In this document: positions 1-64,000 of the stretch, in pieces
Numbering within the stretch: position 1 is the first letter of the stretch
How the letters are laid out: each line of letters opens with the position of its first letter
DNA from: a virus
Virus record (IMG/VR): IMGVR_UViG_3300042691_044383
Location: 52,633-116,632 of that record
Length of the DNA: 64,000 bases
Direction: 5' to 3' (one strand)
Program-made: the position numbers and the translations under genes
The notes under the pieces: model-generated
Database searches by the model: none
What the model was told of the DNA's origin: nothing
The model's input: only the letters and a program-made list of their open reading frames with translations

Positions 1-2191
1 AGGAGTTCACTTTTAGCCTACGATAGGCTCTGTCTAGCATCTCAGCAGGTACAAAGTCAAACAATTCGCCGAAAAGCTTGCGAGTAAGTTCCAACCACCC
101 TTTGTACAGTCGAACCCCCTTAGGCGGTTCTTGCCGGGTAAAGTGCTTCAAGTAATTCATCGCTATCTTGTCCGCACTGTGCGACAACAGGCGAGCCTCA
201 AGGTTCTCGTCTTCTGCAGCCACCTCGACAACTTCCGACGCCCCGGGCTTGTCGTTAAAAGCCACAAAATAGTTGTCGGCACACTTTTTAACAGCTACGC
301 TCAACTTCTCCACTTTACGCGGCCAATGGTGTTTCCACAGACCCGCGGGCCCTTCTCGCAGGTCAAAGCGGACGAATAGCTGGTGCAGAAACGAGTCGTA
401 TTCCGTTCGCGTAATTGCTACGCCGTGCGGAGTTTTCTTGCCAACGCTGGCCGTTATCTGTGCACAAACAGCCATGGCTGTCGCCCAGACTATTTCCATC
501 TCAGGGCCCGACTTCTGCAGTGATTCCTGCACGTCCTCTGTCAGCTTGCAGTAACTCTGTCGCGGACCGGGTACTGCATCGGAGAAGGTGTAAGGTGCCG
601 TTGTCTTGAAGACGCCCTTAACGACCTTTGTTCCGTACAACTGAAAGCCCTCCGGATCCCACCCGATGCGTTCCAGTCCTTTCACGATTTGCGGTTCTTC
701 GATGCGGCAAGCCACCGCCAACGGTTCGAAGCTTTCGCAAGCTTTAGTTGTCCATAACGGGGCTTCGTGCGGTAAAAAAACGGGTATCTCGTTGGAAAGC
801 GCCAGCTCAACAAAATAGCGAAGCGAGCCCTTCCTTTCCTCGACGCGAAAAGGTATTTCACTCCCGTTTATTCTAAAAACGCCAACGTGTTCTTTTTCGC
901 CGTCAGGTCGCACCACCACGTGACTTACGCGAAGCGTCCCTGGAAACTTGACGACATTCTGCAGGTTGAACCACTTACCGTCTCGCTCGATGACGACAGT
1001 GTGTCCGTGCGTAAACCGGTTACCGGCACCGTGTCGCGTTGGAACATTCACACGACGAGAGAAAGAGGATTTGAAGTTTGGATCCAGGTGCGACCGGACT
1101 AACTTCGAAACGCTTTCGCCGTAGTTGTCACAGTCGGCCATCAGCTGGGCTTTTTTGTCGTGCGATGCGGTTTTCAGCCAATCCGACAAGGCTTTTTCAT
1201 AGGGCTTGGCGTTGCTGGCGATTCGTCGAACTATCTCCGCTGGCGGGTCGTGCCGAAGCCAACTGTTCCAATTCTCGCGTGACGCTTGCCCGTTCTGCCT
1301 CCGAAGCTGTTCCGGTCCCACAAAAGACAATTTGGCGCCGAGCATCATCGCCTGGTGCAGAATTATGGGAGTAGGGTACTTTTCCCAAAAGATAGGTAAC
1401 TTACCTTCAGCGATGCACCATTGTGACTTACAAAAAGACCTTGCCGGTTTTGTCCAGCCAAAAAGCGGTAAAGGCACGTCGCTTGTCGTAAAATTCATGT
1501 TTTGCAGCTGCAAATAATTCGTCATCATCGACGTGACGATTACGAAAGGAGCCTGGAAACGGTGCAGAAGCTGAAGCCCCGAGAAGGCAATGTCGCTGAT
1601 GCACAGTTTGACGCCCGGTGCGATCTCGCCGTCTTGCGTGGTGAGCGTCACGTAGCCGATGTCTTTCGGGTTCCTGTAGCAAGGGACGACAAGTATTGCG
1701 CGTTTGTGTGTTCTAAATTGCGGCTCGAGGAAAAGTTTCCGGATCTCGCTACCGGTTATCGTTCCGAAAAGCGAACCGGGACCGGCTAAAAAGCGTTCAC
1801 GGCTCATGCGATCTGGTCGCAAACCGTAATAATGCAGGAGCTCCATCCCTGGTGCAGTCGGCTTCATCATCTCGTTTTGCGCGGTGTGCCAGATGTGGTT
1901 AACGCGTTCTTGCCGGTTCTGCACCCGATCAAAATCCACTACAAACTTTTCGGGTACCCGGTACTCAAGCTTGGTGTACAAATACTTGATCGTCTCAACT
2001 TGAGACATTTTAAGCCGAGAAGCCGCAAGACTCAGCACGGTCCCGGCTTTTTTGCAGTCAGAACAGTAGTGCGATTCTTCCAGATATCTGCTATCTTGGT
2101 ATATGTTCCAAGCGTTTTCACCGCAATACGGGCACTTTCCCGCAGCCGTGTATATGTCAAAAGGCTCTAGCCCTATGTAGGGGGCTATCAC
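1..2191 (-). CDS. Primase-like protein with N-terminal zinc ribbon (3' end cut by window edge)
   Basis: An open minus-strand frame runs from a GTG at 2191 to base 1 without a stop, so about 730 residues are visible and the C-terminus is missing. The N-terminus has CPYCG followed about 25 residues later by CSDC, then a helical stretch (KMSQVETIKYL). This resembles the CHC2-type zinc ribbon of DnaG and T7 gp4 primases, which reads the DNA template during primer synthesis. I could not locate a convincing TOPRIM or helicase Walker motif, so the role of the long remainder is unknown. Only two GTG codons (2191 and one 14 codons upstream) precede the zinc ribbon before an in-frame stop; neither has a strong Shine-Dalgarno. 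It is divergent from the gene starting at 2235. An alternative is another DNA-binding zinc-ribbon protein. Confidence 0.6.
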   Translation of the reverse strand, partial: MIAPYIGLEPFDIYTAAGKCPYCGENAWNIYQDSRYLEESHYCSDCKKAGTVLSLAASRLKMSQVETIKYLYTKLEYRVPEKFVVDFDRVQNRQERVNHIWHTAQNEMMKPTAPGMELLHYYGLRPDRMSRERFLAGPGSLFGTITGSEIRKLFLEPQFRTHKRAILVVPCYRNPKDIGYVTLTTQDGEIAPGVKLCISDIAFSGLQLLHRFQAPFVIVTSMMTNYLQLQNMNFTTSDVPLPLFGWTKPARSFCKSQWCIAEGKLPIFWEKYPTPIILHQAMMLGAKLSFVGPEQLRRQNGQASRENWNSWLRHDPPAEIVRRIASNAKPYEKALSDWLKTASHDKKAQLMADCDNYGESVSKLVRSHLDPNFKSSFSRRVNVPTRHGAGNRFTHGHTVVIERDGKWFNLQNVVKFPGTLRVSHVVVRPDGEKEHVGVFRINGSEIPFRVEERKGSLRYFVELALSNEIPVFLPHEAPLWTTKACESFEPLAVACRIEEPQIVKGLERIGWDPEGFQLYGTKVVKGVFKTTAPYTFSDAVPGPRQSYCKLTEDVQESLQKSGPEMEIVWATAMAVCAQITASVGKKTPHGVAITRTEYDSFLHQLFVRFDLREGPAGLWKHHWPRKVEKLSVAVKKCADNYFVAFNDKPGASEVVEVAAEDENLEARLLSHSADKIAMNYLKHFTRQEPPKGVRLYKGWLELTRKLFGELFDFVPAEMLDRAYRRLKVNS

Positions 2192-2234
2192 GGAATACGT
2201 TAAACTGGAGTGAATGTCGAGGAGACTAGACACG

Positions 2235-3398
2235 ATGACTTACCCTGTACTTGACCCGACCAACGATAAAAACAAATCTGGCTTGATCAAGGTCGCAGAG
2301 ACTTTCGAACTTCCGGACTTCGTCAAGGCAGCAGAAATGGACACGGTGGCGAACACTGCATACATAGCGAAAACTGCGTATGCGGATTACCCACATAGTT
2401 TAAGGTACCCTTGTCATACGGCGGCTGCAACTTGGCTTTCCTCGGCTTATTTTCAGTTTAAGCGTGCTTCGTTCAGTTCCAAGGAGCAGAAAAGGATCGA
2501 AGAAAACCTGAAAAAGGCGGCTGCTTACCACGGAGTTAAAGCCGATTGCGACAAAGTTCTCAGCAAAGAAGTTGCGTTGCCGTCGCTGGACGACAGCGAC
2601 TACGCATACGTTTACAAAACAAAGCAGGGGAAGGACTTCATTGTTGAAAGACATTACCCGCTGACCGATGCGGACGAGATCAAAGCCGCAGCAGCCTGGC
2701 TCGATGAAAATAAGGACAATTTTATTTTTGAAGATCGTTGCATCGTGGCGGGAAAGATTCTGACTAAAGCTGCGGCTTGCGGAGTCGCTCTTGGGAATGC
2801 CATAGCGGACCGACTTGAAAAGCAAGCCGGTTACGGTCTTCCGGATCTGCCGAAAGTGCAGAGCGCCTTGTACGCACGCGCGATGCTCGCCAAGAACGGA
2901 ACGCACCGTGACCGCATTGAGAAGTTAGCCGAGGTAATCAACGAGCGGCCCGAGTTGTTTCTCGACCGAGACACAGCGTTAAAGCTCGCGGCAACTATCG
3001 ACGAGATGGATTACGCCATCGGGTTAAAAGGAAAGTACACGGAATCAATACCTCGGCCAGAGGATATCGTTTTCGCGGTTTCATTCTCCAAAGCGGCTGC
3101 AGCTTGCGACGAAATGTGCGAACTGCAGACAGGAAACGTTTACGGGAAGGATCAACTTGCAAAACTGGCAAGGCAAGACCTCGTGGAATTCATGGGCGAT
3201 GAATTCGCAAAAGAGTCATGTGTCGGCTTGGAAGTTGATCCAGAAAAACTGGCGGCTATCGCTCACACGTTACCCAAACCAGACGCAGAACTGCTTGAAA
3301 AGCTTTTGAAATCCGCCGGGCAGTTTCCCGCCCGGTCGAAAGTCGCAAGCAGCCCTTTGGCGGATGTGGATTTAGAGAAAGCAGCCGCCGCTTACTAG
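2235..3398 (+). CDS. Unknown phage protein, the only plus-strand gene
   Basis: This protein of 387 residues is not recognised. It is rich in Ala and Lys, largely helical in appearance, and has a cluster YPCHTAAATWLSSAYF near residue 55. I chose ATG 2235 because GGAG at 2221-2224 lies 10 nt upstream. An earlier in-frame ATG at 2214 has GGAG only 3 nt away. The gene is divergent from the primase-like gene (43 nt apart) and convergent with the next gene, whose stop codon overlaps its own TAG. Being the single gene on this strand, it presumably has its own promoter, which would have to overlap the short divergent gap. No signal peptide or transmembrane segment is seen. Confidence 0.75.
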   Translation: MTYPVLDPTNDKNKSGLIKVAETFELPDFVKAAEMDTVANTAYIAKTAYADYPHSLRYPCHTAAATWLSSAYFQFKRASFSSKEQKRIEENLKKAAAYHGVKADCDKVLSKEVALPSLDDSDYAYVYKTKQGKDFIVERHYPLTDADEIKAAAAWLDENKDNFIFEDRCIVAGKILTKAAACGVALGNAIADRLEKQAGYGLPDLPKVQSALYARAMLAKNGTHRDRIEKLAEVINERPELFLDRDTALKLAATIDEMDYAIGLKGKYTESIPRPEDIVFAVSFSKAAAACDEMCELQTGNVYGKDQLAKLARQDLVEFMGDEFAKESCVGLEVDPEKLAAIAHTLPKPDAELLEKLLKSAGQFPARSKVASSPLADVDLEKAAAAY

Positions 3399-3922
3399 CG
3401 TCGAATGAGCGACTTGGGTCGAGCACGGACACCTGCGGGCTTGAAGCCGTGCTCGATCGCTACCGCCCGTAGAAGTTTACGGTCTTCGCAGTTGCTACCC
3501 GTGTCGCCGAATTTTCGGCAATCTTCGCACTGTCCGCAACGATGACTCGAGAGGGCTACTTTCAAATCGTCGGAGTTGCGGATGCCCCAGAGTAGTCGAA
3601 TAGCGTAGGGTATTTGCGAATCTTGCGGCTCGGCCTCGTTTAAAGGCGTACGACGAGGTAGGTCAACAAGTTCTGCCATGTACTTCCAGCGTGCGAGCTC
3701 AGCCTCGGCCATTGTGCCGAGTCTACCGTTCTCGTCGTAGTACTTTGCGCGAACCTCTTCCGCCCACCAGTGGTTAGCCTGGCCGTAAACGGCAATCAGC
3801 TTACCGTCCAGCGAATAGACGCGGACGCCTGGATTTCGCGGACTTTGGTTTTCCGTATTTCCGACGGCTTTTCGGCTTGGGCGATTTGCGCGATAGTTGT
3901 TTGTCAGATATGCAGTTTTCAT
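3395..3922 (-). CDS. Unknown protein with C-terminal Cys cluster
   Basis: A 175-residue protein of unknown function. The N-terminus is basic (MKTAYLTNNYRANRPSRK), the middle has a NHWWAEEVRAKYYDENGR stretch, and the C-terminal third has HRCGQCEDCRKFGDTGSNC, a likely metal-binding cluster of four Cys plus His. A Shine-Dalgarno (AGGAAG) sits about 8 nt before ATG 3922. Its first 122 nt overlap the 3' end of the upstream GP88-family gene in another frame, a long overlap for which both readings look genuine. The Cys spacing suggests zinc binding, but no named family is assigned. Confidence 0.65.
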   Translation of the reverse strand: MKTAYLTNNYRANRPSRKAVGNTENQSPRNPGVRVYSLDGKLIAVYGQANHWWAEEVRAKYYDENGRLGTMAEAELARWKYMAELVDLPRRTPLNEAEPQDSQIPYAIRLLWGIRNSDDLKVALSSHRCGQCEDCRKFGDTGSNCEDRKLLRAVAIEHGFKPAGVRARPKSLIRR

Positions 3923-4703
3923 TCTCAGTTTCTTCCTGTTTAAATTTCTGTTTATATTTGCGGTCGCTTGAAAAGACGGAATCGGTTAAACCGCTTGAAC
4001 CGATATCCGAGTTACTTTTGACAACTTTTGCGTTTATCCGGTGTAACAAGACCGGAGTGTAACACAACTTACAAGCACTACATGTTGTCGACGTAGCACC
4101 GTTTTCCACGGGGCAGACTATCTTACCCTTAACCCGTTTGACGATACTCTTTCGCGAATTTCGGAAAAAGAGATCGACATCGTAGTTCGGTATGTCTTCG
4201 TCGTTGCCCTGCAGGTAGCATCGCATAACATGCGAAGTCAATGGCGGTTCTCCGGTGTTCTTGTCGCAAGAGTACCACAGGCGTACGTTTGGTAACGCAG
4301 CCAAAGTGGTGAACGCTTGCAACATCGGCTCGTTTAAACTGCCGTCCCGGTTTCGCCAGCTGCGAGTGTAGGCGTAAAATGTAACGTCAGGCCTACGCTG
4401 CGCAATTTCCGTCCACTTTCCAACATACTCCGGACTATAGAAATCTCCGGAGGCGTGTATGCGGGCGATCCGAATTTTGAAGAGAAACAAACAACCTAGT
4501 ATGAAACCGACAAAAAAGTCGGTTAGCGACAGCTCATAATTTTTGTAGAGGCTGTCTTGAACCGTTTTGTACCTGTAGTGGCTTCGCATAGCGTAGCAAA
4601 CTTCCAGGCAGGCGGACGTAGCACCAATACAGATAGCCGCCAGGCCGGCGATTAAGCTCCATTGCCAAATCAATTTACCAAGTTTCGTGTTTCCCTGTTT
4701 CAC
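3801..4703 (-). CDS. GP88-family protein
   Basis: The 300-residue product begins KQGNTKLGKLIWQWSL and continues GATSACLEVCYAMRSHYR and ELSLTDFFVG. This is the signature I associate with the phage 'gene product 88' (GP88) family, found in many phages with unknown biochemical role. Further Cys residues occur in a CPVENGATSTTCSACKLC motif near residue 200, so a metal or Fe-S site is plausible. In many relatives the first Cys motif begins CPGA; here the position before GATSAC is Ile. The last 60 residues are Lys/Arg/Ser-rich and overlap the next gene. The start is GTG 4703 inside a GTGA overlap with the upstream stop, preceded by GAGGAAG. Confidence 0.75.
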   Translation of the reverse strand: MKQGNTKLGKLIWQWSLIAGLAAICIGATSACLEVCYAMRSHYRYKTVQDSLYKNYELSLTDFFVGFILGCLFLFKIRIARIHASGDFYSPEYVGKWTEIAQRRPDVTFYAYTRSWRNRDGSLNEPMLQAFTTLAALPNVRLWYSCDKNTGEPPLTSHVMRCYLQGNDEDIPNYDVDLFFRNSRKSIVKRVKGKIVCPVENGATSTTCSACKLCYTPVLLHRINAKVVKSNSDIGSSGLTDSVFSSDRKYKQKFKQEETENENCISDKQLSRKSPKPKSRRKYGKPKSAKSRRPRLFAGR

Positions 4704-4924
4704 TCGTCATCTTCCTCGTCTTCCAAAAGGTCGTTCTTTTCAGCCAGCCAACCTGGAATGACGAAGTAACCCTCGTCCCCTTCCGCCAGACAGTCCGTGT
4801 CTTTCAACTGACTCGACGGTATCCAGATCTCTTTGACCTTTGGCGACGTCAAGGCCACAAGTATGGCTTTGTGCGTCATTCGCTTTACCGTGCCTTCCAG
4901 TCGCACAGGTTCTTTACCTTGCAT
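4700..4924 (-). CDS. Small conserved phage protein
   Basis: A 74-residue protein with an alternating hydrophobic pattern (EGTVKRMTHKAILVAL, EIWIPSSQL, GYFVIPGWLAE) and a very acidic C-terminus (EDEEDDE). The pattern suggests a small beta-barrel; proteins of this style are common in phage replication regions, sometimes next to GP88 genes. No function is assigned. It is coupled to GP88 by a GTGA overlap, and its start overlaps the end of the upstream gene by 11 nt. Confidence 0.7.
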   Translation of the reverse strand: MQGKEPVRLEGTVKRMTHKAILVALTSPKVKEIWIPSSQLKDTDCLAEGDEGYFVIPGWLAEKNDLLEDEEDDE

Positions 4925-5216
4925 TGAATTCTCCTAAGGATAAATTGGCCACGACGGAATACGTGCAGGCGGATCCAGCGTGCGGTCGAACTAACCTACT
5001 CGCGGGTATCTCCTTGAAAGTGTTGGCCGGGCCGTACGGAAGGATTACCTGGTTTCCAAGCTTAGACGAGCACATGTCTTCGCATTGACTCAAAAACCAC
5101 CCTGCCGGCTGAAACTTATTGACCTGGGATTCGAGAACTGTTGCCAGGCTTTCCGGAGTCGATTGCTGTGTCTCGCAGTACCGAGTGGCAAACGCCTCAA
5201 AACTAAGATTTTCCAT
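4914..5216 (-). CDS. Unknown small protein
   Basis: About 100 residues from ATG 5216 (MENLSFEAFATRYCETQQ), not recognised. It contains CEDMCSSKLGNQVILPYGPANTFKEIP. A longer reading from 5285 is possible but would run through the hairpin at 5234-5262 and most of the upstream gene. The start lies 13 nt inside the end of the upstream Cys-rich gene. Only a weak purine run precedes it, so translational coupling is likely. Confidence 0.5.
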   Translation of the reverse strand: MENLSFEAFATRYCETQQSTPESLATVLESQVNKFQPAGWFLSQCEDMCSSKLGNQVILPYGPANTFKEIPASRLVRPHAGSACTYSVVANLSLGEFNAR

Positions 5217-5415
5217 TTTTCTTTTCACAAAAGAGCTGCTCACCAGCACCAGGTGAGCAGCTACCGTAACTTGTCCTTGGTACAAAGTTCGAACAAGACG
5301 CAGGCAGCGACCCCGGCGGTTTTAATCCTTTTTGGCCTTTTGCTTTCGGCTGGTACCGTTTGCAATGTTCTCTAAAACCACAATTAATACCGGAACACAA
5401 TTCGCTACCTTCCAT
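5203..5415 (-). CDS. Small Cys-rich protein
   Basis: A 70-residue protein starting MEGSELCSGINCGFREHCKRYQPK. The CxxxxCxxxxxCxRY pattern is typical of very small phage proteins thought to bind zinc; its role is unknown. Shine-Dalgarno AGAGG precedes ATG 5415 by about 10 nt. The C-terminal half contains more Cys, but its DNA forms a perfect 11-bp inverted repeat (5234-5262), so the reading there could be constrained by RNA structure or the gene could be shorter in function. Confidence 0.55.
   Translation of the reverse strand: MEGSELCSGINCGFREHCKRYQPKAKGQKGLKPPGSLPASCSNFVPRTSYGSCSPGAGEQLFCEKKNGKS
5234..5262. repeat. Perfect 11-bp hairpin inside small genes
   Basis: AGCTGCTCACC, a 7-nt loop, then GGTGAGCAGCT. 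On the minus strand the stem is followed by CTCTTTTG, a weak U-rich tail. It lies just upstream of the start at 5216 and inside the 3' end of the Cys-rich gene, so it may be an attenuator or RNA-processing site rather than a normal operon-end terminator. Confidence 0.6.
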
Positions 5416-5456
5416 CTTTACTTACCTCTTTTTGGTGCCAGCGTTAGCTGGATCTG

Positions 5457-5951
5457 TCATTTCCAAATACCGCTAAGGAGCTCTACGGTTCCGCTCACCG
5501 TGGTGTTACCTTCTTTCGGTTGCTTGCCGCTTTTCGACTGGAAGCTTACCTTGCACTTCTCGACCTCCGCCTTGAAGTGCGCTTCGATCAGCGGGTTGAC
5601 GGGTACTGGCCGGCTTGCCTTTATCAGTGTACCCATGACACCGCTGTCACCGAATAGATTACTTAGCCACGCGAGACTCTCGCGAGGCGCACTACCGCTG
5701 TCCAGCGACTGCGCGTAAAGCAAAATTGTCGGGGCGAGGTGTTGGTCAAGTTTGAATGGCGGGCACGCGGAACTGGGCTCGGCCTTGACGAGATGATAGT
5801 CGACACCGAGGACGATCTTGCCGCTTACGGCTTGCGGAGGCAACTTCAATTTCTTCTTCTTTTCAAAATCCTCCTTCAGCTTTTCCAGCAGTTTGATTGT
5901 GGCAACCAGATCCTCTAGCGTTATGGTTGCATTCGACGGCGTTAAACTCAT
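5457..5951 (-). CDS. Unknown protein with coiled-coil N-terminus
   Basis: 164 residues starting MSLTPSNATITLEDLVATIK, followed by a charged helix (LEKLKEDFEKKKKLKLPP) that looks like a short coiled coil, then a globular part with HLVKAEPSSACPPFK. The function is not recognised. ATG 5951 is preferred because GGAG lies 6 nt upstream; the 6005 start lacks one. It overlaps the upstream gene by 89 nt in a different frame. Confidence 0.65.
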   Translation of the reverse strand: MSLTPSNATITLEDLVATIKLLEKLKEDFEKKKKLKLPPQAVSGKIVLGVDYHLVKAEPSSACPPFKLDQHLAPTILLYAQSLDSGSAPRESLAWLSNLFGDSGVMGTLIKASRPVPVNPLIEAHFKAEVEKCKVSFQSKSGKQPKEGNTTVSGTVELLSGIWK

Positions 5952-6261
5952 GTGTTTCTCCAAGTAGTCGTTCTTCAATGAATTCGATTTCAGCGGCAAT
6001 TGCATCCTGCCGCCGAGCGTACGGCCCTAGCGTGGGGCCGTCAAAAATGTTGGCTTGCCAGCGGCATCGCCAAGTTCTGGTCCAACAAGCTATTTTCGAA
6101 TCGTCGCGGACGCGGTTTCGTATCGTTCGGAAGACAAAGCGTAGAAACCGGTTTGCAGGTTCGACGTGGCTGACTCGCTTTCGATCCGTCAAACCGAGAG
6201 CCCGCGTTACTTCGTTCTCCAGGCTCTCGATTTTTCCGTCAGGATGGATGATTATGCGCAT
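5863..6261 (-). CDS. Small conserved phage protein
   Basis: 132 residues. The layout is MRIIIHPDGKIESL, then SHVEPANRFLRFVFRTIRNRV, then WTRTWRCRWQANI and YARRQDAIAAEIEFIEE. This matches a small conserved protein that I recall from many phages next to AAA ATPase modules, in which a HPDG start and a WTRxWRCRW core are kept. Its function is unknown. The C-terminal 30 residues (from HEFNAVECNH) overlap the next gene. It starts within the last codons of the upstream gene, so the four genes from 9282 down to 5457 are probably one translation-coupled unit. Confidence 0.65.
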   Translation of the reverse strand: MRIIIHPDGKIESLENEVTRALGLTDRKRVSHVEPANRFLRFVFRTIRNRVRDDSKIACWTRTWRCRWQANIFDGPTLGPYARRQDAIAAEIEFIEERLLGETHEFNAVECNHNARGSGCHNQTAGKAEGGF

Positions 6262-7478
6262 GCCCGGTCAATCTTTCGTCCGACCCTTTGCACTTTCCTT
6301 ATCTCGATTTCCTTTTCGGAAATTCGATTAAGAAGCGAGGTGAAGGTTTGTTTCGCCGTAGCTCGAGCATAGCCGTTGTCCCGAATGTTTCGGGTGACGC
6401 TGTCTGCGGAGCTACCCATACCGGACAGTGTGTCTTGGATCTCTTTGGCGAGATCGATAACGGGTTTGCCTTCCTCGCCCAGCATGTTCTGGACGGAAGA
6501 GATTTTATCCGCAAGCCATTGCAAGTTGCTGAAACCGCTTTGCGTCAGGGTCCGGTGCTCGTCGGTCTCGTAAGGCCTTAACGCCAAGTATTCTTGCTCG
6601 GTAAGCAAAACACTTTGTTCTTTGCCCGTCTGCTTGAAACCGCCTTTGCCGTTCTGCACGCATTGTTGCACAACAACTTGCACGTAGCCTGTCGGTATCT
6701 CTGGGTTATCGCTGTTCCGCAGGATCTCGCGAACCTCGGCGTCACGCAGACTAGCGTACTGACCGTCGATAGGGGGCGACAGTCGAATGCGTTTCCCGCA
6801 GTTGCGAGCAACGGTTGCAACCATTTCTTTGAGCTCAAAGACGAGCTCTCCGACCGCACCGTTGACCGACGCTTGCAATCTTTGCTCGGCCTGTACGCGA
6901 AGCTTTTCGCTTGTTGCAGGAGCCAGACTGTCCACGGTGATTGTCGCATTGTACTGCTCAATTCGCGGCACGTCGCAAGTGATCGCGTCCGCGATTTCCT
7001 CGGCAGTCGGGTATTTGCGTTCGACAACTGCCCAGTCCTTGCCGAGTTTTATGCGGTCGCTTTCGCGAATCTTTTCGTAATTCTCGGGTGAAGCAACACG
7101 CTTACCCCACGCAAGGTACTGGTCCCGCATGGCGTTGAACCGTGAAAGAAAATCGTCCAGCCTCGCCGCCTCGATCAGGTAAGAGCCTGGAACCTTTTCT
7201 GGTTTCAGGTTTTCCGTGTCTGCGGCAGTTCCGACCAAGGTGTACTCCGGAATGGTGTATTCGTCCCGGATGATGTTGAGGAGTCGCCGCAGCCCCGCTC
7301 CTTCTTTGATGAGATCGTCGTTAGACGCACCGAGGATCGCGTAAGATCCTCGCAGCACCTTGGCGTCGACGTTCTGTTCGCGGGCAAGTACGGCTTTCGC
7401 CTGCTCAGTCAGGCCGAGTGACGAAGGCAACCAACCGACCGTGTACTTGATGGTAAGGTATGTGACTTGGTTTTCCAT
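6252..7478 (-). CDS. Conserved phage protein, likely partner of the AAA+ ATPase
   Basis: 408 residues starting MENQVTYLTIKYTVGWLPSS. The sequence is soluble and mostly helical, with AKVLRGSYAILGASNDDLI near the N-terminus, AVVERKYPTAEEIADAITC in the middle and a Glu/Arg-rich C-terminus. I recognise the type as a protein that accompanies AAA+ ATPases in phage genomes, but I cannot name its family with certainty. AAGGA precedes the ATG, and the start lies 4 nt after the ATPase stop. Its position suggests an adaptor or substrate-binding subunit. Confidence 0.65.
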   Translation of the reverse strand: MENQVTYLTIKYTVGWLPSSLGLTEQAKAVLAREQNVDAKVLRGSYAILGASNDDLIKEGAGLRRLLNIIRDEYTIPEYTLVGTAADTENLKPEKVPGSYLIEAARLDDFLSRFNAMRDQYLAWGKRVASPENYEKIRESDRIKLGKDWAVVERKYPTAEEIADAITCDVPRIEQYNATITVDSLAPATSEKLRVQAEQRLQASVNGAVGELVFELKEMVATVARNCGKRIRLSPPIDGQYASLRDAEVREILRNSDNPEIPTGYVQVVVQQCVQNGKGGFKQTGKEQSVLLTEQEYLALRPYETDEHRTLTQSGFSNLQWLADKISSVQNMLGEEGKPVIDLAKEIQDTLSGMGSSADSVTRNIRDNGYARATAKQTFTSLLNRISEKEIEIRKVQRVGRKIDRACA

Positions 7479-7482
7479 TGAA

Positions 7483-9282
7483 TTATTCCTTTGCTCGTGT
7501 TAGTTTTCGAACGACGCGTGGCTTCACGGAGTTTACTGCATCCATCGCTGCCTTTTTCTGGAAGCGTTCACCTGTCTCAGCGCAGATGCAGCCGGCGGCC
7601 TCGGCCCATCCCAACAAGTTATCCATTTGTTCTTTGTTCTTCTCGTAAGAGGGTGTTACCCACTTAGCGGCGGTTGCAACAGGTACACGTTGCATTTCAG
7701 CTAGCCGACAGCACGCTGCGATGTCTGCAGGAGTCCAAAATTGATCCTTCGGAAGCTCTTGCGGTTGAAGATCGTGCCTTGCCATGTACATCTCCCATGC
7801 GTGGTTCTTCGCTTCGCTTCCGGGGAAGCCGACGAAAAACAAAGCATCGACGCGACCGGACCGCGTGATCTCGTCAGGGAGATTCGCAATGTTGTTTGCC
7901 GCCGAGAGGATAACTGTGCTGTTCTGATCGTTAAACCAGGTCAGCAGCGTTCCTAACATACGGTTTTCCAAACCTCCGGCTTCCCCCGAGCTTCCGCCTT
8001 GCGGGAGAAATCTTTGAAACTCGTCGATAGCCAAGATCCCACCGATCTCTTCCACCGTGCGAAGCATGTTCGCCAGGATTTTGTCGGTGTCGCCAACCCA
8101 CTTCGAATACAGGTTGCTAGCCTGCATCGAGGACAACGGCAGTCGAAACTCCCCGGAGCAGCACTTCGGGGTCATCGACTTTCCGGTACCTGGAACACCG
8201 AGCATGAAAACGTGTCGCAGCTTGGAGCGATCCGGCACCGCTGGACTAAAGCCGTTTTTAAGGTACGACTTCAAGCTCGTCAGCCCGATAATCGAGTCAA
8301 AGGTGTAGAAGTTCCGCTCGGGACGGTAAAGCTTGTTGAAGTCTTCCGCCGGCATTGGGTCTAGCCAACGATCGACTTTCTTACCCCCTTGCGTGAAACT
8401 GATACGCGCACGCAACTCTTGCTGTGAGGGATACTCTTCAGACAACAGCGTGACGTCCACAGCGTCGCGGAGTTCCTCAACAGTTTCCTCGGGCCACAGC
8501 TTGATGGCCTGTTGAAACGCCGGAGACCACACGTCCAGCTTCGAGCTGCGACTCAAGTGCATCGCCTTTTTGTGAAAAAGGAAAGGCGGATCAAAGACAC
8601 CCTTTTCGGCAAGCGACTCGGCGCCGTACTGCTGGATCTTGGCTCGTGACAAACCTGCAATGGCTTCGATCGTCGTTGCTTCCACATCTGATTCTTCGTC
8701 CAGTGCGTGCAGCAGTTCTTTCCGCTCGTCTTCGTCCGGCAAGTTGTGCTGCAAAACCTCGAAATGTTCTACCAACTCGTAAGGCAACTCGAAGTCCGGC
8801 GACGTTTGAGCGATCAAGAAAACTCGAGCGTTTTGCCCTTCGGCGATCAGCTTTTGCGTTTGCGCTAGAATGAGTGGGTCGACTTGACCGCTAGCCATCC
8901 CGTTCGGAAACAGGTGCCGGTCGTAGTTGCGTACGATGAGGACAAGCTTCTTCACCATATCGTCAGCCATGTTTTCCGGGGCGATGCCTTCCTGCTCCAG
9001 TGCGATACGGTTGCGGGCGTTGCTTATCGCGTATTCAAGCGAGCTGTATAGCGACGTCTTTCCAAGGGCAAGGCCTTCGTCGAGCTTTACCGCGCGGCCT
9101 TGAATATCCGTCAGACCGTCGACAGCATCCCAGCTAATCAAGATAATGCCTTCCGGACCGGGTGTTCGAGCGTGTTCAAGGGCGTAGCCCAGTAGTTCGT
9201 TGTGCACGTCCTCCGGTTCAACAGAGGTTACGCAAATGCCTGCCTGACCGGACGCCAAGTACTTCAAAATCGTTTTAAGCAT
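7483..9282 (-). CDS. Ycf46-like AAA+ ATPase
   Basis: 599 residues. A divergent N-terminal half (residues 1-325) starts with a degenerate P-loop-like fold (SGQAGICVTSVEPEDVHNEL). The AAA+ domain follows, with Walker A GVPGTGKS (362-369), Walker B GILAIDE (415-421), sensor-1 AANN (461-464) and an arginine-finger region SGRVD (465-469). The stretch GTLLTWFNDQ then SAANNIANLPDEITRSGR strongly resembles Ycf46 of cyanobacteria and plastids. Such ATPases remodel or unfold protein partners; the partner here is unknown. I prefer ATG 9282 with GGGAAG 6-9 nt upstream over a TTG at 9333. Ycf35/DUF1257 and DUF2997 genes lie just upstream, reproducing an association known outside phages. Confidence 0.85.
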   Translation of the reverse strand: MLKTILKYLASGQAGICVTSVEPEDVHNELLGYALEHARTPGPEGIILISWDAVDGLTDIQGRAVKLDEGLALGKTSLYSSLEYAISNARNRIALEQEGIAPENMADDMVKKLVLIVRNYDRHLFPNGMASGQVDPLILAQTQKLIAEGQNARVFLIAQTSPDFELPYELVEHFEVLQHNLPDEDERKELLHALDEESDVEATTIEAIAGLSRAKIQQYGAESLAEKGVFDPPFLFHKKAMHLSRSSKLDVWSPAFQQAIKLWPEETVEELRDAVDVTLLSEEYPSQQELRARISFTQGGKKVDRWLDPMPAEDFNKLYRPERNFYTFDSIIGLTSLKSYLKNGFSPAVPDRSKLRHVFMLGVPGTGKSMTPKCCSGEFRLPLSSMQASNLYSKWVGDTDKILANMLRTVEEIGGILAIDEFQRFLPQGGSSGEAGGLENRMLGTLLTWFNDQNSTVILSAANNIANLPDEITRSGRVDALFFVGFPGSEAKNHAWEMYMARHDLQPQELPKDQFWTPADIAACCRLAEMQRVPVATAAKWVTPSYEKNKEQMDNLLGWAEAAGCICAETGERFQKKAAMDAVNSVKPRVVRKLTRAKE

Positions 9283-9622
9283 GTTCTTCTTCCCGTATGT
9301 ATTCACCACAAAGAGATTTTTTAAGTTTTTCAACCACTAAAGGGTAACGACAGCAAAGCACGCGTTTTTCGTGCTTTTCCAGTTGTTTTTTCCACAGGTC
9401 AAGCCGATATTCGTCGATAAACGCAATATCCGAATCAACAGGGGCCTGCCACTTGAACCAAAGGAACCTGCGGGTAACGGTCGCTGGGGTTACCGCAGGC
9501 TGCTCCCCGGGATGTTTGAACTCCGCAGCAAACACGCAGCTTTCGCACGATGGATGCTGCGGCTTACAGCTCTCTATCTTTTCGTCTTCCACTTTTTCAG
9601 CTTCCACTTTGTCGTCTTCCAT
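9275..9622 (-). CDS. Small Cys-containing protein
   Basis: 115 residues: an acidic/basic N-terminus with VEAEKVEDEKIE, then HPSCESCVFAAEF, then a Trp-rich middle (RRFLWFKWQ) and RVLCCRYP...LCGEY at the end. The CxxC...CxRYP...CGEY arrangement is common in short phage proteins thought to bind zinc; the function is unknown. It overlaps the ATPase start by 8 nt and so is probably cotranslated with it. Confidence 0.65.
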   Translation of the reverse strand: MEDDKVEAEKVEDEKIESCKPQHPSCESCVFAAEFKHPGEQPAVTPATVTRRFLWFKWQAPVDSDIAFIDEYRLDLWKKQLEKHEKRVLCCRYPLVVEKLKKSLCGEYIREEEHA

Positions 9623-10016
9623 TTAATTCGTAGTAAACAGAGGTCGCAGTATCTCCGGCTATTGCGTAGATTTCGCGGTGATCAGGCGTTCTGGATGAGG
9701 TTACCTCGCTGTCCGAAAAACCTGAGTGCCACCAATCCTTGTCTTTTTCTGAAGACGATCCGCATAAGTCGTCGCATATCAGCGACATTAAATCGTCGAT
9801 TAACCTGGCGCGAGCGACTAGCACGAAGTTGTCTACGTGATTGACCTCGGCCACCAACCGAAATCGTTTGTCCTCCATAAGCCTTTTTCGTATTGCGGGC
9901 AATCCGATGAGCATTTTTTGACGAATGGGGCAGTCGACAAACTGTTGTTTATCGACTGCCCCATCTTTGTTATCTTTTTTCATGCTTTCTTGCAGCTTTT
10001 TAAACCAGTCCGACAT
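9597..10016 (-). CDS. Unknown small protein
   Basis: 139 residues from ATG 10016 (MSDWFKKLQESMKKDNKDG). The middle has RLVAEVNHVDNFVLVARARLIDDLMSLICDDLC, and the C-terminus is Ser/Asp-rich and poorly conserved in style. It is not recognised. The start codon shares one base with the stop of the DUF2997 gene (TGATG). It lies inside the Ycf35/DUF2997/AAA module, so a role in that complex is possible. Confidence 0.6.
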   Translation of the reverse strand: MSDWFKKLQESMKKDNKDGAVDKQQFVDCPIRQKMLIGLPAIRKRLMEDKRFRLVAEVNHVDNFVLVARARLIDDLMSLICDDLCGSSSEKDKDWWHSGFSDSEVTSSRTPDHREIYAIAGDTATSVYYELNGRRQSGS

Positions 10017-10213
10017 CACTGCCTCATCCTTTCGGCGATAGGCGGTTGAGGTATGTGGTACTCCGGTTTCAAAACTTGAGCCGCCGGAGCTTCTCCGATG
10101 AGCGTTTCCTTAAGCGGCTGCGTGGCCTTCACGCAACTTCCGCCGGTAAACCCGCTCGCCTCGATGCTTGTTTGACCGTCCGGTTGAATGGTGACTGTGA
10201 TTGTTTTTTCCAC
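10016..10213 (-). CDS. DUF2997 family protein
   Basis: 65 residues: KTITVTIQPDGQTSIEASGFTGGSC, then KATQPLKETLIGEA. This is the DUF2997 pattern, in which a beta-hairpin with 'I-x-P-x-G-x-x-x-I-E-x-x-G-F-x-G-x-x-C' is followed by a short helix. The family is known from cyanobacteria and many phages and is usually encoded beside DUF1257 (Ycf35) and an AAA+ ATPase; the molecular role is unknown. The start is GTG 10213 with AAAGG about 10 nt upstream. The C-terminal extension is Pro-rich. Confidence 0.8.
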   Translation of the reverse strand: MEKTITVTIQPDGQTSIEASGFTGGSCVKATQPLKETLIGEAPAAQVLKPEYHIPQPPIAERMRQ

Positions 10214-10215
10214 GC

Positions 10216-10914
10216 TTAGCGACCTTTCACTTGATAAACTAATCTGCCGTCAGGCATTGCGACACGTGTGACTTGACCGTAGGCAGGGTTGCCCATAGCC
10301 ATTTGTTGTTGAATGACTCGCTCAGTGGCCCTCGCGGCGTAACCTTGCTTGAGCTGGTTAGCCCAATTGTCTACGCCTGCCTTCGACTCGTGCTTGCCGA
10401 GACCTTTGGCGTTCAGCAACCCGTTACCCTGGCTGAAAAAGTCCATCATCAGCACGAATTCGCCGTTGCGGAACGGGTGCGGAATAACACCAATCTCGTA
10501 GGCCCCCTTGTTGCCTTCGCCCGCCTTGTAACGAATGACGTACTGACAATCTTTGCTCATGCGTTCCTTGACAATTCTCGTGTACGCAGCGTGCACTTTC
10601 TCGTTCTGCAAAAGTCTTTTCTGCGTAGCCAGATTCCAAGGTTGGCTTTCCAGGTCGGAAAGCTTAGCTGGAAGCGTTACGCCCATCTCTTTTGCAATAA
10701 CGGCAAGGTCGAACCCTTCCAGGCTAAGTTCGTTTGCCAAGATGGCCTGGTAAAACCCAGGAATAGGATAATCTCCGGCCAGCCTGCCGTGGTCGGTTAT
10801 CCACGTGCGGTACTGCGTACCTTCGACCAACTCAAGCTGCGGACACTGCTCTTTTACCACCTGCGAGAGAGCAGTGATGTCCTTAACACAAAAACCGTTC
10901 ACTAAATGGCTCAT
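10216..10914 (-). CDS. DUF1257 (Ycf35-like) protein
   Basis: 232 residues starting MSHLVNGFCVKDITALSQVVKEQ. Internal features are LAVIAKEMGVTLP, RYKAGEGNKGAYEIGVIPHP and a Gln-rich C-terminal helix (ATERVIQQQMAMG). The N-terminal 'MSHL...I.D...L...' and the central 'Y.IG...' are typical of DUF1257/Ycf35, a small conserved protein of plastids and cyanobacteria with unproven function. Here it has a C-terminal extension compared with the roughly 120-residue family. GGAG lies just upstream. A strong terminator hairpin ends only 11 nt before the start codon. Confidence 0.75.
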   Translation of the reverse strand: MSHLVNGFCVKDITALSQVVKEQCPQLELVEGTQYRTWITDHGRLAGDYPIPGFYQAILANELSLEGFDLAVIAKEMGVTLPAKLSDLESQPWNLATQKRLLQNEKVHAAYTRIVKERMSKDCQYVIRYKAGEGNKGAYEIGVIPHPFRNGEFVLMMDFFSQGNGLLNAKGLGKHESKAGVDNWANQLKQGYAARATERVIQQQMAMGNPAYGQVTRVAMPDGRLVYQVKGR

Positions 10915-10925
10915 GTTGACTCCAT

Positions 10926-10960
10926 AAAAAAACCACCCGGCCAGAAACCTAGCCGGGTGG
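10926..10960 (-). terminator. Intrinsic terminator upstream of Ycf35-like gene
   Basis: Nine GC-rich base pairs (CCACCCGGC/GCCGGGTGG) with a 10-nt loop, followed on the minus strand by seven T. It ends transcription of the 10983-11267 gene or regulates entry into the Ycf35 operon, since only 11 nt separate it from the next start codon. Confidence 0.9.
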
Positions 10961-10982
10961 TCACGCGTTGAAGGGTGCTAGA

Positions 10983-11267
10983 CTAACGGCAGCAACGAGC
11001 TCGCCGTGTCGTAAATACTCGTTTCACGGGACGAGTTGCAACTGCAACCGCCTTTTGCGTGGCGCAGGTTGCGGACTGCACCGTGGACTGTACAACGTGC
11101 TCGACAGCGTGTACAGCGGTCTCGGTTGCCTCGAATACCGGCGTTGCTACTGCGGTAACCGTGTTTCGTACAGGCTTACGGCAGGTACCGCTGCCGCAGT
11201 CTTGCGCCGACGCAAAACTGGAACTGGCAACAACTAAAAGCAAGTACTTCCAGGGGGTAATCTTCAT
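10983..11267 (-). CDS. Small secreted protein
   Basis: 94 residues. The signal peptide is MKITPWKYLLLVVASSSFASA with likely cleavage before QDC. The mature part has CGSGTC, a Val/Thr/Ala-rich low-complexity stretch and a basic end (RRARCC). Small secreted proteins of this style are frequent in planctomycetes, so it may be a host-derived or host-adapted export product. Function unknown. It overlaps the upstream gene's stop by 4 nt and is followed by a strong terminator. Confidence 0.65.
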   Translation of the reverse strand: MKITPWKYLLLVVASSSFASAQDCGSGTCRKPVRNTVTAVATPVFEATETAVHAVEHVVQSTVQSATCATQKAVAVATRPVKRVFTTRRARCCR

Positions 11268-12034
11268 TCTTCTTCTGCTCCCGATAAGGATACTATTTGT
11301 TGCAGCTGACGTACTACAACTTCTGTCGAACCGTTGCTCAATGGTAACATACGCAGTTGATCCATCAAGCCCTGCATATTTTCCAGGTAAATCGTACGCA
11401 GATCTCCTGTCTTGCTTTGTTGCATTTTGTAGATAGCCGAGTACATCTCCGGGTCGTCGGCGTAATCCGCATCTACTTTGCTTGCACTGTCGTCACTCAT
11501 TGCAAATTTCAGGACGTCAAAGGGTTTTAAAATACCCTCTTCACGGAGTACCTGTTTGATGTACTCCTGAATTTCAGCCGAAAACTCGGTGTCTTCGGGA
11601 TCGTCGTTGGGGGGATACAGCAGCAGAGCTTCCGTAATTCCGACCAACATCTCACCGGCGTCCGCCGGTTCAAACTCGTTCGGTTGAAAATCGTCACCGG
11701 ACAATATATTGCAGATTTCGACAAATCGCGTTACGTCTTTGTAGAAGTAATTCGTAGTCAAAATTGTCACCGCCGCCATGATTTTATCTAGCGTGATCTT
11801 CGGCAACTTCAGCTGAAAGTCCTGCTCTAACTCCATTCTTATGGTCGCAGGGGACCAGGAAAGGGCGTCCGTGCCGTACTTGTCTAGTACAAGCAGGATC
11901 AAAGGCGTAGCGTAAGCTTCCTCCGCGGCAAGCAAAGTTCGCTGGGCCAGCTTGGCGACTTGCGGCTGGCTTGTCGAACTATTGGCTTGCTTGATTAGTG
12001 TCTGAAGTAGCATCGACGTTGCTTTTTGATCCAT
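11264..12034 (-). CDS. Unknown acidic protein
   Basis: About 256 residues from ATG 12034 (MDQKATSMLLQTLIKQANSS). It is soluble, helical and acidic (YPPNDDPEDTEFSAEIQEYIK), with no recognised motif. A longer reading from 12202 starts with non-conserved sequence and lies over the upstream gene, so the ATG after GAAGAAAAA is preferred. The last residues GAEEE overlap the secreted-protein gene by 4 nt. The pattern of loosely repeated helices is compatible with a tail or assembly protein, but nothing shows it. Confidence 0.6.
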   Translation of the reverse strand: MDQKATSMLLQTLIKQANSSTSQPQVAKLAQRTLLAAEEAYATPLILLVLDKYGTDALSWSPATIRMELEQDFQLKLPKITLDKIMAAVTILTTNYFYKDVTRFVEICNILSGDDFQPNEFEPADAGEMLVGITEALLLYPPNDDPEDTEFSAEIQEYIKQVLREEGILKPFDVLKFAMSDDSASKVDADYADDPEMYSAIYKMQQSKTGDLRTIYLENMQGLMDQLRMLPLSNGSTEVVVRQLQQIVSLSGAEEE

Positions 12035-12383
12035 TTTTTCTTCGCTGCAGTAAGGCCGTGAAGTCACAAGTAACATGCGTGATTGCAGGCTGAGGCAGTG
12101 TTTTAATTTCTTCGGCGGTCGCCGTGTCCCAGAAGGAAACGCCGCCGGAGAAAGTGACCCAGCGACTATCGCAAACGACAACGTTGAAAACGCAAACTGC
12201 ATGCGACGGAAGCTGGGGTGCTTCGCGTGCGACCAAGGCTTCCGTACCTACGAATTTGATTATATCGTAAACTTGTGCCTCAGAGAACATATTCAAGTGT
12301 TCAAGCCACAGCATGAACCAAACCACGTGGTCGTGGCACGAGCCCGTTGCCCGGTCTAAACGTCTGATTTTGTTCGGGTCCAT
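11979..12383 (-). CDS. Unknown protein
   Basis: 134 residues from ATG 12383 (MDPNKIRRLDRATGSCHDHVV). It contains WFMLWLEHLNMFSEAQVYDIIKF and a beta-rich middle with VCVFNVVVCDSRWVTF. Not recognised. The 3' end overlaps the next gene by 56 nt. No strong Shine-Dalgarno is seen; the start is 11 nt after a terminator-type hairpin, so its expression may depend on read-through. Confidence 0.6.
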   Translation of the reverse strand: MDPNKIRRLDRATGSCHDHVVWFMLWLEHLNMFSEAQVYDIIKFVGTEALVAREAPQLPSHAVCVFNVVVCDSRWVTFSGGVSFWDTATAEEIKTLPQPAITHVTCDFTALLQRRKNGSKSNVDATSDTNQASQ

Positions 12384-12393
12384 GGTCAATAGC

Positions 12394-12420
12394 TAAAAAA
12401 AAGTCGCGTGAACCGCGACG
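12394..12420 (-). terminator. Intrinsic terminator
   Basis: Six-bp GC stem (GTCGCG/CGCGAC) with a 5-nt loop followed on the minus strand by eight T. It lies just before the start codon at 12383 and after the imperfect hairpin at 12440-12484. Confidence 0.85.
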
Positions 12421-12439
12421 TGGGAAAGAGAAAGAAGCC

Positions 12440-12484
12440 GCAGGAGAAACTTGTTTATGTTTTAGATAAACAAGTCGCTCCTGC
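12440..12484. repeat. 18-bp imperfect inverted repeat
   Basis: GCAGGAGAAACTTGTTTA and its near reverse complement (two mismatches) around a 9-nt loop. It is downstream of the beta-helix gene, so it may stabilise that transcript's 3' end or sequester sequence before the terminator. Confidence 0.65.
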
Positions 12485-12509
12485 GACAATTATTACCTGC
12501 GATCCGCAA

Positions 12510-13175
12510 CTAGCGAACGCTTCCTGTAACCTTAGCAACAAACTTGTTGATCCTTAGCGGATTGTCGCAATTAACTGTGGTTATGTTCCACAGGTCAACC
12601 GCTGCACCGCTTCCGTTCACAACGATCCCGTTCGTCGTCACTCCGGTCGCCTTAACGCATTCCAATAAGCAATCGTTGACGCTCCCGGCGGAGTCGTTTG
12701 TTGCTTGGACGCAAACCCTGTTGGTGCTGCTAGCACCATTGCTCAAAAATACGCTATTGGCGACAGCGAAGTCGCACCTTGAGAAAAACAGGCAGTTTGA
12801 GTTTTGGGTAGTGGCCCATTCGAGGTAATCAATTGTTACTTGCGGCCTAGTGCCGTCAGCAGATGGGTACGCTGCCAGTGTGCCACAAACACCGGCGGCA
12901 TCGGGGCCGACCACCACAGGTTCAGCCTCGGTACCGTTAACTGAAAGCGAACCATAGACCTGCATGGGCAATCCAAGGCCTTTCACCTGGATAGTTACAC
13001 CGGCCTCAAGAATGAGAGCACCTCCCTTGCGGACGATGACTTCTTGCGTCTGCAGGTAATTGCCCTTGGGAACCGTCACAGTTTGACCGGCCTCAACAAA
13101 TCGAACCGGTAGCGGTGTCTGCGCCGAGACCAGCGAACTCGCCAATGCTAAAACCAAAAAACAAACAAAACGCAT
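12510..13175 (-). CDS. Secreted right-handed beta-helix protein
   Basis: 221 residues from ATG 13175. It has a signal peptide (MRFVCFLVLALASSLVSA, cleavage before QTPLP), then repeats of short beta-strands, VPKGNYLQTQEVIVRKGGALILEAG and QVYGSLSVNGTEAEPVVVG, of the kind seen in pectate-lyase-like parallel beta-helices. Such folds act as polysaccharide lyases or surface adhesins; no catalytic residues can be assigned. Since it carries a signal peptide, it is likely exported by the infected host rather than assembled into the virion. It follows a gene-free structured region of about 0.9 kb. Confidence 0.7.
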   Translation of the reverse strand: MRFVCFLVLALASSLVSAQTPLPVRFVEAGQTVTVPKGNYLQTQEVIVRKGGALILEAGVTIQVKGLGLPMQVYGSLSVNGTEAEPVVVGPDAAGVCGTLAAYPSADGTRPQVTIDYLEWATTQNSNCLFFSRCDFAVANSVFLSNGASSTNRVCVQATNDSAGSVNDCLLECVKATGVTTNGIVVNGSGAAVDLWNITTVNCDNPLRINKFVAKVTGSVR

Positions 13176-13211
13176 AACCAAACCCTTTCAAAACAAACCA
13201 ACAAACATCCA

Positions 13212-13234
13212 GTTATTAAGAACGCCTTAATAAC
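13212..13234. repeat. AT-rich hairpin before the beta-helix gene
   Basis: GTTATTAAG and CTTAATAAC around a 5-nt loop. On the minus strand it is followed by TGGATGTTTG, not a clear U tract. It could mark the 3' end of the structured RNA region. Confidence 0.6.
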
Positions 13235-13239
13235 TCAGC

Positions 13240-13322
13240 GGACCGGCCATGATTCGAACATGTTAGACCGCTCTTTGAGCACCATCGCGGATTACTTTTC
13301 AGTGGTCCCGCGCCGCCGATCC
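13240..13322 (-). ncRNA. tRNA-like element 1
   Basis: A 7-bp closing stem (GGATCGG with CCGGTCC, one G-U) encloses a T-arm-like hairpin directly adjacent to its 3' strand, with the canonical loop TTCGAAT on an imperfect stem (ACATG/CATGG, first pair mismatched). The two-nucleotide linker CG follows the 5' strand, as in tRNA positions 8-9. The interior does not form a normal D-arm and 7-nt anticodon loop; it has instead CGCGG/CCGCG with a GAAA tetraloop. No CCA is encoded. It may be a tRNA mimic or a decayed tRNA. Confidence 0.4.
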
Positions 13323-13403
13323 AATTTACCAGCCTCACAAGCGGTTGCTTATCTGGTGTCATTTCGCACCTTTTACTATCTTTCTTTCGTACCGCTCCGA
13401 AAA

Positions 13404-13497
13404 GGATCGGGCAGGAATTAGCACCTGCTGTCGCCTGCACTCAATTGGATACTTGCAGGAGTGTTGGTGAGCGTGTCACTGTCCACGCCGCCGATCC
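13404..13497 (-). ncRNA. tRNA-like element 2
   Basis: A perfect 7-bp closing stem (GGATCGG/CCGATCC), CG linker, a D-arm-like hairpin GCGTG/CACGC with an 8-nt loop, a variable interior with competing stems CACTC/GAGTG and CCTGCA/TGCAGG, then a T-arm-like hairpin GCAGG/CCTGC with an 8-nt loop joined to the closing stem without a linker. The conserved T-loop TTC is absent. 94 nt, no anticodon arm recognised, no encoded CCA. Confidence 0.4.
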
Positions 13498-13659
13498 TCG
13501 CCGTCTCTCCGGCTGTGTCTTTGCTCGGCACGACCCGATTACCCGCTCCCTGCTCCTTTCGAATTATCTCCGGAAGCAGATCCTTGCGGCACAAAATTAA
13601 CCATTTCACTGGACTCTGCATGCCCGTAGGCTACCAGTAGCAGGTTTCGCATATGCAAA

Positions 13660-13783
13660 GGATCGGGCAGGAATTACACCTGCTTTTCATACTTGGCGGT
13701 ATTCGATCTGTTCCGAATCCGTTGCGTCTATGCGTTTAGGCGTTGCACAGCTTTCCGCGTGTCGTTGTCCACGCCGCCGATCC
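13660..13783 (-). ncRNA. tRNA-like element 3
   Basis: The closing stem, linker and D-arm-like hairpin are those of element 2, with AAC in place of AGT in the hairpin loop. The T-arm-like hairpin is GCAGG/CCTGC with a 7-nt loop (TGTAATT). The interior has CTGTGC/GCATAG with an 11-nt loop and a long hairpin CGGATTCG/CGAATACCG that resembles a long variable arm. 124 nt, larger than a tRNA. Confidence 0.4.
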
Positions 13784-13792
13784 TCGCAACTC

Positions 13793-13807
13793 AGGCTGTT
13801 GCCGCCT
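13793..13807 (-). repeat. GGCAACA-loop hairpin, copy A
   Basis: Minus strand AGGC-GGCAACA-GCCT. The context AAGGCGGCAACAGCCTNAGTTGC is repeated at 14001-14015. Confidence 0.55.
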
Positions 13808-14000
13808 TATCGGTTTTGCCTCCGAGTTCGGCTCGTCTTGTAATCATCATCGCTTCATGACTGTTCTCCTCATGTTTTGCTATCCGAATCGCTTGCCTGT
13901 GGTGGCCTAACGGGCGTCAGGGCTATTCTTTGAGACCTAGACCTGACCGTCTGTCGGAACTTGTTCGCGTACCCGGTCGGCTTATTTGTTAGTGCAACTT

Positions 14001-14015
14001 AGGCTGTTGCCGCCT
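14001..14015 (-). repeat. GGCAACA-loop hairpin, copy B
   Basis: Same 4-bp stem and 7-nt loop as copy A, with the same flanks except for single-base differences. A third hairpin with the same loop but a different stem (AGC/GCT) lies at 19257-19269. Confidence 0.55.
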
Positions 14016-14021
14016 TGCGTT

Positions 14022-14045
14022 AGCTAGCCACCGAAATGGCTAGCT
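14022..14045. repeat. 9-bp perfect hairpin
   Basis: AGCTAGCCA and TGGCTAGCT around a 6-nt loop, between the 14076-14402 gene and the structured RNA region. No U tract follows on the minus strand. Confidence 0.6.
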
Positions 14046-14075
14046 GATTGCTGTCGAAATTGGCATTACCTGCGA

Positions 14076-14402
14076 TTACACCTTGGCGGTGATCTCAAAG
14101 GCAGCCTGGTAATAGGCTGGTTGCATTTCCGGGCTCGAAAAGTCAAGCGGTTTCCCTTCGCTATCGCGAAGGTCGTCTAACGACTTGCCTTCTTTGTTTC
14201 GCGGGTGAATCGCCTGGGCGGCTCCCGAAATGCCGGGAGACCCCTTAATGCCAGCGGAACTCGCGGCTCTTAGGGCCTCGTTACGGGCCGCAGCCGATCC
14301 AAGCTCTTCGATCTGCTCGGTAAACGACTTTTTGTCGGACCGCACCGAAACGATGGCCCGCGTGCCGTCACTAGCTAGTTGGCACTGCACTACTTCAATC
14401 AT
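14076..14402 (-). CDS. Unknown small protein
   Basis: 108 residues starting MIEVVQCQLASDGTRAIVSV. It has a beta-strand-like start, a helical middle (RNEALRAASSAGIKGSPG) and a polar C-terminus ending in EITAKV. No family is recognised. A Shine-Dalgarno (AGAGG) lies about 9 nt before ATG 14402. It is the last protein gene before the structured RNA region and follows the CsrA-like gene. Confidence 0.6.
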   Translation of the reverse strand: MIEVVQCQLASDGTRAIVSVRSDKKSFTEQIEELGSAAARNEALRAASSAGIKGSPGISGAAQAIHPRNKEGKSLDDLRDSEGKPLDFSSPEMQPAYYQAAFEITAKV

Positions 14403-14444
14403 CTGTGTATACCTCTCGAGTAAAGGGTTGAACTTTCGGGGATT

Positions 14445-14822
14445 TTACTTGCTTGCGACAACCGTGTCTACGGTTTTCGCGGTAGCCCGTTGACGGTTAG
14501 CTGACGCCAACTTTGCTCGCCGAACTTCCTTGCGGTCGATCGCCACCGACTGAGTCGCGGTGAACCGGAGCCTGATATTCGATCCTCCTTCGACAAGTTC
14601 GATCAAGCACTGCCCGTGCTTCAACGGCTTGTCTTTAGCGAGAAACCGCAGGTAACTCGGCTTACCGCCCGGAGGTACGACACAAATTTGCGCGGTATTT
14701 TGCGACGAAGCTCGCACCTGAAACTCCGTCTCACCCAACAAAAAGCAGCTTTCATCTGGGGGTTTCGACCCCATGCAAACGCGACGGGTAATCGATAACT
14801 TCGATAGCTTTGTATCTGACAT
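14445..14822 (-). CDS. CsrA-like protein
   Basis: 125 residues from ATG 14822. The segment LIELVEGGSNIRLRFTATQS followed by VAIDRKEV aligns by eye with the CsrA core 'V-x-x-I-x-G-x-x-V-R-L-G-I-x-A-P-x-x-V-x-V-x-R-x-E-I'. The N-terminus has LSITRRVCMG, like the CsrA start LVLSRK, separated from the core by a longer insertion. CsrA proteins bind GGA motifs in mRNA leaders and control translation. The conserved Gly and Pro of the core are replaced (RLRFTATQS), so RNA binding is uncertain. A C-terminal Lys/Ala-rich tail follows. Host regulation by RNA binding would be an attractive phage function, but this is inference. Confidence 0.45.
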   Translation of the reverse strand: MSDTKLSKLSITRRVCMGSKPPDESCFLLGETEFQVRASSQNTAQICVVPPGGKPSYLRFLAKDKPLKHGQCLIELVEGGSNIRLRFTATQSVAIDRKEVRRAKLASANRQRATAKTVDTVVASK

Positions 14823-14856
14823 AGGCAAAATCAAAATCCTTTCTCAGGTTCTTTTG

Positions 14857-15135
14857 TTACTCGAAGGTAAGACGTGAAGGTTTCGTCTTGTTGATATCAG
14901 CGGGCGAGTAACCCTGGCGAAACCAGGAAACCAGCTCTTCTGGCGACAGTTGGTCTGTCGTACTTTCTAAACCGACCTTCCACGGATCTTGCGGTTCGGC
15001 CTGGAACGCCTTCAAGGTTTTTCGTCGCACGACGATTACGCTTCTCGCCGCCACGAAGGTGTCACGGGACTTTTCAACTGTGGAGATCATGATTCTGTCT
15101 TTCTTACCAAACGGATGAATAGGAAACCGCAACAT
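14857..15135 (-). CDS. Unknown small protein
   Basis: 92 residues from ATG 15135 (MLRFPIHPFGKKDRIMI). Features are a basic RRKTLKAFQ segment and a C-terminal SPEELVSWFRQGYSPADI. GGGA is upstream of ATG 15135. Its start lies inside the small lipoprotein gene read in another frame. It is not recognised. Confidence 0.55.
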   Translation of the reverse strand: MLRFPIHPFGKKDRIMISTVEKSRDTFVAARSVIVVRRKTLKAFQAEPQDPWKVGLESTTDQLSPEELVSWFRQGYSPADINKTKPSRLTFE

Positions 15136-15265
15136 CGCCGTTCCCTGAAAACTTATCAGCAAGGACATCTACATTACGTGCGTAGACGTCCACCCTTAAT
15201 GTTTGTTGTCTGGGGGCGGCGCAACCGCCCGCCAGAAACGTAAAAATCAAAATCAATCGGAGCAT
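15104..15265 (-). CDS. Small lipoprotein
   Basis: A 53-residue reading frame: MLRLILIFTFLAGGCAAPRQ is a lipoprotein signal with lipobox LAGGC, followed by about 35 residues. A strong Shine-Dalgarno (GGAGGAAGT) stands directly before ATG 15265. It overlaps the next gene by 32 nt. Short lipoproteins embedded in another gene recall outer spanins (Rz1 type), but there is no inner spanin beside it and it is not Pro-rich, so its role is open. Confidence 0.55.
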   Translation of the reverse strand: MLRLILIFTFLAGGCAAPRQQTLRVDVYARNVDVLADKFSGNGDVAVSYSSVW

Positions 15266-15287
15266 ACTTCCTCCCTGAAGTCTTGCG

Positions 15288-15539
15288 TTAGGAACACGCT
15301 TCCGTCAGCGGTTGCTCGTTTTCCGCGGGTTTAAACGGGGTAAACACGTCGAAAAAGGCGGAGTAAAACTGCACTGACTGCACTCCTCGTTTCTTCAACT
15401 CCCAAACGATTTCCTCTTCCGAGGCTCCGTTTTTTTTCTGCGGATTGTAGCTCACCATGTAGCTTCCGAGACGTCGCGACTCTCTCGCAATTTTATCGAA
15501 CCACTCCTTGCGGTTCTTCTTCTTCATTAAACCTATCAT
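15288..15539 (-). CDS. Unknown small basic protein
   Basis: 83 residues from ATG 15539, chosen because GGAG lies 5-6 nt upstream. The N-terminus is basic (MKKKNRKEWFDKIARESRR) and is followed by SYNPQKKNGASEEEIVWELK and a short hydrophobic part. Function unknown. It is the gene after the tRNA. Confidence 0.6.
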   Translation of the reverse strand: MIGLMKKKNRKEWFDKIARESRRLGSYMVSYNPQKKNGASEEEIVWELKKRGVQSVQFYSAFFDVFTPFKPAENEQPLTEACS

Positions 15540-15602
15540 ATCAACTCCTGTGAAAGGGTCTAACAAACAAGGTAACAGCTGCTACGTAGCAGTTGTCAGC
15601 AG

Positions 15603-15676
15603 TGTGACCGCCCGGACTTGAACCGGGAACCGAGAGATTATGAGTCTCCTGCTCTAACCTATTGAGCTACGGTCAC
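15603..15676 (-). tRNA. tRNA-Met (anticodon CAT)
   Basis: A complete cloverleaf. The acceptor stem GTGACCG/CGGTCAC is perfect. The D-arm is GCTC...GAGC with the GG pair in AATAGGTTA. The anticodon arm GGAGA-CTCATAA-TCTCT has anticodon CAT. The T-arm is CCCGG-TTCAAGT-CCGGG. CCA is not encoded. CAT could be elongator Met or, after lysidine modification, Ile. It lacks the initiator-type unpaired 5' end (the first pair G-C is formed), so initiator Met is unlikely. Confidence 0.95.
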
Positions 15677-15685
15677 CACACTAAA

Positions 15686-15931
15686 TCAAAAGGCTCGCTT
15701 TCGATTCTTATCTTTTTTCCAAGCAACCTGGAGGCTGTCAACAGCACGTTGTGCCGCTGCGCATTGCTTGTCGATTTTTTCCAGCTCGGCAATGAGCCGA
15801 GTTGAAATATCCCCGAAGTAAATTCGGATCAAACCTTTAAGCATTTCTCGGTCGCCGTGCGGCCAGGAAAGACCTGCGCGTTTTAAACTGTTCATTACTG
15901 CGTCGAGTGCGATCGCGTCAATTTCTGCCAT
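15686..15931 (-). CDS. Unknown small protein
   Basis: 81 residues starting MAEIDAIALDAVMNSLKRAGL, ending in a basic tail (WKKDKNRKRAF). The middle forms a probable amphipathic helix pair. AAAGG lies 6 nt before ATG. It is directly upstream of the tRNA gene in the same direction and downstream of the 15935-16447 gene by 3 nt, so it is likely in that operon. Not recognised. Confidence 0.65.
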   Translation of the reverse strand: MAEIDAIALDAVMNSLKRAGLSWPHGDREMLKGLIRIYFGDISTRLIAELEKIDKQCAAAQRAVDSLQVAWKKDKNRKRAF

Positions 15932-15934
15932 TTC

Positions 15935-16447
15935 TTACCTTTCGACATATTGAAAAGTCGGGACTAAATCCGATTCATCGAAGTGATGAACGACAACCAT
16001 GCGGTGCTGTTCCTTCGGAAGTGAAACCTTCAGCGAAAGACCGGCTTGAATTTTCCTTTTTGGCGTTTCATTCACGATTTCTTGTTTCAACTTGAAGGAC
16101 TGCTGGCAGAATACTAAGTACTCTTCCAAACTTGGTAGCAATCCTCCGTACTTTGCTGTGAGCGATTTTCGATTACCGGCGACCCTTTGCACCGTTAGGT
16201 GCGTCCAGTCGTCGGGTGGAAGCTCGTCCACAAAGATCACAAACCCGTGCGGTTTAGCCGCCCGGTTCCACACCGTAGGCTCGAAAAGCCAGGATCCGTA
16301 GAACAGCAAACGGGCGGTAAAATTACCTTTGTCGGTTTGCGTGAACGGGACGTTAGCCAATTTAACTTCGTGGTTCTTGTTGACGGAAAAATCCCGCCAA
16401 AGGCACGTGCCAGGCTTCAACCCGGCCATCAAATCTTCCGTTCTCAC
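15935..16447 (-). CDS. Unknown protein
   Basis: 170 residues from GTG 16447, inside a GTGA overlap with the stop of the pentapeptide gene upstream. It has a beta-rich look (GNFTARLLFYGSWLF, HGFVIFVDELPPDDW) and ends FDESDLVPTFQYVER. Function not recognised; no membrane segment or metal motif is seen. Coupling to the two pentapeptide genes suggests a shared process. Confidence 0.65.
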   Translation of the reverse strand: MRTEDLMAGLKPGTCLWRDFSVNKNHEVKLANVPFTQTDKGNFTARLLFYGSWLFEPTVWNRAAKPHGFVIFVDELPPDDWTHLTVQRVAGNRKSLTAKYGGLLPSLEEYLVFCQQSFKLKQEIVNETPKRKIQAGLSLKVSLPKEQHRMVVVHHFDESDLVPTFQYVER

Positions 16448-17103
16448 GTGTCACCGCCTTTCGCTTTTGCCATCACACCCCGTATCACGCCTTTAATCAT
16501 TTCGCCGTGCGACTTCCACCAAGCAGACGCATCTTCGTGCATCTGCTTGATCTCTTCGCTTTCAGGCGTCCACGCTAACCAGTCCTCGTTAATGCGCTGC
16601 TGGCAGCCGATAGCTGTTCGGTCCGCGTAAACGCAGACCGACCAACCTCCAAAATCCATCCTACAAATTGCGGCGTTGATGCAAGCGCCGATCACGACGG
16701 TGCGGCTCAGGTTTGCACCTTTCAGGTTTGCACGGTACAGATTGGCGCCTTCCAGGTTTGCACGGTACAGATTGGCGCCTTCCAGGTTGGCATGCCGCAG
16801 GTCGGCACCTCGAAGGTTGGCCTCGCTTAGGTTGGCATGCCGCAAGTCGGCACCTTCCAGGTTAGCCTCGAACAGTTTAGCGTCTAACAGGTTGGCACCT
16901 CGCAGGTTGGCCTCGCCAAGGTTGGCATAGACCAGGTTGGCCCGTACAAGCTCAGCCAGGCGAAAGTCGCAATGTCGCATATAAACACCGCAAAGGTTGG
17001 CACTAACCAGGTTGGCACTGTAAAAGTTGGCTTTCTTTCCGCCCTCGCCACGCAACCACTTCGCGTGCTCAGTTAAAATCGTTGCTAGTTCTTCAGGTTT
17101 CAT
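16444..17103 (-). CDS. Pentapeptide-repeat protein A
   Basis: 219 residues. N-terminal MKPEELATILTEHAKWLRGEGG is followed by about 23 pentapeptide repeats of the A(N/D)LxX type (residues 24-140), which form a right-handed quadrilateral beta-helix that can mimic DNA. A conserved C-terminal domain (about 145-219) has WSVCVYADRTAIGC, LAWTPESEEIKQMH and a Trp-rich end. Pentapeptide proteins such as Qnr and MfpA inhibit DNA gyrase; that role is possible but not shown. It is a paralogue of the upstream gene with the same N- and C-terminal domains. The start lies in an ATGA overlap. Confidence 0.85.
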   Translation of the reverse strand: MKPEELATILTEHAKWLRGEGGKKANFYSANLVSANLCGVYMRHCDFRLAELVRANLVYANLGEANLRGANLLDAKLFEANLEGADLRHANLSEANLRGADLRHANLEGANLYRANLEGANLYRANLKGANLSRTVVIGACINAAICRMDFGGWSVCVYADRTAIGCQQRINEDWLAWTPESEEIKQMHEDASAWWKSHGEMIKGVIRGVMAKAKGGDT

Positions 17104-17894
17104 GTGTTATTGCCTTTCGAATTTTTTATCACGTGGCGGATTGCTGCTTTGATAAACTCGCCGTGCGTTGCCCACCAAGAAGCCGCATCGGAGTGCATCT
17201 TCTTGATCTCTTCGCTTTCCGATGTCCAAGCCAACCAGTTTTCATTAGGTTGTGTTTTGCAACCGATGGATGTTCGGTCCGCGTAAACGCAGATCGACCA
17301 ACGATCGATATCCATGCGACAAACCAGGGTGTCGATTCTTGCCCCAGTAAGATTAGCATCGTCAAGGTCAGCGCCGTTAAGGTTGGCCCCGCGAAGGTCG
17401 GCCCCTTCAAGATTGGCCCGGCGAAGGTTGGCCCCGCGAAGGTTGACCCCGCGAAGGTCGGCCCCGTCAAGGTTGGCTCCGATAAGGTTGGCCTTGTAAA
17501 GGTTGGCCCCGCGAAGGTTGGCCCCGGCAAGGTTGGCTCCGATAAGGTTGGCCTTGTAAAGGTTGGCCCCTTCCAGGTCGGCCCCGATAAGGCTGGCTCC
17601 TAAAAGGAAGGCCCTGCGAAGGTTGGCCCCGCGAAGGTTGGCCCCGGCAAGGTTGGCATCGCGAAGGTCGGCCCCGGCAAGTTTGACCATGGCAAGTTCG
17701 GCCCCACCAAGGTTGGCCCCGCGAAGGTTGGCATCGCGAAGGTCGGCCCCGGCAAGTTTGACCATGGCAAGTTCGGCCCCACCAAGGTTGGCCCCGCGAA
17801 GTTCGGCCCTGTGCAGGTTGGCCCTTTTGCCACCTTCATCCTTTAACCACTTCGCGTGCTCAGTTAAAATCGTTGCTAGTTCTTCAGGTTTCAT
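17100..17894 (-). CDS. Pentapeptide-repeat protein B
   Basis: 264 residues with nearly the same N-terminal 22 residues and C-terminal domain (ADRTSIGCKTQPNENWLAWT) as protein A, and about 32 pentapeptides between. Residues encoded by 17651-17800 contain a 25-residue unit duplicated in tandem. The helix is therefore longer than in A by about nine repeats. Like A it may be a DNA-mimic inhibitor or a host-interaction protein; this is inference. The 3' end overlaps the start of A by 4 nt. Confidence 0.85.
   Translation of the reverse strand: MKPEELATILTEHAKWLKDEGGKRANLHRAELRGANLGGAELAMVKLAGADLRDANLRGANLGGAELAMVKLAGADLRDANLAGANLRGANLRRAFLLGASLIGADLEGANLYKANLIGANLAGANLRGANLYKANLIGANLDGADLRGVNLRGANLRRANLEGADLRGANLNGADLDDANLTGARIDTLVCRMDIDRWSICVYADRTSIGCKTQPNENWLAWTSESEEIKKMHSDAASWWATHGEFIKAAIRHVIKNSKGNNT
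17651..17800. repeat. 75-bp tandem duplication in pentapeptide gene B
   Basis: Two identical or nearly identical 75-bp units (17651-17725 and 17726-17800), each five pentapeptides. Their near identity suggests a recent duplication of the helix length. Confidence 0.8.
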
Positions 17895-17906
17895 GTGTCC
17901 CCAGCC

Positions 17907-18275
17907 TTATTTATTTGCGTCCATGAAGACAATGGTAAACAGCACATTCCACGTTGTTCGAGCTGTAAAAGCTCGAACAACCTCCGTCTCTTCTTCGGTC
18001 AGATCCGCCATCCTCTTGTTAAGGATGACAAGCTCGTCGTCCGTCAACTCGCGAATTTTTTTCGCGAGAACCTTGTCCATTGAACGTCTGAAAACCGGGC
18101 CCGGTTCTCCGCGTTGGATGACGAACGCCATCCAAAAGGAATTCTGAAACTCCCGTGTAACTTGTGCTTCCACCTTCTCCCGATTTTTGGCGGGAAGCTT
18201 GCCTTCCTCCCCTTGCATGACCGAAAGGGAAAACAACATCGAAAAAGTGAAAACGATCAAAGCAATTGTGCGCAT
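17907..18275 (-). CDS. Small membrane-anchored or secreted protein
   Basis: 122 residues from ATG 18275. An N-terminal hydrophobic segment (IALIVFTFSMLFSLSVM) looks like a signal peptide or anchor; the rest is charged and helical (ELTDDELVILNKRMADLTEEE). A central VFRRSMDKVLAKKIREL stretch is basic. No strong Shine-Dalgarno is seen. The start is 30 nt after a strong terminator. Function unknown. Confidence 0.6.
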   Translation of the reverse strand: MRTIALIVFTFSMLFSLSVMQGEEGKLPAKNREKVEAQVTREFQNSFWMAFVIQRGEPGPVFRRSMDKVLAKKIRELTDDELVILNKRMADLTEEETEVVRAFTARTTWNVLFTIVFMDANK

Positions 18276-18305
18276 TTTTAAATCCAATTTTGGTTGTCAA
18301 CAGTT

Positions 18306-18344
18306 AAAAAAAAAGCGTAAGCGATCTTGTTAGATCGTTTACGC
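18306..18344 (-). terminator. Strong intrinsic terminator
   Basis: A 12-bp stem GCGTAAACGATC/GATCGCTTACGC (one G-U pair) with a 6-nt loop, followed on the minus strand by nine T. It lies between the gene at 18497 and that at 17907. Confidence 0.93.
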
Positions 18345-18347
18345 AAA

Positions 18348-18392
18348 AGGAGGAGTACCATCAAAGTTTATTGCTTTGACGGTACTCCTCCT
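18348..18392. repeat. 19-bp hairpin enclosing AGGAGGAG
   Basis: AGGAGGAGTACCATCAAAG pairs with CTTTGACGGTACTCCTCCT (18 of 19 positions) around a 7-nt loop. The stem contains ideal Shine-Dalgarno sequence on either strand but no start codon follows, so it is more likely an RNA-stability element or protein target than a ribosome site. Confidence 0.75.
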
Positions 18393-18406
18393 GGAGTTGC
18401 AAATAA

Positions 18407-18459
18407 AAATCAAATCAGAAGGTGTTCGCGTAAGCAACTCGCGAATTTTGATTTGATTT
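18407..18459. repeat. Two-tier hairpin after the 18497 gene
   Basis: An outer 11-bp stem AAATCAAATCA/TGATTTGATTT and an inner 6-bp stem TTCGCG/CGCGAA with a 10-nt loop. On the minus strand it comes before the two hairpins at 18348 and 18306, giving three hairpins in a row after the 18497 gene. Confidence 0.7.
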
Positions 18460-18496
18460 CTTTTGAGCCTTTTAACGTCCTGCCCAGGACTCGAGC

Positions 18497-18973
18497 CTAG
18501 TCGCGTACGGTGTAGTTGTAATGAATTTTCCCGTCATCGTTGAGACGGACAATTCGCATCGCCCCGTACCATTTGCGAGCCAGGACATCCCGGACACAAG
18601 CCGCCATCGGCGCCCAGTAGCCGTGATCGCCCATTTTTGAAAGCAACTTGGAAAGGCTTTCTTCCGTCTGCCTCGAGAACACATGCAGTACCGCTTGGCG
18701 GTACTCTTCCGAAGCGAGCAGCTCGTCACGCAGCTCCTTTGGCACGCTAGCGTGCCATGCCTCCATTACACGATGTAACGGAGATTGCGAGTCCCTTGGC
18801 TCATCCAAACCGCGCATTACTAGCACGTCGAAATGGTTATGAGCAAACCAATCGGAGTAGTCGGACGGCAACGGCCATGCGGATCTTGCAAACGCCACAG
18901 CTTGCTCAAACTTGGTTTTCCGCTTGACGGGAGTCGCTGCCGGGGTTTGCTTTTTGAACAAAAAAGAAAACAT
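18497..18973 (-). CDS. Unknown protein
   Basis: 158 residues from ATG 18973 (MFSFLFKKQTPAATPVKRK), with AAGGA about 10 nt upstream. It has FEQAVAFARSAWPLPSDYSDW, a helical middle rich in Leu and Glu and the C-terminal YGAMRIVRLNDDGKIHYNYTVRD. Not recognised. It is flanked by a gene-free structured region upstream and three hairpins downstream. Confidence 0.6.
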   Translation of the reverse strand: MFSFLFKKQTPAATPVKRKTKFEQAVAFARSAWPLPSDYSDWFAHNHFDVLVMRGLDEPRDSQSPLHRVMEAWHASVPKELRDELLASEEYRQAVLHVFSRQTEESLSKLLSKMGDHGYWAPMAACVRDVLARKWYGAMRIVRLNDDGKIHYNYTVRD

Positions 18974-19887
18974 AATTTTATCCTTGTGAATGCAAAAGTA
19001 AAAAGCCCCACCGCCGCATCCACTGAATGCGGTAGAGCTTGCGTGGTAAAACACGCGGAATGAATCATCGGTTGGTTATCTAGCACCGCCACGTAGAGGC
19101 TGATTCATGGTGCCGTATACCGCTTACTCAGTAAAGACTCTCACCAGTCTTTATGCTTGCGGTAATCGAATCCTGTAACTAGGACCCCTAAAAGAGTGAG
19201 CTCTGCATTTTTACCTGTATGCCCAGGCTAGCTTAGGTTGTTAGCCTAAGGGTACGAGCTGTTGCCGCTTGCTAAGCGATCCAGAACTTCCCCGGATTAT
19301 TAATGGCTCCTTCGCGGTAGCTTTGCGTATCGTTTTACGTTGGACAAAACGCCAGACTCGCACTGGGTGCTTTAATCGTTTTTGATCAAAACATCTGCTA
19401 GCCTTTTTTTAGTGGAGCTAGTAACCACGTTACCTATGTTTTAACGAGAAGGTATGTTCTCGGAACGTTCACTGCTTTTTGGCTTCGCCTTGCGTAAAAA
19501 GATACAACAAGACGCCAACGAAGAAGCCCACAGAAATTTAGGACTTTTCATCAGAACAGTTTTTCACTAACTGGGGGATGTCTTTTCAGACTTTTAGTTC
19601 AACCCCGAAACCGTGCCACGTGTACTTTTACACGCCACACAGTAATGCTTCACAAGACCCATATAGAGAAGATCTCGGTGAGGACGACACAAGTGCTAGC
19701 CGCCCGCAAATATCGCAAAGACAAAAGACGCTGTTACCCTCGGCTTGATTTTTACATCAAGTGAGTGCGGTCTTTGCGATACTCGACTTCAGCCAGTGAA
19801 AGTACGTTTGCCTTTGTACTTCGACCGACCTGCAAACGATAAGTCGTCTGCATATTATTCTGACACGTTTTTACCCTAAATTAAGGT
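18974..19887 (-). ncRNA. Second gene-free structured RNA region
   Basis: No supported gene in about 910 bp. Helices seen: TAAAGACT/AGTCTTTA (19132-19153); CTTAGG/CCTAAG with 7-nt loop CTAACAA on the minus strand (19232-19250); AGC/GCT with loop GGCAACA (19257-19269); CGTTTT/AAAACG (19331-19351); CGAGAA/TTCTCG (19445-19462); GTCT-GAAA-AGAC on the minus strand (19580-19591), inside GGGG/CCCC; CGTGTA/TACACG (19619-19634); and an 11-bp stem ATCGCAAAGAC/GTCTTTGCGAT (19712-19780) that encloses CTTGAT/ATCAAG. The GAAA tetraloop and loop GGCAACA appear on the minus strand. It is a candidate long structured RNA, not assigned to a known class. Confidence 0.5.
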
Positions 19888-20184
19888 CTAAAAAGTGTAC
19901 TCTACGACCTTACCGTTTTGAGCAACACGAAGGCGAAGCTTCTCCGCGCTAAGCATCTCTTTCAGCCGTTTCTTCTTCTCAACACCCATGTTGACAATAG
20001 ACTGCTTTATGGTTTGCATCGCCTGCACGCGTTTGGACGCCGCCCGATTGCAGGGCTTGCAGCTTTTCTTTGCTGTGGGCACGGCACCGCTCGCAAGGAA
20101 CGGAAATTCCCGTACAAAATTCGGGTTTGTCGCAAGTGTAAGGAGAACTGTGTCCTCGAGTACCAGCAGTTTGTGTGTTGCCAT
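19888..20184 (-). CDS. Small protein with CxxC
   Basis: 98 residues from ATG 20184, one base after the upstream stop (TAA, C, ATG). It has MATHKLLVLEDTVLLTLATNP, a KKSCKPCNRAASKR motif near residue 40 and a Lys/Glu-rich helix (VEKKKRLKEMLSAEKLRLRV). The CxxC and small size are compatible with a zinc-binding assembly factor. Not recognised. It ends the fibre and glycosyltransferase operon. Confidence 0.6.
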   Translation of the reverse strand: MATHKLLVLEDTVLLTLATNPNFVREFPFLASGAVPTAKKSCKPCNRAASKRVQAMQTIKQSIVNMGVEKKKRLKEMLSAEKLRLRVAQNGKVVEYTF

Positions 20185-20185
20185 G

Positions 20186-20623
20186 TTAGATAGAACTTGA
20201 TGTGGAGGTTTCAGGTGCATCGGGTATCCAGACGACTTGCGTTGGCTGCAGTGTGTCCAATCGGTTCATCGCCGCGACCAACACCCCGACTTCGTGCTGT
20301 ATCTCATCCCAAATGGCCGTCGCTTGAGCCGTCGAGGCGACGTCGAGCTCCACGTAGCTCAAGCGATAGTAGGGCCAGCTTTGATCCGGATCCGGTGCAC
20401 CTGCAGGTATGTCTGCAAGTTGCGGTGGTCCTGCAACCGCTTCAAATATATCCGTGCTAAGATCCGTGTGCGGGCTAGGCGGGTTTCGACGATAAATGAA
20501 CACGTTACCGTCTATGTCGTTTCCCTCGAAGTCCGTCACGTCGACACGCAAGCGGTAAGCACCGTAGTTAGGGAATACGACAGTTCCGGTTTCTGACTTT
20601 GTAAGCTGGATCCGTCTAGCCAT
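20186..20623 (-). CDS. Putative virion protein
   Basis: 145 residues from ATG 20623. It is beta-rich at the start (TGTVVFPNYGAYRLRVDVTDF) and ends with the helix TAQATAIWDEIQHEVGVLVAAMNRLD. I associate this layout with small tail or fibre-attachment proteins, but the family is not named. It lies between the glycosyltransferases and a small CxxC protein. Confidence 0.5.
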   Translation of the reverse strand: MARRIQLTKSETGTVVFPNYGAYRLRVDVTDFEGNDIDGNVFIYRRNPPSPHTDLSTDIFEAVAGPPQLADIPAGAPDPDQSWPYYRLSYVELDVASTAQATAIWDEIQHEVGVLVAAMNRLDTLQPTQVVWIPDAPETSTSSSI

Positions 20624-20638
20624 CAATTTCGCCTCAAA

Positions 20639-21253
20639 TTATGTGCCAAGCAACGATTTCATTATCTCTAATTTTGGTTTTTTTGCAAGATTGCAGGCGT
20701 CCGTCTTGCAGTGTATAAGTTGCCCCGGCACCGGGTATTCCGTTACGGTGTATTTTTCGTCGAACTGGATAAGCCCGGTGGCCAGCATAACCATGTCAGA
20801 AGTGTGGGGTTTGCCGAAAATTTCAATAAAATGCCAAGGTCGTTTCGCCAGGTCGCAAAATTCCCGACAAACCCGCAGATAATTTTCGGCAGAGCCGGAC
20901 ACAGTACAAGGTACGTGGCCGCAGTGAACCGCGATCGCTGAAGGTTCGAAGACATCTGGCTGCATCAAAGAGATATTCACGACGTCGTAATCTATCATGA
21001 TGCCGCCGCCGATCTCGGCCATGGCCAACCAACGCATGTAACAGTGATAGTTGTATTTGCCGGGATTTACGGTCGGAAGCTTGGTTATGGCTTCAACGTA
21101 TTGGGCGTAAAAAGCGGATCTGCTTGCAACAGATTCTCCGATCACTTCCAACTTCCAACCGTTTCTTTCCCAGGATTGGCGGCAGACATCAATCTGTTCA
21201 AGTTGACGTTCAAGCTGACTAACGGGTTCATAATACGTAAAAACTTTTTTCAT
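20639..21253 (-). CDS. Glycosyltransferase, DxD type
   Basis: 204 residues. The stretch AEIGGGIMIDYDVVN has the GGxxxDxD motif of glycosyltransferases that use a metal-bound nucleotide sugar (as in GT32 and related GT-A families). Nearby are YMRWLAM and HCGHVPCTVSGS. It probably modifies a virion protein or host surface polymer; the sugar is unknown. It ends 2 nt before the fused glycosyltransferase's stop region and is probably coexpressed with it. AGGCG lies upstream of ATG. Confidence 0.7.
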   Translation of the reverse strand: MKKVFTYYEPVSQLERQLEQIDVCRQSWERNGWKLEVIGESVASRSAFYAQYVEAITKLPTVNPGKYNYHCYMRWLAMAEIGGGIMIDYDVVNISLMQPDVFEPSAIAVHCGHVPCTVSGSAENYLRVCREFCDLAKRPWHFIEIFGKPHTSDMVMLATGLIQFDEKYTVTEYPVPGQLIHCKTDACNLAKKPKLEIMKSLLGT

Positions 21254-21255
21254 GT

Positions 21256-23238
21256 TTATCGCCTAATTTGTGACATCTCGAATTTAGGGTCCCACGGAAA
21301 ACGCTGACTTGCCCCTCGTCTTCCGCCTTGCTCGCGAGACGGACAGGCAACAAGACTTTTGTTTTTGTTCCATTGCTTTATACCGTAGCCGGTCTGGTGC
21401 AACTGCTCGCCGATTGTAATGTCGCCGCCGTTGTGAAGCAGCCGGCAGTCGGGAATGTCCGCCTGTCGCATCGTCTGCGTGTGCAGCGCCCAACACCATC
21501 CGACCGCGAAATCAATTACGGATCCGTTCGAAACATCCTCGCCGCCAGTTTTCGATCTAAGTGGTTTGCCTTTATGCCAGGTCGCTCCTTTGAACCAGCT
21601 GTCTGGACGGTAGCCGGCGTTCGCGTAAATGCCGAGATCGTGGAACATCATGTTGCCGTAAAGTCTAAAGCCGTTTTTATGATTTGCAGCAATGGTCGTG
21701 CACAGGTCGCTGAGCCAAGCAGGGTTAGAAATCCACGTGTCGTCATCGAACCAGACCATGTACTCGGTCTTAATCGGGTGCTCTTCGTCGTAAAACATTT
21801 GCCGCATTACCGGGTACTTGAAGTCGTTAGCACTGTGCTCGTAGATTTTCGTAGCAGGTGTTGTTTTCAAGTAATTCAAGGTGGACTTGGGCACTTGATT
21901 AGTCGCAACGCGAAGGTCCAGCTTGTCGGCAGGCACCGTTCGAAGTATGCCGTCGATGCAACGCGTCGCAAGAGACGTGTACGGACCGTAGCACAGAACG
22001 AAGATCGTGACCTTTCCGCCAATTGCCGGATCATCTATGCCTTGAATTGTCTTTGCGATTCGTCCCGTATGATTCGCCTTGAGCTCCAAGGGGTGCGACA
22101 TCTGGTGCTGCTTCTGCGGTACCTCGGGCCGTGACGGTTCACGTATAAGCTGCACAGGGGATTCCTTGTACTCCACCAGCTCAACAACCGGTACTTGAAG
22201 ACTCTGGCTTACAACGGAAGACTTATCGACCGCCGGAATCGTGCCATCGGAATAGTAAGACATCACAGCCGAAACCACGTCAGCGGGTAGTATCAAGTCC
22301 TGGCAGCCGGCCACGGGATGGGTTTCAACCGGTTTCACGGGATTTTGACAAAGCAAATGTACCTTCCGGTTCCTGTCGGAAGGATCCAGTGGAACTACCC
22401 TGTTTCTCCAGCACCCGTACGTTTCGCAGCACGGTAGCTTGCCCACGGTGTGCAGGTAACGATGCGGCACATTGACTGCCGAAGCTTCCGGCCCGAAGGC
22501 TTTGTACTCATTCGTGTAGGCTTCGAACCAAGGGTCCTCCCTCCCTCCCGCGTACACCACGCAAGGCTTGTCGAACGCGGCGGCTATGTGCATTGCACCC
22601 GTGATGCCGCATATCACGCCGTCCGCATGCAATATGATGTTCCACAAGTCCCGGACATTATCCGTCTGCCCGATGAGGTTGAGCGTTCGCTCCAGTGGCG
22701 GGTGAACGTGATTGGTTTGTGTTGCACCCACTTGCACACAGCTTATTCCTTCAGCTTTAAGTTTGTCGATGACTTCTTGCATGCGGTGAGCGTGCCAGTG
22801 TTTTACTGTGGCGTCGAGTTTACCGCCCGATACGACCACCCAGTACCTTCCGGCCAAACGACGTGTCTTTTCGTCGTCCGACAGATACAAGTCTGCTTTA
22901 GGCTTCGTGACGGGAACCCTTATTCCGGTCTTCTCTTCGAAGTTATGGTGGTACCAGGAGAGTATGTGCCGCTTGTTTCCCTTTTCGTCGATCGCGTGCT
23001 GCTTGATTGCTTTTCCCCAGTCCATCGTGACAATTCGTGCTAAGGATCGTTGCGAGGCGGAAAGCTTCACAACGTGCGGATTGTTCCACCACACGTTCGT
23101 AAAATTTGTAACAACCTCGGTCTCGTATTTTCCAGGGTAGGCCGCGTGCAGATCCCGCACAATGGAAGTAAAAAGAATCGTATCACCCATGGCGTGCGGG
23201 TGACCGTGTTTAAGCACCAACGGTATTTTTTCTGGCAT
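21256..23238 (-). CDS. Bifunctional glycosyltransferase (GT9-like plus GT2-like)
   Basis: 660 residues with two catalytic regions. Residues 1-260 show a GT9/heptosyltransferase-like GT-B half: GDTILFTSIVRDLHAAYP at the start and GAMHIAAAFDKPCVVYAGG, the family's typical C-terminal motif. A Cys-containing linker follows. Residues 410-640 show a GT2-like GT-A fold: KVTIFVLCYGPYTSLATRC, WFDDDTWISNPAW with the DDD motif, and SVIDFAVGWCWALH. Such a fusion could build a short sugar chain on a fibre or on the host surface. AAGGATAG precedes the ATG. Substrates are not visible. Confidence 0.8.
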   Translation of the reverse strand: MPEKIPLVLKHGHPHAMGDTILFTSIVRDLHAAYPGKYETEVVTNFTNVWWNNPHVVKLSASQRSLARIVTMDWGKAIKQHAIDEKGNKRHILSWYHHNFEEKTGIRVPVTKPKADLYLSDDEKTRRLAGRYWVVVSGGKLDATVKHWHAHRMQEVIDKLKAEGISCVQVGATQTNHVHPPLERTLNLIGQTDNVRDLWNIILHADGVICGITGAMHIAAAFDKPCVVYAGGREDPWFEAYTNEYKAFGPEASAVNVPHRYLHTVGKLPCCETYGCWRNRVVPLDPSDRNRKVHLLCQNPVKPVETHPVAGCQDLILPADVVSAVMSYYSDGTIPAVDKSSVVSQSLQVPVVELVEYKESPVQLIREPSRPEVPQKQHQMSHPLELKANHTGRIAKTIQGIDDPAIGGKVTIFVLCYGPYTSLATRCIDGILRTVPADKLDLRVATNQVPKSTLNYLKTTPATKIYEHSANDFKYPVMRQMFYDEEHPIKTEYMVWFDDDTWISNPAWLSDLCTTIAANHKNGFRLYGNMMFHDLGIYANAGYRPDSWFKGATWHKGKPLRSKTGGEDVSNGSVIDFAVGWCWALHTQTMRQADIPDCRLLHNGGDITIGEQLHQTGYGIKQWNKNKSLVACPSREQGGRRGASQRFPWDPKFEMSQIRR

Positions 23239-23548
23239 TCTGTTCTATCCTTGCTTTCTTTTCCGGTTGTCTTAAGGACTGCACCAGTTCATCGCACATC
23301 GCGGTTAGGCCTTCAAAGTGGCGGTCGAATACTGCGCGGAGAACCGCATCTTGCTCGACTACAACAGGTAAAACCGCAAAAGGTTTACAGCCGTGCGTTC
23401 TCGCTTCCAGGCTTTTCCAGCAGGTGAAGACGCAACAAACGTCTTTCGTATCCAGTTTAAGGCTGATTTCCGTAAGCACGCAATACGCTTTAACGGTATC
23501 AACTTCTGTTGGATCGCGAAGATCCACTTCTAACACTAGATCTAGCAT
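23210..23548 (-). CDS. Unknown small protein
   Basis: 112 residues starting MLDLVLEVDLRDPTEVDTVKAY, with VCCVFTCWKSLEARTHGCKPF in the middle (four Cys) and a Lys/Arg-rich end. GGGAG precedes the ATG. It overlaps the glycosyltransferase start by 29 nt. Function not recognised. Confidence 0.6.
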   Translation of the reverse strand: MLDLVLEVDLRDPTEVDTVKAYCVLTEISLKLDTKDVCCVFTCWKSLEARTHGCKPFAVLPVVVEQDAVLRAVFDRHFEGLTAMCDELVQSLRQPEKKARIEQNARKNTVGA

Positions 23549-23609
23549 GTAGAACTCCCGTGAAAAGATTCACTTTAGCAGACGCAGTCGCCGTTGCAAG
23601 TGACTGGTT
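23549..23609. other. Short intergenic stretch with weak inverted repeat
   Basis: Holds AAGTGAC...GTCACTT (in part over the stop of the next gene) without a U tract. No feature is called here. Confidence 0.3.
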
Positions 23610-24029
23610 TTAAGCTGTCACTTGGATAGTGAAAGTGTCGATAAGCGTGTTGTCTGCATTGTTTCGGACTTCGATGGTTTGCGGTGCCACTGTTGCGAGA
23701 GAATCGCTGTAACAAGTGAAGCTGACCCACTGCCCTGCCGAAACGGAGAAAGTGCTTCCGGGGCTGGCCGCAACTGGATCCCACGGGGGAGAGAACGGTA
23801 AACCGAACTGACTGCCGGTGACTTCGGTCGCGGAGATGCTGTAGAAAAGTTGGATGGCCGACGGGTTCGTCAGATTGACAACCTTAAGCGTGATCGCCGA
23901 AGCCAGCTGCCGACTGGTTATGTTGCTGCTAGCTGTTCCGTAGCTGTAGGTCAAATTGGCCCAGTCCGTGCCCGTAGGCCCCGTAGTCGCCGGTGGATGC
24001 GAGTTAAAGAAACCAGAAAAGGGAATCAT
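23610..24029 (-). CDS. Putative fibre-associated virion protein
   Basis: 139 residues, Ser/Thr/Pro-rich with beta-strand pattern (SRQLASAITLKVVNLTNPSA, IEVRNNADNTLIDTFTIQV). It begins with [20 protein letters not shown]. It follows the collagen-like fibre with a TAATG overlap and is likely a fibre tip or chaperone. No motif identifies it. Confidence 0.55.
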   Translation of the reverse strand: MIPFSGFFNSHPPATTGPTGTDWANLTYSYGTASSNITSRQLASAITLKVVNLTNPSAIQLFYSISATEVTGSQFGLPFSPPWDPVAASPGSTFSVSAGQWVSFTCYSDSLATVAPQTIEVRNNADNTLIDTFTIQVTA

Positions 24030-26806
24030 TATGCGGCAGTGTCCCCAGCCAAAATGAAGTTGTTAGTACTACGTTGAATCAGCGATACCACGGCCCATCG
24101 CCCGGCGGTCTTGGTGTGGCTTTGACGGTTGTTTATCGTGGTCCCAGACGCGCTAAACGATATTTGACCTGTTCCAGTTTGAATTATTGTAAGTGTGAAA
24201 CCCACTGGAAGCCCGGTGGGAACCGTGACTGTCACTGCCGAACTGCTGCTGCACTCTAAGACAATACCGTTGTCCGCACTGCTCAGCGATCGAGTTGTAC
24301 CCGTTACCACCGAAACTATGCCGGTACCTGTTGCGTACTTGTTCGCGGTCAAACCGCCAACGTTGAGCAAATCGGTGCTCGGGTTGTAGCTCAGCGACGG
24401 TGCCGTTGTGTCGACACTCGGTGTCTGGTTACTCCCAGCGGCTGCGACGAACACGGGATAGAACGTGGCGTCGGTGTTTGTCGCAGTCGCATTTACTGTT
24501 GTGCCTGGGCCCGTGGCCCCTGTAGCGCCCTGTGTTCCGGTTGCCCCCGTGGGACTGGTTGCATCGTTCTTCCAAGCCGAAAGCGTGCTATCGTAGCGAA
24601 GGTAATTACCGTTTTGCAGGCTGCTGAACTTAACGTCAAAAAGCTCATGCAAAGCCGTCTGCTGCAAATACATGCGGACATAAATTCGACCACTCTCGAC
24701 ATGCTGCCGCGTAACGATGGCCACCGGCATGCGTATAGTGCTCGCCGCCGGTTCTGTCGCCGTTAACCCGCCAGGCGTGCTCGGATTCAACCACAGCACC
24801 GTACCCACAGTGTAGCTGAGGGTATTCAGGTGTTGCATGTCGCCAATCAGGGTAACGTAACCCGAGGCTTCACTGGCTATGTTTTCAGATGCTATGCCGA
24901 GCATGTAACGTGGAAGAACAGTACCGTCCGCGTTTGCCAGAGTAACTTCGATCGTATCCCCTGTCGCCCCGGTGGCCATAACGGCTTGGCCTTTGTTGAT
25001 GACACCGCCGGACATGTTCTTGACGGTGACGCGTAGTTCCTTGGCGTAGTTGTCTATCCAAACCGTGTCGTAATTTGTGTCAGTGTTTTTCGCCAGCACC
25101 TGCCCGGTCAATCCGCCCGCCGGCACACCGCTACCCGTTGGGCCGGTCGCACCCGTTGCACCCTGGGCACCTGTGGGTTGAATTTCGAGAACGACCTGAT
25201 CCAGCAACGTGTAAGCGCCGTTAGTTGTTATCGCTTCAACTGTGTAGTCGAAAAGCGTTGTTTCTTCCGTGACGGCCAAGACTCGATAAATGCCGAACTT
25301 GTTGACGTCGGACATCACGCGAGTTTTTAACGTGTCGGTGGGTTTAGCTGTGGCGAGCAACGCGGATATGTCTACGCTGTTGTAGTTTGATTTCTCGACA
25401 TAGATGTGCGTGACCGCAGCCAGCGAAGCGTTGTTGAAGTAAATCTGACCGTGCAACGAGAAAGCTTGTTGCCTTGCCGATTCCGCGTCGGGGTCCGCGT
25501 AGAAAAGTTCGCTGTCTCCGGCGTACTTTAACGGGGCTGGCGGGTCAACCTCGGGCGTCAGTTGATCGTTGAATTCCCAACTGATGAGTAACTCGTAAGT
25601 AGGCGTGGTCGGCCCGGTTGGACCCGTAGGCCCGGTTGGACCTGTAGGACCGGTTGGACCAGTTGGCCCAGTGGTACCTGTCGATCCCTCGCAACAAGGG
25701 CCTTGCGGGCCTTCCGCACCACGGTAACCCTGTGGCCCACGGTGGCCCTGTGGTCCGCGATAGCCTTGTGGGCCGCGTTTTCCTTGGGGACCCTGTGGCC
25801 CTTGCGGACCCTCGTAACCTTGCGGACCTCTGTAGCCTTGCGGACCTCTGTAGCCTTGCGCTCCGCGATATCCTTGAGGGCCGCGATAACCTTGCGGACC
25901 TCGATACCCTTGTGGTCCACGATAGCCGGTGGCCCCCGTGTAGCCAGGGTAACCTTGCGGGCCACGGTGACCTTGGGGTCCGCGGTCGCCTTGGGGTCCT
26001 TGGTCTCCGGGATTGCCGTCAGGACCGGGGTTGCCGTCCGGTCCAGGGTTACCGTCAGGCCCAGGATTGCCGTCGGGCCCGGGATTACCGTCAGGGCCTA
26101 TTGGGCCTTGAGGGCCGGGTGTACCTTGCGGGCCTGCCGTACCTTGAGGTCCCTCCGCTCCTTGCGGTCCGATTAAACCTTGTGGTCCGATTAAACCTTG
26201 TGGTCCGATTAAACCTTGCGGGCCTTGTGGGCCCTGTGGGCCAGCCGGCCCCTGCGGTCCTTGTGGGCCTTCTGCACCCTGCGGCCCTTCTGCACCTTGT
26301 GGGCCTTCTGCACCCTGTGGGCCTTGCGGTCCTTGCGGTCCTTGCGGTCCAAGCTGCGGGCTGGGCAAGCCGATGTTCAGCTGAATGTCAAAGGAGCAAT
26401 CGCCAGACTTGTTGACGTTTAAATTGGCAAAGGGTGCTCCGCCAGGTCCTACGGTAGTGACGTTCGCCTCTCCCGTTATTTCCGGACAGGGAAAGTCTAC
26501 CTGCAAGTTCAACACGTAATCGCAGCATTGACCCTTTGTCACTGTAAAAATAACTCTTTCGCTTCCGATCGGTACCACGTTGGTGGTGATGTCGTCTTGG
26601 GCGGAAAGAATTGGGCAAATTGGATCCGGGTCGAGCAACGGAACAGGCAGCGACGGACAATCAAAGATATCCGCTGGGGCTTGCGGAACCTGTGGGTTTA
26701 TCAGCCAGTTTCCACCTGGAATAGGGAAAATGCAAGGCACGTCGCATTTGACGATGTCAAACACGGGTGACTGCGGTCCCTGTGGGCACTGCGTCGTAGG
26801 CGCCAT
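24029..26806 (-). CDS. Collagen-like tail fibre protein
   Basis: 925 residues. An N-terminal head (1-150) with several Cys ([22 protein letters not shown]) probably attaches to the baseplate or fibre base. Residues about 153-405 are uninterrupted Gly-X-Y repeats (GPQGPQ, GNPGPD, GYRGPQ blocks) that would form a collagen triple helix. A globular part follows, then short [10 protein letters not shown] stretches, then a C-terminal beta-structured tip ([13 protein letters not shown]... [20 protein letters not shown]). Collagen-like repeats occur in phage tail fibres. The gene fits a receptor-binding fibre. Its upstream neighbours are related fibre/adaptor proteins. Confidence 0.85.
25590..26350. 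repeat. Collagen-coding low-complexity DNA
   Basis: Degenerate repeats of GGNCCN type coding Gly-Pro-Gln, Gly-Pro-Asp and Gly-Tyr-Arg triplets. Blocks such as four GNPGPD units and five GYRG units are nearly identical at DNA level. Confidence 0.85.
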
Positions 26807-26816
26807 GTCCTATGCC

Positions 26817-27851
26817 TTATAGTGATACGGAGTTGAATGAAAAATCGCAGACAGCCAAATCCGCTAAGTTGATGTCTATGACTAATTTTTTGTTTACAAC
26901 GTCCGTTATTATAGAAACACCCGACTCCCCGAAGAACGTCAAAGTCGGTCCCTGCAAACCGTTAATCGAACGCAAGGCTTCATTGCAATAAAAGTCACCT
27001 GCAAGCAAGCCGTTATCGGACCCAACGGGTGGAGTTTCTCCAGGGAAGATTGCGATCTCCTCGCAAGGCTGACCGTCTCCCGCACCGAGCGTAGGCGCAA
27101 AAACCAGTGTAGAGCTGGCAACGTCTTGGCTTATAGACATGTTGAAACCGGCTTTAAACTTGATATTGCCGGTCAAGCACGTTTCGTACACGTAAGTCTG
27201 ACCGACGTCAAAGTCCCACTGGTTCTGCGGGCAAGTCTCCGGGCGAAGAGCTCGCGTCCTGTCTGAATTCGCGATGTTAACGGACACGACTTGGTTTAGG
27301 TACAAGTTCTGTATCAGGCACGGTTCAATGATTGCCGAGTAGACGTCTTCGCGGGTAAGGCTTGTGCCTGCTGGTATTCGGGCAGCTAGGCTTTGCATGT
27401 CGCCCGAGACCATGAATCCGGACCAAAGGGGCTCTCCGCATTCTTCCGCGACACCGGAGTCGGAAGTCGACACAGGTAATTGGCCGGACATTGAAAGGCT
27501 TATTGCCGCCTCGTCAAGCGTGAAGCTTTCGACAAACTCCGTCTCGAATAGTTCCGCGGTGGTCGAACGGGTAAAGATAAGTGGTGCATGCATCAAATTG
27601 CTAGCAGTGCAGCGGAATTCAAACTCGAATACCGATGCGTTTACTCGCGTGATGCGATACAAGAAGACTTCGTCGATCTCGGCGTCAAAGCCGGACTCGG
27701 GGCCCATGATAACGCCAAAATCAACTATCACGTTGTCCGGCAAAGCGTAAAAATCGAAAAGCCCGGAGTCAGGCGTATTAACGCCCGAGCTTCCTTCTTT
27801 GAAAGGATAGACGCGGTTCAGGTTGTCGTTGAAAAAGTTAGGACGTGGCAT
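26817..27851 (-). CDS. Fibre/adaptor protein of the NLNxxRxYPF family
   Basis: 344 residues starting MPRPNFFNDNLNRVYPFKEG. A central beta-rich part contains NMSISQDVASSTLVFAP, and a C-terminal module has RSINGLQGPTLTFFGESGVSI. The N-terminal motif and the 'INGL.G' module recur in the neighbouring genes at 28653-30341 and 31992-32948, so these are paralogues. They may attach fibres to the baseplate. Cys pairs are frequent (ECGEP, PCLIQ). Confidence 0.65.
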   Translation of the reverse strand: MPRPNFFNDNLNRVYPFKEGSSGVNTPDSGLFDFYALPDNVIVDFGVIMGPESGFDAEIDEVFLYRITRVNASVFEFEFRCTASNLMHAPLIFTRSTTAELFETEFVESFTLDEAAISLSMSGQLPVSTSDSGVAEECGEPLWSGFMVSGDMQSLAARIPAGTSLTREDVYSAIIEPCLIQNLYLNQVVSVNIANSDRTRALRPETCPQNQWDFDVGQTYVYETCLTGNIKFKAGFNMSISQDVASSTLVFAPTLGAGDGQPCEEIAIFPGETPPVGSDNGLLAGDFYCNEALRSINGLQGPTLTFFGESGVSIITDVVNKKLVIDINLADLAVCDFSFNSVSL

Positions 27852-27852
27852 T

Positions 27853-28656
27853 TTATTTGTTGATCACCGAGCCTTCTACGGAAAAGACTATGCCTGCGGC
27901 AGTAGTGCGGATTCTTAACGCAGGATCCGGGGCCAAATCATCGTTCATCTGAATGTTGAAGTTGCCTTGTTCGTCCGGGTAGCAATCGTAGGTGTAATCG
28001 CCGTTAACGACACGTATGACACGTATCGGGTTAACTGGAACGAACAAGTCTGCCGGGTTGCACAACCTCTGCAAGTTCAAAGGATCACCTACGACGTCGA
28101 CGCGAACCACCGGAACGTCTTCACCTTGTTTGTTGATGTAGCTATCCGTGCGGAGAACCACACCGTCTTCACCCACAAGCCAAACTTTGCCCGTTGAAAG
28201 CTGCCCGTCAGGCGTTTGCATGCCCGTGACGCCCGGGTAAGCCGCTGGAACCTGACACGTAACACAAAACTCCGTTTGACCCTGCTCAAAGACGTGCGTT
28301 CGAATCCCCCAGGCGGAGATCAAAGCCAGTCTGTCGGGAGTTGAGACTAGCAAACCCGCCGGTCTCCCGTGCTCGTCCGTGAGGCGGATAGAACCCGTTG
28401 AAATGGGGAGATTAACCTCACCCTTCAAACGCAACGGAAAAGCTGTGTCGCCAACGTACAGCACGAACTTATCCGACTGCACGATAACTTGCGAAACGTA
28501 ATAACGCCCCGACCCCTCGACGGCGTAAATGTGGGCGTCCAAGAAGGTATCTTCGACGAAAAACACACTCCCGTTGCTCAAACTCGCGGTCGGTACAAAC
28601 GGGTACTTGGTTTCTCTCAGCGAACGAATTAGTTCTGCGTGCCGAATGTCTGTCAC
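27853..28656 (-). CDS. Fibre/adaptor protein
   Basis: 267 residues from GTG 28656 (GTGA overlap). It starts MTDIRHAELIRSLRETKYPF, a variant of the N-terminal motif of its neighbours. It is mainly beta-structured, with VNGDYTYDCYPDEQGNFNIQ, and ends GIVFSVEGSVINK. It resembles the other family members in size and composition but lacks the INGLxG module. A structural role at the tail tip is likely from position. Confidence 0.55.
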   Translation of the reverse strand: MTDIRHAELIRSLRETKYPFVPTASLSNGSVFFVEDTFLDAHIYAVEGSGRYYVSQVIVQSDKFVLYVGDTAFPLRLKGEVNLPISTGSIRLTDEHGRPAGLLVSTPDRLALISAWGIRTHVFEQGQTEFCVTCQVPAAYPGVTGMQTPDGQLSTGKVWLVGEDGVVLRTDSYINKQGEDVPVVRVDVVGDPLNLQRLCNPADLFVPVNPIRVIRVVNGDYTYDCYPDEQGNFNIQMNDDLAPDPALRIRTTAAGIVFSVEGSVINK

Positions 28657-30341
28657 GGAATAGCCTCGTCAACTCGCCAGTAGGAGAAATAGCTTGCGGA
28701 ACGTCGCGTGTAAAACCCTGCATTTCCGGCGTCTTGTTCCCAGAGCGTACCGGACAAACTGGTAGCAATAGCAACGTCAATTGCCGGGTTTACAACCCCT
28801 TTGAGTACGGCTTGCAGGTTGACGCTCGTACGCGTTAATTCATTCGGGACGACTGTAAATTCCAAGCGGTACCATTCGTCGACGGAAGCCAAAGGAACGG
28901 CAACGGTCGACAGCGGAACGGCGTTGATTCCGTTGAAGAAGTACACTCCGAACGTTTTGTTAGTCACGTCCAAGGCTGCGAAGACGTATGTGTGCAAGTC
29001 CGCGCTGTTTATCCTGTAATTGACGACAATACCTGCATTGAGCTGACCTGTCGGGTTCAAAGCAATCACTTTGAAGTCCGTCGTGTAACGCCGATACAGC
29101 GACTGCACGTCTAACGTGAAAAGCGACAGATTCGTTTTCGACAGGCTTGGAAGATTGGCTGTGCCGTAGCTGTAAGACGAAAGGCCGACCGAGAAAGACT
29201 GACTCGCGCTTAACGACGAGTCGCAGCCGTAAGCGGTGAAGTTGGGCGGCGGTCCAACGCAGCAGTAGGCCTCGCCCGGGCTGTCATCGTTGCTCATGCC
29301 CCAAGTGGACGAATCCATAGGCGAGAAGCTGTAAGCGAAACCGTCATCAAACGTATCGCAGTAAGGCAGCGACAGCAAGGTGCTCATGGAGTCGCTAATG
29401 CTAGTATCCGGAGGTACCGGCGGCTCGGGAGGCTGCGGTGGAGGAATAATAACCGGTGGCACTTCAGACGGCAGCTTACCTGTTGCCAGGTCAGGCAAAA
29501 ATGGAGGCGCACACGTATCGGACAAACCGCGTTGACAATCTACGACTACGCCGCAGTCCGCAGTGTTCTTACCCACGACGGCACATCCTTGGAAATCCAA
29601 GGTGAAAATTCCATCGCAATCCGGAGCAAGCCCATTTATCGTTTCGATAGGTTGCGGGTCGACGCAAGACCTTGAGCCGACACGGCGTCCACAAGGTCCG
29701 GCGAACTGCGAAAAAACAGACTGTACGTTTTGGACGGTTGTGTCGGACGGAGGTTCTCGCAGCCGAAAAACAATAACGTTATCGTATGCAACGCCGTTGA
29801 TTATTCGAGGTTCGCGTACGATTTCCAGCGGCTGCTCGGTGGCCAGACGGACAACACCGGCCAAAACGCTTTCAACGTTTGCTATTCCAAGCGTTTCGAC
29901 AGGTGGCTTGCGGATCGGACGAGCGGCTCTTGCGGTCAGCAGGGACTGCAACGGAGAGCTGAAGACGCCACGGAAAAGCTCCGAAGTGCCAGCACCGAAA
30001 GCAATAAAACCTGCAACACCTTTCTCGAATGCATCCAGTTTGTAGGTGCGGTAAGCCGTGAGCTCGGATCGTCCAAGCGATATCCCGGCAATTAACCTGC
30101 TTTGCCCGCCGGAGTTGTCAAGCTGCTCCGCGGTTTCAATCAGCAGCGTGACTATCTCTTCGCCGCACGTGACAGCACTTATAAAAGCGTATTTACCGAG
30201 CTCACGTGGCCAACGTAGCTGCAAGTCTGCAACGATAGCCGAGGGCAGTCTTAAACCGGCGTTCGACAGGCACGAAGCCGTGTCGTCGACAGGGTAGGCG
30301 TTTTGCTCGTTGAGGTTGTACCAATGGTTGTTTCGTATCAC
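28653..30341 (-). CDS. Fibre protein with concanavalin-like C-terminus
   Basis: 562 residues from GTG 30341. The N-terminus has NLNEQNAYPVDD. Residues about 225-260 contain the paralogous module ETINGLAPDCDGIFTLDF. A Pro-rich linker (PPVIIPPPQPPEPPVPP) near residue 300 is followed by a beta-sandwich-like domain (FSVGLSSYSYG, VDEWYRLEFTVV, GNAGFYTRRSASYFSYWRVD) that resembles LamG/concanavalin folds that bind sugars. It may be a second receptor-binding protein. Cys clusters occur near residue 365. Confidence 0.65.
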   Translation of the reverse strand: MIRNNHWYNLNEQNAYPVDDTASCLSNAGLRLPSAIVADLQLRWPRELGKYAFISAVTCGEEIVTLLIETAEQLDNSGGQSRLIAGISLGRSELTAYRTYKLDAFEKGVAGFIAFGAGTSELFRGVFSSPLQSLLTARAARPIRKPPVETLGIANVESVLAGVVRLATEQPLEIVREPRIINGVAYDNVIVFRLREPPSDTTVQNVQSVFSQFAGPCGRRVGSRSCVDPQPIETINGLAPDCDGIFTLDFQGCAVVGKNTADCGVVVDCQRGLSDTCAPPFLPDLATGKLPSEVPPVIIPPPQPPEPPVPPDTSISDSMSTLLSLPYCDTFDDGFAYSFSPMDSSTWGMSNDDSPGEAYCCVGPPPNFTAYGCDSSLSASQSFSVGLSSYSYGTANLPSLSKTNLSLFTLDVQSLYRRYTTDFKVIALNPTGQLNAGIVVNYRINSADLHTYVFAALDVTNKTFGVYFFNGINAVPLSTVAVPLASVDEWYRLEFTVVPNELTRTSVNLQAVLKGVVNPAIDVAIATSLSGTLWEQDAGNAGFYTRRSASYFSYWRVDEAIP

Positions 30342-30343
30342 GC

Positions 30344-31990
30344 CTATATCTCTGGCTGACAGTTACAGGACAAGCAGCTACTGGTGCTTCCGAGCATTTC
30401 TCGCTTCTGCGACAAAGCCTGCCCGTAAACTTCCGTGGGAACCGGAATTGAAGCAAGACCGCAGAATGAAACTATATCACCCACGAGGTCCGTTGCAATA
30501 TTAGTCACCGGTTTGCATTGGCTGCCGACCGGCGCTTGGTTTTCCCAGTAAGCTACCACGGCTATTGCCACACTGGTGTTTCCCGGTTCGTCGTAACAGC
30601 TCGGTAAGCATTGTTTTCCATAGAGAAGCGTCATGGACTGAGGGTCGGCGTAATCTACAGTGTACAAGTGCACGTGATTCTCGGAGTCCAATATCTCTGG
30701 CGACACTGCCACAGGCACTTGGCACGTCGAAGAGCCTTCCAGGTAGGTGTCAGGGCAGTGAAAAGCGTTGACGCCATAAGACAAGCCGCCAAAGACGTAA
30801 GGCAGAAAAAATACTTGTATTTTCAAATTGATCAGACAGCAGTTTGTCGGATTACATACCGCCACGCCCCACCGCACCTTGCAATCCGCATCGGTTGCCA
30901 CGCTGACGCGAATGAAGTCCTTTTCCCGCATAGCTTTTTCGACAAGCCACCGGTCTTTGTTGTCGCGGTAAAAATCTCTTGCCTCTTCGGCGGTGTGCGC
31001 TATGTCTTTGTACAGCGACCATTGCCGCTTCAAACCTTGGTAGGTTCTTGCGTAGTACTCGCAGTCGCAGCAGTTGCGACAGTCGTTGCTGAGCTTTATA
31101 GTGGCCGCAGCCTGCGAGGTCGACATCGCACTTGCCGAGTAGCTGAAAACCCTAGGGGTTGTAGACGATAGGGACAATGGTCGATGCTGCCGAATGCAAC
31201 CTTCGCTGTCCAACGTAAAGTTGTTGTGGCTGTCCGACCTTACTTTGTTCAAGGTACGCAGGACAGTCGCAGTGTCCACGCAGCCAGGGAAAACTCCAAG
31301 CCCCGATCCCGGCTCCGCGCTGAGCTGGATCTTTGTAGCCCTGCGACTCCCTTCAATAAGTCCGACCTCTCCGAAAAGATCGATAGCCGGTGACTCGACT
31401 TCAATCGGCAAGACGGTTTCCATGGCGAAGTTGTAGCCGCTTTGCAGGGTCAAGGCTTTTGCTGTGACTATCTCGTTTCCGATTTGGATGGATTTCACGC
31501 GACGCGGCAATTCATAGCCACACTCGGCGTAAAGCTCCCCGTTTTCCGGTTCTATGTTGTCGTCGTACGTGATTGCTAAGCCGTCTGTGACATCTTCCTG
31601 CGTCCACTGCGTGTGAATCACGCAACGACAAACAGCCATGTTGCTTTCCCACTCGATGACCCGCAGACGAGAATCCCAGTCGACTACTTTGTAAACGGAA
31701 GCCTCGGTCGAGTCAAAGACAATCTCCCCGTTCGCATCTTCCACGATCAGGTCGTAAGCGTGCGACGGCGTAGGTCTTCCAGGGAAAGGCGAAACACTGT
31801 TGGAACCGAAGCCGTAAAGCCAGGCTACCTTGAGCGGGTACTTGACAGATCCCGAGCTGTTTTCGAAAGACACAAAGAAGTCGGAAAAAAGCTGCTGTAT
31901 GTCCGACGAAGGATTAACGAAAGGATATAGGTTACCGCTGTTTGGCGGCTGATTTAAGCCTATGGCCTGCCTGCCGCGTGGGTGAGTCAT
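30344..31990 (-). CDS. Large fibre/baseplate protein
   Basis: 548 residues from ATG 31990, one base after the upstream stop. It starts MTHPRGRQAIGLNQPPN. The first half is beta-rich (AYDLIVEDANGEIVFDS). The centre has NDCRNCCDCEYYARTYQG followed by a helical segment with KDRWLVEKAMREKDFIRV. The C-terminus is Cys-rich (SSCLSCNCQPEI), which may be disulfide or metal bonded. No family is named. Position suggests a baseplate or fibre-network component. Confidence 0.55.
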   Translation of the reverse strand: MTHPRGRQAIGLNQPPNSGNLYPFVNPSSDIQQLFSDFFVSFENSSGSVKYPLKVAWLYGFGSNSVSPFPGRPTPSHAYDLIVEDANGEIVFDSTEASVYKVVDWDSRLRVIEWESNMAVCRCVIHTQWTQEDVTDGLAITYDDNIEPENGELYAECGYELPRRVKSIQIGNEIVTAKALTLQSGYNFAMETVLPIEVESPAIDLFGEVGLIEGSRRATKIQLSAEPGSGLGVFPGCVDTATVLRTLNKVRSDSHNNFTLDSEGCIRQHRPLSLSSTTPRVFSYSASAMSTSQAAATIKLSNDCRNCCDCEYYARTYQGLKRQWSLYKDIAHTAEEARDFYRDNKDRWLVEKAMREKDFIRVSVATDADCKVRWGVAVCNPTNCCLINLKIQVFFLPYVFGGLSYGVNAFHCPDTYLEGSSTCQVPVAVSPEILDSENHVHLYTVDYADPQSMTLLYGKQCLPSCYDEPGNTSVAIAVVAYWENQAPVGSQCKPVTNIATDLVGDIVSFCGLASIPVPTEVYGQALSQKREMLGSTSSCLSCNCQPEI

Positions 31991-31991
31991 G

Positions 31992-32948
31992 CTATTCCTC
32001 GCAATTGATGCAACGTTTGTCGCCCAGCCGGGCACCCAACACGGTAGCCGAGAAGGCCGCGTTTTCTGCAGCGAGCCTGTTTACGAATTGATCCAATGCG
32101 GCGCGTTGTGCGTTGAACAACTCCAAGTTCTGTGTTATCGACTCAAGCTCCGCGCATCCGCAGCACGGTGCACAGCAGGAGTCCGTAAGTTTTAATCCGC
32201 TGGCGATTTCTTCAAAAGTCAGACAGTCGTCACCGATCAGGTTGAAATTGCCATCGGGCGTAGGAGCTATTCCGTTGATTGTCTTGATACAAGGGGCACT
32301 GGACGCTTCTCCCGTGCACGTACAATCCGAGATGGTTCCTTCACCGCTAATTGCACTGATAACGACTTTGGTGTCAGTGAGCGTGTTGACAGTTGTCAAC
32401 TGTATGTTTCGACCTGCGACAAGCTCGATATCCCCGTACAACCGATCGCCTAGTACACCGTTGGAGCTGGCGACGCGGATCGCCGATATGCCTCGTATCA
32501 TGGGCCGGATTGCTTGTGGCTCTATCCTTGTGGCTGCCAGCTCGAAATTGAAAAGACCTGTGGGTTGTAGTTGAATGGATTCCAGCTTTCCGATCACGAC
32601 CTTGCCCGTCACGTCGTCGAACGGATCAATTCCACCGAGCGTGAAAACCTTGTTCCGAGTGAACTGATAAGCCGGGATCAGCGTCGAAGCCACGTCGACT
32701 ATGCCGACGCCAGAATCGTACGCAAGAATGAGTTGAACTCCGGATGCAAACAAACCTACCTGCCGGATAAAGAAAGTCCCGGTGGACATGTCCATTGCAG
32801 GCGAGACCGGTAGATCAAGCCCTACCAAGAAATCGTCGGGTAGAATAAACGCACCGCTAGTATCCGTCTTAGTCGCCTCGGCGACTAACGGATAGCTTCT
32901 TTGCGAATTGTGATTCAGGAACTCCAAGTTCCAATTGGCTATAGGCAT
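31992..32948 (-). CDS. Fibre/adaptor protein of the NLNxxRxYPF family
   Basis: 318 residues starting MPIANWNLEFLNHNSQRSYPL. A beta-rich part follows, then KTINGIAPTPDGNFNLIGDDC, the module also seen in 26817-27851 and 28653-30341. The C-terminus is helical, with CCAPCCGCAELES and CINCEE motifs (many Cys). Paralogy by shared N-terminus and module is directly visible. AGAGG precedes the ATG by 8 nt. Confidence 0.65.
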   Translation of the reverse strand: MPIANWNLEFLNHNSQRSYPLVAEATKTDTSGAFILPDDFLVGLDLPVSPAMDMSTGTFFIRQVGLFASGVQLILAYDSGVGIVDVASTLIPAYQFTRNKVFTLGGIDPFDDVTGKVVIGKLESIQLQPTGLFNFELAATRIEPQAIRPMIRGISAIRVASSNGVLGDRLYGDIELVAGRNIQLTTVNTLTDTKVVISAISGEGTISDCTCTGEASSAPCIKTINGIAPTPDGNFNLIGDDCLTFEEIASGLKLTDSCCAPCCGCAELESITQNLELFNAQRAALDQFVNRLAAENAAFSATVLGARLGDKRCINCEE

Positions 32949-32960
32949 CCTGTAAACCTC

Positions 32961-34778
32961 TTAGGAAGACGTTAAGACTCCGATCTGCTGCATGATGCCG
33001 ACTTCGCCAGTGTAGTTGTCGCTCGGGTCGCCCGGGTTGCGTGTCACGCGAAGGTACACGATGTCTCCCGGATCCACCTCGACGGCGCTGCTTAGTGCTT
33101 CAACGGCTTGGTTTGCCGTTACCGTGGCCACGGTAACAATGGTTAGCGCGACATAAGATTGGCTCACCGTGATCGGTATGTTTAAGCCGTCCACGGGTCT
33201 GCCTGTCTTAAAGTAGCTGACCGCAAGCTGCGGCAGTGTGCCCGCTGCCTTGCCCAGTATCCGAGGCCGAAAACGGAACTGAGAGTTAGCCGGTGCGTCT
33301 CCGGGTACCTCGAACTTGACGACGTAGCTTGTCGCCGTATCGTTCGGCATCCCGAGATACAAAACCGGATAACTTTCTTCCGTAACGCCCTCCAACCGAA
33401 CCAGCTGACTCGACAACTCGCGAGAAGGCTGGCTGAGCACCCCAACCCCAATCTTCCCCTGGTAATACGTGTTGCCGCCAGCGATAAAGCTAGTGTCGCC
33501 ACTGAGCAAGACGTTCGCAGACGTGGCATACACGCCTTCAACAACTTTTCCGCTGCTGAACTCGTTGGTGACAGGGTCAAACGTTTTCAATACCGAGTAA
33601 CCGGCCACGTTCGCAGGGCCGTTCATCAGCGACAAGTCCAAGTCGATGTCGAGATCGCCGGAGAAAGCAACGTCTGTTTTGCCTGCGCAAAGAACTTTCA
33701 GCCTAGGATCCAGCGATCGCAGACTTGTTACCGAGCTGTTGTCAGTGGCAAAGCCTACTCGAGTAAAATAAAGTTTGATGCTTATAGGCTTGGAGGCAGG
33801 GTCGCACTCGGTGTAAACACTGCTCATCGAGACAGTAGTGTCGAGATCCGTTGCCCATGGAACTTCGTCATAACAATCGCTCATCCACCAGATACCGTCG
33901 CGGTTAACGACAACAAGATCTGAGAGCAGCTGCTGCCCGTACCACTTACGCTCCGCAAGCGTGTCGTAGATGCTGGGTCGCTGCATGATTACCGAAGCAG
34001 ACTGCAGGGGAACAGGCGGGAACACGCTCTGCAGCGACGCATCGGCGGCCAAGTTATAGCCGAACTTGGCTCCGGTCGGTGCTTTCCCTTCAAACACGAC
34101 ATCGTCAGCCGGTAACCACCCGGGCAAGTCCGCGTCTGCAGAAGTGATCACGTGCGGATCGCCAGCGTCGGGAGGCGTAACCTGCCCGGCAGGCATCGCG
34201 GTCAAGTCGAAGACGTAATGCCTGTGGTTTTCCAGAAAATCGACGAAAGAAGGATTAACGTACACGTTACCGGCGTTATCTGTCTTGCAGACCGGTATCG
34301 ACAAAGGCGGCGACTGCCGGGTTAGCTTCCCGGCGCTAACGCCAGAAAGATACCATAATCCAGGCGGGACATTCCCGTCGTTGTCCAAGTCAGTTCCGAC
34401 CGCAGCCGTTATGTCGATTTTCGCGTAGCCGAAAAGCAAGATGTCGGCCAGCGTCGAGTTAAGCTTCTCTGCGACCACGCCCCACACTTGGGATTGGTTC
34501 GGTACGACAAGGTACCCTGTGGCGGAATCGGACTCGCTTGTAGCGAAAGCGGGCTCGAACCTTGACGTTGCAGGGTTAAAGAACACAGGCTGTCCGACTT
34601 GGATCGTGGAAACAACGGTTTGCGATCTAGCGTAAACGGTTGATCCGATGTTGGCGGCCTCGAGCAGGCCTATCATGTACTTGAGATTTTGGTCCAGCTG
34701 GCTCATGGGCCGGTTGGCAGTTCCCGGTGCGACGGGCTCGTTCTCTTTTATGTACTGAATGAAACGATTTAATCCCAT
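32961..34778 (-). CDS. Large virion protein
   Basis: 605 residues starting MGLNRFIQYIKENEPVAPGT. An N-terminal helix is followed by beta-rich domains (VGQPVFFNPATSRFEPAF, LENHRHYVFDLTAMPAG, FTRVGFATDNSSVTSL). It has the length and composition of baseplate or fibre proteins. GGAG precedes the ATG. No motif identifies its family. Confidence 0.6.
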   Translation of the reverse strand: MGLNRFIQYIKENEPVAPGTANRPMSQLDQNLKYMIGLLEAANIGSTVYARSQTVVSTIQVGQPVFFNPATSRFEPAFATSESDSATGYLVVPNQSQVWGVVAEKLNSTLADILLFGYAKIDITAAVGTDLDNDGNVPPGLWYLSGVSAGKLTRQSPPLSIPVCKTDNAGNVYVNPSFVDFLENHRHYVFDLTAMPAGQVTPPDAGDPHVITSADADLPGWLPADDVVFEGKAPTGAKFGYNLAADASLQSVFPPVPLQSASVIMQRPSIYDTLAERKWYGQQLLSDLVVVNRDGIWWMSDCYDEVPWATDLDTTVSMSSVYTECDPASKPISIKLYFTRVGFATDNSSVTSLRSLDPRLKVLCAGKTDVAFSGDLDIDLDLSLMNGPANVAGYSVLKTFDPVTNEFSSGKVVEGVYATSANVLLSGDTSFIAGGNTYYQGKIGVGVLSQPSRELSSQLVRLEGVTEESYPVLYLGMPNDTATSYVVKFEVPGDAPANSQFRFRPRILGKAAGTLPQLAVSYFKTGRPVDGLNIPITVSQSYVALTIVTVATVTANQAVEALSSAVEVDPGDIVYLRVTRNPGDPSDNYTGEVGIMQQIGVLTSS

Positions 34779-34788
34779 TTGCTGCTCC

Positions 34789-35382
34789 CTAGCTCAAAGT
34801 GGTTTGCCATTCAATTCCGATCTGGCTGGAAGGCAATTTTTGTTGCTGATCCGCCGTGGTGTAATACCAGCTGCTATAAAGCAAGTCTTGCGTAAAATCC
34901 GTGGCGTCAACAAGTGCCACAAGGCTACCACCGAACACGACCGAGTTCGCTGCGGCAGAAAAAGGTTTCCCGTGCACGCCGACCGAGCCGCTGCTTCTTG
35001 CGAAATAGGACATCCGGTTATCCGTAAGACCTTCGCCGTCCGAGCTGAGCTCCGCCGAGATGACCGGAATACGCAGATAGTCGCGGTTCGAGCTAAGCGA
35101 GAGACCGTTGTAGTAGCTGACATCTCGCGTGCGATCGAAGGTAGGCGGACTTACCGGGTCGCCAGGATTGTCCGTGTTTTCAAACTCCAAGTACATGCCG
35201 CTAATCCGGTACCGGCTATCTCCGCTCGTCAACAGCTTTGCTGCGATAGTTGCCCACTGGTAAAGAATCAAGTTAGGCTTAAAGTCCGTTGTCGGAGCCC
35301 ACTTAAACGGAGGCAGCGTTAAATCTTCAACCTTGTAAGCTCGAACTCGTCCAGCCACGCCCGTACAAAACTTGGCAGTCAT
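34789..35382 (-). CDS. Putative baseplate protein
   Basis: 197 residues from ATG 35382 (TAATG overlap). It starts MTAKFCTGVAGRVRAYKVED and has a beta-rich C-terminus (DATDFTQDLLYSSWYY). A central part has SRYRISGMYLEFENTDNPGD. It is coupled to the 35382-36941 gene and is likely part of the same baseplate substructure. Not otherwise recognised. Confidence 0.55.
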   Translation of the reverse strand: MTAKFCTGVAGRVRAYKVEDLTLPPFKWAPTTDFKPNLILYQWATIAAKLLTSGDSRYRISGMYLEFENTDNPGDPVSPPTFDRTRDVSYYNGLSLSSNRDYLRIPVISAELSSDGEGLTDNRMSYFARSSGSVGVHGKPFSAAANSVVFGGSLVALVDATDFTQDLLYSSWYYTTADQQQKLPSSQIGIEWQTTLS

Positions 35383-36941
35383 TAAACGCACCTTCCACTG
35401 ATTGATTTTATTTTTGACTCTTCAGTTACGTATGCTTCGTATCCAAGCGACTCGGAAACGGTTAAACACTGGAAGTTTTCAAAGCTTTCAGTGTACCCTG
35501 GCGACTCCGGCGTACCGTAACCTTCCATGATGATAGGGTTGTCGGCATACGCTAAGTCCACCAGCAAGATCATCAACGTGTGCGGTGGCATCACCTTTCG
35601 AAGCTGCGACACAGGCACAAATTCTAGCCTATTCTGCAGTTTGCTTCCAGGTTTAACTTTCACGATGAAAACGTTGAACCGGAGCAGGTTGTCTACCAGA
35701 AACTTCAACGGGTTGATCTCCGCAGGCAAAGAGTCAGCCGTCGGCTGGCCGACAGGGTTCTCCCGCACGTCTAGCAGCATCGCTAATGTTTCGTTCTTAG
35801 CTATGCCGTTTGCGTGGACATCCTCCCAAAACTTCGAAACGTCTCGCGGAAAGCCGCCCAAATCCCAGGTGACCTTGGTATAGCCGTCGACATCAAGTTC
35901 TGTTTGTACCGGGACGTTTGCGTTCGAAAAAACGAGGCCGTCGTGATACCCCTTCGTCAGCATACCGGTGTCCATCGTTAAACTGTCGACGCCGCAATTA
36001 ACGTCGAATCCCCGGTTAAGCTCAATGATTTCGAACGTGTCAGTGAGCGACTGGCCTGCGTAAACCGTCTGCCCGACGGAAACGACAGGCGTTGCCGTGG
36101 AAGGATATGCATACACGTTTGAGTTCGTTATCACTTTCAAACCTGTTGCGTCGGTGGCAATGGCTTCGACAACTTCCGTTGCATCGATCACTAGAGGTAT
36201 GCCAAAGACAGCGGCCAAAGCTTGTTGCTGCGAACGAGCGCTGGTCCCCTCGTTAAAGCTTTCGAGTACAGCGTTCACCAGCGTCTTGTAGCCTGCGCTG
36301 GATCGCATAGGCAAATTCAGAGCGTAACCGAACTGGTCGTAAATGTAATTCCAGTCCCACTTAGATCGATAAAACCACAAGGTAATTTCAGTGTCAACGA
36401 TCTCCCCAACCGCGTTCAATATTTCCTTCTTCGGAATGTCCGGGTTGTCGAACGGGTTAGCGACAAAAACAACTGTGTTTTCTTCCAGCCAGAAGTCGAT
36501 GCCGTTAAGCATCTGCACCGTAGGCTGCGTGACCTGTTCAAATACGACGGAGCACTCTACAAGCTCGCGAGGCTTACTGATCGCGTAATAACGAGAAGTC
36601 GGTATTTGTCCGTAGAAAAGTTCAGCTTGGCTTTTGTACTTGTAGGCTGTTCCCGTGAGATAACGCGCAAGCAAACTTATGTCGGTGTTAAGAGCTGAAC
36701 GTCTTACCTGCACTGCGTACCAGTCGTCTTGATGATAGACAGGCACGTTTTTTCGTGAAACGCTGTTTACTAGCTCAAGGAACTGCGTGTTGACTTGCTG
36801 GTATAGCTGCCCGACAACGTTACTGATATCCGAAACCAGGCCGTTACCCTGGTAAAGCGAAGCCCAAAAGCTACCCAGTACGCTCAGCAGCGAGTCAGGT
36901 CTATCGAAGTCATTCTGAGGATACTTGTAAAGTTGCGGCAT
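35382..36941 (-). CDS. Putative baseplate/tail protein (position of P2 gpI)
   Basis: 519 residues. N-terminal helices (SVLGSFWASLYQ, DISNVVGQLYQQVNTQFLELV), then a folded middle and a C-terminus with LTVSESLGYEAYVTEESK. It follows, after the protease block, the baseplate J-like gene, the place of the gpI-type tail protein in many myophages; that assignment rests on gene order only. The last bases overlap the next gene's ATG. Confidence 0.5.
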   Translation of the reverse strand: MPQLYKYPQNDFDRPDSLLSVLGSFWASLYQGNGLVSDISNVVGQLYQQVNTQFLELVNSVSRKNVPVYHQDDWYAVQVRRSALNTDISLLARYLTGTAYKYKSQAELFYGQIPTSRYYAISKPRELVECSVVFEQVTQPTVQMLNGIDFWLEENTVVFVANPFDNPDIPKKEILNAVGEIVDTEITLWFYRSKWDWNYIYDQFGYALNLPMRSSAGYKTLVNAVLESFNEGTSARSQQQALAAVFGIPLVIDATEVVEAIATDATGLKVITNSNVYAYPSTATPVVSVGQTVYAGQSLTDTFEIIELNRGFDVNCGVDSLTMDTGMLTKGYHDGLVFSNANVPVQTELDVDGYTKVTWDLGGFPRDVSKFWEDVHANGIAKNETLAMLLDVRENPVGQPTADSLPAEINPLKFLVDNLLRFNVFIVKVKPGSKLQNRLEFVPVSQLRKVMPPHTLMILLVDLAYADNPIIMEGYGTPESPGYTESFENFQCLTVSESLGYEAYVTEESKIKSISGRCV

Positions 36942-37263
36942 CGGCTTTTTCTTGGAATAGCTTGTCTAGAAAGTAATCGATAGCAAGCTTCATTGTAGCC
37001 GACAGCAGAACTTGCAGTAATAGCGTTAGAATGACGCCGCCCGTGATGAACTTGTAGGCCTTCTTTTCAAGTTGAGCGCGATTAGCGTTTGGGTTTTCCT
37101 CCCAAGCTTGTTTGACCGCGTCCATTGCCCTGCGAACGTCTGCCCGCTCCTTTTCAATGCGAAATATTTCCCGGCTACGATTTTTGCCTACGGCTTGCAT
37201 GTAGGTTAAATCGTCCAGGTTGCGCGAAGCGCAGAATGCCGTCGCCGTCTTTTCCCAATCCAT
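36910..37263 (-). CDS. Small transmembrane protein
   Basis: 117 residues. A charged helical N-terminal half (KERADVRRAMDAVKQAWEEN) is followed by one hydrophobic segment (GGVILTLLLQVLLSATMKLAI) and a short charged tail. GAGG precedes the ATG. This architecture, a cytosolic coiled part with one membrane span, could be a holin-like or anchor protein. It stands at the end of the envelope block that includes two proteases. Confidence 0.6.
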   Translation of the reverse strand: MDWEKTATAFCASRNLDDLTYMQAVGKNRSREIFRIEKERADVRRAMDAVKQAWEENPNANRAQLEKKAYKFITGGVILTLLLQVLLSATMKLAIDYFLDKLFQEKADAATLQVSSE

Positions 37264-37264
37264 A

Positions 37265-37552
37265 CTAATCCTCTGCTTTCAAAAGCACGTCGATGGGCGA
37301 GTTATCGATTTCGACCTTAAGGCCGCCGCCGACGTTTTTTACACCAGATATCGTCGTCTTTACCATTATCGGGCCGACTTTCACTCGCACCTTCACGGGA
37401 GGATTGAAGCGAAGGACACCTGCCTGCAAAGTTACTTCCTGCAAGTTGGAAAAGTCCGCCGTACCGCCGTTGAAATCTACGCACCCTGTTTGCAACAATT
37501 GCGACAGGGTGGAATGCAACTTCTCGGGTATGCCGACCGGGTAGTTTAACAT
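37265..37552 (-). CDS. Unknown small beta-rich protein
   Basis: 95 residues from ATG 37552 (TAATG overlap with the lipoprotein gene). It begins MLNYPVGIPEKLHSTLSQLL and then has alternating strands (FNPPVKVRVKVGPIMVKTTI). The function is unknown. A C-terminal EIDNSPIDVLLKAED follows. Its coupling to the lipoprotein points to a shared envelope role. Confidence 0.6.
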   Translation of the reverse strand: MLNYPVGIPEKLHSTLSQLLQTGCVDFNGGTADFSNLQEVTLQAGVLRFNPPVKVRVKVGPIMVKTTISGVKNVGGGLKVEIDNSPIDVLLKAED

Positions 37553-38157
37553 TATTGGGGACACGGTTGCCCTTGCGGGCATGTGCTGTAGGTACGATTT
37601 CTGCGAAAAACTGTCGGGGCTCGGTTTGTTGCGTAGTATTGAGTCACAGGGGCAGCGTTCACGGATCGAATCTGCGAGCCATAAGCCGAGTAGCCGTTAT
37701 GCAAATTATCGTGCATGGCTTGCAGTTCGGTCATGGTTTTTCCGTCTACGTTCAAACCGTGAACTTGCCGAAGGTGATCCGCAAGCTCAACGAGTGTGTA
37801 GTTCCAGTCACCTTCTACGTTCCAGTTTGAGCCCGGCATGCGTGTTACGCTCCCGTTTGAAAATGTCGGAGCGTCAACGCGTACGTTAGCCGCTTGCACA
37901 GGCTTTGCAAGCACTGTATTCGCTTGCGGCTCTTTCGCCTTCGCTTGAAGATCGTTGACGGCTTGTTCGATACGTTCCAGTGTCGAACGGTAACTTTGCA
38001 ACTCCGACATTGTCTCGCTGTGGGACTGTTGGATGGATTCCGTGACCGCAGCGTTGAAGCGTTCAACGAGATCGTCTTTCAACGGTTGCGGTGAAGGTGA
38101 GCACCCTAGCAAGAACAGTAAAGCGGCGGTAAAAAAACTAGCTACCAATTTCTTCAT
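37552..38157 (-). CDS. Lipoprotein with a planctomycete-style domain
   Basis: 201 residues from ATG 38157 (GAGGAG 7 nt upstream). The signal MKKLVASFFTAALLFLLGC has lipobox LLGC. The mature part has a coiled helix with IQQSHSETMSELQSYRSTLE, then WNYTLVELADHLRQVHGLNV and TELQAMHDNLHNG, and a C-terminal TCPQGQPCPQ. The HLRxxHG...LHDNLHN module and the CPxGxxCP tail are, as I recall, typical of planctomycete proteins, which supports that host. It is likely an outer-membrane lipoprotein made during infection. It overlaps the peptidase gene by 20 nt. Confidence 0.75.
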   Translation of the reverse strand: MKKLVASFFTAALLFLLGCSPSPQPLKDDLVERFNAAVTESIQQSHSETMSELQSYRSTLERIEQAVNDLQAKAKEPQANTVLAKPVQAANVRVDAPTFSNGSVTRMPGSNWNVEGDWNYTLVELADHLRQVHGLNVDGKTMTELQAMHDNLHNGYSAYGSQIRSVNAAPVTQYYATNRAPTVFRRNRTYSTCPQGQPCPQ

Positions 38158-39094
38158 CGTCAAACTCCTCGTAGTCATCTGCCTCATTCGTCGGTTCTTC
38201 GTGACTGTCCGCCTCATGCATGTGGAGTAACTCGAGCAGATGCTCTCGCTCTTCTTCCGCCAGATGCTCTCGCTCTTCTTCCGCTTCGACTTCGGCGGAC
38301 TTTTCCGTTATCTTGAAGTATGGCGAATTACTGTACCAATCTACAGGCACAGGCTCTTTGGATCCCATAAGGCCGATCGCAGTAGTCCAACTGTCAGCAA
38401 GCATGGCCTTCCAAGCGCTCGGCGTGATCAAGTACTGCCCATCCCCGTGCGAATTCATTGCACGAAGGTCGCCGTCACGGGTGTAGCCTAGGATGCACAT
38501 GGCGTGACCGCCGCGACCTGGAACGAAACGACGGATCACTCGGTCGGAGGGTATTGTCGAACCCCCGTAACGAATACCGAAGTTGATGGCACCCCCGCCA
38601 CCAATGAAGTCAAGTAATTCGTCGTGATCGGGAGAAACCTGCCACGCAGATTTTGCCTTGTACTCAGCACCCGCCTTGTAATTAGCTTCACTCAAAATCT
38701 CGTTGCGTTCGGCTCGGCCAGGGTATGCCCGAGGGTACCCTGTCAACTTCTCCAGCGGACACCCGGTCTCTATCGCCAGCTTCGCGCCGCCGGAAACCGT
38801 TGACCCGTTGTCAGACCCGAGAAGCCCGTCGATCTTCTGTGTTGCCAGGTACGCAAAGATTCTGGAGAGCTGCACCTTCTTGCCGGCCACGAAAGCGCAG
38901 CGTTCTAGTACCGAGGAAAGCGAGTTGCCTTGGCAACTTCCGATCTGAAACTGATTTTCCTCGCGGTGCCAGTCGATAGCCACTTCGGAGGGCCGCCGGA
39001 AAGACCGCCACACACTACTTTGCATCGGTAAAACAGGCAGCGACTTCAAGTACTTGCGATCTTCTCGCTCGAAATTGTAACTCGTAAAAATCAT
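38138..39094 (-). CDS. Papain-like cysteine peptidase
   Basis: 318 residues. Catalytic motifs: FQIGSCQGNSLS with Gln50 (oxyanion hole) and Cys54, GRGGHAMCILGYT with His197, and AMNSHGDGQYL with Asn214, in the order and spacing of C1-type peptidases. The C-terminus is a charged tail with a duplicated EEEREHLA/EEEREHLL unit and acidic end (EADDYEEFDDEE). There is no obvious prodomain or signal peptide. Possible roles are prohead maturation or cleavage of a host envelope protein; the neighbours are all membrane proteins or proteases, which favours the latter. Confidence 0.8.
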   Translation of the reverse strand: MIFTSYNFEREDRKYLKSLPVLPMQSSVWRSFRRPSEVAIDWHREENQFQIGSCQGNSLSSVLERCAFVAGKKVQLSRIFAYLATQKIDGLLGSDNGSTVSGGAKLAIETGCPLEKLTGYPRAYPGRAERNEILSEANYKAGAEYKAKSAWQVSPDHDELLDFIGGGGAINFGIRYGGSTIPSDRVIRRFVPGRGGHAMCILGYTRDGDLRAMNSHGDGQYLITPSAWKAMLADSWTTAIGLMGSKEPVPVDWYSNSPYFKITEKSAEVEAEEEREHLAEEEREHLLELLHMHEADSHEEPTNEADDYEEFDDEEIGS

Positions 39095-39480
39095 TATTTT
39101 GCATAGCTCCGTAACAGGGACTCGTGCGACTCTTTGGACCAGCCGCCTTTGTTTTTGAAGTAGTCGGCCTCGGCTCGGGCCAGTTTTTCGAAAGCAAGCT
39201 TGCGAGCAGGTTCTTGCCCGGCGGCTTGAAACTCCCAGACTTCTTGTTCAGTTTGCAGTTCGCCTGTGCTTAACCTGTCGGCAGCTTTTCCTTGGTGGAT
39301 TCGCCAAAGACTTTCGTAGGTTTCAAAAGCTTCATTCGCTAAATCCGCATTTAGCGTTTTTCGGTTTGGCGAAAACCAGCTGGTCGGAACCAATAACAAA
39401 ACACCCAGCAAACCGCAAACCAAAATGGCCCACGGGAAGCTGGGTGTATTTTCTTCGCCTGCGATCCGTGCAGTATTCAT
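39094..39480 (-). CDS. Small transmembrane protein
   Basis: 128 residues from ATG 39480 (AAGGG upstream). One membrane segment (FPWAILVCGLLGVLLLVPTSWF) stands near the N-terminus, then a long helical part with two Leu/Glu-rich stretches. A possible inner-membrane partner of the small membrane protein at 39492. Function unknown. Confidence 0.6.
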   Translation of the reverse strand: MNTARIAGEENTPSFPWAILVCGLLGVLLLVPTSWFSPNRKTLNADLANEAFETYESLWRIHQGKAADRLSTGELQTEQEVWEFQAAGQEPARKLAFEKLARAEADYFKNKGGWSKESHESLLRSYAK

Positions 39481-39491
39481 CAAGATTGCCC

Positions 39492-39833
39492 TTATTGTTT
39501 GTTGTGCGTGGCCAGCTTGGCCTCGGCTATCGCGACTTCTGCCTCGGTGAGCTCGCCCTTTGCGTAGCTCCACCAAACTTCCGGTCCCGCGTTTGGAGCC
39601 GTGTTTTCTATGATCTGCAAGTGTTCCGCAAAACCTACCGGAGGCGGCGCATCGCTGCTGCGACCGGAGTCCTTTCGTTTGTATTCTTCACGGAACGCGT
39701 TCGCATTCACTTTGCGTCTCGGGGCGAAATGCCGGTAACTGAAAAAAGCTGCGGCACCCAAAAGACCGACAGCTGCGGCAGCCTTTACAGCGTTGACCAG
39801 CGTCTCTAAATCCAGCGTAAGTTCAGCAAGCAT
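39492..39833 (-). CDS. Small transmembrane protein
   Basis: 113 residues. N-terminal membrane segment (AVKAAAAVGLLGAAAFFSY) followed by basic and Pro-containing sequence (PPPVGFAEH) and a helical end with GELTEAEVAIAEAKL. A Shine-Dalgarno (AAGGAAG) precedes the ATG. The two adjacent single-span proteins resemble holin/anti-holin or spanin pairs in layout only. Confidence 0.6.
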   Translation of the reverse strand: MLAELTLDLETLVNAVKAAAAVGLLGAAAFFSYRHFAPRRKVNANAFREEYKRKDSGRSSDAPPPVGFAEHLQIIENTAPNAGPEVWWSYAKGELTEAEVAIAEAKLATHNKQ

Positions 39834-39843
39834 AAACTTCCTT

Positions 39844-40767
39844 TCAATTGGTAACGATTAACTTCTGACCCGGTTGTAACTTTACCTCGATGGTATTTTT
39901 GGTTTGAACAATGTTCGACTTGAGCTTCTCTGGGTTTTGGTTGGGCCCGTAAAGCTTCTGTATTCGAGAGATGTCATCGACCGATTGTGGTGTTCCGACG
40001 AACGGGTTGTAGTACGGTGCCATCAAGGCCTGGTTCCTATCCGAATGGAGTAGCCCAAGCAGATGGCCGAACTCGTGGCATGCAACGTTAGATAACAGTA
40101 TACCCCGCTCGCCTTTGTTTGCCACCCAGGTTTCTTCCAAGTCGAAACGCATCAGTAGCTTTTCGTTGTCGCCTCTTGGCATGTAAGCCCAAGCGAGCGT
40201 CCCACCTTTTCCATCAAACTGATGTTGAAGGCCTTTCCCTGTGGTGATGACGATGTCCGTGGTTTCGACGTCCTTACTTTCGGAAATGTCCAAACCGCAC
40301 ACGTCGTCCCAAGCCTTGAAGGCTTCCTGGAAAATGCGGCGTTGCTCGGATTTAGGTATTTTGCCTCCGACGTAGTCTGCAACAAAGTAAGTCAAACCTG
40401 TTTTGTTCCATCGATCACGTCTTTCAGCTGCAACTTCGGCAGCACGCAAGAATTCTACGTGCTTTCCGTTGGATTTGTCCAACTTGTCCGGGCAACCGCA
40501 GCGAGGAACCTGCATGGCGCGAAGTGTCTCCTCGGTGAGCATTCCGTCTGCTTTTATGCCAAAATATCGTTGAAAAACCTTAATTCCAGCGTGAATATCG
40601 TCCATACTCACGCTTTTCAGCAGTTCGACGGTCAAATAGCCGAAAAAAACCAAGTAATCGGTGGCAAACGTGATAGCTTGCTTGTTTTGGCGCGTTTTTG
40701 ACGTCGCCATGTCGGATTTCGTTAAAATTCTGACGACTTCCGACTTACCACTGACTTTCTTTGGCAT
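39844..40767 (-). CDS. Matrixin-type metalloprotease with cysteine switch
   Basis: 307 residues. The N-terminal region with FQRYFGIKADGMLTEETLRAM resembles a peptidoglycan-binding-type prodomain. PRCGCPD (residues 88-94) is a cysteine-switch motif like that of vertebrate MMP proenzymes. The catalytic domain has FDGKGGTLAWAYMP and HEFGHLLGLLH (231-241), the three-His zinc site, with Met-turn ALM (247-249). The C-terminus (from residue 280) is a short beta-like extension. A latent zymogen that is activated by removing the prodomain is implied. No signal peptide is seen. Bacterial matrixins are known; a phage-coded one with a switch is unusual. It follows the baseplate J gene by one base. Confidence 0.9.
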   Translation of the reverse strand: MPKKVSGKSEVVRILTKSDMATSKTRQNKQAITFATDYLVFFGYLTVELLKSVSMDDIHAGIKVFQRYFGIKADGMLTEETLRAMQVPRCGCPDKLDKSNGKHVEFLRAAEVAAERRDRWNKTGLTYFVADYVGGKIPKSEQRRIFQEAFKAWDDVCGLDISESKDVETTDIVITTGKGLQHQFDGKGGTLAWAYMPRGDNEKLLMRFDLEETWVANKGERGILLSNVACHEFGHLLGLLHSDRNQALMAPYYNPFVGTPQSVDDISRIQKLYGPNQNPEKLKSNIVQTKNTIEVKLQPGQKLIVTN

Positions 40768-40768
40768 T

Positions 40769-42436
40769 TTAGGTTGCAACCGGTATTGAGGAGATTACGT
40801 TCAAGTTTACGTCTATCGCTTCGGCAAAAAACTGAACTGTCTTGGAGGTTACCATTTTTCCAGGAAGTTCTGGTATTATCAAGGCGTCATCGCTGCGTAA
40901 ATACTTGATGGTGCCGTCCGGCATGCGAATCCGACCCAAAAGATCCAGTTCCGTGACGTTCAATCGACCTTGCAGGTAGTTGTGCACGGTATCCACGATC
41001 AAAGAACCAGGTAACACGCCTTGGAAGTCGACGGAGTTAATCGCCGTCACAATGGCGGACCGAATAGGCTCTAGCGACGGAGAAACATCGTCAGCAGCCT
41101 TGTTTATCGTAAGAGTCACGCTGACAAAGCACGGGACAGGGGCTTTGATCAAGGCATCGGCGCCGTAGTGCCGGATATCTCGGCTGGAAACAAGATCCTG
41201 CAGTTCACGGACATGTGGCGTGCCCGTTATCTCGTAAACATACTCTGCGGTCTGACCGACGGCTAAATCTGCAACCGATGTGACCGTATCTGTGAAAAGG
41301 ATAATTGCGGACTGGAAAGCGGAATATGCGCTCTCCTCTGCTGTTGCAATGTCCGGGGAGAAACCGCTTGCAGGTAACGCGGTGTAACGCGTGTCCGATA
41401 CGATACCGAAGCCTGACACGACAGCAGAGTCGGTTGCCTTGCGTATCTTGTCCACCTCGTAAAACCCGGGAAGAGTTGTCGCCGGAACAGCAAACTGCCA
41501 CTCACTTGTTCCTGTAAGCGTTGATACCGACATGCAGGTGGCCACGACTGCAACCGTTTTTCGTTGCAACGCAGATTGCCCGCGTATGTACCAGTCTACC
41601 CTACCGCCGGTAAGCGTCGGGAAGATGGTGTGTTTGTCCCGCAGCATTTCGGGATCGCCACAACCGACGATGGATTGATTTGTGACCGACTCGAACTGCG
41701 GCAGACTTCGCAAGTAGGCGCGCATGTTCGTGCGGTTCGAGAGCGTTTTTGCCGCGACACCCAGCTGCAACTCGTTAATAAGCTCTTCGTTTGTCTCGGT
41801 GTTGGTTCCGTCCTCGAAAGAAGACGTGGCATAGCTTGTGACGTAGTTAACGACCGCGCGGTTGGGGACTATTAGGTCGCCTGCATTCAGCTTCCTGTCG
41901 GCACCGATATCCACGGCTTCTACCTCGATCGTGAAAGCGTAGTTGCCGTTGCTAAGTGGAACCAGCAGCCGGTCGTTGCTCCCCAGTATTTGGGCAGCCG
42001 ATATTCTTCCGATAAAAGTCGCCGTGGCCAAGTATTGGAAGCCGTTAGCTTCAAACACGCTGTTTTGCGGTATCGTTAACGGTCGAAGTGCTGAAAGTTC
42101 GATCGTGACCGGCCCGCTTGCCTTGGTGCCGGTCTTTCGCACAATACCCCAGTTGGAAAGCACTTCGCTGACCACAGTTTCGTCAGCGAGCGTCGGATCC
42201 TCTTGAATGCGTTGTAGACTTCTTGCAGACTGGTACCGCTCCAAGTTTACGCGAGCGGCAGTACCCAAAACTGACTGCAAGTAAGCAATGGTGTCGCGGA
42301 AAGCTCCTCGGCGTAAATCCAACGTCGGATTCAACGCTTGCAGCTGCGCAATAGTCCGCAGCAGCGTCTGTTGCACATCGGCTGCATCCAATTGCGAAAG
42401 ATCGGAGATTTCAAAGTCGGAATAGGTTAGAGTCAT
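40769..42436 (-). CDS. Baseplate J-like protein
   Basis: 555 residues: an N-terminal helical domain (TLLRTIAQLQALNPTLDL), a central beta-rich domain with GPVTIELSALRPLTIPQNSV, FEANGFQYLATATF and LNAGDLIVPN, and a C-terminal part with ISSIPVAT. This layout is that of baseplate J-like proteins of contractile-tailed phages, which form the baseplate wedge ring together with a gp25-type protein. It overlaps the gp25-like gene's stop by 4 nt. The length is slightly above the P2 J class but normal for larger myophages. Confidence 0.75.
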   Translation of the reverse strand: MTLTYSDFEISDLSQLDAADVQQTLLRTIAQLQALNPTLDLRRGAFRDTIAYLQSVLGTAARVNLERYQSARSLQRIQEDPTLADETVVSEVLSNWGIVRKTGTKASGPVTIELSALRPLTIPQNSVFEANGFQYLATATFIGRISAAQILGSNDRLLVPLSNGNYAFTIEVEAVDIGADRKLNAGDLIVPNRAVVNYVTSYATSSFEDGTNTETNEELINELQLGVAAKTLSNRTNMRAYLRSLPQFESVTNQSIVGCGDPEMLRDKHTIFPTLTGGRVDWYIRGQSALQRKTVAVVATCMSVSTLTGTSEWQFAVPATTLPGFYEVDKIRKATDSAVVSGFGIVSDTRYTALPASGFSPDIATAEESAYSAFQSAIILFTDTVTSVADLAVGQTAEYVYEITGTPHVRELQDLVSSRDIRHYGADALIKAPVPCFVSVTLTINKAADDVSPSLEPIRSAIVTAINSVDFQGVLPGSLIVDTVHNYLQGRLNVTELDLLGRIRMPDGTIKYLRSDDALIIPELPGKMVTSKTVQFFAEAIDVNLNVISSIPVAT

Positions 42437-42921
42437 AGCTGAACCGCCGGGATTCGTAGTGGAAACAGAACTTCTCGCGACTCACCAGCCACGCTGTTGA
42501 GCTGTATTCTAAGGTAAATCGCATCCCCTATGAAAGAGGCATCCAAAAGCTCCGAAGAAGCATACCGCTCGTCGTCTGGAAAAGAGGTGTCATCTTCTAA
42601 GCGTAAATTGTTTCGCAAGTCCAGTTCGCTAGCTGCGAAAATTTGAAACAGGTCGGCGGACGTCCGGGCTAACCCGCTCCGGATCTGCGTCATGAAAAAA
42701 GTGCCGCGATTAATGTCGTACTGCAGCGAACCCTTATCGGTAAGCAGCTCGAGCAAAAATCGTTGAGCCAGCTTAGCCGGGCCAGTTATCAACGCTCCGC
42801 TTTGACCTTCCTGTACGAGTGCAGGCAAGACTTGCGTGTCACCGGAGGGTTTCGCCCCATCGTACATGAGAAAATCGACTGTTTTCCCTTTGTATTGCTG
42901 AACACTTCCAGAAAAATACAT
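42433..42921 (-). CDS. Baseplate wedge protein, gp25-like
   Basis: 162 residues. ALITGPAKLAQRFLLELLTDKGSLQYD and NRGTFF followed by a helix resemble gp25/W-type wedge proteins, which are about 130 residues. The C-terminus DASFIGDAIYLRIQLNS and RIPAVQL is beta-rich. It starts with TAATG overlap to the upstream gene and is followed by the baseplate J-like gene, matching conserved order. Homology is judged by motif only. Confidence 0.6.
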   Translation of the reverse strand: MYFSGSVQQYKGKTVDFLMYDGAKPSGDTQVLPALVQEGQSGALITGPAKLAQRFLLELLTDKGSLQYDINRGTFFMTQIRSGLARTSADLFQIFAASELDLRNNLRLEDDTSFPDDERYASSELLDASFIGDAIYLRIQLNSVAGESREVLFPLRIPAVQL

Positions 42922-43385
42922 TATACGGCACCTCCGTCGCCTGTCGCACCTTGGGAAATCAAATCAGTGAAGTAACGGATAGGTAAACCGGCGATGACCC
43001 CGTTGTCACTACCGTGACCGAGCTCTCTTCCCGCCAAGTGCGCAACCGCTCGAGGAAAGGTCTGATACCGGGCCCGGTATGCTCGTTCCAACTGCTGCAT
43101 GTAGTCTATTTGGGAAGGTAAAACGATCATGTCCGATGAATTTCCAATACTGCCGGGCGTAGCAGCCTTTATCAACGCTTCTTCCGCTTTGTCCGTGTTG
43201 AAGACGGCTCTAAGGCCTTTTAAGCCGTTCAGCGTAGTGATGTCAATGTTCGCTATGTCCACAGCAGGGCGTAACCAACCCACGGGCTTGTTTTGTCGCC
43301 GAGCTTGCGCGGCTTTCTTTTTAAGCTTCGCAAGCTGAACCAGGACTTTGCTCAAATTCGGGTCTATAAGACTTTGTTGTGCCAT
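42921..43385 (-). CDS. Unknown virion-region protein
   Basis: 154 residues: a basic helical N-terminus (LAKLKKKAAQARRQNKPVG), a middle with ALIKAATPGSIGNSSDMIVLP, and a C-terminal LERAYRARYQTFPRAVAHLA. It lies between the sigma factor and the gp25-like protein, so it could be a baseplate or chaperone protein. Not recognised. Confidence 0.55.
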   Translation of the reverse strand: MAQQSLIDPNLSKVLVQLAKLKKKAAQARRQNKPVGWLRPAVDIANIDITTLNGLKGLRAVFNTDKAEEALIKAATPGSIGNSSDMIVLPSQIDYMQQLERAYRARYQTFPRAVAHLAGRELGHGSDNGVIAGLPIRYFTDLISQGATGDGGAV

Positions 43386-43389
43386 GCTG

Positions 43390-44124
43390 TTACGAGATAA
43401 AAGGTGAAAGAGCTTGTTCTTGGTCTAAAAGACGTTGGATTTTTTCTTTCCGCTGCGTAATAGCCGCTGGCGTTCGGTTCAGCGCTTTTGCGATCTCTAG
43501 GTTGGAAAACTTACGCCTGTTATTCATACCGAGAGTCATTTCTAAAATTTGCTGGTCAATCGGATCTAAATCTTGATGCACCACCTGTAACCAGAGATCC
43601 GAGGCACCGGTGTCGCCAGGAAGCCTGCTGGCCATGCTTTCAAAATTTGATTCCGGACTTTCGGCTTGACCCGTGCTGAATCCCGGCTGGTACTTCCTTA
43701 TCTTGGCGATACGCGGAATCGAAACCCGCATGAAATCGGAAAGCTCTGCATCCGTTGGTTCTCGCCCCAGCTCATCGGCAAGCTCTTGCGTAGCCGACCG
43801 AAGCTTGTGGTTTTCAAGCACAATACGCTCGGGAGCGTTGACAATCTGGTTTTGTTGACGAGATATCCGCCTGAGTCCCTGCATATTTGTAACAATGTGC
43901 GACCGCAGCCTAGACCTTTTAGGATCGTACTTGTTCGCAGCGTCTAAGGCCAATAACCTTGCGCGGCTTCGCAGCAAAGGGCTGTCGTCACCGTAAGCTT
44001 GAAGGCCCTGGTTAATGACAGGGTCGATCGCTTTCAAAAAGGCGGCATTACCGGTTGGCGTCTTATCGGCCTGCCACGTCTGAAAGGCCGGGCGAAATTC
44101 GTCTTCTAAATAATCGTTCATCAT
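43390..44124 (-). CDS. Sigma-70-like factor (probable late sigma)
   Basis: 244 residues. DAANKYDPKRSRLRSHIVTN resembles sigma region 2, RELADELGREPTDAELSDFM-like sequence (here ATQELADELGREPTDAELSD) region 3, and DPIDQQILEMTLGMNNRRKF plus FSNLEIAKALNRTPAAITQR a region 4 helix-turn-helix. It probably directs host RNA polymerase to phage promoters. Its place within the baseplate genes is unusual, since a regulator is expected near early genes. Region 1 is absent. Whether it recognises a -10/-35 pair other than the host one cannot be seen. Confidence 0.8.
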   Translation of the reverse strand: MMNDYLEDEFRPAFQTWQADKTPTGNAAFLKAIDPVINQGLQAYGDDSPLLRSRARLLALDAANKYDPKRSRLRSHIVTNMQGLRRISRQQNQIVNAPERIVLENHKLRSATQELADELGREPTDAELSDFMRVSIPRIAKIRKYQPGFSTGQAESPESNFESMASRLPGDTGASDLWLQVVHQDLDPIDQQILEMTLGMNNRRKFSNLEIAKALNRTPAAITQRKEKIQRLLDQEQALSPFIS

Positions 44125-44140
44125 GCGAAAGGTCTCCGGT

Positions 44141-45850
44141 CTAAATTGCTTTGCGTTCGGCTTCCGTCAGCTTTTCGAAGCCCGGGATCAATGGCGCGTA
44201 GTTGAAATACTTTACCCCGTAAAACGGGTGCGAATCCATTGAGAACCGCGACAAGTCATTCTCCTCCGCCGTTCGCAAATTCGCTAGGTTGAAAGACGTT
44301 GTCGCACTGGCATCCTGGGCGTTGATAGTAACGGTAACACGGTTCACGAAACCGTAAATATCTGTCGCAAGGTCGTCAATACCTGCACTTTTGGTTGCGG
44401 CGTCCGCACGGATTACGACTGTGCTGCCGGGCGCTATGTCGAAACGCAACTTTCCCGTTAACGTTCCTTCGCGGCCTTGCAAAGCGTTCGCAGCGTAAAT
44501 CATTTGAGCGTACTTGTTGGACACGTCATTCCAGTCGACAACCGTTGTCTCGGCTTGCTCTTGCACCGCTGAGTTGTCGCTTCCCACAGCAGTGTTCACA
44601 ACTTGCGTCAACAAGTTGTTTACGCTTCCGTTGCCGTTGACCGCATTGTCGTCGAGGCTGTCCCAGGCCGAAAGCCAGTCCGGAGCGGGCACGAAAAGCC
44701 ACATCCCGTCCACCACGCCGTCCAGGCTTGCGGTGTAGGACCCGCCAACGCACTGTTTAGATTGTGCAGGTAGGCTTCCCATGTGCTGCTCGTGCATCAC
44801 GCCTACTCCGAAGAGCGGACGCTGCGATCGCACGGATAAGTGCATGTCGGCTACGTCGGACGTCCAGATTACGGCGCCAGCTTCCCGAGCCATTTCGAAG
44901 GCGGGTGCAATGATGGCGGAGTCTGCGAGCGGCACGACCGAAAGCCCGATGTCTGGCAGCAGGGAGCCTATCAGCGTGTGCCACATGCTTGTCCCGGCAA
45001 ATGAGGCGTTTAAGCGATTCCCAATACTCTTTGAAAGGGCTTGCTTAGCGTTCAAATCAACCTCGAAAGGGTAGTCCTTAACGTATGTCGGTTGATTGTT
45101 GTCGAGAAGATTAATGAACCCTTTCCACTCGAGAACGCCCGATATCGCCTGCAACGCACGCGTGTTTGACAGCAAGTTATCCACTAACGCGGACGGTGGC
45201 GCACTGTTACACCAAGCAGAAGTCGCCTGTATCAGGTTGTCTTTAGCTATCTTGGTGAGCACCGTGAGCAACCCTTCCGCGATGTCAAGGTTCATCGCGA
45301 TAGGTAGCTCACTGATAAAACGACTTGCAGCGTCCATGTAAGTCTTAGCACCGGAGTCTTGGTGAAGTATTGGGAGCATAAGATCGTGCGGGGCACCTGG
45401 CACAGCGTCGCGGCTACCGCAGGAAGACAAAGCCAAATCAACGAGCGTGTTCACTAAACTAAGAACAAGCGCAATGCTTCCGTTACTTCGGCGGTAAGAA
45501 GTGCCGGCTATGTAGCCCGTGAACAGCACAAATTCACCTCGTGGAAACTGTTGCTTTGCCGCATTCAGACCCGCGGGAGCCCAGTCGCCAAGGCTTCCGA
45601 CAAGCGTCACAACCACCGGTGCCATCTGCTTCAGGTCTTTGGCGATCGAGTAGACGGCAGACGGCTTACCTGTCCTTGCGTCGCGTCCAAGCGGTACCGC
45701 TGCGGTGGCCGTTGGGATAGAGTTAAGCGAATAGTTCATCGAGAACATAGACGCAGGTATCTCGGTGTCTGCAACCTTTATTACAATTTTCGCACCGCCT
45801 TGTTTGCCAGACAAGTCGACAGTTGCATACGTGTTAGATTTACCCACCAT
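44141..45850 (-). CDS. Large baseplate protein
   Basis: 569 residues from ATG 45850 (AGGA upstream). It starts MVGKSNTYATVDLSGKQGGAK and has a beta-rich N-terminal domain (ADTEIPASMFSMNYSL), helical stretches and a C-terminal DGMWLFVPAPDW with INAQDASATTSFNLANLRTA. The size and place suggest a hub or tail-completion protein. It is not assigned to a family. Confidence 0.55.
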   Translation of the reverse strand: MVGKSNTYATVDLSGKQGGAKIVIKVADTEIPASMFSMNYSLNSIPTATAAVPLGRDARTGKPSAVYSIAKDLKQMAPVVVTLVGSLGDWAPAGLNAAKQQFPRGEFVLFTGYIAGTSYRRSNGSIALVLSLVNTLVDLALSSCGSRDAVPGAPHDLMLPILHQDSGAKTYMDAASRFISELPIAMNLDIAEGLLTVLTKIAKDNLIQATSAWCNSAPPSALVDNLLSNTRALQAISGVLEWKGFINLLDNNQPTYVKDYPFEVDLNAKQALSKSIGNRLNASFAGTSMWHTLIGSLLPDIGLSVVPLADSAIIAPAFEMAREAGAVIWTSDVADMHLSVRSQRPLFGVGVMHEQHMGSLPAQSKQCVGGSYTASLDGVVDGMWLFVPAPDWLSAWDSLDDNAVNGNGSVNNLLTQVVNTAVGSDNSAVQEQAETTVVDWNDVSNKYAQMIYAANALQGREGTLTGKLRFDIAPGSTVVIRADAATKSAGIDDLATDIYGFVNRVTVTINAQDASATTSFNLANLRTAEENDLSRFSMDSHPFYGVKYFNYAPLIPGFEKLTEAERKAI

Positions 45851-46631
45851 TACGCGTTTCCTCTGTTCGGTAAATGTGCGCCAACAAAATACCGCCCAGC
45901 CGGTAGGCAAATTCAGGATGCTTCTGCCAGCAGTTGTAAAAGGTCATGTACGGCTCTGCCGGAGATTCTCCAAACAACTGTAAAACGTTTTCTTGGCCTA
46001 TACTTCGCAGGCTTTCGTCGATTTCCGACAGAGATCGCGACGGACGGTAGTACCCTTGAACCCGCCACGTGCAACCTTCAGAAAGTTCGTTTACGCGAAC
46101 CCGATAAGCCGAGTACGGCAGCTCGACCTCCTGACTTAGACCGGCTGTAAATGTCAACGACGTAATAGTGTTCGCTTCCGGAGAAACTGTACGCTGTACA
46201 ACGAGGTCGCCACTTAAGACCGAGACAAGATAAGAATACTCGCACCGACCTGAGGCGTCCGGAGACAGATCGCTTCCGTTAATATAGATAGCAGCATCTT
46301 CGACAGGCTGGCTTGCAACCGCTGAGGGCTGGAACAGTTCCGTCGCCAACAGCCGCGAATCGAAAGGGCTGTACGTGATTCGTTTGTCTAATTCTGCGAT
46401 GTGCGACTGCAGCTCCGTTGACTGGATCAATCGTAAAAATTGACAGCTTCGGTAGTTCAACATGACGCGGTCCGGGCTGATGCCAAACAATATAGACCGC
46501 ACAACTTGCAGATAAGTCGGCAGCTTTACAGGTCTAAAATCCTCGGGAATAAGTTCATCGCCCGGATAAATGAGCTGTGAACCGCCTTCTCCGGATTGGT
46601 TCAACAGCAAAGTTCTTGCGTGGTTGTACAT
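45840..46631 (-). CDS. Baseplate/tail protein
   Basis: 263 residues starting MYNHARTLLLNQSGEGG. The N-terminus is helical, then beta-rich (DLVVQRTVSPEANTITSL) and a C-terminal WQKHPEFAYRLGGILLAHIY. It begins in the stop codon of the upstream gene (TAATG). Not recognised. Confidence 0.55.
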   Translation of the reverse strand: MYNHARTLLLNQSGEGGSQLIYPGDELIPEDFRPVKLPTYLQVVRSILFGISPDRVMLNYRSCQFLRLIQSTELQSHIAELDKRITYSPFDSRLLATELFQPSAVASQPVEDAAIYINGSDLSPDASGRCEYSYLVSVLSGDLVVQRTVSPEANTITSLTFTAGLSQEVELPYSAYRVRVNELSEGCTWRVQGYYRPSRSLSEIDESLRSIGQENVLQLFGESPAEPYMTFYNCWQKHPEFAYRLGGILLAHIYRTEETRNGG

Positions 46632-47146
46632 TAGAAAACCGAATCGGGTAAAAGGGATACAGTAAGTTGGAAATTAACTGTTCTGTGTACCGGGTCCTGC
46701 ACGTTGCTCGATATGGCTGTGATAAACCCAGCGAAAGCCTTGCTTCTGCCAACCGTCACAAAAACCGGGTCTTTTCTAGCCGATAGTCTGTTTTTCTCGT
46801 ACCAGTTCAGCATCTCCTCGATGCCGTGTTTGAAGCTTTGCTGCCCTGGATTAAACTGCGCAACAGTACCACCGTTCACCTCGCATTTGTTTGCAAAGCT
46901 TATGCCATCCAGCACAACTTGCCCCATGCGATCGCCAAACACGTACATGAACACGTCGTTAGCGATCGAGTGCAAGAATTGAAAGTTACCGCCAGCAGAG
47001 ACGCCTACTCTAGTGAAGATGCTGTTGTGTACCTGGTAGTTTACGCGAGTGTCTCCTACCAGCGAAACAAGCGAAAGGGATCCCGCCGCCACTGCATCGT
47101 TGATAGCCGCGACTCGACCTGTGTTTTGTGCAAATATTAACGGCAT
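46631..47146 (-). CDS. Baseplate/tail protein
   Basis: 171 residues from ATG 47146 (GGAG upstream). It contains MPLIFAQNTGRVAAINDAVA, FTRVGVSAGGNFQFLHSIAN and a beta-rich C-terminus. Located between the tape-measure gene and the baseplate hub genes, it may be a tail-tip protein. Not recognised. Confidence 0.55.
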   Translation of the reverse strand: MPLIFAQNTGRVAAINDAVAAGSLSLVSLVGDTRVNYQVHNSIFTRVGVSAGGNFQFLHSIANDVFMYVFGDRMGQVVLDGISFANKCEVNGGTVAQFNPGQQSFKHGIEEMLNWYEKNRLSARKDPVFVTVGRSKAFAGFITAISSNVQDPVHRTVNFQLTVSLLPDSVF

Positions 47147-47150
47147 ACGG

Positions 47151-50100
47151 TTAGCTCCCCAGAGAGGTTGTAACACCTTGCAGCGTACCGGTACCGTTTA
47201 CTACGTCACCCGTAACTCGAATTTCGCCGGAAATATGCTGAGTGGAAGCACTTTCACTCGCCGTCTCCGCTGCGATATCTCGTCCCGCAACCGCAGACAT
47301 TTCCTTTGCAAGCTTTTCCTGTGTGTAAGTCCCGGTTTCCTCCCGCATACCCAAGAACTCCGTCTGCTGCATCATTTTGTTCAAATCTCCGACCGACATG
47401 TTGTAAGACTTAGCCAACTGCTTAAGTTTCTCGGGATCACCTTTCGCTTCCGCATACTTGTCCGTTAAAGAATCCAGCTTTTCAATTGCGTTAGCACCGT
47501 CTACGTTCTTGTTTTTGTCCAGCCTTTTAAGCACGGTCGCCAGCATTTTTTGATTTGCAGACGAGTCGCCTTCTTCCGTTTTCAGCTTTTCGGCAAAACC
47601 TTTGCGATCGTCCGCTGCCTCTAATCCGAAGGCGTCAGCCAGCGTGTTCAGCTCTTCGGTAGGCAAAACCCTGGCTTGCGCTTCGGCTTCGTTGTCCCTT
47701 GCCGTCTGCTCCAGCTTCACGGACTCTTCTATCTTGTTGTCGATTTCTTTCTCGCTGAGGCCTTGAGACCGCAACGCTTCTCGACCCGCCTCGTAGTCTT
47801 TAGCTCGCCTTTCGAGTAAGCCGATCGAGCCTTGATTAGCCAGCTGTTTCTTATACTCGGCCTCGTCTTTCGGATCGCCCGGAGTCAAACCCATGGCCAG
47901 CATACCGGCATTCCTGTCGCGTAAAGCAACTTCACGTTTAGCCCTGATAGCAGCAACCGAAGCTGACGCTCGCCGTCGGACTTCCGGGTCTTTCGATTGC
48001 AGGTCAGCATCGAAACGCGAGATATCGCGATCCGTTGAAGAAATAATCGATTCTGCGTTTTTGGCTTTGGCTAGAACTTCTTTGTCCGAGATCGCCAAAA
48101 GTGATGAAGGCATTTTCCCGGACTTGACGGCTTCCAGGTATTGCTCAGGCGTCATGCCAAGCTTCTTGGCGTCTTCGTCGTAATTCCCAAGTGTCAACTT
48201 GGCCAAGTTTTGTGCAGCACCCAGCCCGCTGACCTCGATAGCGCTTCCGGCTTCCTCGATCGCCGTATCGAGTTCGGTCTTTATTTGTTTCGCTTCTTCT
48301 TGCAAACGTTGTCGCTCCTCGGGCGTTGAAGCCTCAGCGAATTGCGCCTCTAACGCTCGCGCCTTCTCGTACGCAGCTTGCACCCGCGCAAGCGGTCCGC
48401 TTATTTGCTGCTGCTCCGGCAAAAAGGCACCGCCGAATACATCCTGTAGCAACGTATCCATGTTAACGGGCTGACCGCCCGCTGCTCGATCGGCTTGACG
48501 CATGATGGCGGAGCCGATACGACCCTGCACACCGCCGACACCCTGCATCTTAGCCATGGATTCATTTACCGAGCTTCGCACAGCCGCAGCTTGCTGCGCC
48601 GCATTGCGTGCCTGTGAAACCTGGCTTCCGTGAACTTGCGAGTAAGCCGTAAAAGACTCAAAGCCGTAGCCTTTTACCGTCTGTTCCGCTTGCCCAAATT
48701 GCCCCGCAGCAACGGCTCGAGCCTGCTCGTCCGACATCGTAACGTTGTAGGTTGCAGCTTCCGCGCGAATAGCCTCTGCCATGGCACCTATTCGCAATTC
48801 CGGGTTCTGCATTTCAGCCGGAGAAAGCGTGTTTAACGCGTCAAGCCCGGCGGCACTTATTGCACGAGAAGCATCTGCCCTTTGTGCATTATCGGGAATG
48901 CCCGTCCTTAAAATCGTTTCGCCGCTGAGCCTGAAGCCCATGACTTGATTAAGTTTCTGGTTGATTTCACGGCGTTGTTGCTGAAAAGCCACCTGTTGCA
49001 TTTCCGGGTTTTCCGCCAGCGCTCGCATGTTCGCAGTGGTGTCGGTGAGCATCATGTTAAAGGTGTTTGCATCGCCTCCTGCCAGACCACCTGCGGCTGC
49101 CAAAGACCTAAACTCGGTAAGTTTAGTCGGCATGTTGTGAGTGGTTCCGTTGAAGGTGTACGTGTCCTCGCCAGCAGCCGCCGCGTTCATAATCGCCTGA
49201 AGCTGTTGCCCGGCGGCGTTGTTTGAAAAGCCACCAGCCTGCCGTACACGCAACAAGGCACCCATGGCTTGCGCCGTTTCAGAGCCTAGGCCGCGACTGA
49301 ACAAACTCATCGTGGCCTGTTCTGCTTGTTGTCGATTAAGCGCACCGAATCCCGTAGCGCCTCCGGCCTGAGAGAAAGCCATACCGCCTGCCACGCCCGC
49401 GGCCATCGTTGCAGGATTGAAATTAGCTGCGTGCGATCCGAGCATCGTCGTGTTCATTGAGTTAGCGGTTTGGCTCATTGCCAAAAGCTGATCCACGCTC
49501 TTGCCCGACATTTGGCTCATGGCCTGCATGTCTCGAACCATATTCGCAAGCGACGCGGGGTCGAACTTCTGCATCTGGCCACCGGTCAACGCTTTCAATG
49601 CGCCTATAAGCTGTGGCACGGGTGCATTGGGGTTTCCGGCTTCACCAAACACTTCCCGCATAGCCGAGATTGCACCCACGTATTCCTGAAGCTGACTGGA
49701 GATCTGCTGCGCGTCAGCCTTCGTGAGTTGCTCCTGCACGGAAGAGTTTTTACGCAACTGTCCAAGTTGTGCGTTGCTTAGCCCGTTCAAGTTACCGGAA
49801 AGGGCTTCCGCACTTATACCGGTACCGTTGGCCAGGTCCTCCGCGCTGACGCCCGTTTGCCTTGCAGCTTCGATAGCGTCAAGCGTGCGGTTTCGAAGAC
49901 TTGTTGTCGGACCGGCCAATCCCTCTGCGGACAACGTGCGATAAATTTGCCCTACGTCGCCAGCCCGCAGACCTTGCATCCTAGGAATGTTGTCGGCGGC
50001 AAACATGTTGCTAAAAACGTTTTTAATGAGTCCGGTGTTAGCATCCGCACCTAAGCCGTACTTTCCCGTGACCGGGTCGATGCGGTACCTGTTGGCTTCC

Positions 50101-50675
50101 ATCATCTGCGACGCCATAGCCTGCACGCTGCCGGACGGACCCGACATCATGTCCAGAAATTCGGATCCGCCGGGCACAAGCATCGAAATCATCGGGCTTT
50201 GCTGGGCAATGTTTCCCGCCATCTGCTGTGCCGCAAACCGCTGACTAGATGTCATCGGAACCCCGGCGATTGCCGCGCTTCCCCGGAAAAACTGGTAGAT
50301 GTTAGCCGCATCCTGGCTTGCGACCCCGTTCATTACCTGAAGCTGTGTGGCTTGCATCTGTCTTGCGTCGATTGCTTGCTGCATAGACGCCGCGTTTCCG
50401 GTCGAAATTAAACCGGCTTGTTGCAGGCGTTGAGACAGGTATATGTTGCCTGCGGCGCCTAATAACTGCCCCGGAAGACCGTAGTTGTGGAGACCGAAAG
50501 GCGCTAAAGGCGAGGTGTCTACACTACCGGCACCGAAAACTGCCGGACCGTGCATGTTTGCAGTAGCGGCTAAGTTGTTTCCACCGGGTCCGGGCATACC
50601 CAAACCCGGGAAACCGGAGTACCCGGTCTGCTGCATCAAATACAGCTGGATGTTCGGGTCGTTCATGTAGTTCAT
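47151..50675 (-). CDS. Tape-measure protein
   Basis: 1174 residues, the longest gene of the window, starting MNYMNDPNIQLYLMQQTGYSG. The N-terminal half is Ala/Gly/Gln-rich with helices (AAVRSSVNESMAKMQG). The C-terminal half has a long coiled-coil stretch (from about residue 745, LARVQAAYEKARALEAQF). Both are typical of tape-measure proteins, which set tail length. With roughly 0.15 nm per residue the length suggests a tail near 170 nm; this is an estimate. It starts inside the ATGA overlap with the chaperone gene. Confidence 0.85.
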   Translation of the reverse strand: MNYMNDPNIQLYLMQQTGYSGFPGLGMPGPGGNNLAATANMHGPAVFGAGSVDTSPLAPFGLHNYGLPGQLLGAAGNIYLSQRLQQAGLISTGNAASMQQAIDARQMQATQLQVMNGVASQDAANIYQFFRGSAAIAGVPMTSSQRFAAQQMAGNIAQQSPMISMLVPGGSEFLDMMSGPSGSVQAMASQMMEANRYRIDPVTGKYGLGADANTGLIKNVFSNMFAADNIPRMQGLRAGDVGQIYRTLSAEGLAGPTTSLRNRTLDAIEAARQTGVSAEDLANGTGISAEALSGNLNGLSNAQLGQLRKNSSVQEQLTKADAQQISSQLQEYVGAISAMREVFGEAGNPNAPVPQLIGALKALTGGQMQKFDPASLANMVRDMQAMSQMSGKSVDQLLAMSQTANSMNTTMLGSHAANFNPATMAAGVAGGMAFSQAGGATGFGALNRQQAEQATMSLFSRGLGSETAQAMGALLRVRQAGGFSNNAAGQQLQAIMNAAAAGEDTYTFNGTTHNMPTKLTEFRSLAAAGGLAGGDANTFNMMLTDTTANMRALAENPEMQQVAFQQQRREINQKLNQVMGFRLSGETILRTGIPDNAQRADASRAISAAGLDALNTLSPAEMQNPELRIGAMAEAIRAEAATYNVTMSDEQARAVAAGQFGQAEQTVKGYGFESFTAYSQVHGSQVSQARNAAQQAAAVRSSVNESMAKMQGVGGVQGRIGSAIMRQADRAAGGQPVNMDTLLQDVFGGAFLPEQQQISGPLARVQAAYEKARALEAQFAEASTPEERQRLQEEAKQIKTELDTAIEEAGSAIEVSGLGAAQNLAKLTLGNYDEDAKKLGMTPEQYLEAVKSGKMPSSLLAISDKEVLAKAKNAESIISSTDRDISRFDADLQSKDPEVRRRASASVAAIRAKREVALRDRNAGMLAMGLTPGDPKDEAEYKKQLANQGSIGLLERRAKDYEAGREALRSQGLSEKEIDNKIEESVKLEQTARDNEAEAQARVLPTEELNTLADAFGLEAADDRKGFAEKLKTEEGDSSANQKMLATVLKRLDKNKNVDGANAIEKLDSLTDKYAEAKGDPEKLKQLAKSYNMSVGDLNKMMQQTEFLGMREETGTYTQEKLAKEMSAVAGRDIAAETASESASTQHISGEIRVTGDVVNGTGTLQGVTTSLGS

Positions 50676-51157
50676 CGGCGGCGTCCTTGCTGCTTTAAGC
50701 GCTTTTTACGTATCTCTTCGACAGCTGCGTGGAAGGTGTCAAGCCGATTCTGCTCTTGTCTTGCCTGCCGCTCTCTTTCTTCGCGTTTGCCGCTCGTAGC
50801 GTTTCGAATTTCCTCTTCCCACTTTGCCAAGGCCTCCGCGTCGTTCGGTTTCCACCCGGTGAGTTTTTCCCATTGTACAGCATACTCGTCGGCTTCGCTG
50901 CGTAAATATTGCGACTCCAAAGCTGCCGCCCAAGGTTGCTTGCTTTCCCGCAACGTGCTGTACCGCTCAAGCGTACTCTTGTGCTGTGCCGCCGTGTCTA
51001 TTCTCGAGTTGGACAACAGTGCCAGGCTTAGACTGTACAAGTTACCAACCAGCTCTGTGTGCTCTTCAGCTGCAAGAGACCGTGTGACGTAACGCCATTT
51101 AAGCCACCACCCGTGATCTTTTACGTTAGCCTGCGAAAAGTCCAACGCACCACGCAT
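50672..51157 (-). CDS. Tail-assembly chaperone, 3' reading frame (T domain)
   Basis: 161 residues if started at ATG 51157 (AAAGG upstream), but the frame is open back to 51220 and is in the -1 frame relative to the upstream chaperone. Sequence is helical and charged: LDFSQANVKDHGWWLKWRYV and EEIRNATSGKREERERQARQE. The arrangement of two overlapping genes just before the tape measure is that of the G and T tail chaperones. It may be made only as a frameshift fusion or also from its own start. Confidence 0.7.
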   Translation of the reverse strand: MRGALDFSQANVKDHGWWLKWRYVTRSLAAEEHTELVGNLYSLSLALLSNSRIDTAAQHKSTLERYSTLRESKQPWAAALESQYLRSEADEYAVQWEKLTGWKPNDAEALAKWEEEIRNATSGKREERERQARQEQNRLDTFHAAVEEIRKKRLKQQGRRR

Positions 51158-51171
51158 GGCAGCCTTTAGCG

Positions 51172-52041
51172 TTAGAGCGGCGTCGCGGTCTCTTTCCAAA
51201 AATTTTCGTCGTCTATGCAAACCTCCAACTTGGCCACCAGCTGATTGAACTTAGCGCAGTAGTGGGAAACAATTCGTTGCAAATGCTCAGTGCACAAGAC
51301 TTCCTTAAGCACGTATGCTTCAATCTGCGGAATCAGTTCATCCTCCGCGTCGTATTCCGCCTTGTCCTTCAAGAAATCTTCCCAATCTATTCCGCACAGC
51401 TTGTTTGTTTTTTTCGACAAGCCGTCTGGAAGCACAAAATGCATCGCGCTAGCCGAAGCATTTAAAGTTTGAAGCTGCAGGAAAAGACGCTGCCGATTCA
51501 GATAGTCGTAATACTCTTGTGTGGATTCAATGCGTCCCGCTCGCTGCTCCCGGTAGGCCGAAGTGTACAGGGCGTCAAGCTCTTGCACTGTCAGACCGCG
51601 AAAAGACATTTTCAGTTTGCCGCCAAGCGTGCTGTAGTCCTTGGTGAAAACCTTTTGTCCGAGTACGGTTGCGAGGAAAACCAGTTTGTCCTGCTTGTCA
51701 GGCGGATCAAGCGGAGGGCGTCGCTGATCCCAGCCGCAATGCGTACAGATAGGTGCGACGGAGGCCGCCGAGGTTTCCGAAACGCTTTCTTCTACGGCAG
51801 CCGGCGGCGGCGGTGCCAAGTCCGGGAGATTTGGCACGAAAGTGACGGTGGGATCTGCCGGTGCCAACGTGGCTGTCTCCGCGATCGGCGAGGGAACCTC
51901 GCTGAAAACAACCGTCGAATCTTCGCTTGTCGGCTTCGCAACGGTCTTACCTTGCTGCTCAAGCAGCTGTTCGACAGTAATTCCCTGCGACTTGGCTACC
52001 GCAGCCAGTAGTTCTTTTTCCGCCTCAAAACTATTACTCAT
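51172..52041 (-). CDS. Tail-assembly chaperone, 5' frame (G)
   Basis: 289 residues from ATG 52041 (MSNSFEAEKELLAAVAKSQG). A central Pro-rich region (LAPPPPAAVEESVSE) is followed by CTHCGWDQRR and helical sequence with LQTLNASASAMHF. It ends ENFWKETATPL. The tail-chaperone assignment rests on its place upstream of the tape measure and the shared frameshift. It is longer than the lambda G protein because of the N-terminal extension. Confidence 0.7.
   Translation of the reverse strand: MSNSFEAEKELLAAVAKSQGITVEQLLEQQGKTVAKPTSEDSTVVFSEVPSPIAETATLAPADPTVTFVPNLPDLAPPPPAAVEESVSETSAASVAPICTHCGWDQRRPPLDPPDKQDKLVFLATVLGQKVFTKDYSTLGGKLKMSFRGLTVQELDALYTSAYREQRAGRIESTQEYYDYLNRQRLFLQLQTLNASASAMHFVLPDGLSKKTNKLCGIDWEDFLKDKAEYDAEDELIPQIEAYVLKEVLCTEHLQRIVSHYCAKFNQLVAKLEVCIDDENFWKETATPL
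51199..51205 (-). promoter_or_regulatory. Slippery heptamer A AAT TTT for -1 frameshift
   Basis: In frame with the upstream chaperone, the codons GAA AAT TTT TGG give A-AAT-TTT, an X-XXY-YYZ slippery sequence. A -1 slip leads into TTG GAA AGA, the frame of the downstream chaperone, which stays open for 175 codons. The predicted fusion is about 456 residues. A stimulatory structure was not established. Confidence 0.75.
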
Positions 52042-52049
52042 GTTCGGTC

Positions 52050-54857
52050 CTATAGTTTGTAATTGCCATCGCAGACACGTTGCTTCCAAGGTTTAAACAC
52101 AGGCGACTCGTAATCCGTTTGACTCGCGTCACGGTCCTTAGCGGCTTTCGCACCCTTGTCAAAAACCACAAAATCGTCGGTGTTACTGTAAGCTAAAAAC
52201 GTCTCGTCACCAGCCCAGTTTTTCTTTCCGGGCCAAGGATACAGGCTATTTCCTTGGTAGAACACGGGGTTCTCTTGCCAAGTCGAAGACGAGACCTGCG
52301 TCAGCCCCATCCGATCAAGCTGCTGCCAACGCGTTTCCAGCAAGAAAAACTTGCCTTCTGCGTACCCGTAAGCGTTTCCGCTTTGACTGTTGTCACGGTA
52401 CGAAAATCCGACCTCGTCCAACAGGAACGTGTTATTACCTACACGGTTCTCGGCCCACACTCTTTCTTGCAGATACTGTATTGCCGTCTGTCCGGCGGTA
52501 TTGAATTTAGGAACTGCTTCTTCGTACGCGTCGATAAAGTCCCGAATTGCTGTCGGAGTCTCTCCCTGCGAGCTGTCGCCAACTCGCCCTTTGTAACAGG
52601 CCATGGCTCGCAGAGCGAAGATCTGGCCCTTCGAGTAAACGCTCCCCTCGACGCCAAGTGCGCCGTTCTCGGTGATGACAACGTTCTTAGTAAATACCGT
52701 TGGGCCGTTTATCTTTGAAAAAGACGGGCCGAAGAAGTGCGACTTGTTGATGGTCGCTTCGCCTTGGCCCGGTGCGCTATGGTAGATACCCAGTCCTATG
52801 CTGTTCACAAAAACGTGCTGTCTGGCGTAGTTGATACAATCGCCGCGACCACTGCCGCAGTCCACAATAAACGTACCGTAGCCTTCGGCGACCTCTTTCG
52901 TGACACCGGTGCGGATGTAATTGTCTTGCGAAATAGCGTTAACCGCAGAGCCTTTGGCTAACAACGTGATGCCTGCGGATTGCACCTCTTCGCCAATCTT
53001 TTGTTGGTAATTCTGAGACGTTCCCTGCCCCTTCGTTTCTAGCAAGATACCACCATAACCGCCATTCCCGGCCAGTACCTGTATGTTGTTTTCCGCCTTG
53101 ATGCGGACGTCTTTGTCACTTGCGGACACGTCTACGTTAGATCGGGCACGCAAAATCACATCATCGGCCATGGTGATTGCACGGGACCCGGACAGTATCA
53201 TTACGTCGCCACCTGCCTCCAGCCGGATCTGCCCGCCGGTCATGGTTAGCTGCGAACCAAAACCGTCTGCGATGATCACGCTTCCGTCTTCTTCGAGCCG
53301 GAAAAAAGACATGGTGTTGTAGTAGTTTGAGTCGCCGTATCGCTTGTCGATCTCCAGCTTTTTCGGTTCTACCTGCACGTACGCTTGAGACATGCTGCCG
53401 CGATAAAACTCGACACCCGCGGCCAGAACACTACCCCCGTTCTTTTCCTGCGGGTAATGGTAATCTTTCGCATGGTAAGCAAAGGCATGCGTACCTTTCC
53501 AGTTGAACTGGTGCGATAGCATGTCCATCACGCCCGCAGCCCTGAGAATTGACGGCACGTCGGTTACAGACGAATCGTCCCAGTCTCGAACCTTGTGCTC
53601 GTCGCCGCTACCGTATACTCCACTGAAACGGTAGTTGTTATTCTCGGCAAGGTCGTCGCCTTTCGCGTCCTCCGGCTTTCGAAGCTCCTGCGGGACAGGA
53701 ATTGCAGGATACTTGACGATTGAGTAACTCTTAGCAGTGCGGACGCCGTAACTTCCGTCCAAGCTCAACATCTCGTGGAAAAGACCCGTATCCACATTCG
53801 ACGCTGCATCGGTCGCAACTCGAATGCCGCTGGTCTTTGACGGACGCATCAACATCCGCTGATAGCCTTGTCCCAGGTATCCGCCGTACTCGGTCAAACG
53901 ATGAATCGGGGTTTGACCTGGATTGTTCACGTCTATCTCGGCGAGCGGAAAATCACGGTCGAGCTGAACTTTAGCCGGGTCATTACTACTTGTGAAGTTG
54001 GCATCCGGCCCGTACATGCCGGTAGCTTCCCAAGGGTAGATGGCGTGCCCGATGCGAGAGTAAATTTCACCCTCGTCTAGTCGCTGAGAAACGTGCGTTG
54101 CATAAGATTGAACATCGAGCGAAACGCCGGAAAGCTTGGCGTAGTCGTCGAAATAGTTGAGGAAAAGCCCGGTCGCTTCGTTCACTCGCAAGTAAGCCTG
54201 GAACGAGTCAATTAGCAAGCCAATACCTGTCTCCGACATTCGAACGTATTCGCCAACGGTTCCGTCTAGAGGCCTTCCGGCTGTGTGGGCCCTGACACCC
54301 AAACCGTCCGTCGACGAATTGATCAGATTAACGTAAGCCGGAATCTGCTTGATACCCGTGTTGCCGCCTTGCTGCAGGATCTCAGCCGGGCTGTAAAAGT
54401 CAGACCACAGCGGCGAGGGCACTGTACCCATAATATAAGCCAGGAATGAGCTCTTCGGTTTCCACAGAATGACGTTTGAATTCGGCGGAATGACTTCTCC
54501 GCTTCGAACACCTAAGGGCGTCATGGCATTGTGCCCACTGGCTACGGCCATGCATTTGCCTTGCCTACCCGCCAACTGCACAACATAACAATGCAAGTAA
54601 GGTATGGCGAAAAGAACTTTACCCATTCGAAGCGGAGTGTCTTGCTGGAACGTATGGTTCTGCACCACCGCAAGCTTTTTTGGGTCTTCCGCTACCGTAC
54701 CTGTGATCGACTGCTGTACGACAGAAGTAGCCTCTTGAACTCGAGAGAAGAGGCTGTAAAGAAAGGCGTAATCGCTGGGAGCCGCCCCTGTCTGCTTGGC
54801 ATTCAATACGGCGGGTTGGCTGTTAACGTTCTGCGCGGAGTTCCAAGGTAGTGACAT
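52050..54857 (-). CDS. Tail spike/baseplate needle protein, gp5/VgrG-like C-terminus
   Basis: 935 residues. The N-terminal part is a large mixed domain. Residues about 560-640 have a repeating beta pattern: DGFGSQLTMTGGQIRLEAGG, DVMILSGSRAITMADDVIL, ASDKDVRIKAENNIQVLAG, typical of the triple-stranded beta-helix spike of gp5 and VgrG-type proteins. No lysozyme motif is seen. It may be the membrane-puncturing spike. It precedes the chaperones and is followed upstream by a terminator. Confidence 0.6.
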   Translation of the reverse strand: MSLPWNSAQNVNSQPAVLNAKQTGAAPSDYAFLYSLFSRVQEATSVVQQSITGTVAEDPKKLAVVQNHTFQQDTPLRMGKVLFAIPYLHCYVVQLAGRQGKCMAVASGHNAMTPLGVRSGEVIPPNSNVILWKPKSSFLAYIMGTVPSPLWSDFYSPAEILQQGGNTGIKQIPAYVNLINSSTDGLGVRAHTAGRPLDGTVGEYVRMSETGIGLLIDSFQAYLRVNEATGLFLNYFDDYAKLSGVSLDVQSYATHVSQRLDEGEIYSRIGHAIYPWEATGMYGPDANFTSSNDPAKVQLDRDFPLAEIDVNNPGQTPIHRLTEYGGYLGQGYQRMLMRPSKTSGIRVATDAASNVDTGLFHEMLSLDGSYGVRTAKSYSIVKYPAIPVPQELRKPEDAKGDDLAENNNYRFSGVYGSGDEHKVRDWDDSSVTDVPSILRAAGVMDMLSHQFNWKGTHAFAYHAKDYHYPQEKNGGSVLAAGVEFYRGSMSQAYVQVEPKKLEIDKRYGDSNYYNTMSFFRLEEDGSVIIADGFGSQLTMTGGQIRLEAGGDVMILSGSRAITMADDVILRARSNVDVSASDKDVRIKAENNIQVLAGNGGYGGILLETKGQGTSQNYQQKIGEEVQSAGITLLAKGSAVNAISQDNYIRTGVTKEVAEGYGTFIVDCGSGRGDCINYARQHVFVNSIGLGIYHSAPGQGEATINKSHFFGPSFSKINGPTVFTKNVVITENGALGVEGSVYSKGQIFALRAMACYKGRVGDSSQGETPTAIRDFIDAYEEAVPKFNTAGQTAIQYLQERVWAENRVGNNTFLLDEVGFSYRDNSQSGNAYGYAEGKFFLLETRWQQLDRMGLTQVSSSTWQENPVFYQGNSLYPWPGKKNWAGDETFLAYSNTDDFVVFDKGAKAAKDRDASQTDYESPVFKPWKQRVCDGNYKL

Positions 54858-54944
54858 TTACGGTATCTCACCTTGCGGTGCGTTTGGGGCTGGCCGGACT
54901 TAAAACCGCATTTTAACGCAATTTGGCCGCCGCAGCGTCGCTCA

Positions 54945-54982
54945 ATAAAAAAGGCTAGCTCATTTTTACCTGAGCTAGCCTT
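54945..54982 (-). terminator. Strong intrinsic terminator between tube and spike genes
   Basis: The 12-bp perfect stem AAGGCTAGCTCA/TGAGCTAGCCTT with an 8-nt loop is followed on the minus strand by TTTTTTATTG. It terminates transcription after the tail-tube gene, so partial read-through may set the tube excess over the downstream genes. Confidence 0.93.
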
Positions 54983-55004
54983 AAATTGCCATCGTAGTTT
55001 CCGC

Positions 55005-55556
55005 TTACACGATTTCGTCGCAGCTCAAGTTGGCAAACATCAGCGCGATGTTTTCATTCACGATCATGTCTTGCGCCGCGACACCGACCGTTACGTTAAC
55101 CATGGTCGCGGCCTGAATCGTGTACTTGACGGAATTCGCCTCCGCGTTACCGACTGCTGTGTTAAAAGCGATCGGCTGGGTAGGACTTGAACCCTGCCCG
55201 GAAGGACCGCAACCCCCGGCAAACGTGAACGTCAGATCCTGCGGCGAGCAGACGTTTCCGATCTCAGCATAGAAAGCGCACAAAGCGCCGGACTGCGGGC
55301 CCAACACTCGAGCAATGCTGGCGTTGCCTTGCGTTCGGCCTCCAACGTAGAACACGGGCACAAAACCTCCCGTGCCTGCGTTGGCCGATCCGCCGTTGGA
55401 AACATCATAAATGCGTGCCACTTGCTGCGAAAAGTTAATCTGCACGTTCTGCACGATACCTAACGGAGTCGTGCTTCCTGCGATTGTCATCGCTGCCAAG
55501 TCGGAAGCAAAAGAGCCTCCGAACCCTGTTCTCTGCCTTGCGTATACGTCAGCCAT
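55005..55556 (-). CDS. Tail tube protein
   Basis: 183 residues starting MADVYARQRTGFGGSF. The sequence is beta-rich (SIARVLGPQSGALCAFYAEIG) and follows the sheath gene directly, the standard order sheath-tube. The size fits tube proteins of contractile tails (about 160 residues). It ends in a strong terminator, as expected for a highly expressed gene. AAGAGG lies before the ATG. Confidence 0.75.
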   Translation of the reverse strand: MADVYARQRTGFGGSFASDLAAMTIAGSTTPLGIVQNVQINFSQQVARIYDVSNGGSANAGTGGFVPVFYVGGRTQGNASIARVLGPQSGALCAFYAEIGNVCSPQDLTFTFAGGCGPSGQGSSPTQPIAFNTAVGNAEANSVKYTIQAATMVNVTVGVAAQDMIVNENIALMFANLSCDEIV

Positions 55557-55570
55557 TTTTACCTCTTATG

Positions 55571-55588
55571 CCGCAGAGCTAGCTGCGG
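55571..55588. repeat. 6-bp hairpin in the tube gene leader
   Basis: CCGCAG/CTGCGG around a 6-nt loop, 15 nt upstream of the tube start codon, between it and the sheath stop. It may stabilise the abundant tube mRNA. Confidence 0.5.
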
Positions 55589-55642
55589 ACGTTTGATCAC
55601 TGAAGGGATGCAACAAACCTCTCGTCGGTTTTGCTGCGGCGT

Positions 55643-58471
55643 TTAAACAACCTGGTGCACTTCGATGTTGTTTGTCGCGTACGGTACTGTGTAAGTCGCA
55701 TACAGGACATAACGATCTTTGAAGACCTCCGAAATGAAGAACCTGTCAATTGTTGCGTCTATCAGCTGCCCGCCGAGCTGCGGCGTGGATCGCTCGGTCT
55801 TCAACAGACGGAACAGTTTGTCGGCACCGCCCAGGATGATATCCCGCATGGAAGGTGTGACGTTAGTTACACCGATCCAAGGCGCGAAGTAGTCCTTGAC
55901 GCGATAACTGATACTGTCGACGTTGCGTGTGATCATCTCTTCGCGTTGATTGATGTCTTCGTAGTCGCCAGTTGTCACCGCGTGTCGCGTATAGATCTCT
56001 CCATCGCGACTTTGCGTGACAATCCATACTCCGGATTTTGCCATGTTGTCCAGTTGCAGTTTGTTAAACCGCGTCGAACGGGGAACGGCAGAAAACCCTG
56101 TAATCTGTACGTTTGTCAGACCTTGCTGCGGCAACACTGCGGACGCCAACCCGGAAAGAGCACAGTTCAGGAAGTAGCCTTCCTGAATCAGACCCGCCCC
56201 CTCGACTTTGTCCGGCCAAACAGCTCGGATGCGTCGATCGTTGTAAGCACCCGCAACCTTTGCGATGGCTGTGGACTCTTCATCCAGCGACAAGTTTCGC
56301 CAAACTTCAATCTTGGCAGGTACAGTCTGCGGGGCTGCGGGACCGGCTGCTAACCGAAGCTGGTTTTCAGATTGCACTTCTTCGACGATGTACTCGCTGT
56401 AAGTGAAATTACCGAAACCGTCGCCGTTGTAGATGGCTCGCACGATATCGCCTGCCCGTACCCCGTTCTTAATGAAGTCGGAGTTGGCGGCAGGTACACG
56501 GCAAATCGTGTATTGCGTGCCGCCGGTAGACGGGTCATCTTCGAACACAGCTAAAGCGTTTTGACCGTCGTTTGTCGTGGCCGTCATGTAGCCGGTAATC
56601 GAGGATCCAGCGGAAACGATCGGAATCTCGGGAATTCCCGCAAGATTGAACCAACCCGTACGCCATTGTGCCTCGGTCGGCGACGAAGCCCCGTTCACGT
56701 GTGCCTGGAAAAGGCTCAAAACAGCCGCGTCCCGCGTGAGTGGAACGGGACCGTAGATGTCATCGCGAGTCAAAGCAACCTCGAGCACTTCCGCCCAAGC
56801 GTCAAGACTCGACGGGTCTGTCACAGCCGTGTAAAGGACTGGTGTCCCGTTGCTGTTAGACACACCTTGGAAAACACCCCACTTCAGAGGGTTGTCGGGA
56901 GTCAATGGTCCGCTGATCTGGTCGATATCGCCGACGTTCGAAAGGCCACCGATCTGGTTTGCCAGCGTAGGCAACCAAGCGCGATACTCGACGAAAAGGA
57001 TTCCGTAGTCGAGTTCTGCCGCCGAGCGAACTTCCAAGGGCAGCGCAACGCCGCTGTCAGTCCAGCTCGCGTCATAGGCCACGATACCGGACTTAACGGT
57101 GAACTCAGTAGCCGACTGCTCCCAGTTGGTGAGCGGAGCCATGCCGGTCCGGTTGGCTTCGACTTCGAGCAAAGGCTTTCGGATGTACAGGTCGATGCCG
57201 ACCTCGTCCCCGGAAGCAAAAGTCGAGTCGAGGTTGTGGCCCAGTACGATCGTGCGAACAGGTCCGTTGCTGATGCCTTGAACGGGCACGTAAAAGCGAT
57301 CGCCCTTGTTCAACTTGGTGGAAGCGCCAAACGCGATCATAACCCCTCGCGTACCGATGTTGACATCTACGCCAGTCGCAGTAACCACGTGCGGCCCGCT
57401 TTGATCGGTACCACCTACGGTCGTAACGGAGATCTCGGGCAAGGTATCGAAGCTTCCGCCTTTGGTCACCGTGACGATGTAGGTCGTGTCTTCGCGACTG
57501 TTGTACGTTCCGTCGGAGAAAGCCGTGGTTGCCGTAAACGCTTGATTGACTACAACGGTGAACTCTTGGCCCGCGATCAGGTCATCCGAGCTGACACCGG
57601 AGTTGTCTGCCGAGAGTGAACAAGCGGCGGTATCCGCATCCGAGAAAGTCAAGGTAAGCCCGCGACTTCCAATTGCAGTAGGCGAACCGCTTGCCGAGGG
57701 GACAACGTCGACTTGATCGTCGGTACCGCTGGCAGAAAGCACAAGTAAACGAGCGGTGGTGTGATCGCCGTTAACCGAGCTGTCCAAGACTTTGACGGTG
57801 TAAGTTTCGCTGATCTTACCATCCGGTGTTCCGTCGTAAATGCAACCGTTGACGGTCGCCGAAACGCAGTTGACCGGACCTGCCGTCTGTGTGACAGAGT
57901 GTGTGCAGCTCTGGGTGTCAGCGTTAGAAGGCTCTATGGTCGCAGGAGCGATAGTCGCAGGCAAAGCATCCGCCACCAACGCCTGAACGTAAGTCCACAA
58001 GTTGATCGGATCCCCGAGCGTTCCGCTGCCAGTCGGCACACCGCGAACTCGAATAACGTCGCCGACTTTCACATCACGATCGTACAGATCCGGATCTCGC
58101 GCATAAGCTCCGCTGGATGCGAAATTGATGGAGGCCGCTCGGATGCGGTTTTTGAAACCGCTCAAAACTTCCACATCGCTACCCGCACTCAGCGCATCGC
58201 TGAAGTAAGCCAACAGCGCGTTTTCGATGTACAGCTTGGTGTAGCTTGAGTCGATCAGGCTTCCGGCGGGCTTGTTGGGCCAAGCGTAGTCGTTGTCAGA
58301 AACGTTGTCGTAAAGGCCTAACCGACCATCGTCACGTTCGTCGCTCTGCGACTGACGAACGAGATGTGCGTGCCCACCAGAGATGTGAGCGCACAAGGGA
58401 TTAGCAGCAACCGCAGGTTGCGAAGTGAAGTCCTGGTAAACCAATACTTGCGGTAAAACGTAAGTTGCCAT
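55643..58471 (-). CDS. Tail sheath protein
   Basis: 942 residues starting MATYVLPQVLVYQDFTSQP. The N-terminal part resembles the sheath 'V.P.V.V...' start, and the C-terminal part (from about residue 775) has GLTNVQITGFSAVPR, KLQLDNMAKSGVWIVTQSRD and ITRNVDSISYRVKDYFAPWIG, which match the conserved sheath C-terminal domain. The middle (about 200-500) holds inserted beta domains, which explains the large size. GAGGA precedes the ATG. It makes the tail contractile. Confidence 0.8.
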   Translation of the reverse strand: MATYVLPQVLVYQDFTSQPAVAANPLCAHISGGHAHLVRQSQSDERDDGRLGLYDNVSDNDYAWPNKPAGSLIDSSYTKLYIENALLAYFSDALSAGSDVEVLSGFKNRIRAASINFASSGAYARDPDLYDRDVKVGDVIRVRGVPTGSGTLGDPINLWTYVQALVADALPATIAPATIEPSNADTQSCTHSVTQTAGPVNCVSATVNGCIYDGTPDGKISETYTVKVLDSSVNGDHTTARLLVLSASGTDDQVDVVPSASGSPTAIGSRGLTLTFSDADTAACSLSADNSGVSSDDLIAGQEFTVVVNQAFTATTAFSDGTYNSREDTTYIVTVTKGGSFDTLPEISVTTVGGTDQSGPHVVTATGVDVNIGTRGVMIAFGASTKLNKGDRFYVPVQGISNGPVRTIVLGHNLDSTFASGDEVGIDLYIRKPLLEVEANRTGMAPLTNWEQSATEFTVKSGIVAYDASWTDSGVALPLEVRSAAELDYGILFVEYRAWLPTLANQIGGLSNVGDIDQISGPLTPDNPLKWGVFQGVSNSNGTPVLYTAVTDPSSLDAWAEVLEVALTRDDIYGPVPLTRDAAVLSLFQAHVNGASSPTEAQWRTGWFNLAGIPEIPIVSAGSSITGYMTATTNDGQNALAVFEDDPSTGGTQYTICRVPAANSDFIKNGVRAGDIVRAIYNGDGFGNFTYSEYIVEEVQSENQLRLAAGPAAPQTVPAKIEVWRNLSLDEESTAIAKVAGAYNDRRIRAVWPDKVEGAGLIQEGYFLNCALSGLASAVLPQQGLTNVQITGFSAVPRSTRFNKLQLDNMAKSGVWIVTQSRDGEIYTRHAVTTGDYEDINQREEMITRNVDSISYRVKDYFAPWIGVTNVTPSMRDIILGGADKLFRLLKTERSTPQLGGQLIDATIDRFFISEVFKDRYVLYATYTVPYATNNIEVHQVV

Positions 58472-58489
58472 CGTGTCCTCGTTTTTGAA

Positions 58490-59215
58490 TTACGGTCCTT
58501 GGTAACGGCTCCTCATCGAGATGTCGTTTTCGCCAAGGAAACTGGATAGTGAAACAGCCTGCAGTGGTAGCGATTTTTCGCGTAACTCCCAAGTGTGCTC
58601 GTAAGCCCAGCTGGCAGTAACGGGTACAACGTAATTTTCAGTAGACTCTTCTAGCTCTTGAATCGCTCCCACCTCGGCCACGCTAAATTGTCTCAGCTTC
58701 AAGTGTGATCGCACGATTGGCGAAAACTCCATCAGCTGATTTTGGACCTCAGTTGCAAGCATGTCCGCAGAAGCGCCTGTCTGATGTATGCAAAAAAGCG
58801 TGTGCGATCCAACGTAATGTGTGGCATAACGCTTGATAGCCCCCTTTTCGGTTTGATAAGCCGCCAAGCCTCCGCCTTGAATCTGGTGGGAAAAACCCAT
58901 TGCCAAGTTTCGGTACGAATTGCGTTTTATCATGATCGCAGGGCGTTTTTCAACGATATCGCCCCGCCATCGGTGAACGGTTTCGATCAATATACCGGAA
59001 TCAGTTTGCTCTTTCCATAGATATTGGCGAAGCTCCGGTGTCAGTATGTTTTGCGCATCCGACCATTGCCGCGTAAGGAAGTCGCGGAAAAAGCCCGTTA
59101 TGAGAATTGGTTGCCAACCGTTGTCGCACAAAAAAGGAATGTCGACGGTGCTTTGCGTTCCGTAGTTGTCTTTTGAAGGCTGCGGGTCAGGGGTGGGGCA
59201 CCAGTTCGTTGTCAT
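58490..59215 (-). CDS. Putative neck/tail completion protein
   Basis: 241 residues starting MTTNWCPTPDPQPSKDN. It has QSTVDIPFLCDNGWQPIL and a C-terminal HTWELREKSLPLQAVSL with mixed fold. It begins in an ATGA overlap with the 59212-59424 gene. Placed directly upstream of the sheath, it occupies the slot of tail terminator or neck proteins. The family is not recognised. Confidence 0.5.
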   Translation of the reverse strand: MTTNWCPTPDPQPSKDNYGTQSTVDIPFLCDNGWQPILITGFFRDFLTRQWSDAQNILTPELRQYLWKEQTDSGILIETVHRWRGDIVEKRPAIMIKRNSYRNLAMGFSHQIQGGGLAAYQTEKGAIKRYATHYVGSHTLFCIHQTGASADMLATEVQNQLMEFSPIVRSHLKLRQFSVAEVGAIQELEESTENYVVPVTASWAYEHTWELREKSLPLQAVSLSSFLGENDISMRSRYQGP

Positions 59216-59424
59216 TTGCGATTATCCATTTGTTGAATCACCTGCGAAGGATCGTAATCCCACTTTCGCATGCTCAGCCGGGTAGTAAAAGGATTTCTGC
59301 CTTTCGTATTATCCTTTTCCTTGGCTTTCTCTGCCACGTGCGATGTTTTCGCGTGTTCGTCATTCTGCGGCAAACCTAGAGGCGCACGCAACCCCATCGG
59401 TGAAAAGCGAGAGACCGGAATCAT
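59212..59424 (-). CDS. Small unknown protein
   Basis: 70 residues from ATG 59424 (TAATG overlap with the upstream stop). It is basic with MIPVSRFSPMGLRAPLGLPQ, EKAKEKDNTKGRNPF and a C-terminal KWDYDPSQVIQQMDNRK. Small and charged, it may be a linker or assembly factor. Not recognised. Confidence 0.55.
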   Translation of the reverse strand: MIPVSRFSPMGLRAPLGLPQNDEHAKTSHVAEKAKEKDNTKGRNPFTTRLSMRKWDYDPSQVIQQMDNRK

Positions 59425-60347
59425 TAACATCGCTCCTGGAGCCAAGCATCCTGCTGTGGAATGGGTATACGATAGGCAACGTCCGTAGCCGGAGCCGGTC
59501 GAAGCACGACTTCTGCTACTATCGGAACCCCTCGCATTTCAAAAATGTTTTGTGTGGCCTCGATGTAATATCGCGTGTCGGTTTTACGTGACACCCATAC
59601 GTCTTGCTCGCCGATGATCGGAAGCATTAACATCCGGGCCTTAATTCGAACGTCTTGCACCGTACCACGAACAGATTGATCGTCGATGTTAAGCTTGCTT
59701 GAGCTTGGTTGAAGGTCGGCCCAGACGCAGGCAAGCGGGTAGTAGTAACCGCACAGTTTGCCGGTTCCCCAGCACTGCGGGCAGTACGGATCGGTGATCT
59801 CCATTGTCTGCGGGTCCAGGCAACGAGGGCAGTTTTCACCTGTAAGCCTTCGTTTGAGAAGGTAACCGTCCTGTGCGGTGTACATGAACCGCAGCTTTTC
59901 TTTTCTCGCTATTTCACGTGCTATTCGCCAATCCCGCACGTTCAAAATCCCGGTCTGCGCGACCGGACTAGAAAAGTACGTCTGGTTCGGTGTCGTAACC
60001 TTTACTCGATAGTAGGTGGCCAGAGACCGCGTGAAAGATCTTTGCTGCGGGTCTATCGCATAGCACGTGTTCTCAACGGCAAGACCGATGTCCGTCCAAT
60101 CGTCGGCGTCCGGGTTACCCGTCTGACCGGCTTGCAGCTGAAAAACCCAAGGCTGCAAATCGTTGAAGCTGTCTAAGAGCTGCCACATTACACGCGTGCC
60201 ACCACGTATCAAGTAAGAAACGTGCACCATGTCAAACACGCTTTCGCATGTTGACGGGCACGCTCGTGGTTCGCACGAAATGTAGCGGTTTTGCTTGACC
60301 TCGCTGGAATTGTCGACACCGGGAGATGTGCTGCCGTTTAACGTCAT
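59424..60347 (-). CDS. Neck-region protein with zinc motif
   Basis: 307 residues. AGGTGAAAA precedes ATG 60347. A metal-binding arrangement CPRC, then CPQC 17 residues later, followed by WGTGKLCGYYYPLAC, lies near residue 200. The beta-rich N-terminal half includes YRVKVTTPNQTYFSS. A structural zinc site in a virion neck protein is plausible. Not assigned to a family. Confidence 0.55.
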   Translation of the reverse strand: MTLNGSTSPGVDNSSEVKQNRYISCEPRACPSTCESVFDMVHVSYLIRGGTRVMWQLLDSFNDLQPWVFQLQAGQTGNPDADDWTDIGLAVENTCYAIDPQQRSFTRSLATYYRVKVTTPNQTYFSSPVAQTGILNVRDWRIAREIARKEKLRFMYTAQDGYLLKRRLTGENCPRCLDPQTMEITDPYCPQCWGTGKLCGYYYPLACVWADLQPSSSKLNIDDQSVRGTVQDVRIKARMLMLPIIGEQDVWVSRKTDTRYYIEATQNIFEMRGVPIVAEVVLRPAPATDVAYRIPIPQQDAWLQERC

Positions 60348-60354
60348 TTTTCAC

Positions 60355-61341
60355 CTAGTAAAAAAGGCCGGAATATGGCGATCCGATAGCACCGCTGAAA
60401 GCTGCTATGTTTATCTCGATCTTCTTCGCCTTGACGTTGTCCTGGAACATTTGCAGCATGCGGTTGCTAGCTGCAACGTATTGCTGTTCCTTGTTCTTGT
60501 CGTCGATCGCCATGCCTCCCGCGCTGTAAGCCAGTTGATTTCTGCGGTAGTGGTTCGCAGCAATGTCGAAAAGATAAGCTTGAATGCCTTGCAACCAAAG
60601 TTCTCTGAACGGGAAATTCTTTGTCGTTAAAAGCGGATTTAGCGGAGGCGGGATCTCGTTCCAGTACTGCAGTGGTCGCATGACGGACTGGATGATTTCG
60701 GCGGAGTCAAATTCGACATCATCCAACAGTACGTTATCAGCGCCGCTATTGTCGCGGATCGACAAACGTATTTCTTCCAACGTGGGAGGCCCGACGTTAC
60801 GCATGTTCAAATCGCTGCTAACGCCGAAAAGACCACGCCGAACGAAAGTGCAACACTGGTTGCTAAAAAGCATGCTGCCGTCAGGAGCGAAAAAGGACCA
60901 CTCTTCCAAATATATTCCGGCAGCCCTTACGATTGAATCTGGCAAAACGTTCGCGCGAACAACACCCTCGGACATGTCCAAGATTTCCGCCTCGATCTGA
61001 ACAATCGGGTCGTTCACCGGGTCGTAACCGGACAACTCTCGCATACGCAAGACCACGCCGCAACCAGGGTTTCCCACGGCATCGAAGTCTCCCGCAGTTT
61101 GGCTCGACATGCTTGCACAGTTGTTGACACAGTCTTGCAAGTTGATCGGTTGGCCTTCAGGATTTTTGAAAGTCCATATCAGCCTTGCGGCCTGACCCAT
61201 CTGCACTTCGTGGCATTGCAACTTAGGCAAAACCGGACAGCCATCTACGACGGTCTGCTTAGGTTTTATGACGTTCTGTTGCTCGCAGTCAGCTCCCGGT
61301 AAGGGCACAGGCAACTCTACAGGTGTTCCCTCAAGTGGCAT
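60355..61341 (-). CDS. Putative connector/neck protein
   Basis: 328 residues with a Cys-rich N-terminal half (DGCPVLPKLQC, CVNNCASMSS) and a helical C-terminal part (IQAYLFDIAANHYRRNQLAY, NRMLQMFQDNVKAKKIEIN). GGAG precedes the ATG. Based on its place between the fibre-like 61350 gene and the neck protein, it could be a head-tail connector. Not recognised. Confidence 0.5.
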   Translation of the reverse strand: MPLEGTPVELPVPLPGADCEQQNVIKPKQTVVDGCPVLPKLQCHEVQMGQAARLIWTFKNPEGQPINLQDCVNNCASMSSQTAGDFDAVGNPGCGVVLRMRELSGYDPVNDPIVQIEAEILDMSEGVVRANVLPDSIVRAAGIYLEEWSFFAPDGSMLFSNQCCTFVRRGLFGVSSDLNMRNVGPPTLEEIRLSIRDNSGADNVLLDDVEFDSAEIIQSVMRPLQYWNEIPPPLNPLLTTKNFPFRELWLQGIQAYLFDIAANHYRRNQLAYSAGGMAIDDKNKEQQYVAASNRMLQMFQDNVKAKKIEINIAAFSGAIGSPYSGLFY

Positions 61342-61349
61342 CGGTACTC

Positions 61350-61943
61350 CTACGCGCTAGGCAGTTTAGTGACAGAAATTTCGGACGGATCAAAGCTGAC
61401 AACGACCCGGAACGCATCGGGCCCTGCAACGCCTGACCGGTAGTAACGGAAAACGTAGACGCCTGGATCTAAGTAAAAGGGCAAAACCCAAGTACCGTTA
61501 GCACGCTGCCGGGTATCTCGAAGGCGATACGTTCCGTCTTTATTGCCTGCGATGTACATCGAGTAAAGGAAAACTTCAATGGTCGCGTCTTCGATCGGAA
61601 CACCGTCCAAGTCGTACCGCAGGTTGTTTGTGCCGCCGTAATTGACATCGACAAGCACCTTGTGTGGATCGCTGGCCGGATCAGTCAGGATGTCGATTTC
61701 CCACCACTCGTTTGCAATGAAGTAATCCGGGTCACTGAGACGTACCACGAAACGCCCGACAGGGTTCGCTACGTCCATTACGTAGTCGTCATCGTCTAAG
61801 GAACTTACGTCAAAACGATACAGCGTAGGCCTGCCGGCCACGGCTGCTCCCGTTATAGGCAAACCAACAGCCGTAGCTGTATCTCGTGTATACGGCTGAA
61901 GCGTAGGTGTTTTGTTCGGCGGTAATGTTAGTTCGAGCAGCAT
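61350..61943 (-). CDS. Beta-rich structural protein
   Basis: 197 residues from ATG 61943 (AGGTGAG upstream): MLLELTLPPNKTPTLQPYTRD. A beta-sandwich-like sequence with YRFDVSSLDDDDYVMDVANP and YLDPGVYVFRYYRSGVAGP suggests an immunoglobulin-like or fibre domain. Such proteins decorate tails or capsids. Function is not proven. Confidence 0.5.
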   Translation of the reverse strand: MLLELTLPPNKTPTLQPYTRDTATAVGLPITGAAVAGRPTLYRFDVSSLDDDDYVMDVANPVGRFVVRLSDPDYFIANEWWEIDILTDPASDPHKVLVDVNYGGTNNLRYDLDGVPIEDATIEVFLYSMYIAGNKDGTYRLRDTRQRANGTWVLPFYLDPGVYVFRYYRSGVAGPDAFRVVVSFDPSEISVTKLPSA

Positions 61944-62012
61944 GCGTGACTCACCTGTAAAGTTAACTGACCACCAATTATAAACCAAACAACTGTTTGC
62001 AAGCGACAGGAA

Positions 62013-63101
62013 CTACGCGTCGTCGAGCTTGTACCAGCCTTCCTTGCCCGTGTAGACGTTCATCACGTCTTTAAAATACTTGTTGTACCTTGGCGCAATC
62101 TTTTCCAAAGAGAACTGTTCACCGAACTTCCTGCAATTTTCAGGTTTGATCCGATCGATGTTGCGAACAGCGTCGACAAAGTCGGCAAAAGTTCTGCAGC
62201 GATAGCCCGTTACGCCGTGCAGATTGTTCTCCGTAAACGCACCCCAGTCCGTGGTAATCGTAGGAGTACCGGATAGCAAATTTTCGATCTGAACCCCGCC
62301 AAAGGGCTCGATGTACTGACTTGCCACAAAGCTGGCTTTCGCGTCTCGCATTAGCTTTTTGCGGGTCTCGGAATCAGCGTATCCAACGTATTCGACCGAA
62401 GCTGGAAGCTCGAAAGACGGATCCTTTTGCCCTGCAATCACAAGTTTAATGCCGAGCTTCTGGGCAACTTGAATTGCAATGTGTACGCCTTTGCCCTCGT
62501 AAACGCGACCGAGGTACAAAAAGTAATCCTGCTTTTTGTCGCTGTATTCGAAATCATTTAAGTCGAAATAGTTCGGGATCACTACCTCGTACCAATCTTG
62601 CTTGCAATTGCGAACGCCCGCCATGCCGCAGTAAGCATGGTAAATGGCATAAGACTCGAAAATTTTCCAACGCGCCCAGTGTCCATCCGCGTAACCTATA
62701 CCAGGTTCCACGCAGATAAGGTCGGAGTGTGCGTCGCAGACCGGGCGTACGCCAGCTCCCCAGAACGGCAGGATGAAGTCCAGCGGCTTTTTACGTTTAG
62801 CTATTTCTGTGATCGCGTTGCGATAGAACGTTTGGTAAGCGTGATCTTCCGTGTTGAACTTGAAAAAGTTTTTACGCCAATCGTAGCTTCCGTACGCAAT
62901 TTCCAGGTCTTCGTTTGTCGTAACCGTTACATGCTCGTCGCACGCAAGATTAGAATCCGCGTGGCCGTAATGAATAATGTGGTGCCCGTGCGGTCGCATC
63001 ATTTCAGCGAACTTTACAACTTTTTGCGTGTATGCGCAAGCAACGTAATCGCGGTTAGAAACGGTATGCGGCAATCCTAGAACGTGAAATCTGAACGGCA
63101 T
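62013..63101 (-). CDS. Glycosyltransferase family 4-like protein
   Basis: 362 residues. The C-terminal GT-B half has [21 protein letters not shown] and [21 protein letters not shown], the latter the EPFGxxxxE motif of GT4 enzymes. The N-terminal half is the acceptor side. It could modify phage proteins or host surface sugars with the glycosyltransferases at 20.6-23.2 kb. AAGGAAAAAC precedes ATG 63101. Confidence 0.8.
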
Positions 63102-63235
63102 GTTTTTCCTTTACGTTAAAGCCGGAATCAAGTCGCAAAGCTTTTTTATCGCCGTGACAAGCACTTTAACAGGTGTAACTGTGCGATTCTCGATTGAAAA
63201 GCTTCGAAATTTAACATTTGTCAAATCCGTGGCGT
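63102..63235. other. Gap with no supported gene
   Basis: 134 bp between the GT4 gene and the LamG protein. A minus-strand frame reading LTNVKFRSFSIENRTVTP, VLVTAIKKLCDL runs through it without a start codon that has a Shine-Dalgarno, so no gene is called. Confidence 0.4.
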
Positions 63236-64000
63236 CTATCCCGGGTAGCAAACCAACCGAGATGTTCGTCGTCGGTTGTTTGTTGGTGGTGGCGTGCTTG
63301 GTAAATACCTGGATCGGCGGCGGGTCGGAGGCTGCAACGTTAACGCGCCACCCGGCCCCGCTTCGACGTACTGTGCAATTTGCTCGGGGGTCCAACGCTG
63401 TGCGTGTACGATTGCTTCGGCAATCCGTTGCGGGTAGTACAATTGAGTGAATCCGGAACCTAATCGGACCGATGAAACGCTGGCCAACTGCGGAACGCTC
63501 GTTGTTGATACGGCTAACAACCGGCCATCGACCCACAATTCACGGCGTGTAGCGGATACGAACACGCCAACCAAAGATACCCAACCGGGGTTGAACGTCG
63601 TGGTGTAGTTGGCGTTATTGGTAAACGTGGTGTTCCGCGCGAAAATACCGGGTCGCGGCGTTGCCTGCCTGTAACCAATAGCAAAATACTGTGTTTGCCC
63701 AACACCCACCGATAACGTTAACGCGGCGGTAGTGTCGGGTATTGTACTCGGATGATAAACCCAGTTTGCTAGGGTGAACGGGTAGGTTGTGAGTGTTTCG
63801 GCGGTTGCAATTGTCACCGAATCATTAGCGCCATCAAACGCCAACACGTTGCCAATTGTCGATTGCTGCCATGCTTGGGCGGCGGTCATACCGGACAACG
63901 CGCCGTGGTTGTCTGTTGTCGGGTTAATATCGAGGACGGTGGCGCCGGTGTTTCCCGATACCACGGGTGACCAAATGCCCCGGCAACCGTCCAACAACCA
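63236..64000 (-). CDS. LamG/concanavalin-like protein (5' end cut by window)
   Basis: About 254 residues are visible and the frame is open to base 64000, so the start lies beyond. The sequence NVLAFDGANDSVTIAT, ANWVYHP, GWVSLVGVFVSATRRELWVDG is that of LamG-type beta-sandwich domains with bound-sugar or surface roles. The end is Arg/Pro-rich (PTRRRSRYLP). This type, with a domain followed by a basic tail, is very common in planctomycete genomes as I recall them. It may be a phage fibre tip or adhesin. Confidence 0.7.
   Translation of the reverse strand, partial: WLLDGCRGIWSPVVSGNTGATVLDINPTTDNHGALSGMTAAQAWQQSTIGNVLAFDGANDSVTIATAETLTTYPFTLANWVYHPSTIPDTTAALTLSVGVGQTQYFAIGYRQATPRPGIFARNTTFTNNANYTTTFNPGWVSLVGVFVSATRRELWVDGRLLAVSTTSVPQLASVSSVRLGSGFTQLYYPQRIAEAIVHAQRWTPEQIAQYVEAGPGGALTLQPPTRRRSRYLPSTPPPTNNRRRTSRLVCYPG

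Follow-up and report, generated by a model that had tools for sequence, protein, structure and literature searches.

Most known proenzymes of the matrix metalloproteases (pro-MMPs) that carry a cysteine switch come from animals and plants. In animal MMPs, histidines of the S-loop bind a structural zinc; to our knowledge, this site is not counted as a requirement for the wider M10 family. Karilysin, a matrixin of Tannerella forsythia, has a short propeptide without a cysteine switch. For phages, the Mtz-Tim pair of Listeria serves as a functional precedent for a metzincin and a lipoprotein that aid lysis: this pair is of phage origin and promotes phage lysis (PMC8235301). Unlike the protein described here, Mtz bears a Sec signal peptide and cuts its own partner lipoprotein, and the accessible text of that paper does not contain the term 'cysteine switch' (PMC8235301). 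In the accessible text of a study on MMP gene transfer (PMC12587646), the words 'phage' and 'virus' occur 0 times and 'viral' occurs in a reference only. Among the papers listed, and judged by title, PMC8235301 is the one that bears on matrixins and phages; we found no report of a phage-encoded MMP there, and no literature match for 'Peptidase M10' together with 'phage genome'; subscription journals are mostly outside the coverage of these searches, and absence from print is thus unproven.

Here we describe a matrixin gene in a stretch of 64 kb (the window) from a virus record of 116,632 bases. The virus record itself, and the genes for baseplate J, tail sheath and tail fibre in the neighbourhood of the matrixin, support the phage origin given in a preliminary description of this DNA. 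The protein is encoded at the coordinates reported there, with the specification that the coding strand is the minus strand, complement(39844..40767); the plus strand contains stops in that frame. The ATG begins 1 base past the stop codon of Baseplate_J (Table 1), and an in-frame TTG upstream would add 4 extra residues. The comparison with a 98%-identical homologue (L008) indicates purifying selection on the matrixin (dN/dS 0.031), whereas synonymous changes are saturated in the comparison with L009.

Domain architecture and predicted fold

We observed matches to both Peptidase_M10 and a peptidoglycan-binding domain (PGBD), the two profiles proposed as a check of the preliminary description. 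Peptidase_M10 (PF00413) is matched over the full profile with E 1.2e-33 and 116.7 bits (curated Pfam cut-off 24), and PG_binding_1 with E 1.2e-6 and 29 bits (curated Pfam cut-off 23), the latter being a profile match from which binding is only predicted. The heptapeptide PRCGCPD lies between these two domains and thus ahead of the catalytic domain, as had been described, and the zinc-binding motif HEFGHLLGLLH and the ALM Met-turn (residues 247-249) are likewise present. By alignment to the PRCGVPD of MMPs, Cys90 is the switch cysteine and Cys92 is additional. On its own, the RCGxPD motif is weak evidence, because the corresponding DNA pattern, which occurs once in the window, was also found once in 7 of 100 shuffles (mean 0.07); the weight of the switch motif, as judged from the predicted domains, comes from its location between the PGBD and the M10 domain. 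The linker that follows the switch is longer than in the aligned MMPs, and its basic residues could be an activation site.

Table 1. Features of the matrixin, its cassette and related genes (window coordinates; residues refer to the matrixin)
Feature	Coordinates	Strand	Basis or remark
Matrixin (MMP-like) proenzyme, 307 aa, ATG start	39844..40767	-	Pfam, PDB sequence search, dN/dS 0.031
PG_binding_1-type prodomain, residues 34-85	40513..40668	-	Pfam E 1.2e-6; PF01471 matched by 16/17 members of the family alignment
Cysteine-switch heptapeptide PRCGCPD, residues 88-94	40486..40506	-	Alignment to MMP PRCGVPD
Linker, residues 95-118, ending in basic AAERRDRW	40414..40485	-	Alignment, family alignment, model
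Peptidase_M10 catalytic domain, residues 119-274	39946..40413	-	Pfam, profile 1-159 of 159
FDGKGGTLAW loop, residues 184-193; Trp in place of structural-zinc His	40189..40218	-	Sequence motif
Zinc-binding HEFGHLLGLLH, residues 231-241; Cys230 directly before	40045..40077	-	Sequence motif
Baseplate wedge / Baseplate_J protein, 555 aa, upstream flank	40769..42436	-	phrog_6 E 3.1e-14, PF04865 E 1.8e-9
Accessory cassette between baseplate J gene and f2	36942..40768	-	3.8 kb; gap closed in five related records
Family f10, 113 aa, one predicted N-terminal membrane helix	39492..39833	-	Hydropathy only
Family f14, one predicted membrane helix	39094..39576	-	Hydropathy only; real start probably downstream of TTG
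Family f11, papain-like cysteine protease	38138..39094	-	Family profile vs PDB 3ois, E 6.5e-17
Family f12, lipoprotein-like (LLGC), C-terminal CPQGQPCPQ	37552..38217	-	Hydropathy and motifs; start probably internal
105-aa ORF, at the place of family f15 in relatives	37265..37582	-	Profile scans without match
Family f8, 117 aa, one predicted membrane helix	36910..37263	-	Hydropathy; profile scans without match of note
Family f2, 519 aa, downstream flank, conserved beside baseplate J	35382..36941	-	Gene neighbourhood
Collagen-like tail fibre, 925 aa, three tandem PQGLIG repeats	24029..26806	-	Sequence; also in closest relatives G001, G002

Two further claims of the preliminary description stand in part. 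The FDGKGGTLAW loop resembles that of MMPs, but the MMP histidines for the structural zinc are absent (LAH is replaced by LAW and HFD by RFD), and by sequence the S-loop would have no structural zinc site. Similarly, the PGBD-type prodomain is matched by its profile, but a PGBD by itself does not show that the protein targets peptidoglycan, because the same stretch overlays the prodomains of MMPs. In a phmmer search, the top PDB matches were pro-MMP-10, pro-MMP-1 and pro-MMP-9 (human), with alignments that run through the switch and as far as the catalytic domain extends; the alignment to pro-MMP-9 begins at residue 33 of the phage protein.

A structure model was built from a family alignment of 17 rows (pLDDT 77.3; confidence below 50 at residues 1-4, 180-190 and 213-221), and its first 21 Foldseek matches are pro-MMPs. 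With VIA-align, human pro-MMP-9 superposes on model residues 30-273, a range that includes the switch segment, with Z 21.3 over 221 residues at 3.1 A. Catalytic-domain structures score Z 16-17.4 over about 150-165 residues, and the NMR structure of pro-MMP-7 (2mze) is also lower, with Z 16.9 over 233 residues. Since pro-MMP-9 scores higher than the catalytic domains, the predicted prodomain rests on the catalytic domain much as in pro-MMPs. The zymogen-like fold that had been suggested is thus reproduced in the predicted structure, where prodomain and catalytic domain together superpose on pro-MMP-9. Cys90 would keep the enzyme latent by binding the zinc, and removal of the prodomain would activate it. 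Karilysin has a similar catalytic fold (Z 17.7 to the model); its solved structure with propeptide aligns only from model residue 87.

In summary, the phage protein shares with the vertebrate M10 enzymes pro-MMP-1, -9 and -10 the prodomain fold, PRCGxPD, HExxHxxGxxH and the Met-turn, together with the superposition on pro-MMP-9. It differs from vertebrate MMPs in that it is phage-encoded, has no signal peptide and no hemopexin domain detected with Pfam, has lost the structural-zinc histidines and has gained two cysteines, in CGC and at Cys230.

The phage clade and its prokaryotic relatives

A scan of IMG/VR resulted in 20 loci (L007-L026), of which 17 (L007-L023, in records G001-G017 with contigs of 45-408 kb) carry the clade of the phage matrixin; L007 is identical to the window and L023 is a near copy of L017. 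Four further records with a matrixin (G416-G419) were found via the neighbouring gene f2 and then by profile. We compared 18 distinct sequences (the window, L008-L022, L200 and L201), leaving out copies and near copies (L007, L023, L202, L203) and sequences that are outside the clade or switchless (L024, L025, L026). Both RC[GA]xx[DE] and HExGHxxGxxH occur in 18/18 sequences, a constancy that is partly built in, because most sequences were retrieved with DNA patterns containing these motifs. L200 and L201, which belong to the G416-G419 set and were retrieved by profile only, also have both motifs. In the clade alignment, Arg89 and Cys90 are invariant at a mean column identity of 38%, and the N-termini of the 16 clade sequences L007-L022 showed no hydrophobic stretch. 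Among the 50,697 records of INPHARED, there was no relative of the matrixin at E 1e-3 and none of the L018 protein at E 0.01; 12 plasmid records contain matrixins, with an identity of at most 35.4%. Baseplate_J, the one structural gene that we searched in INPHARED, had a best match of only 24% (phage G).

Matrixins with a switch are also present in bacteria and archaea. We scanned GTDB with patterns that allowed W or H, and C or I, at the scored places and kept the best 80 of at least 586 stretches. RC[GA]xx[DE] precedes the catalytic domain in 31 of these best 80 loci, which include Cyanobacteriota, Chloroflexota, Actinomycetota, Myxococcota, Bacteroidota, Bacillota, Pseudomonadota and one Bathyarchaeon; 29 of the 31 also have no N-terminal hydrophobic stretch, with start codons assigned mechanically. 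We thus conclude that the architecture is not specific to vertebrates, and the special likeness to vertebrate enzymes emphasised in the preliminary description is not supported in that form: besides these loci, the clade itself sits with planctomycete sequences in a tree of phage and prokaryotic matrixins.

To describe what marks the phage clade, we used a comparison set of 34 prokaryotic-type switch proteins: the 31 GTDB loci (from the best 80 of at least 586), two Paenibacillus plasmid proteins and L024. The two Paenibacillus proteins have long C-terminal repeats. L024 is a contig of 7.7 kb with a viral label; its matrixin clusters with those of actinobacteria and has retained the structural-zinc histidines, and the contig is probably bacterial DNA. 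Bacterial PGBD-matrixins, such as Paenibacillus sonchi WP_202677761.1, resemble the phage protein in having the switch before the matrixin domain and mostly no leader, and in many of them the match extends through the prodomain. They differ in metal and cysteine layout. The structural-zinc histidines are kept in 30/30 and 33/33 scorable proteins of the 34 (GTDB part: best 80 of at least 586), whereas the phage clade has LAW (16/17) or LAY (1/17) at the LAH position among the scored sequences, with LAWS by eye in the 18th (L201), and His before [FY]D in 0/18. Conversely, the second switch cysteine (CGC) occurs in 15/18 phage sequences and a Cys just before HExxH in 17/18, each compared to 0/34 in the prokaryotic-type set with the same GTDB part. 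A disulphide between Cys92 and Cys230 was considered as the reason for the extra cysteines and rejected: both are present in 14/18 without strict co-occurrence, as L200 has CGC without Cys230, and L017, L022 and L201 have Cys230 without CGC. Judged from their sequences, the phage matrixins are a genuine, conserved branch of the prokaryotic cysteine-switch matrixins.

We inferred a tree of 62 rows with midpoint root, leaving out L200-L203 and animal sequences; 12 rows have no switch, of which 10 are selected bacterial loci. The 16 phage sequences form one group (support 96/90). A branch with support 100/100 unites them with L062, L083 (Limnoglobus roseus), L114 (Zavarzinella formosa) and the phages L025 and L026, and 33 bacterial switch matrixins and L024 stand apart from it. 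With the phage group beside planctomycete sequences and apart from the 33 bacterial switch matrixins, we rejected a capture from a non-planctomycete bacterium. The L062 matrixin has a terminase gene at a distance of about 4.5 kb, and the L083 matrixin a tape-measure gene at about 3.3 kb; these two loci are thus probably prophages. The one ORF beside L114 that was searched had no match. As the nearest cellular relatives are planctomycete, and two of them lie beside phage genes, the tree suggests planctomycete hosts for the phage clade, with less certainty for the subclade of the window.

Some further observations concern the host. A Cys before HExxH is found in 6/16 planctomycete and 0/63 other scorable loci of the best 80 of at least 586 in GTDB (p 3e-5, without correction for phylogeny); among these six loci, L115 sits across the tree on a long branch, and the tree does not include L131 and L132. 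A family of secreted-looking proteins with one invariant CxxCH of the c-haem type (fam13, e.g. L015:6915-8681) lies beside the matrixin in L015, L017/L023, L020, L022, L025 and L026, and in the planctomycete loci L062 and L083. The family, for which neither a Pfam match of note nor any PDB match was obtained, was matched in 10/20 phage records searched and in 9/294 planctomycete genomes, with no match in G000-G008 (the subclade of the window) nor in G018. When 20 of the window's 64 kb were compared at the DNA level to 392 planctomycete genomes, 38 had matches, of which the strongest were to fibre repeats and the rest were short. In a lake enrichment, planctomycete phages and jumbo phages were both reported, although the source, as far as accessible, does not present them as the same phages (PMC9040852).

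The accessory cassette beside the baseplate genes

In the window, the cassette has the order matrixin, f10, f14, f11, f12, 105-aa ORF and f8. In f11, Q50, C54, H197 and N214 are invariant in 7/7 sequences, and the Cys, His and Asn align with those of the papain-like protease 3ois. In contrast to the latter, f11 has no Pfam or NCBIfam match and no hydrophobic leader; its predicted structure has a pLDDT of 39, and the papain-like assignment rests on the profile.

A matrixin-bearing insert between Baseplate_J and f2 is present in the window and 12 records (L007-L015, L017, L023 and L183), and the matrixin adjoins Baseplate_J in 13/16 lineage records with a matrixin (counting L007, which equals the window, and L023, which is close to L017). 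Baseplate_J and f2 are adjacent, with less than 40 bases between the aligned ends, in L175, L180, L181, L182 and L187, of which L180-L182 are mutually close; other genes occupy the gap in L184 and L186. An M10 match was absent from G415, G420, G422 and G423. In G416-G418 (L180-L182), the matrixin is far from Baseplate_J and f2. All genes of the G416 stretch were read, and after the matrixin come two proteins that have a hydrophobic stretch at the N-terminus, and in addition a putative papain-like protease and a Cys-tailed protein; in G418, the two genes read are the matrixin and a protease. By gene content, a cassette of the same kind thus recurs away from the baseplate genes in G416, where the membrane proteins are similar in kind to f10 and f14, homology not being implied.

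The place of f11 is taken in L010 by a different protein, which is homologous to the protease of G416 (40% identity) and contains QGRGDC...HA...NSW. It has no detectable similarity to f11 (hhalign probability 0.1) and no PDB match; by motif, proteins of the L010/L213 type are putatively papain-like. The slot for a cysteine protease is thus filled by either f11 or the L010/L213 type. No cassette protein of the window, and none of the several homologues searched, gave a significant PHROGs or Pfam match to holin, endolysin or spanin; the sole lysis label was i-spanin for one protein of G416, with E 0.024, which is chance level.

Other genes in these regions may be mentioned here. The gap genes of L186:5797-7995 and L184:6449-7998 have a common N-terminal tag (MNAKAYLIKQA, MDAKAYLIKQA, MNPRAYLLKRA, MDCHLFLIKEA), possibly a common sorting or packaging signal; two of these genes contain a LAHELGHA motif, and both records are without an M10 match. 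A Sigma-70 region 3 protein (family f4) is encoded inside the tail module of the window at 43390-44124 (minus strand) and is found in 11/21 sources compared, the window included. The glycosyltransferase at 62013-63101 (minus strand) is 73.5% identical to that of cyanophage S-CAM7, as against the 24% of Baseplate_J, and looks like a horizontally moved gene. Two neighbouring pentapeptide-repeat proteins are encoded at 16444-17894 (minus strand).

Possible functions of the matrixin

Starting from the domain architecture, the conserved motifs, the clade and the cassette, which are established at the sequence level, we infer latency, activation, timing, target and host as follows. Our leading reading, held tentatively, is that, when infection ends, a latent matrixin proenzyme and its cassette partners open the envelope of the host, a planctomycete. 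The PGBD-like prodomain would dock over the catalytic cleft and Cys90 of PRCGCPD would block the zinc, so that the infected cell would produce the enzyme in an inactive form and, for want of a signal peptide, retain it. The proenzyme would be made together with the tail genes and would reach the envelope when the inner membrane is breached; the prodomain would then be removed by the matrixin itself or by a partner protease, and the freed matrixin would cut envelope proteins. A role in lysis appears more likely than one in entry, because the module can be missing from the gap or sit elsewhere and because the partners look membrane-bound. Against this reading, none of the cassette proteins significantly matched a known lysis family, and the lipoprotein and membrane assignments come from hydropathy and motifs.

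Entry is nevertheless a strong rival. The matrixin would then belong to the virion, at the baseplate or tail tip, and be carried latent; it would be unlocked on host contact and cut surface or envelope proteins to give the tail access. The position directly after Baseplate_J and before f2 in the window and the 12 records is what one would expect of such a protein, it would need no signal peptide, and the PGBD-like domain could hold it at the wall; the adjacency in 13/16 lineage records is also in keeping with a virion role. However, the five related records in which Baseplate_J and f2 adjoin without an insert argue that the matrixin is not a core baseplate part; furthermore, it is distant from both genes in G416-G418, and its neighbours look membrane-bound rather than structural. 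We therefore regard the virion role as possible but on balance unlikely. Less probable again is a role as fitness cargo, with the enzyme released to act beyond the infected cell, for example on extracellular matrix, receptors or host defence proteins. Two other phages do have different genes at the site between Baseplate_J and f2, which is what one would expect of a cargo slot, and the bacterial switch matrixins without an N-terminal hydrophobic stretch (29/31, from the best 80 of at least 586) show the same lack of a leader; a free cargo gene would, however, have no need to appear at two locations, each time with partners of the same kinds.

It is improbable that the propeptide is no working switch, its resemblance being inherited and the enzyme constitutively active or inactive. 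The neighbouring group is indeed degenerate (RVCGVAD in L062, RFCALPE in L083, YCGRVE in L114, and no cysteine in L025 and L026), and in L025, L026 and L114 a membrane stretch occupies the N-terminus in place of the PGBD and switch of the clade. Within the clade, however, Arg89 and Cys90 do not vary in an otherwise divergent alignment, with the caveat of motif-based retrieval. The lowest probability of all goes to a processing protease for phage proteins, particularly for the collagen-like tail fibre encoded in the same genome (Table 1), whose PQG-LIG resembles the site cut by vertebrate collagenases. Collagen repeats are present in 14/21 matrixin-bearing records at E 0.001 (11/21 over the family cut-off). 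In the f2 lineage, however, they occur in 11/15 records with and 2/4 without a matrixin (p 0.56), a small and non-independent count that leaves out the near copy G017 and G421, which starts inside the gap. Furthermore, P[QLA]G[LI] is absent from 6/11 collagen-bearing matrixin records, as counted in the fetched stretches with some counts from other frames. With repeats not clearly commoner alongside the matrixin, we rejected the collagen fibre as the substrate.

The preferred reading of envelope opening at the end of infection can be extended to a cascade of two proteases in large planctomycete phages, which we offer as a speculation of rather low probability, though above that of the cargo reading. 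The papain-like protease would cut the pro-matrixin in its basic linker and free the switch, and the pair would degrade a protein-rich envelope, in place of, or alongside, a peptidoglycan lysin. The activation pathway from cathepsins to MMPs in animals is a parallel. The cysteines of CGC and before HExxH would make the lock redox-sensitive, either shut in the reducing cytoplasm or opened on exposure.

With purifying selection, recurring partners and an altered layout of metal site and cysteines, the phage clade is a compact natural variant of the cysteine switch. The cassette gives a concrete handle on how tailed phages may deal with the unusual envelope of planctomycetes. Phages in which the gap between Baseplate_J and f2 is empty, filled with the cassette or otherwise filled would allow its role to be compared.
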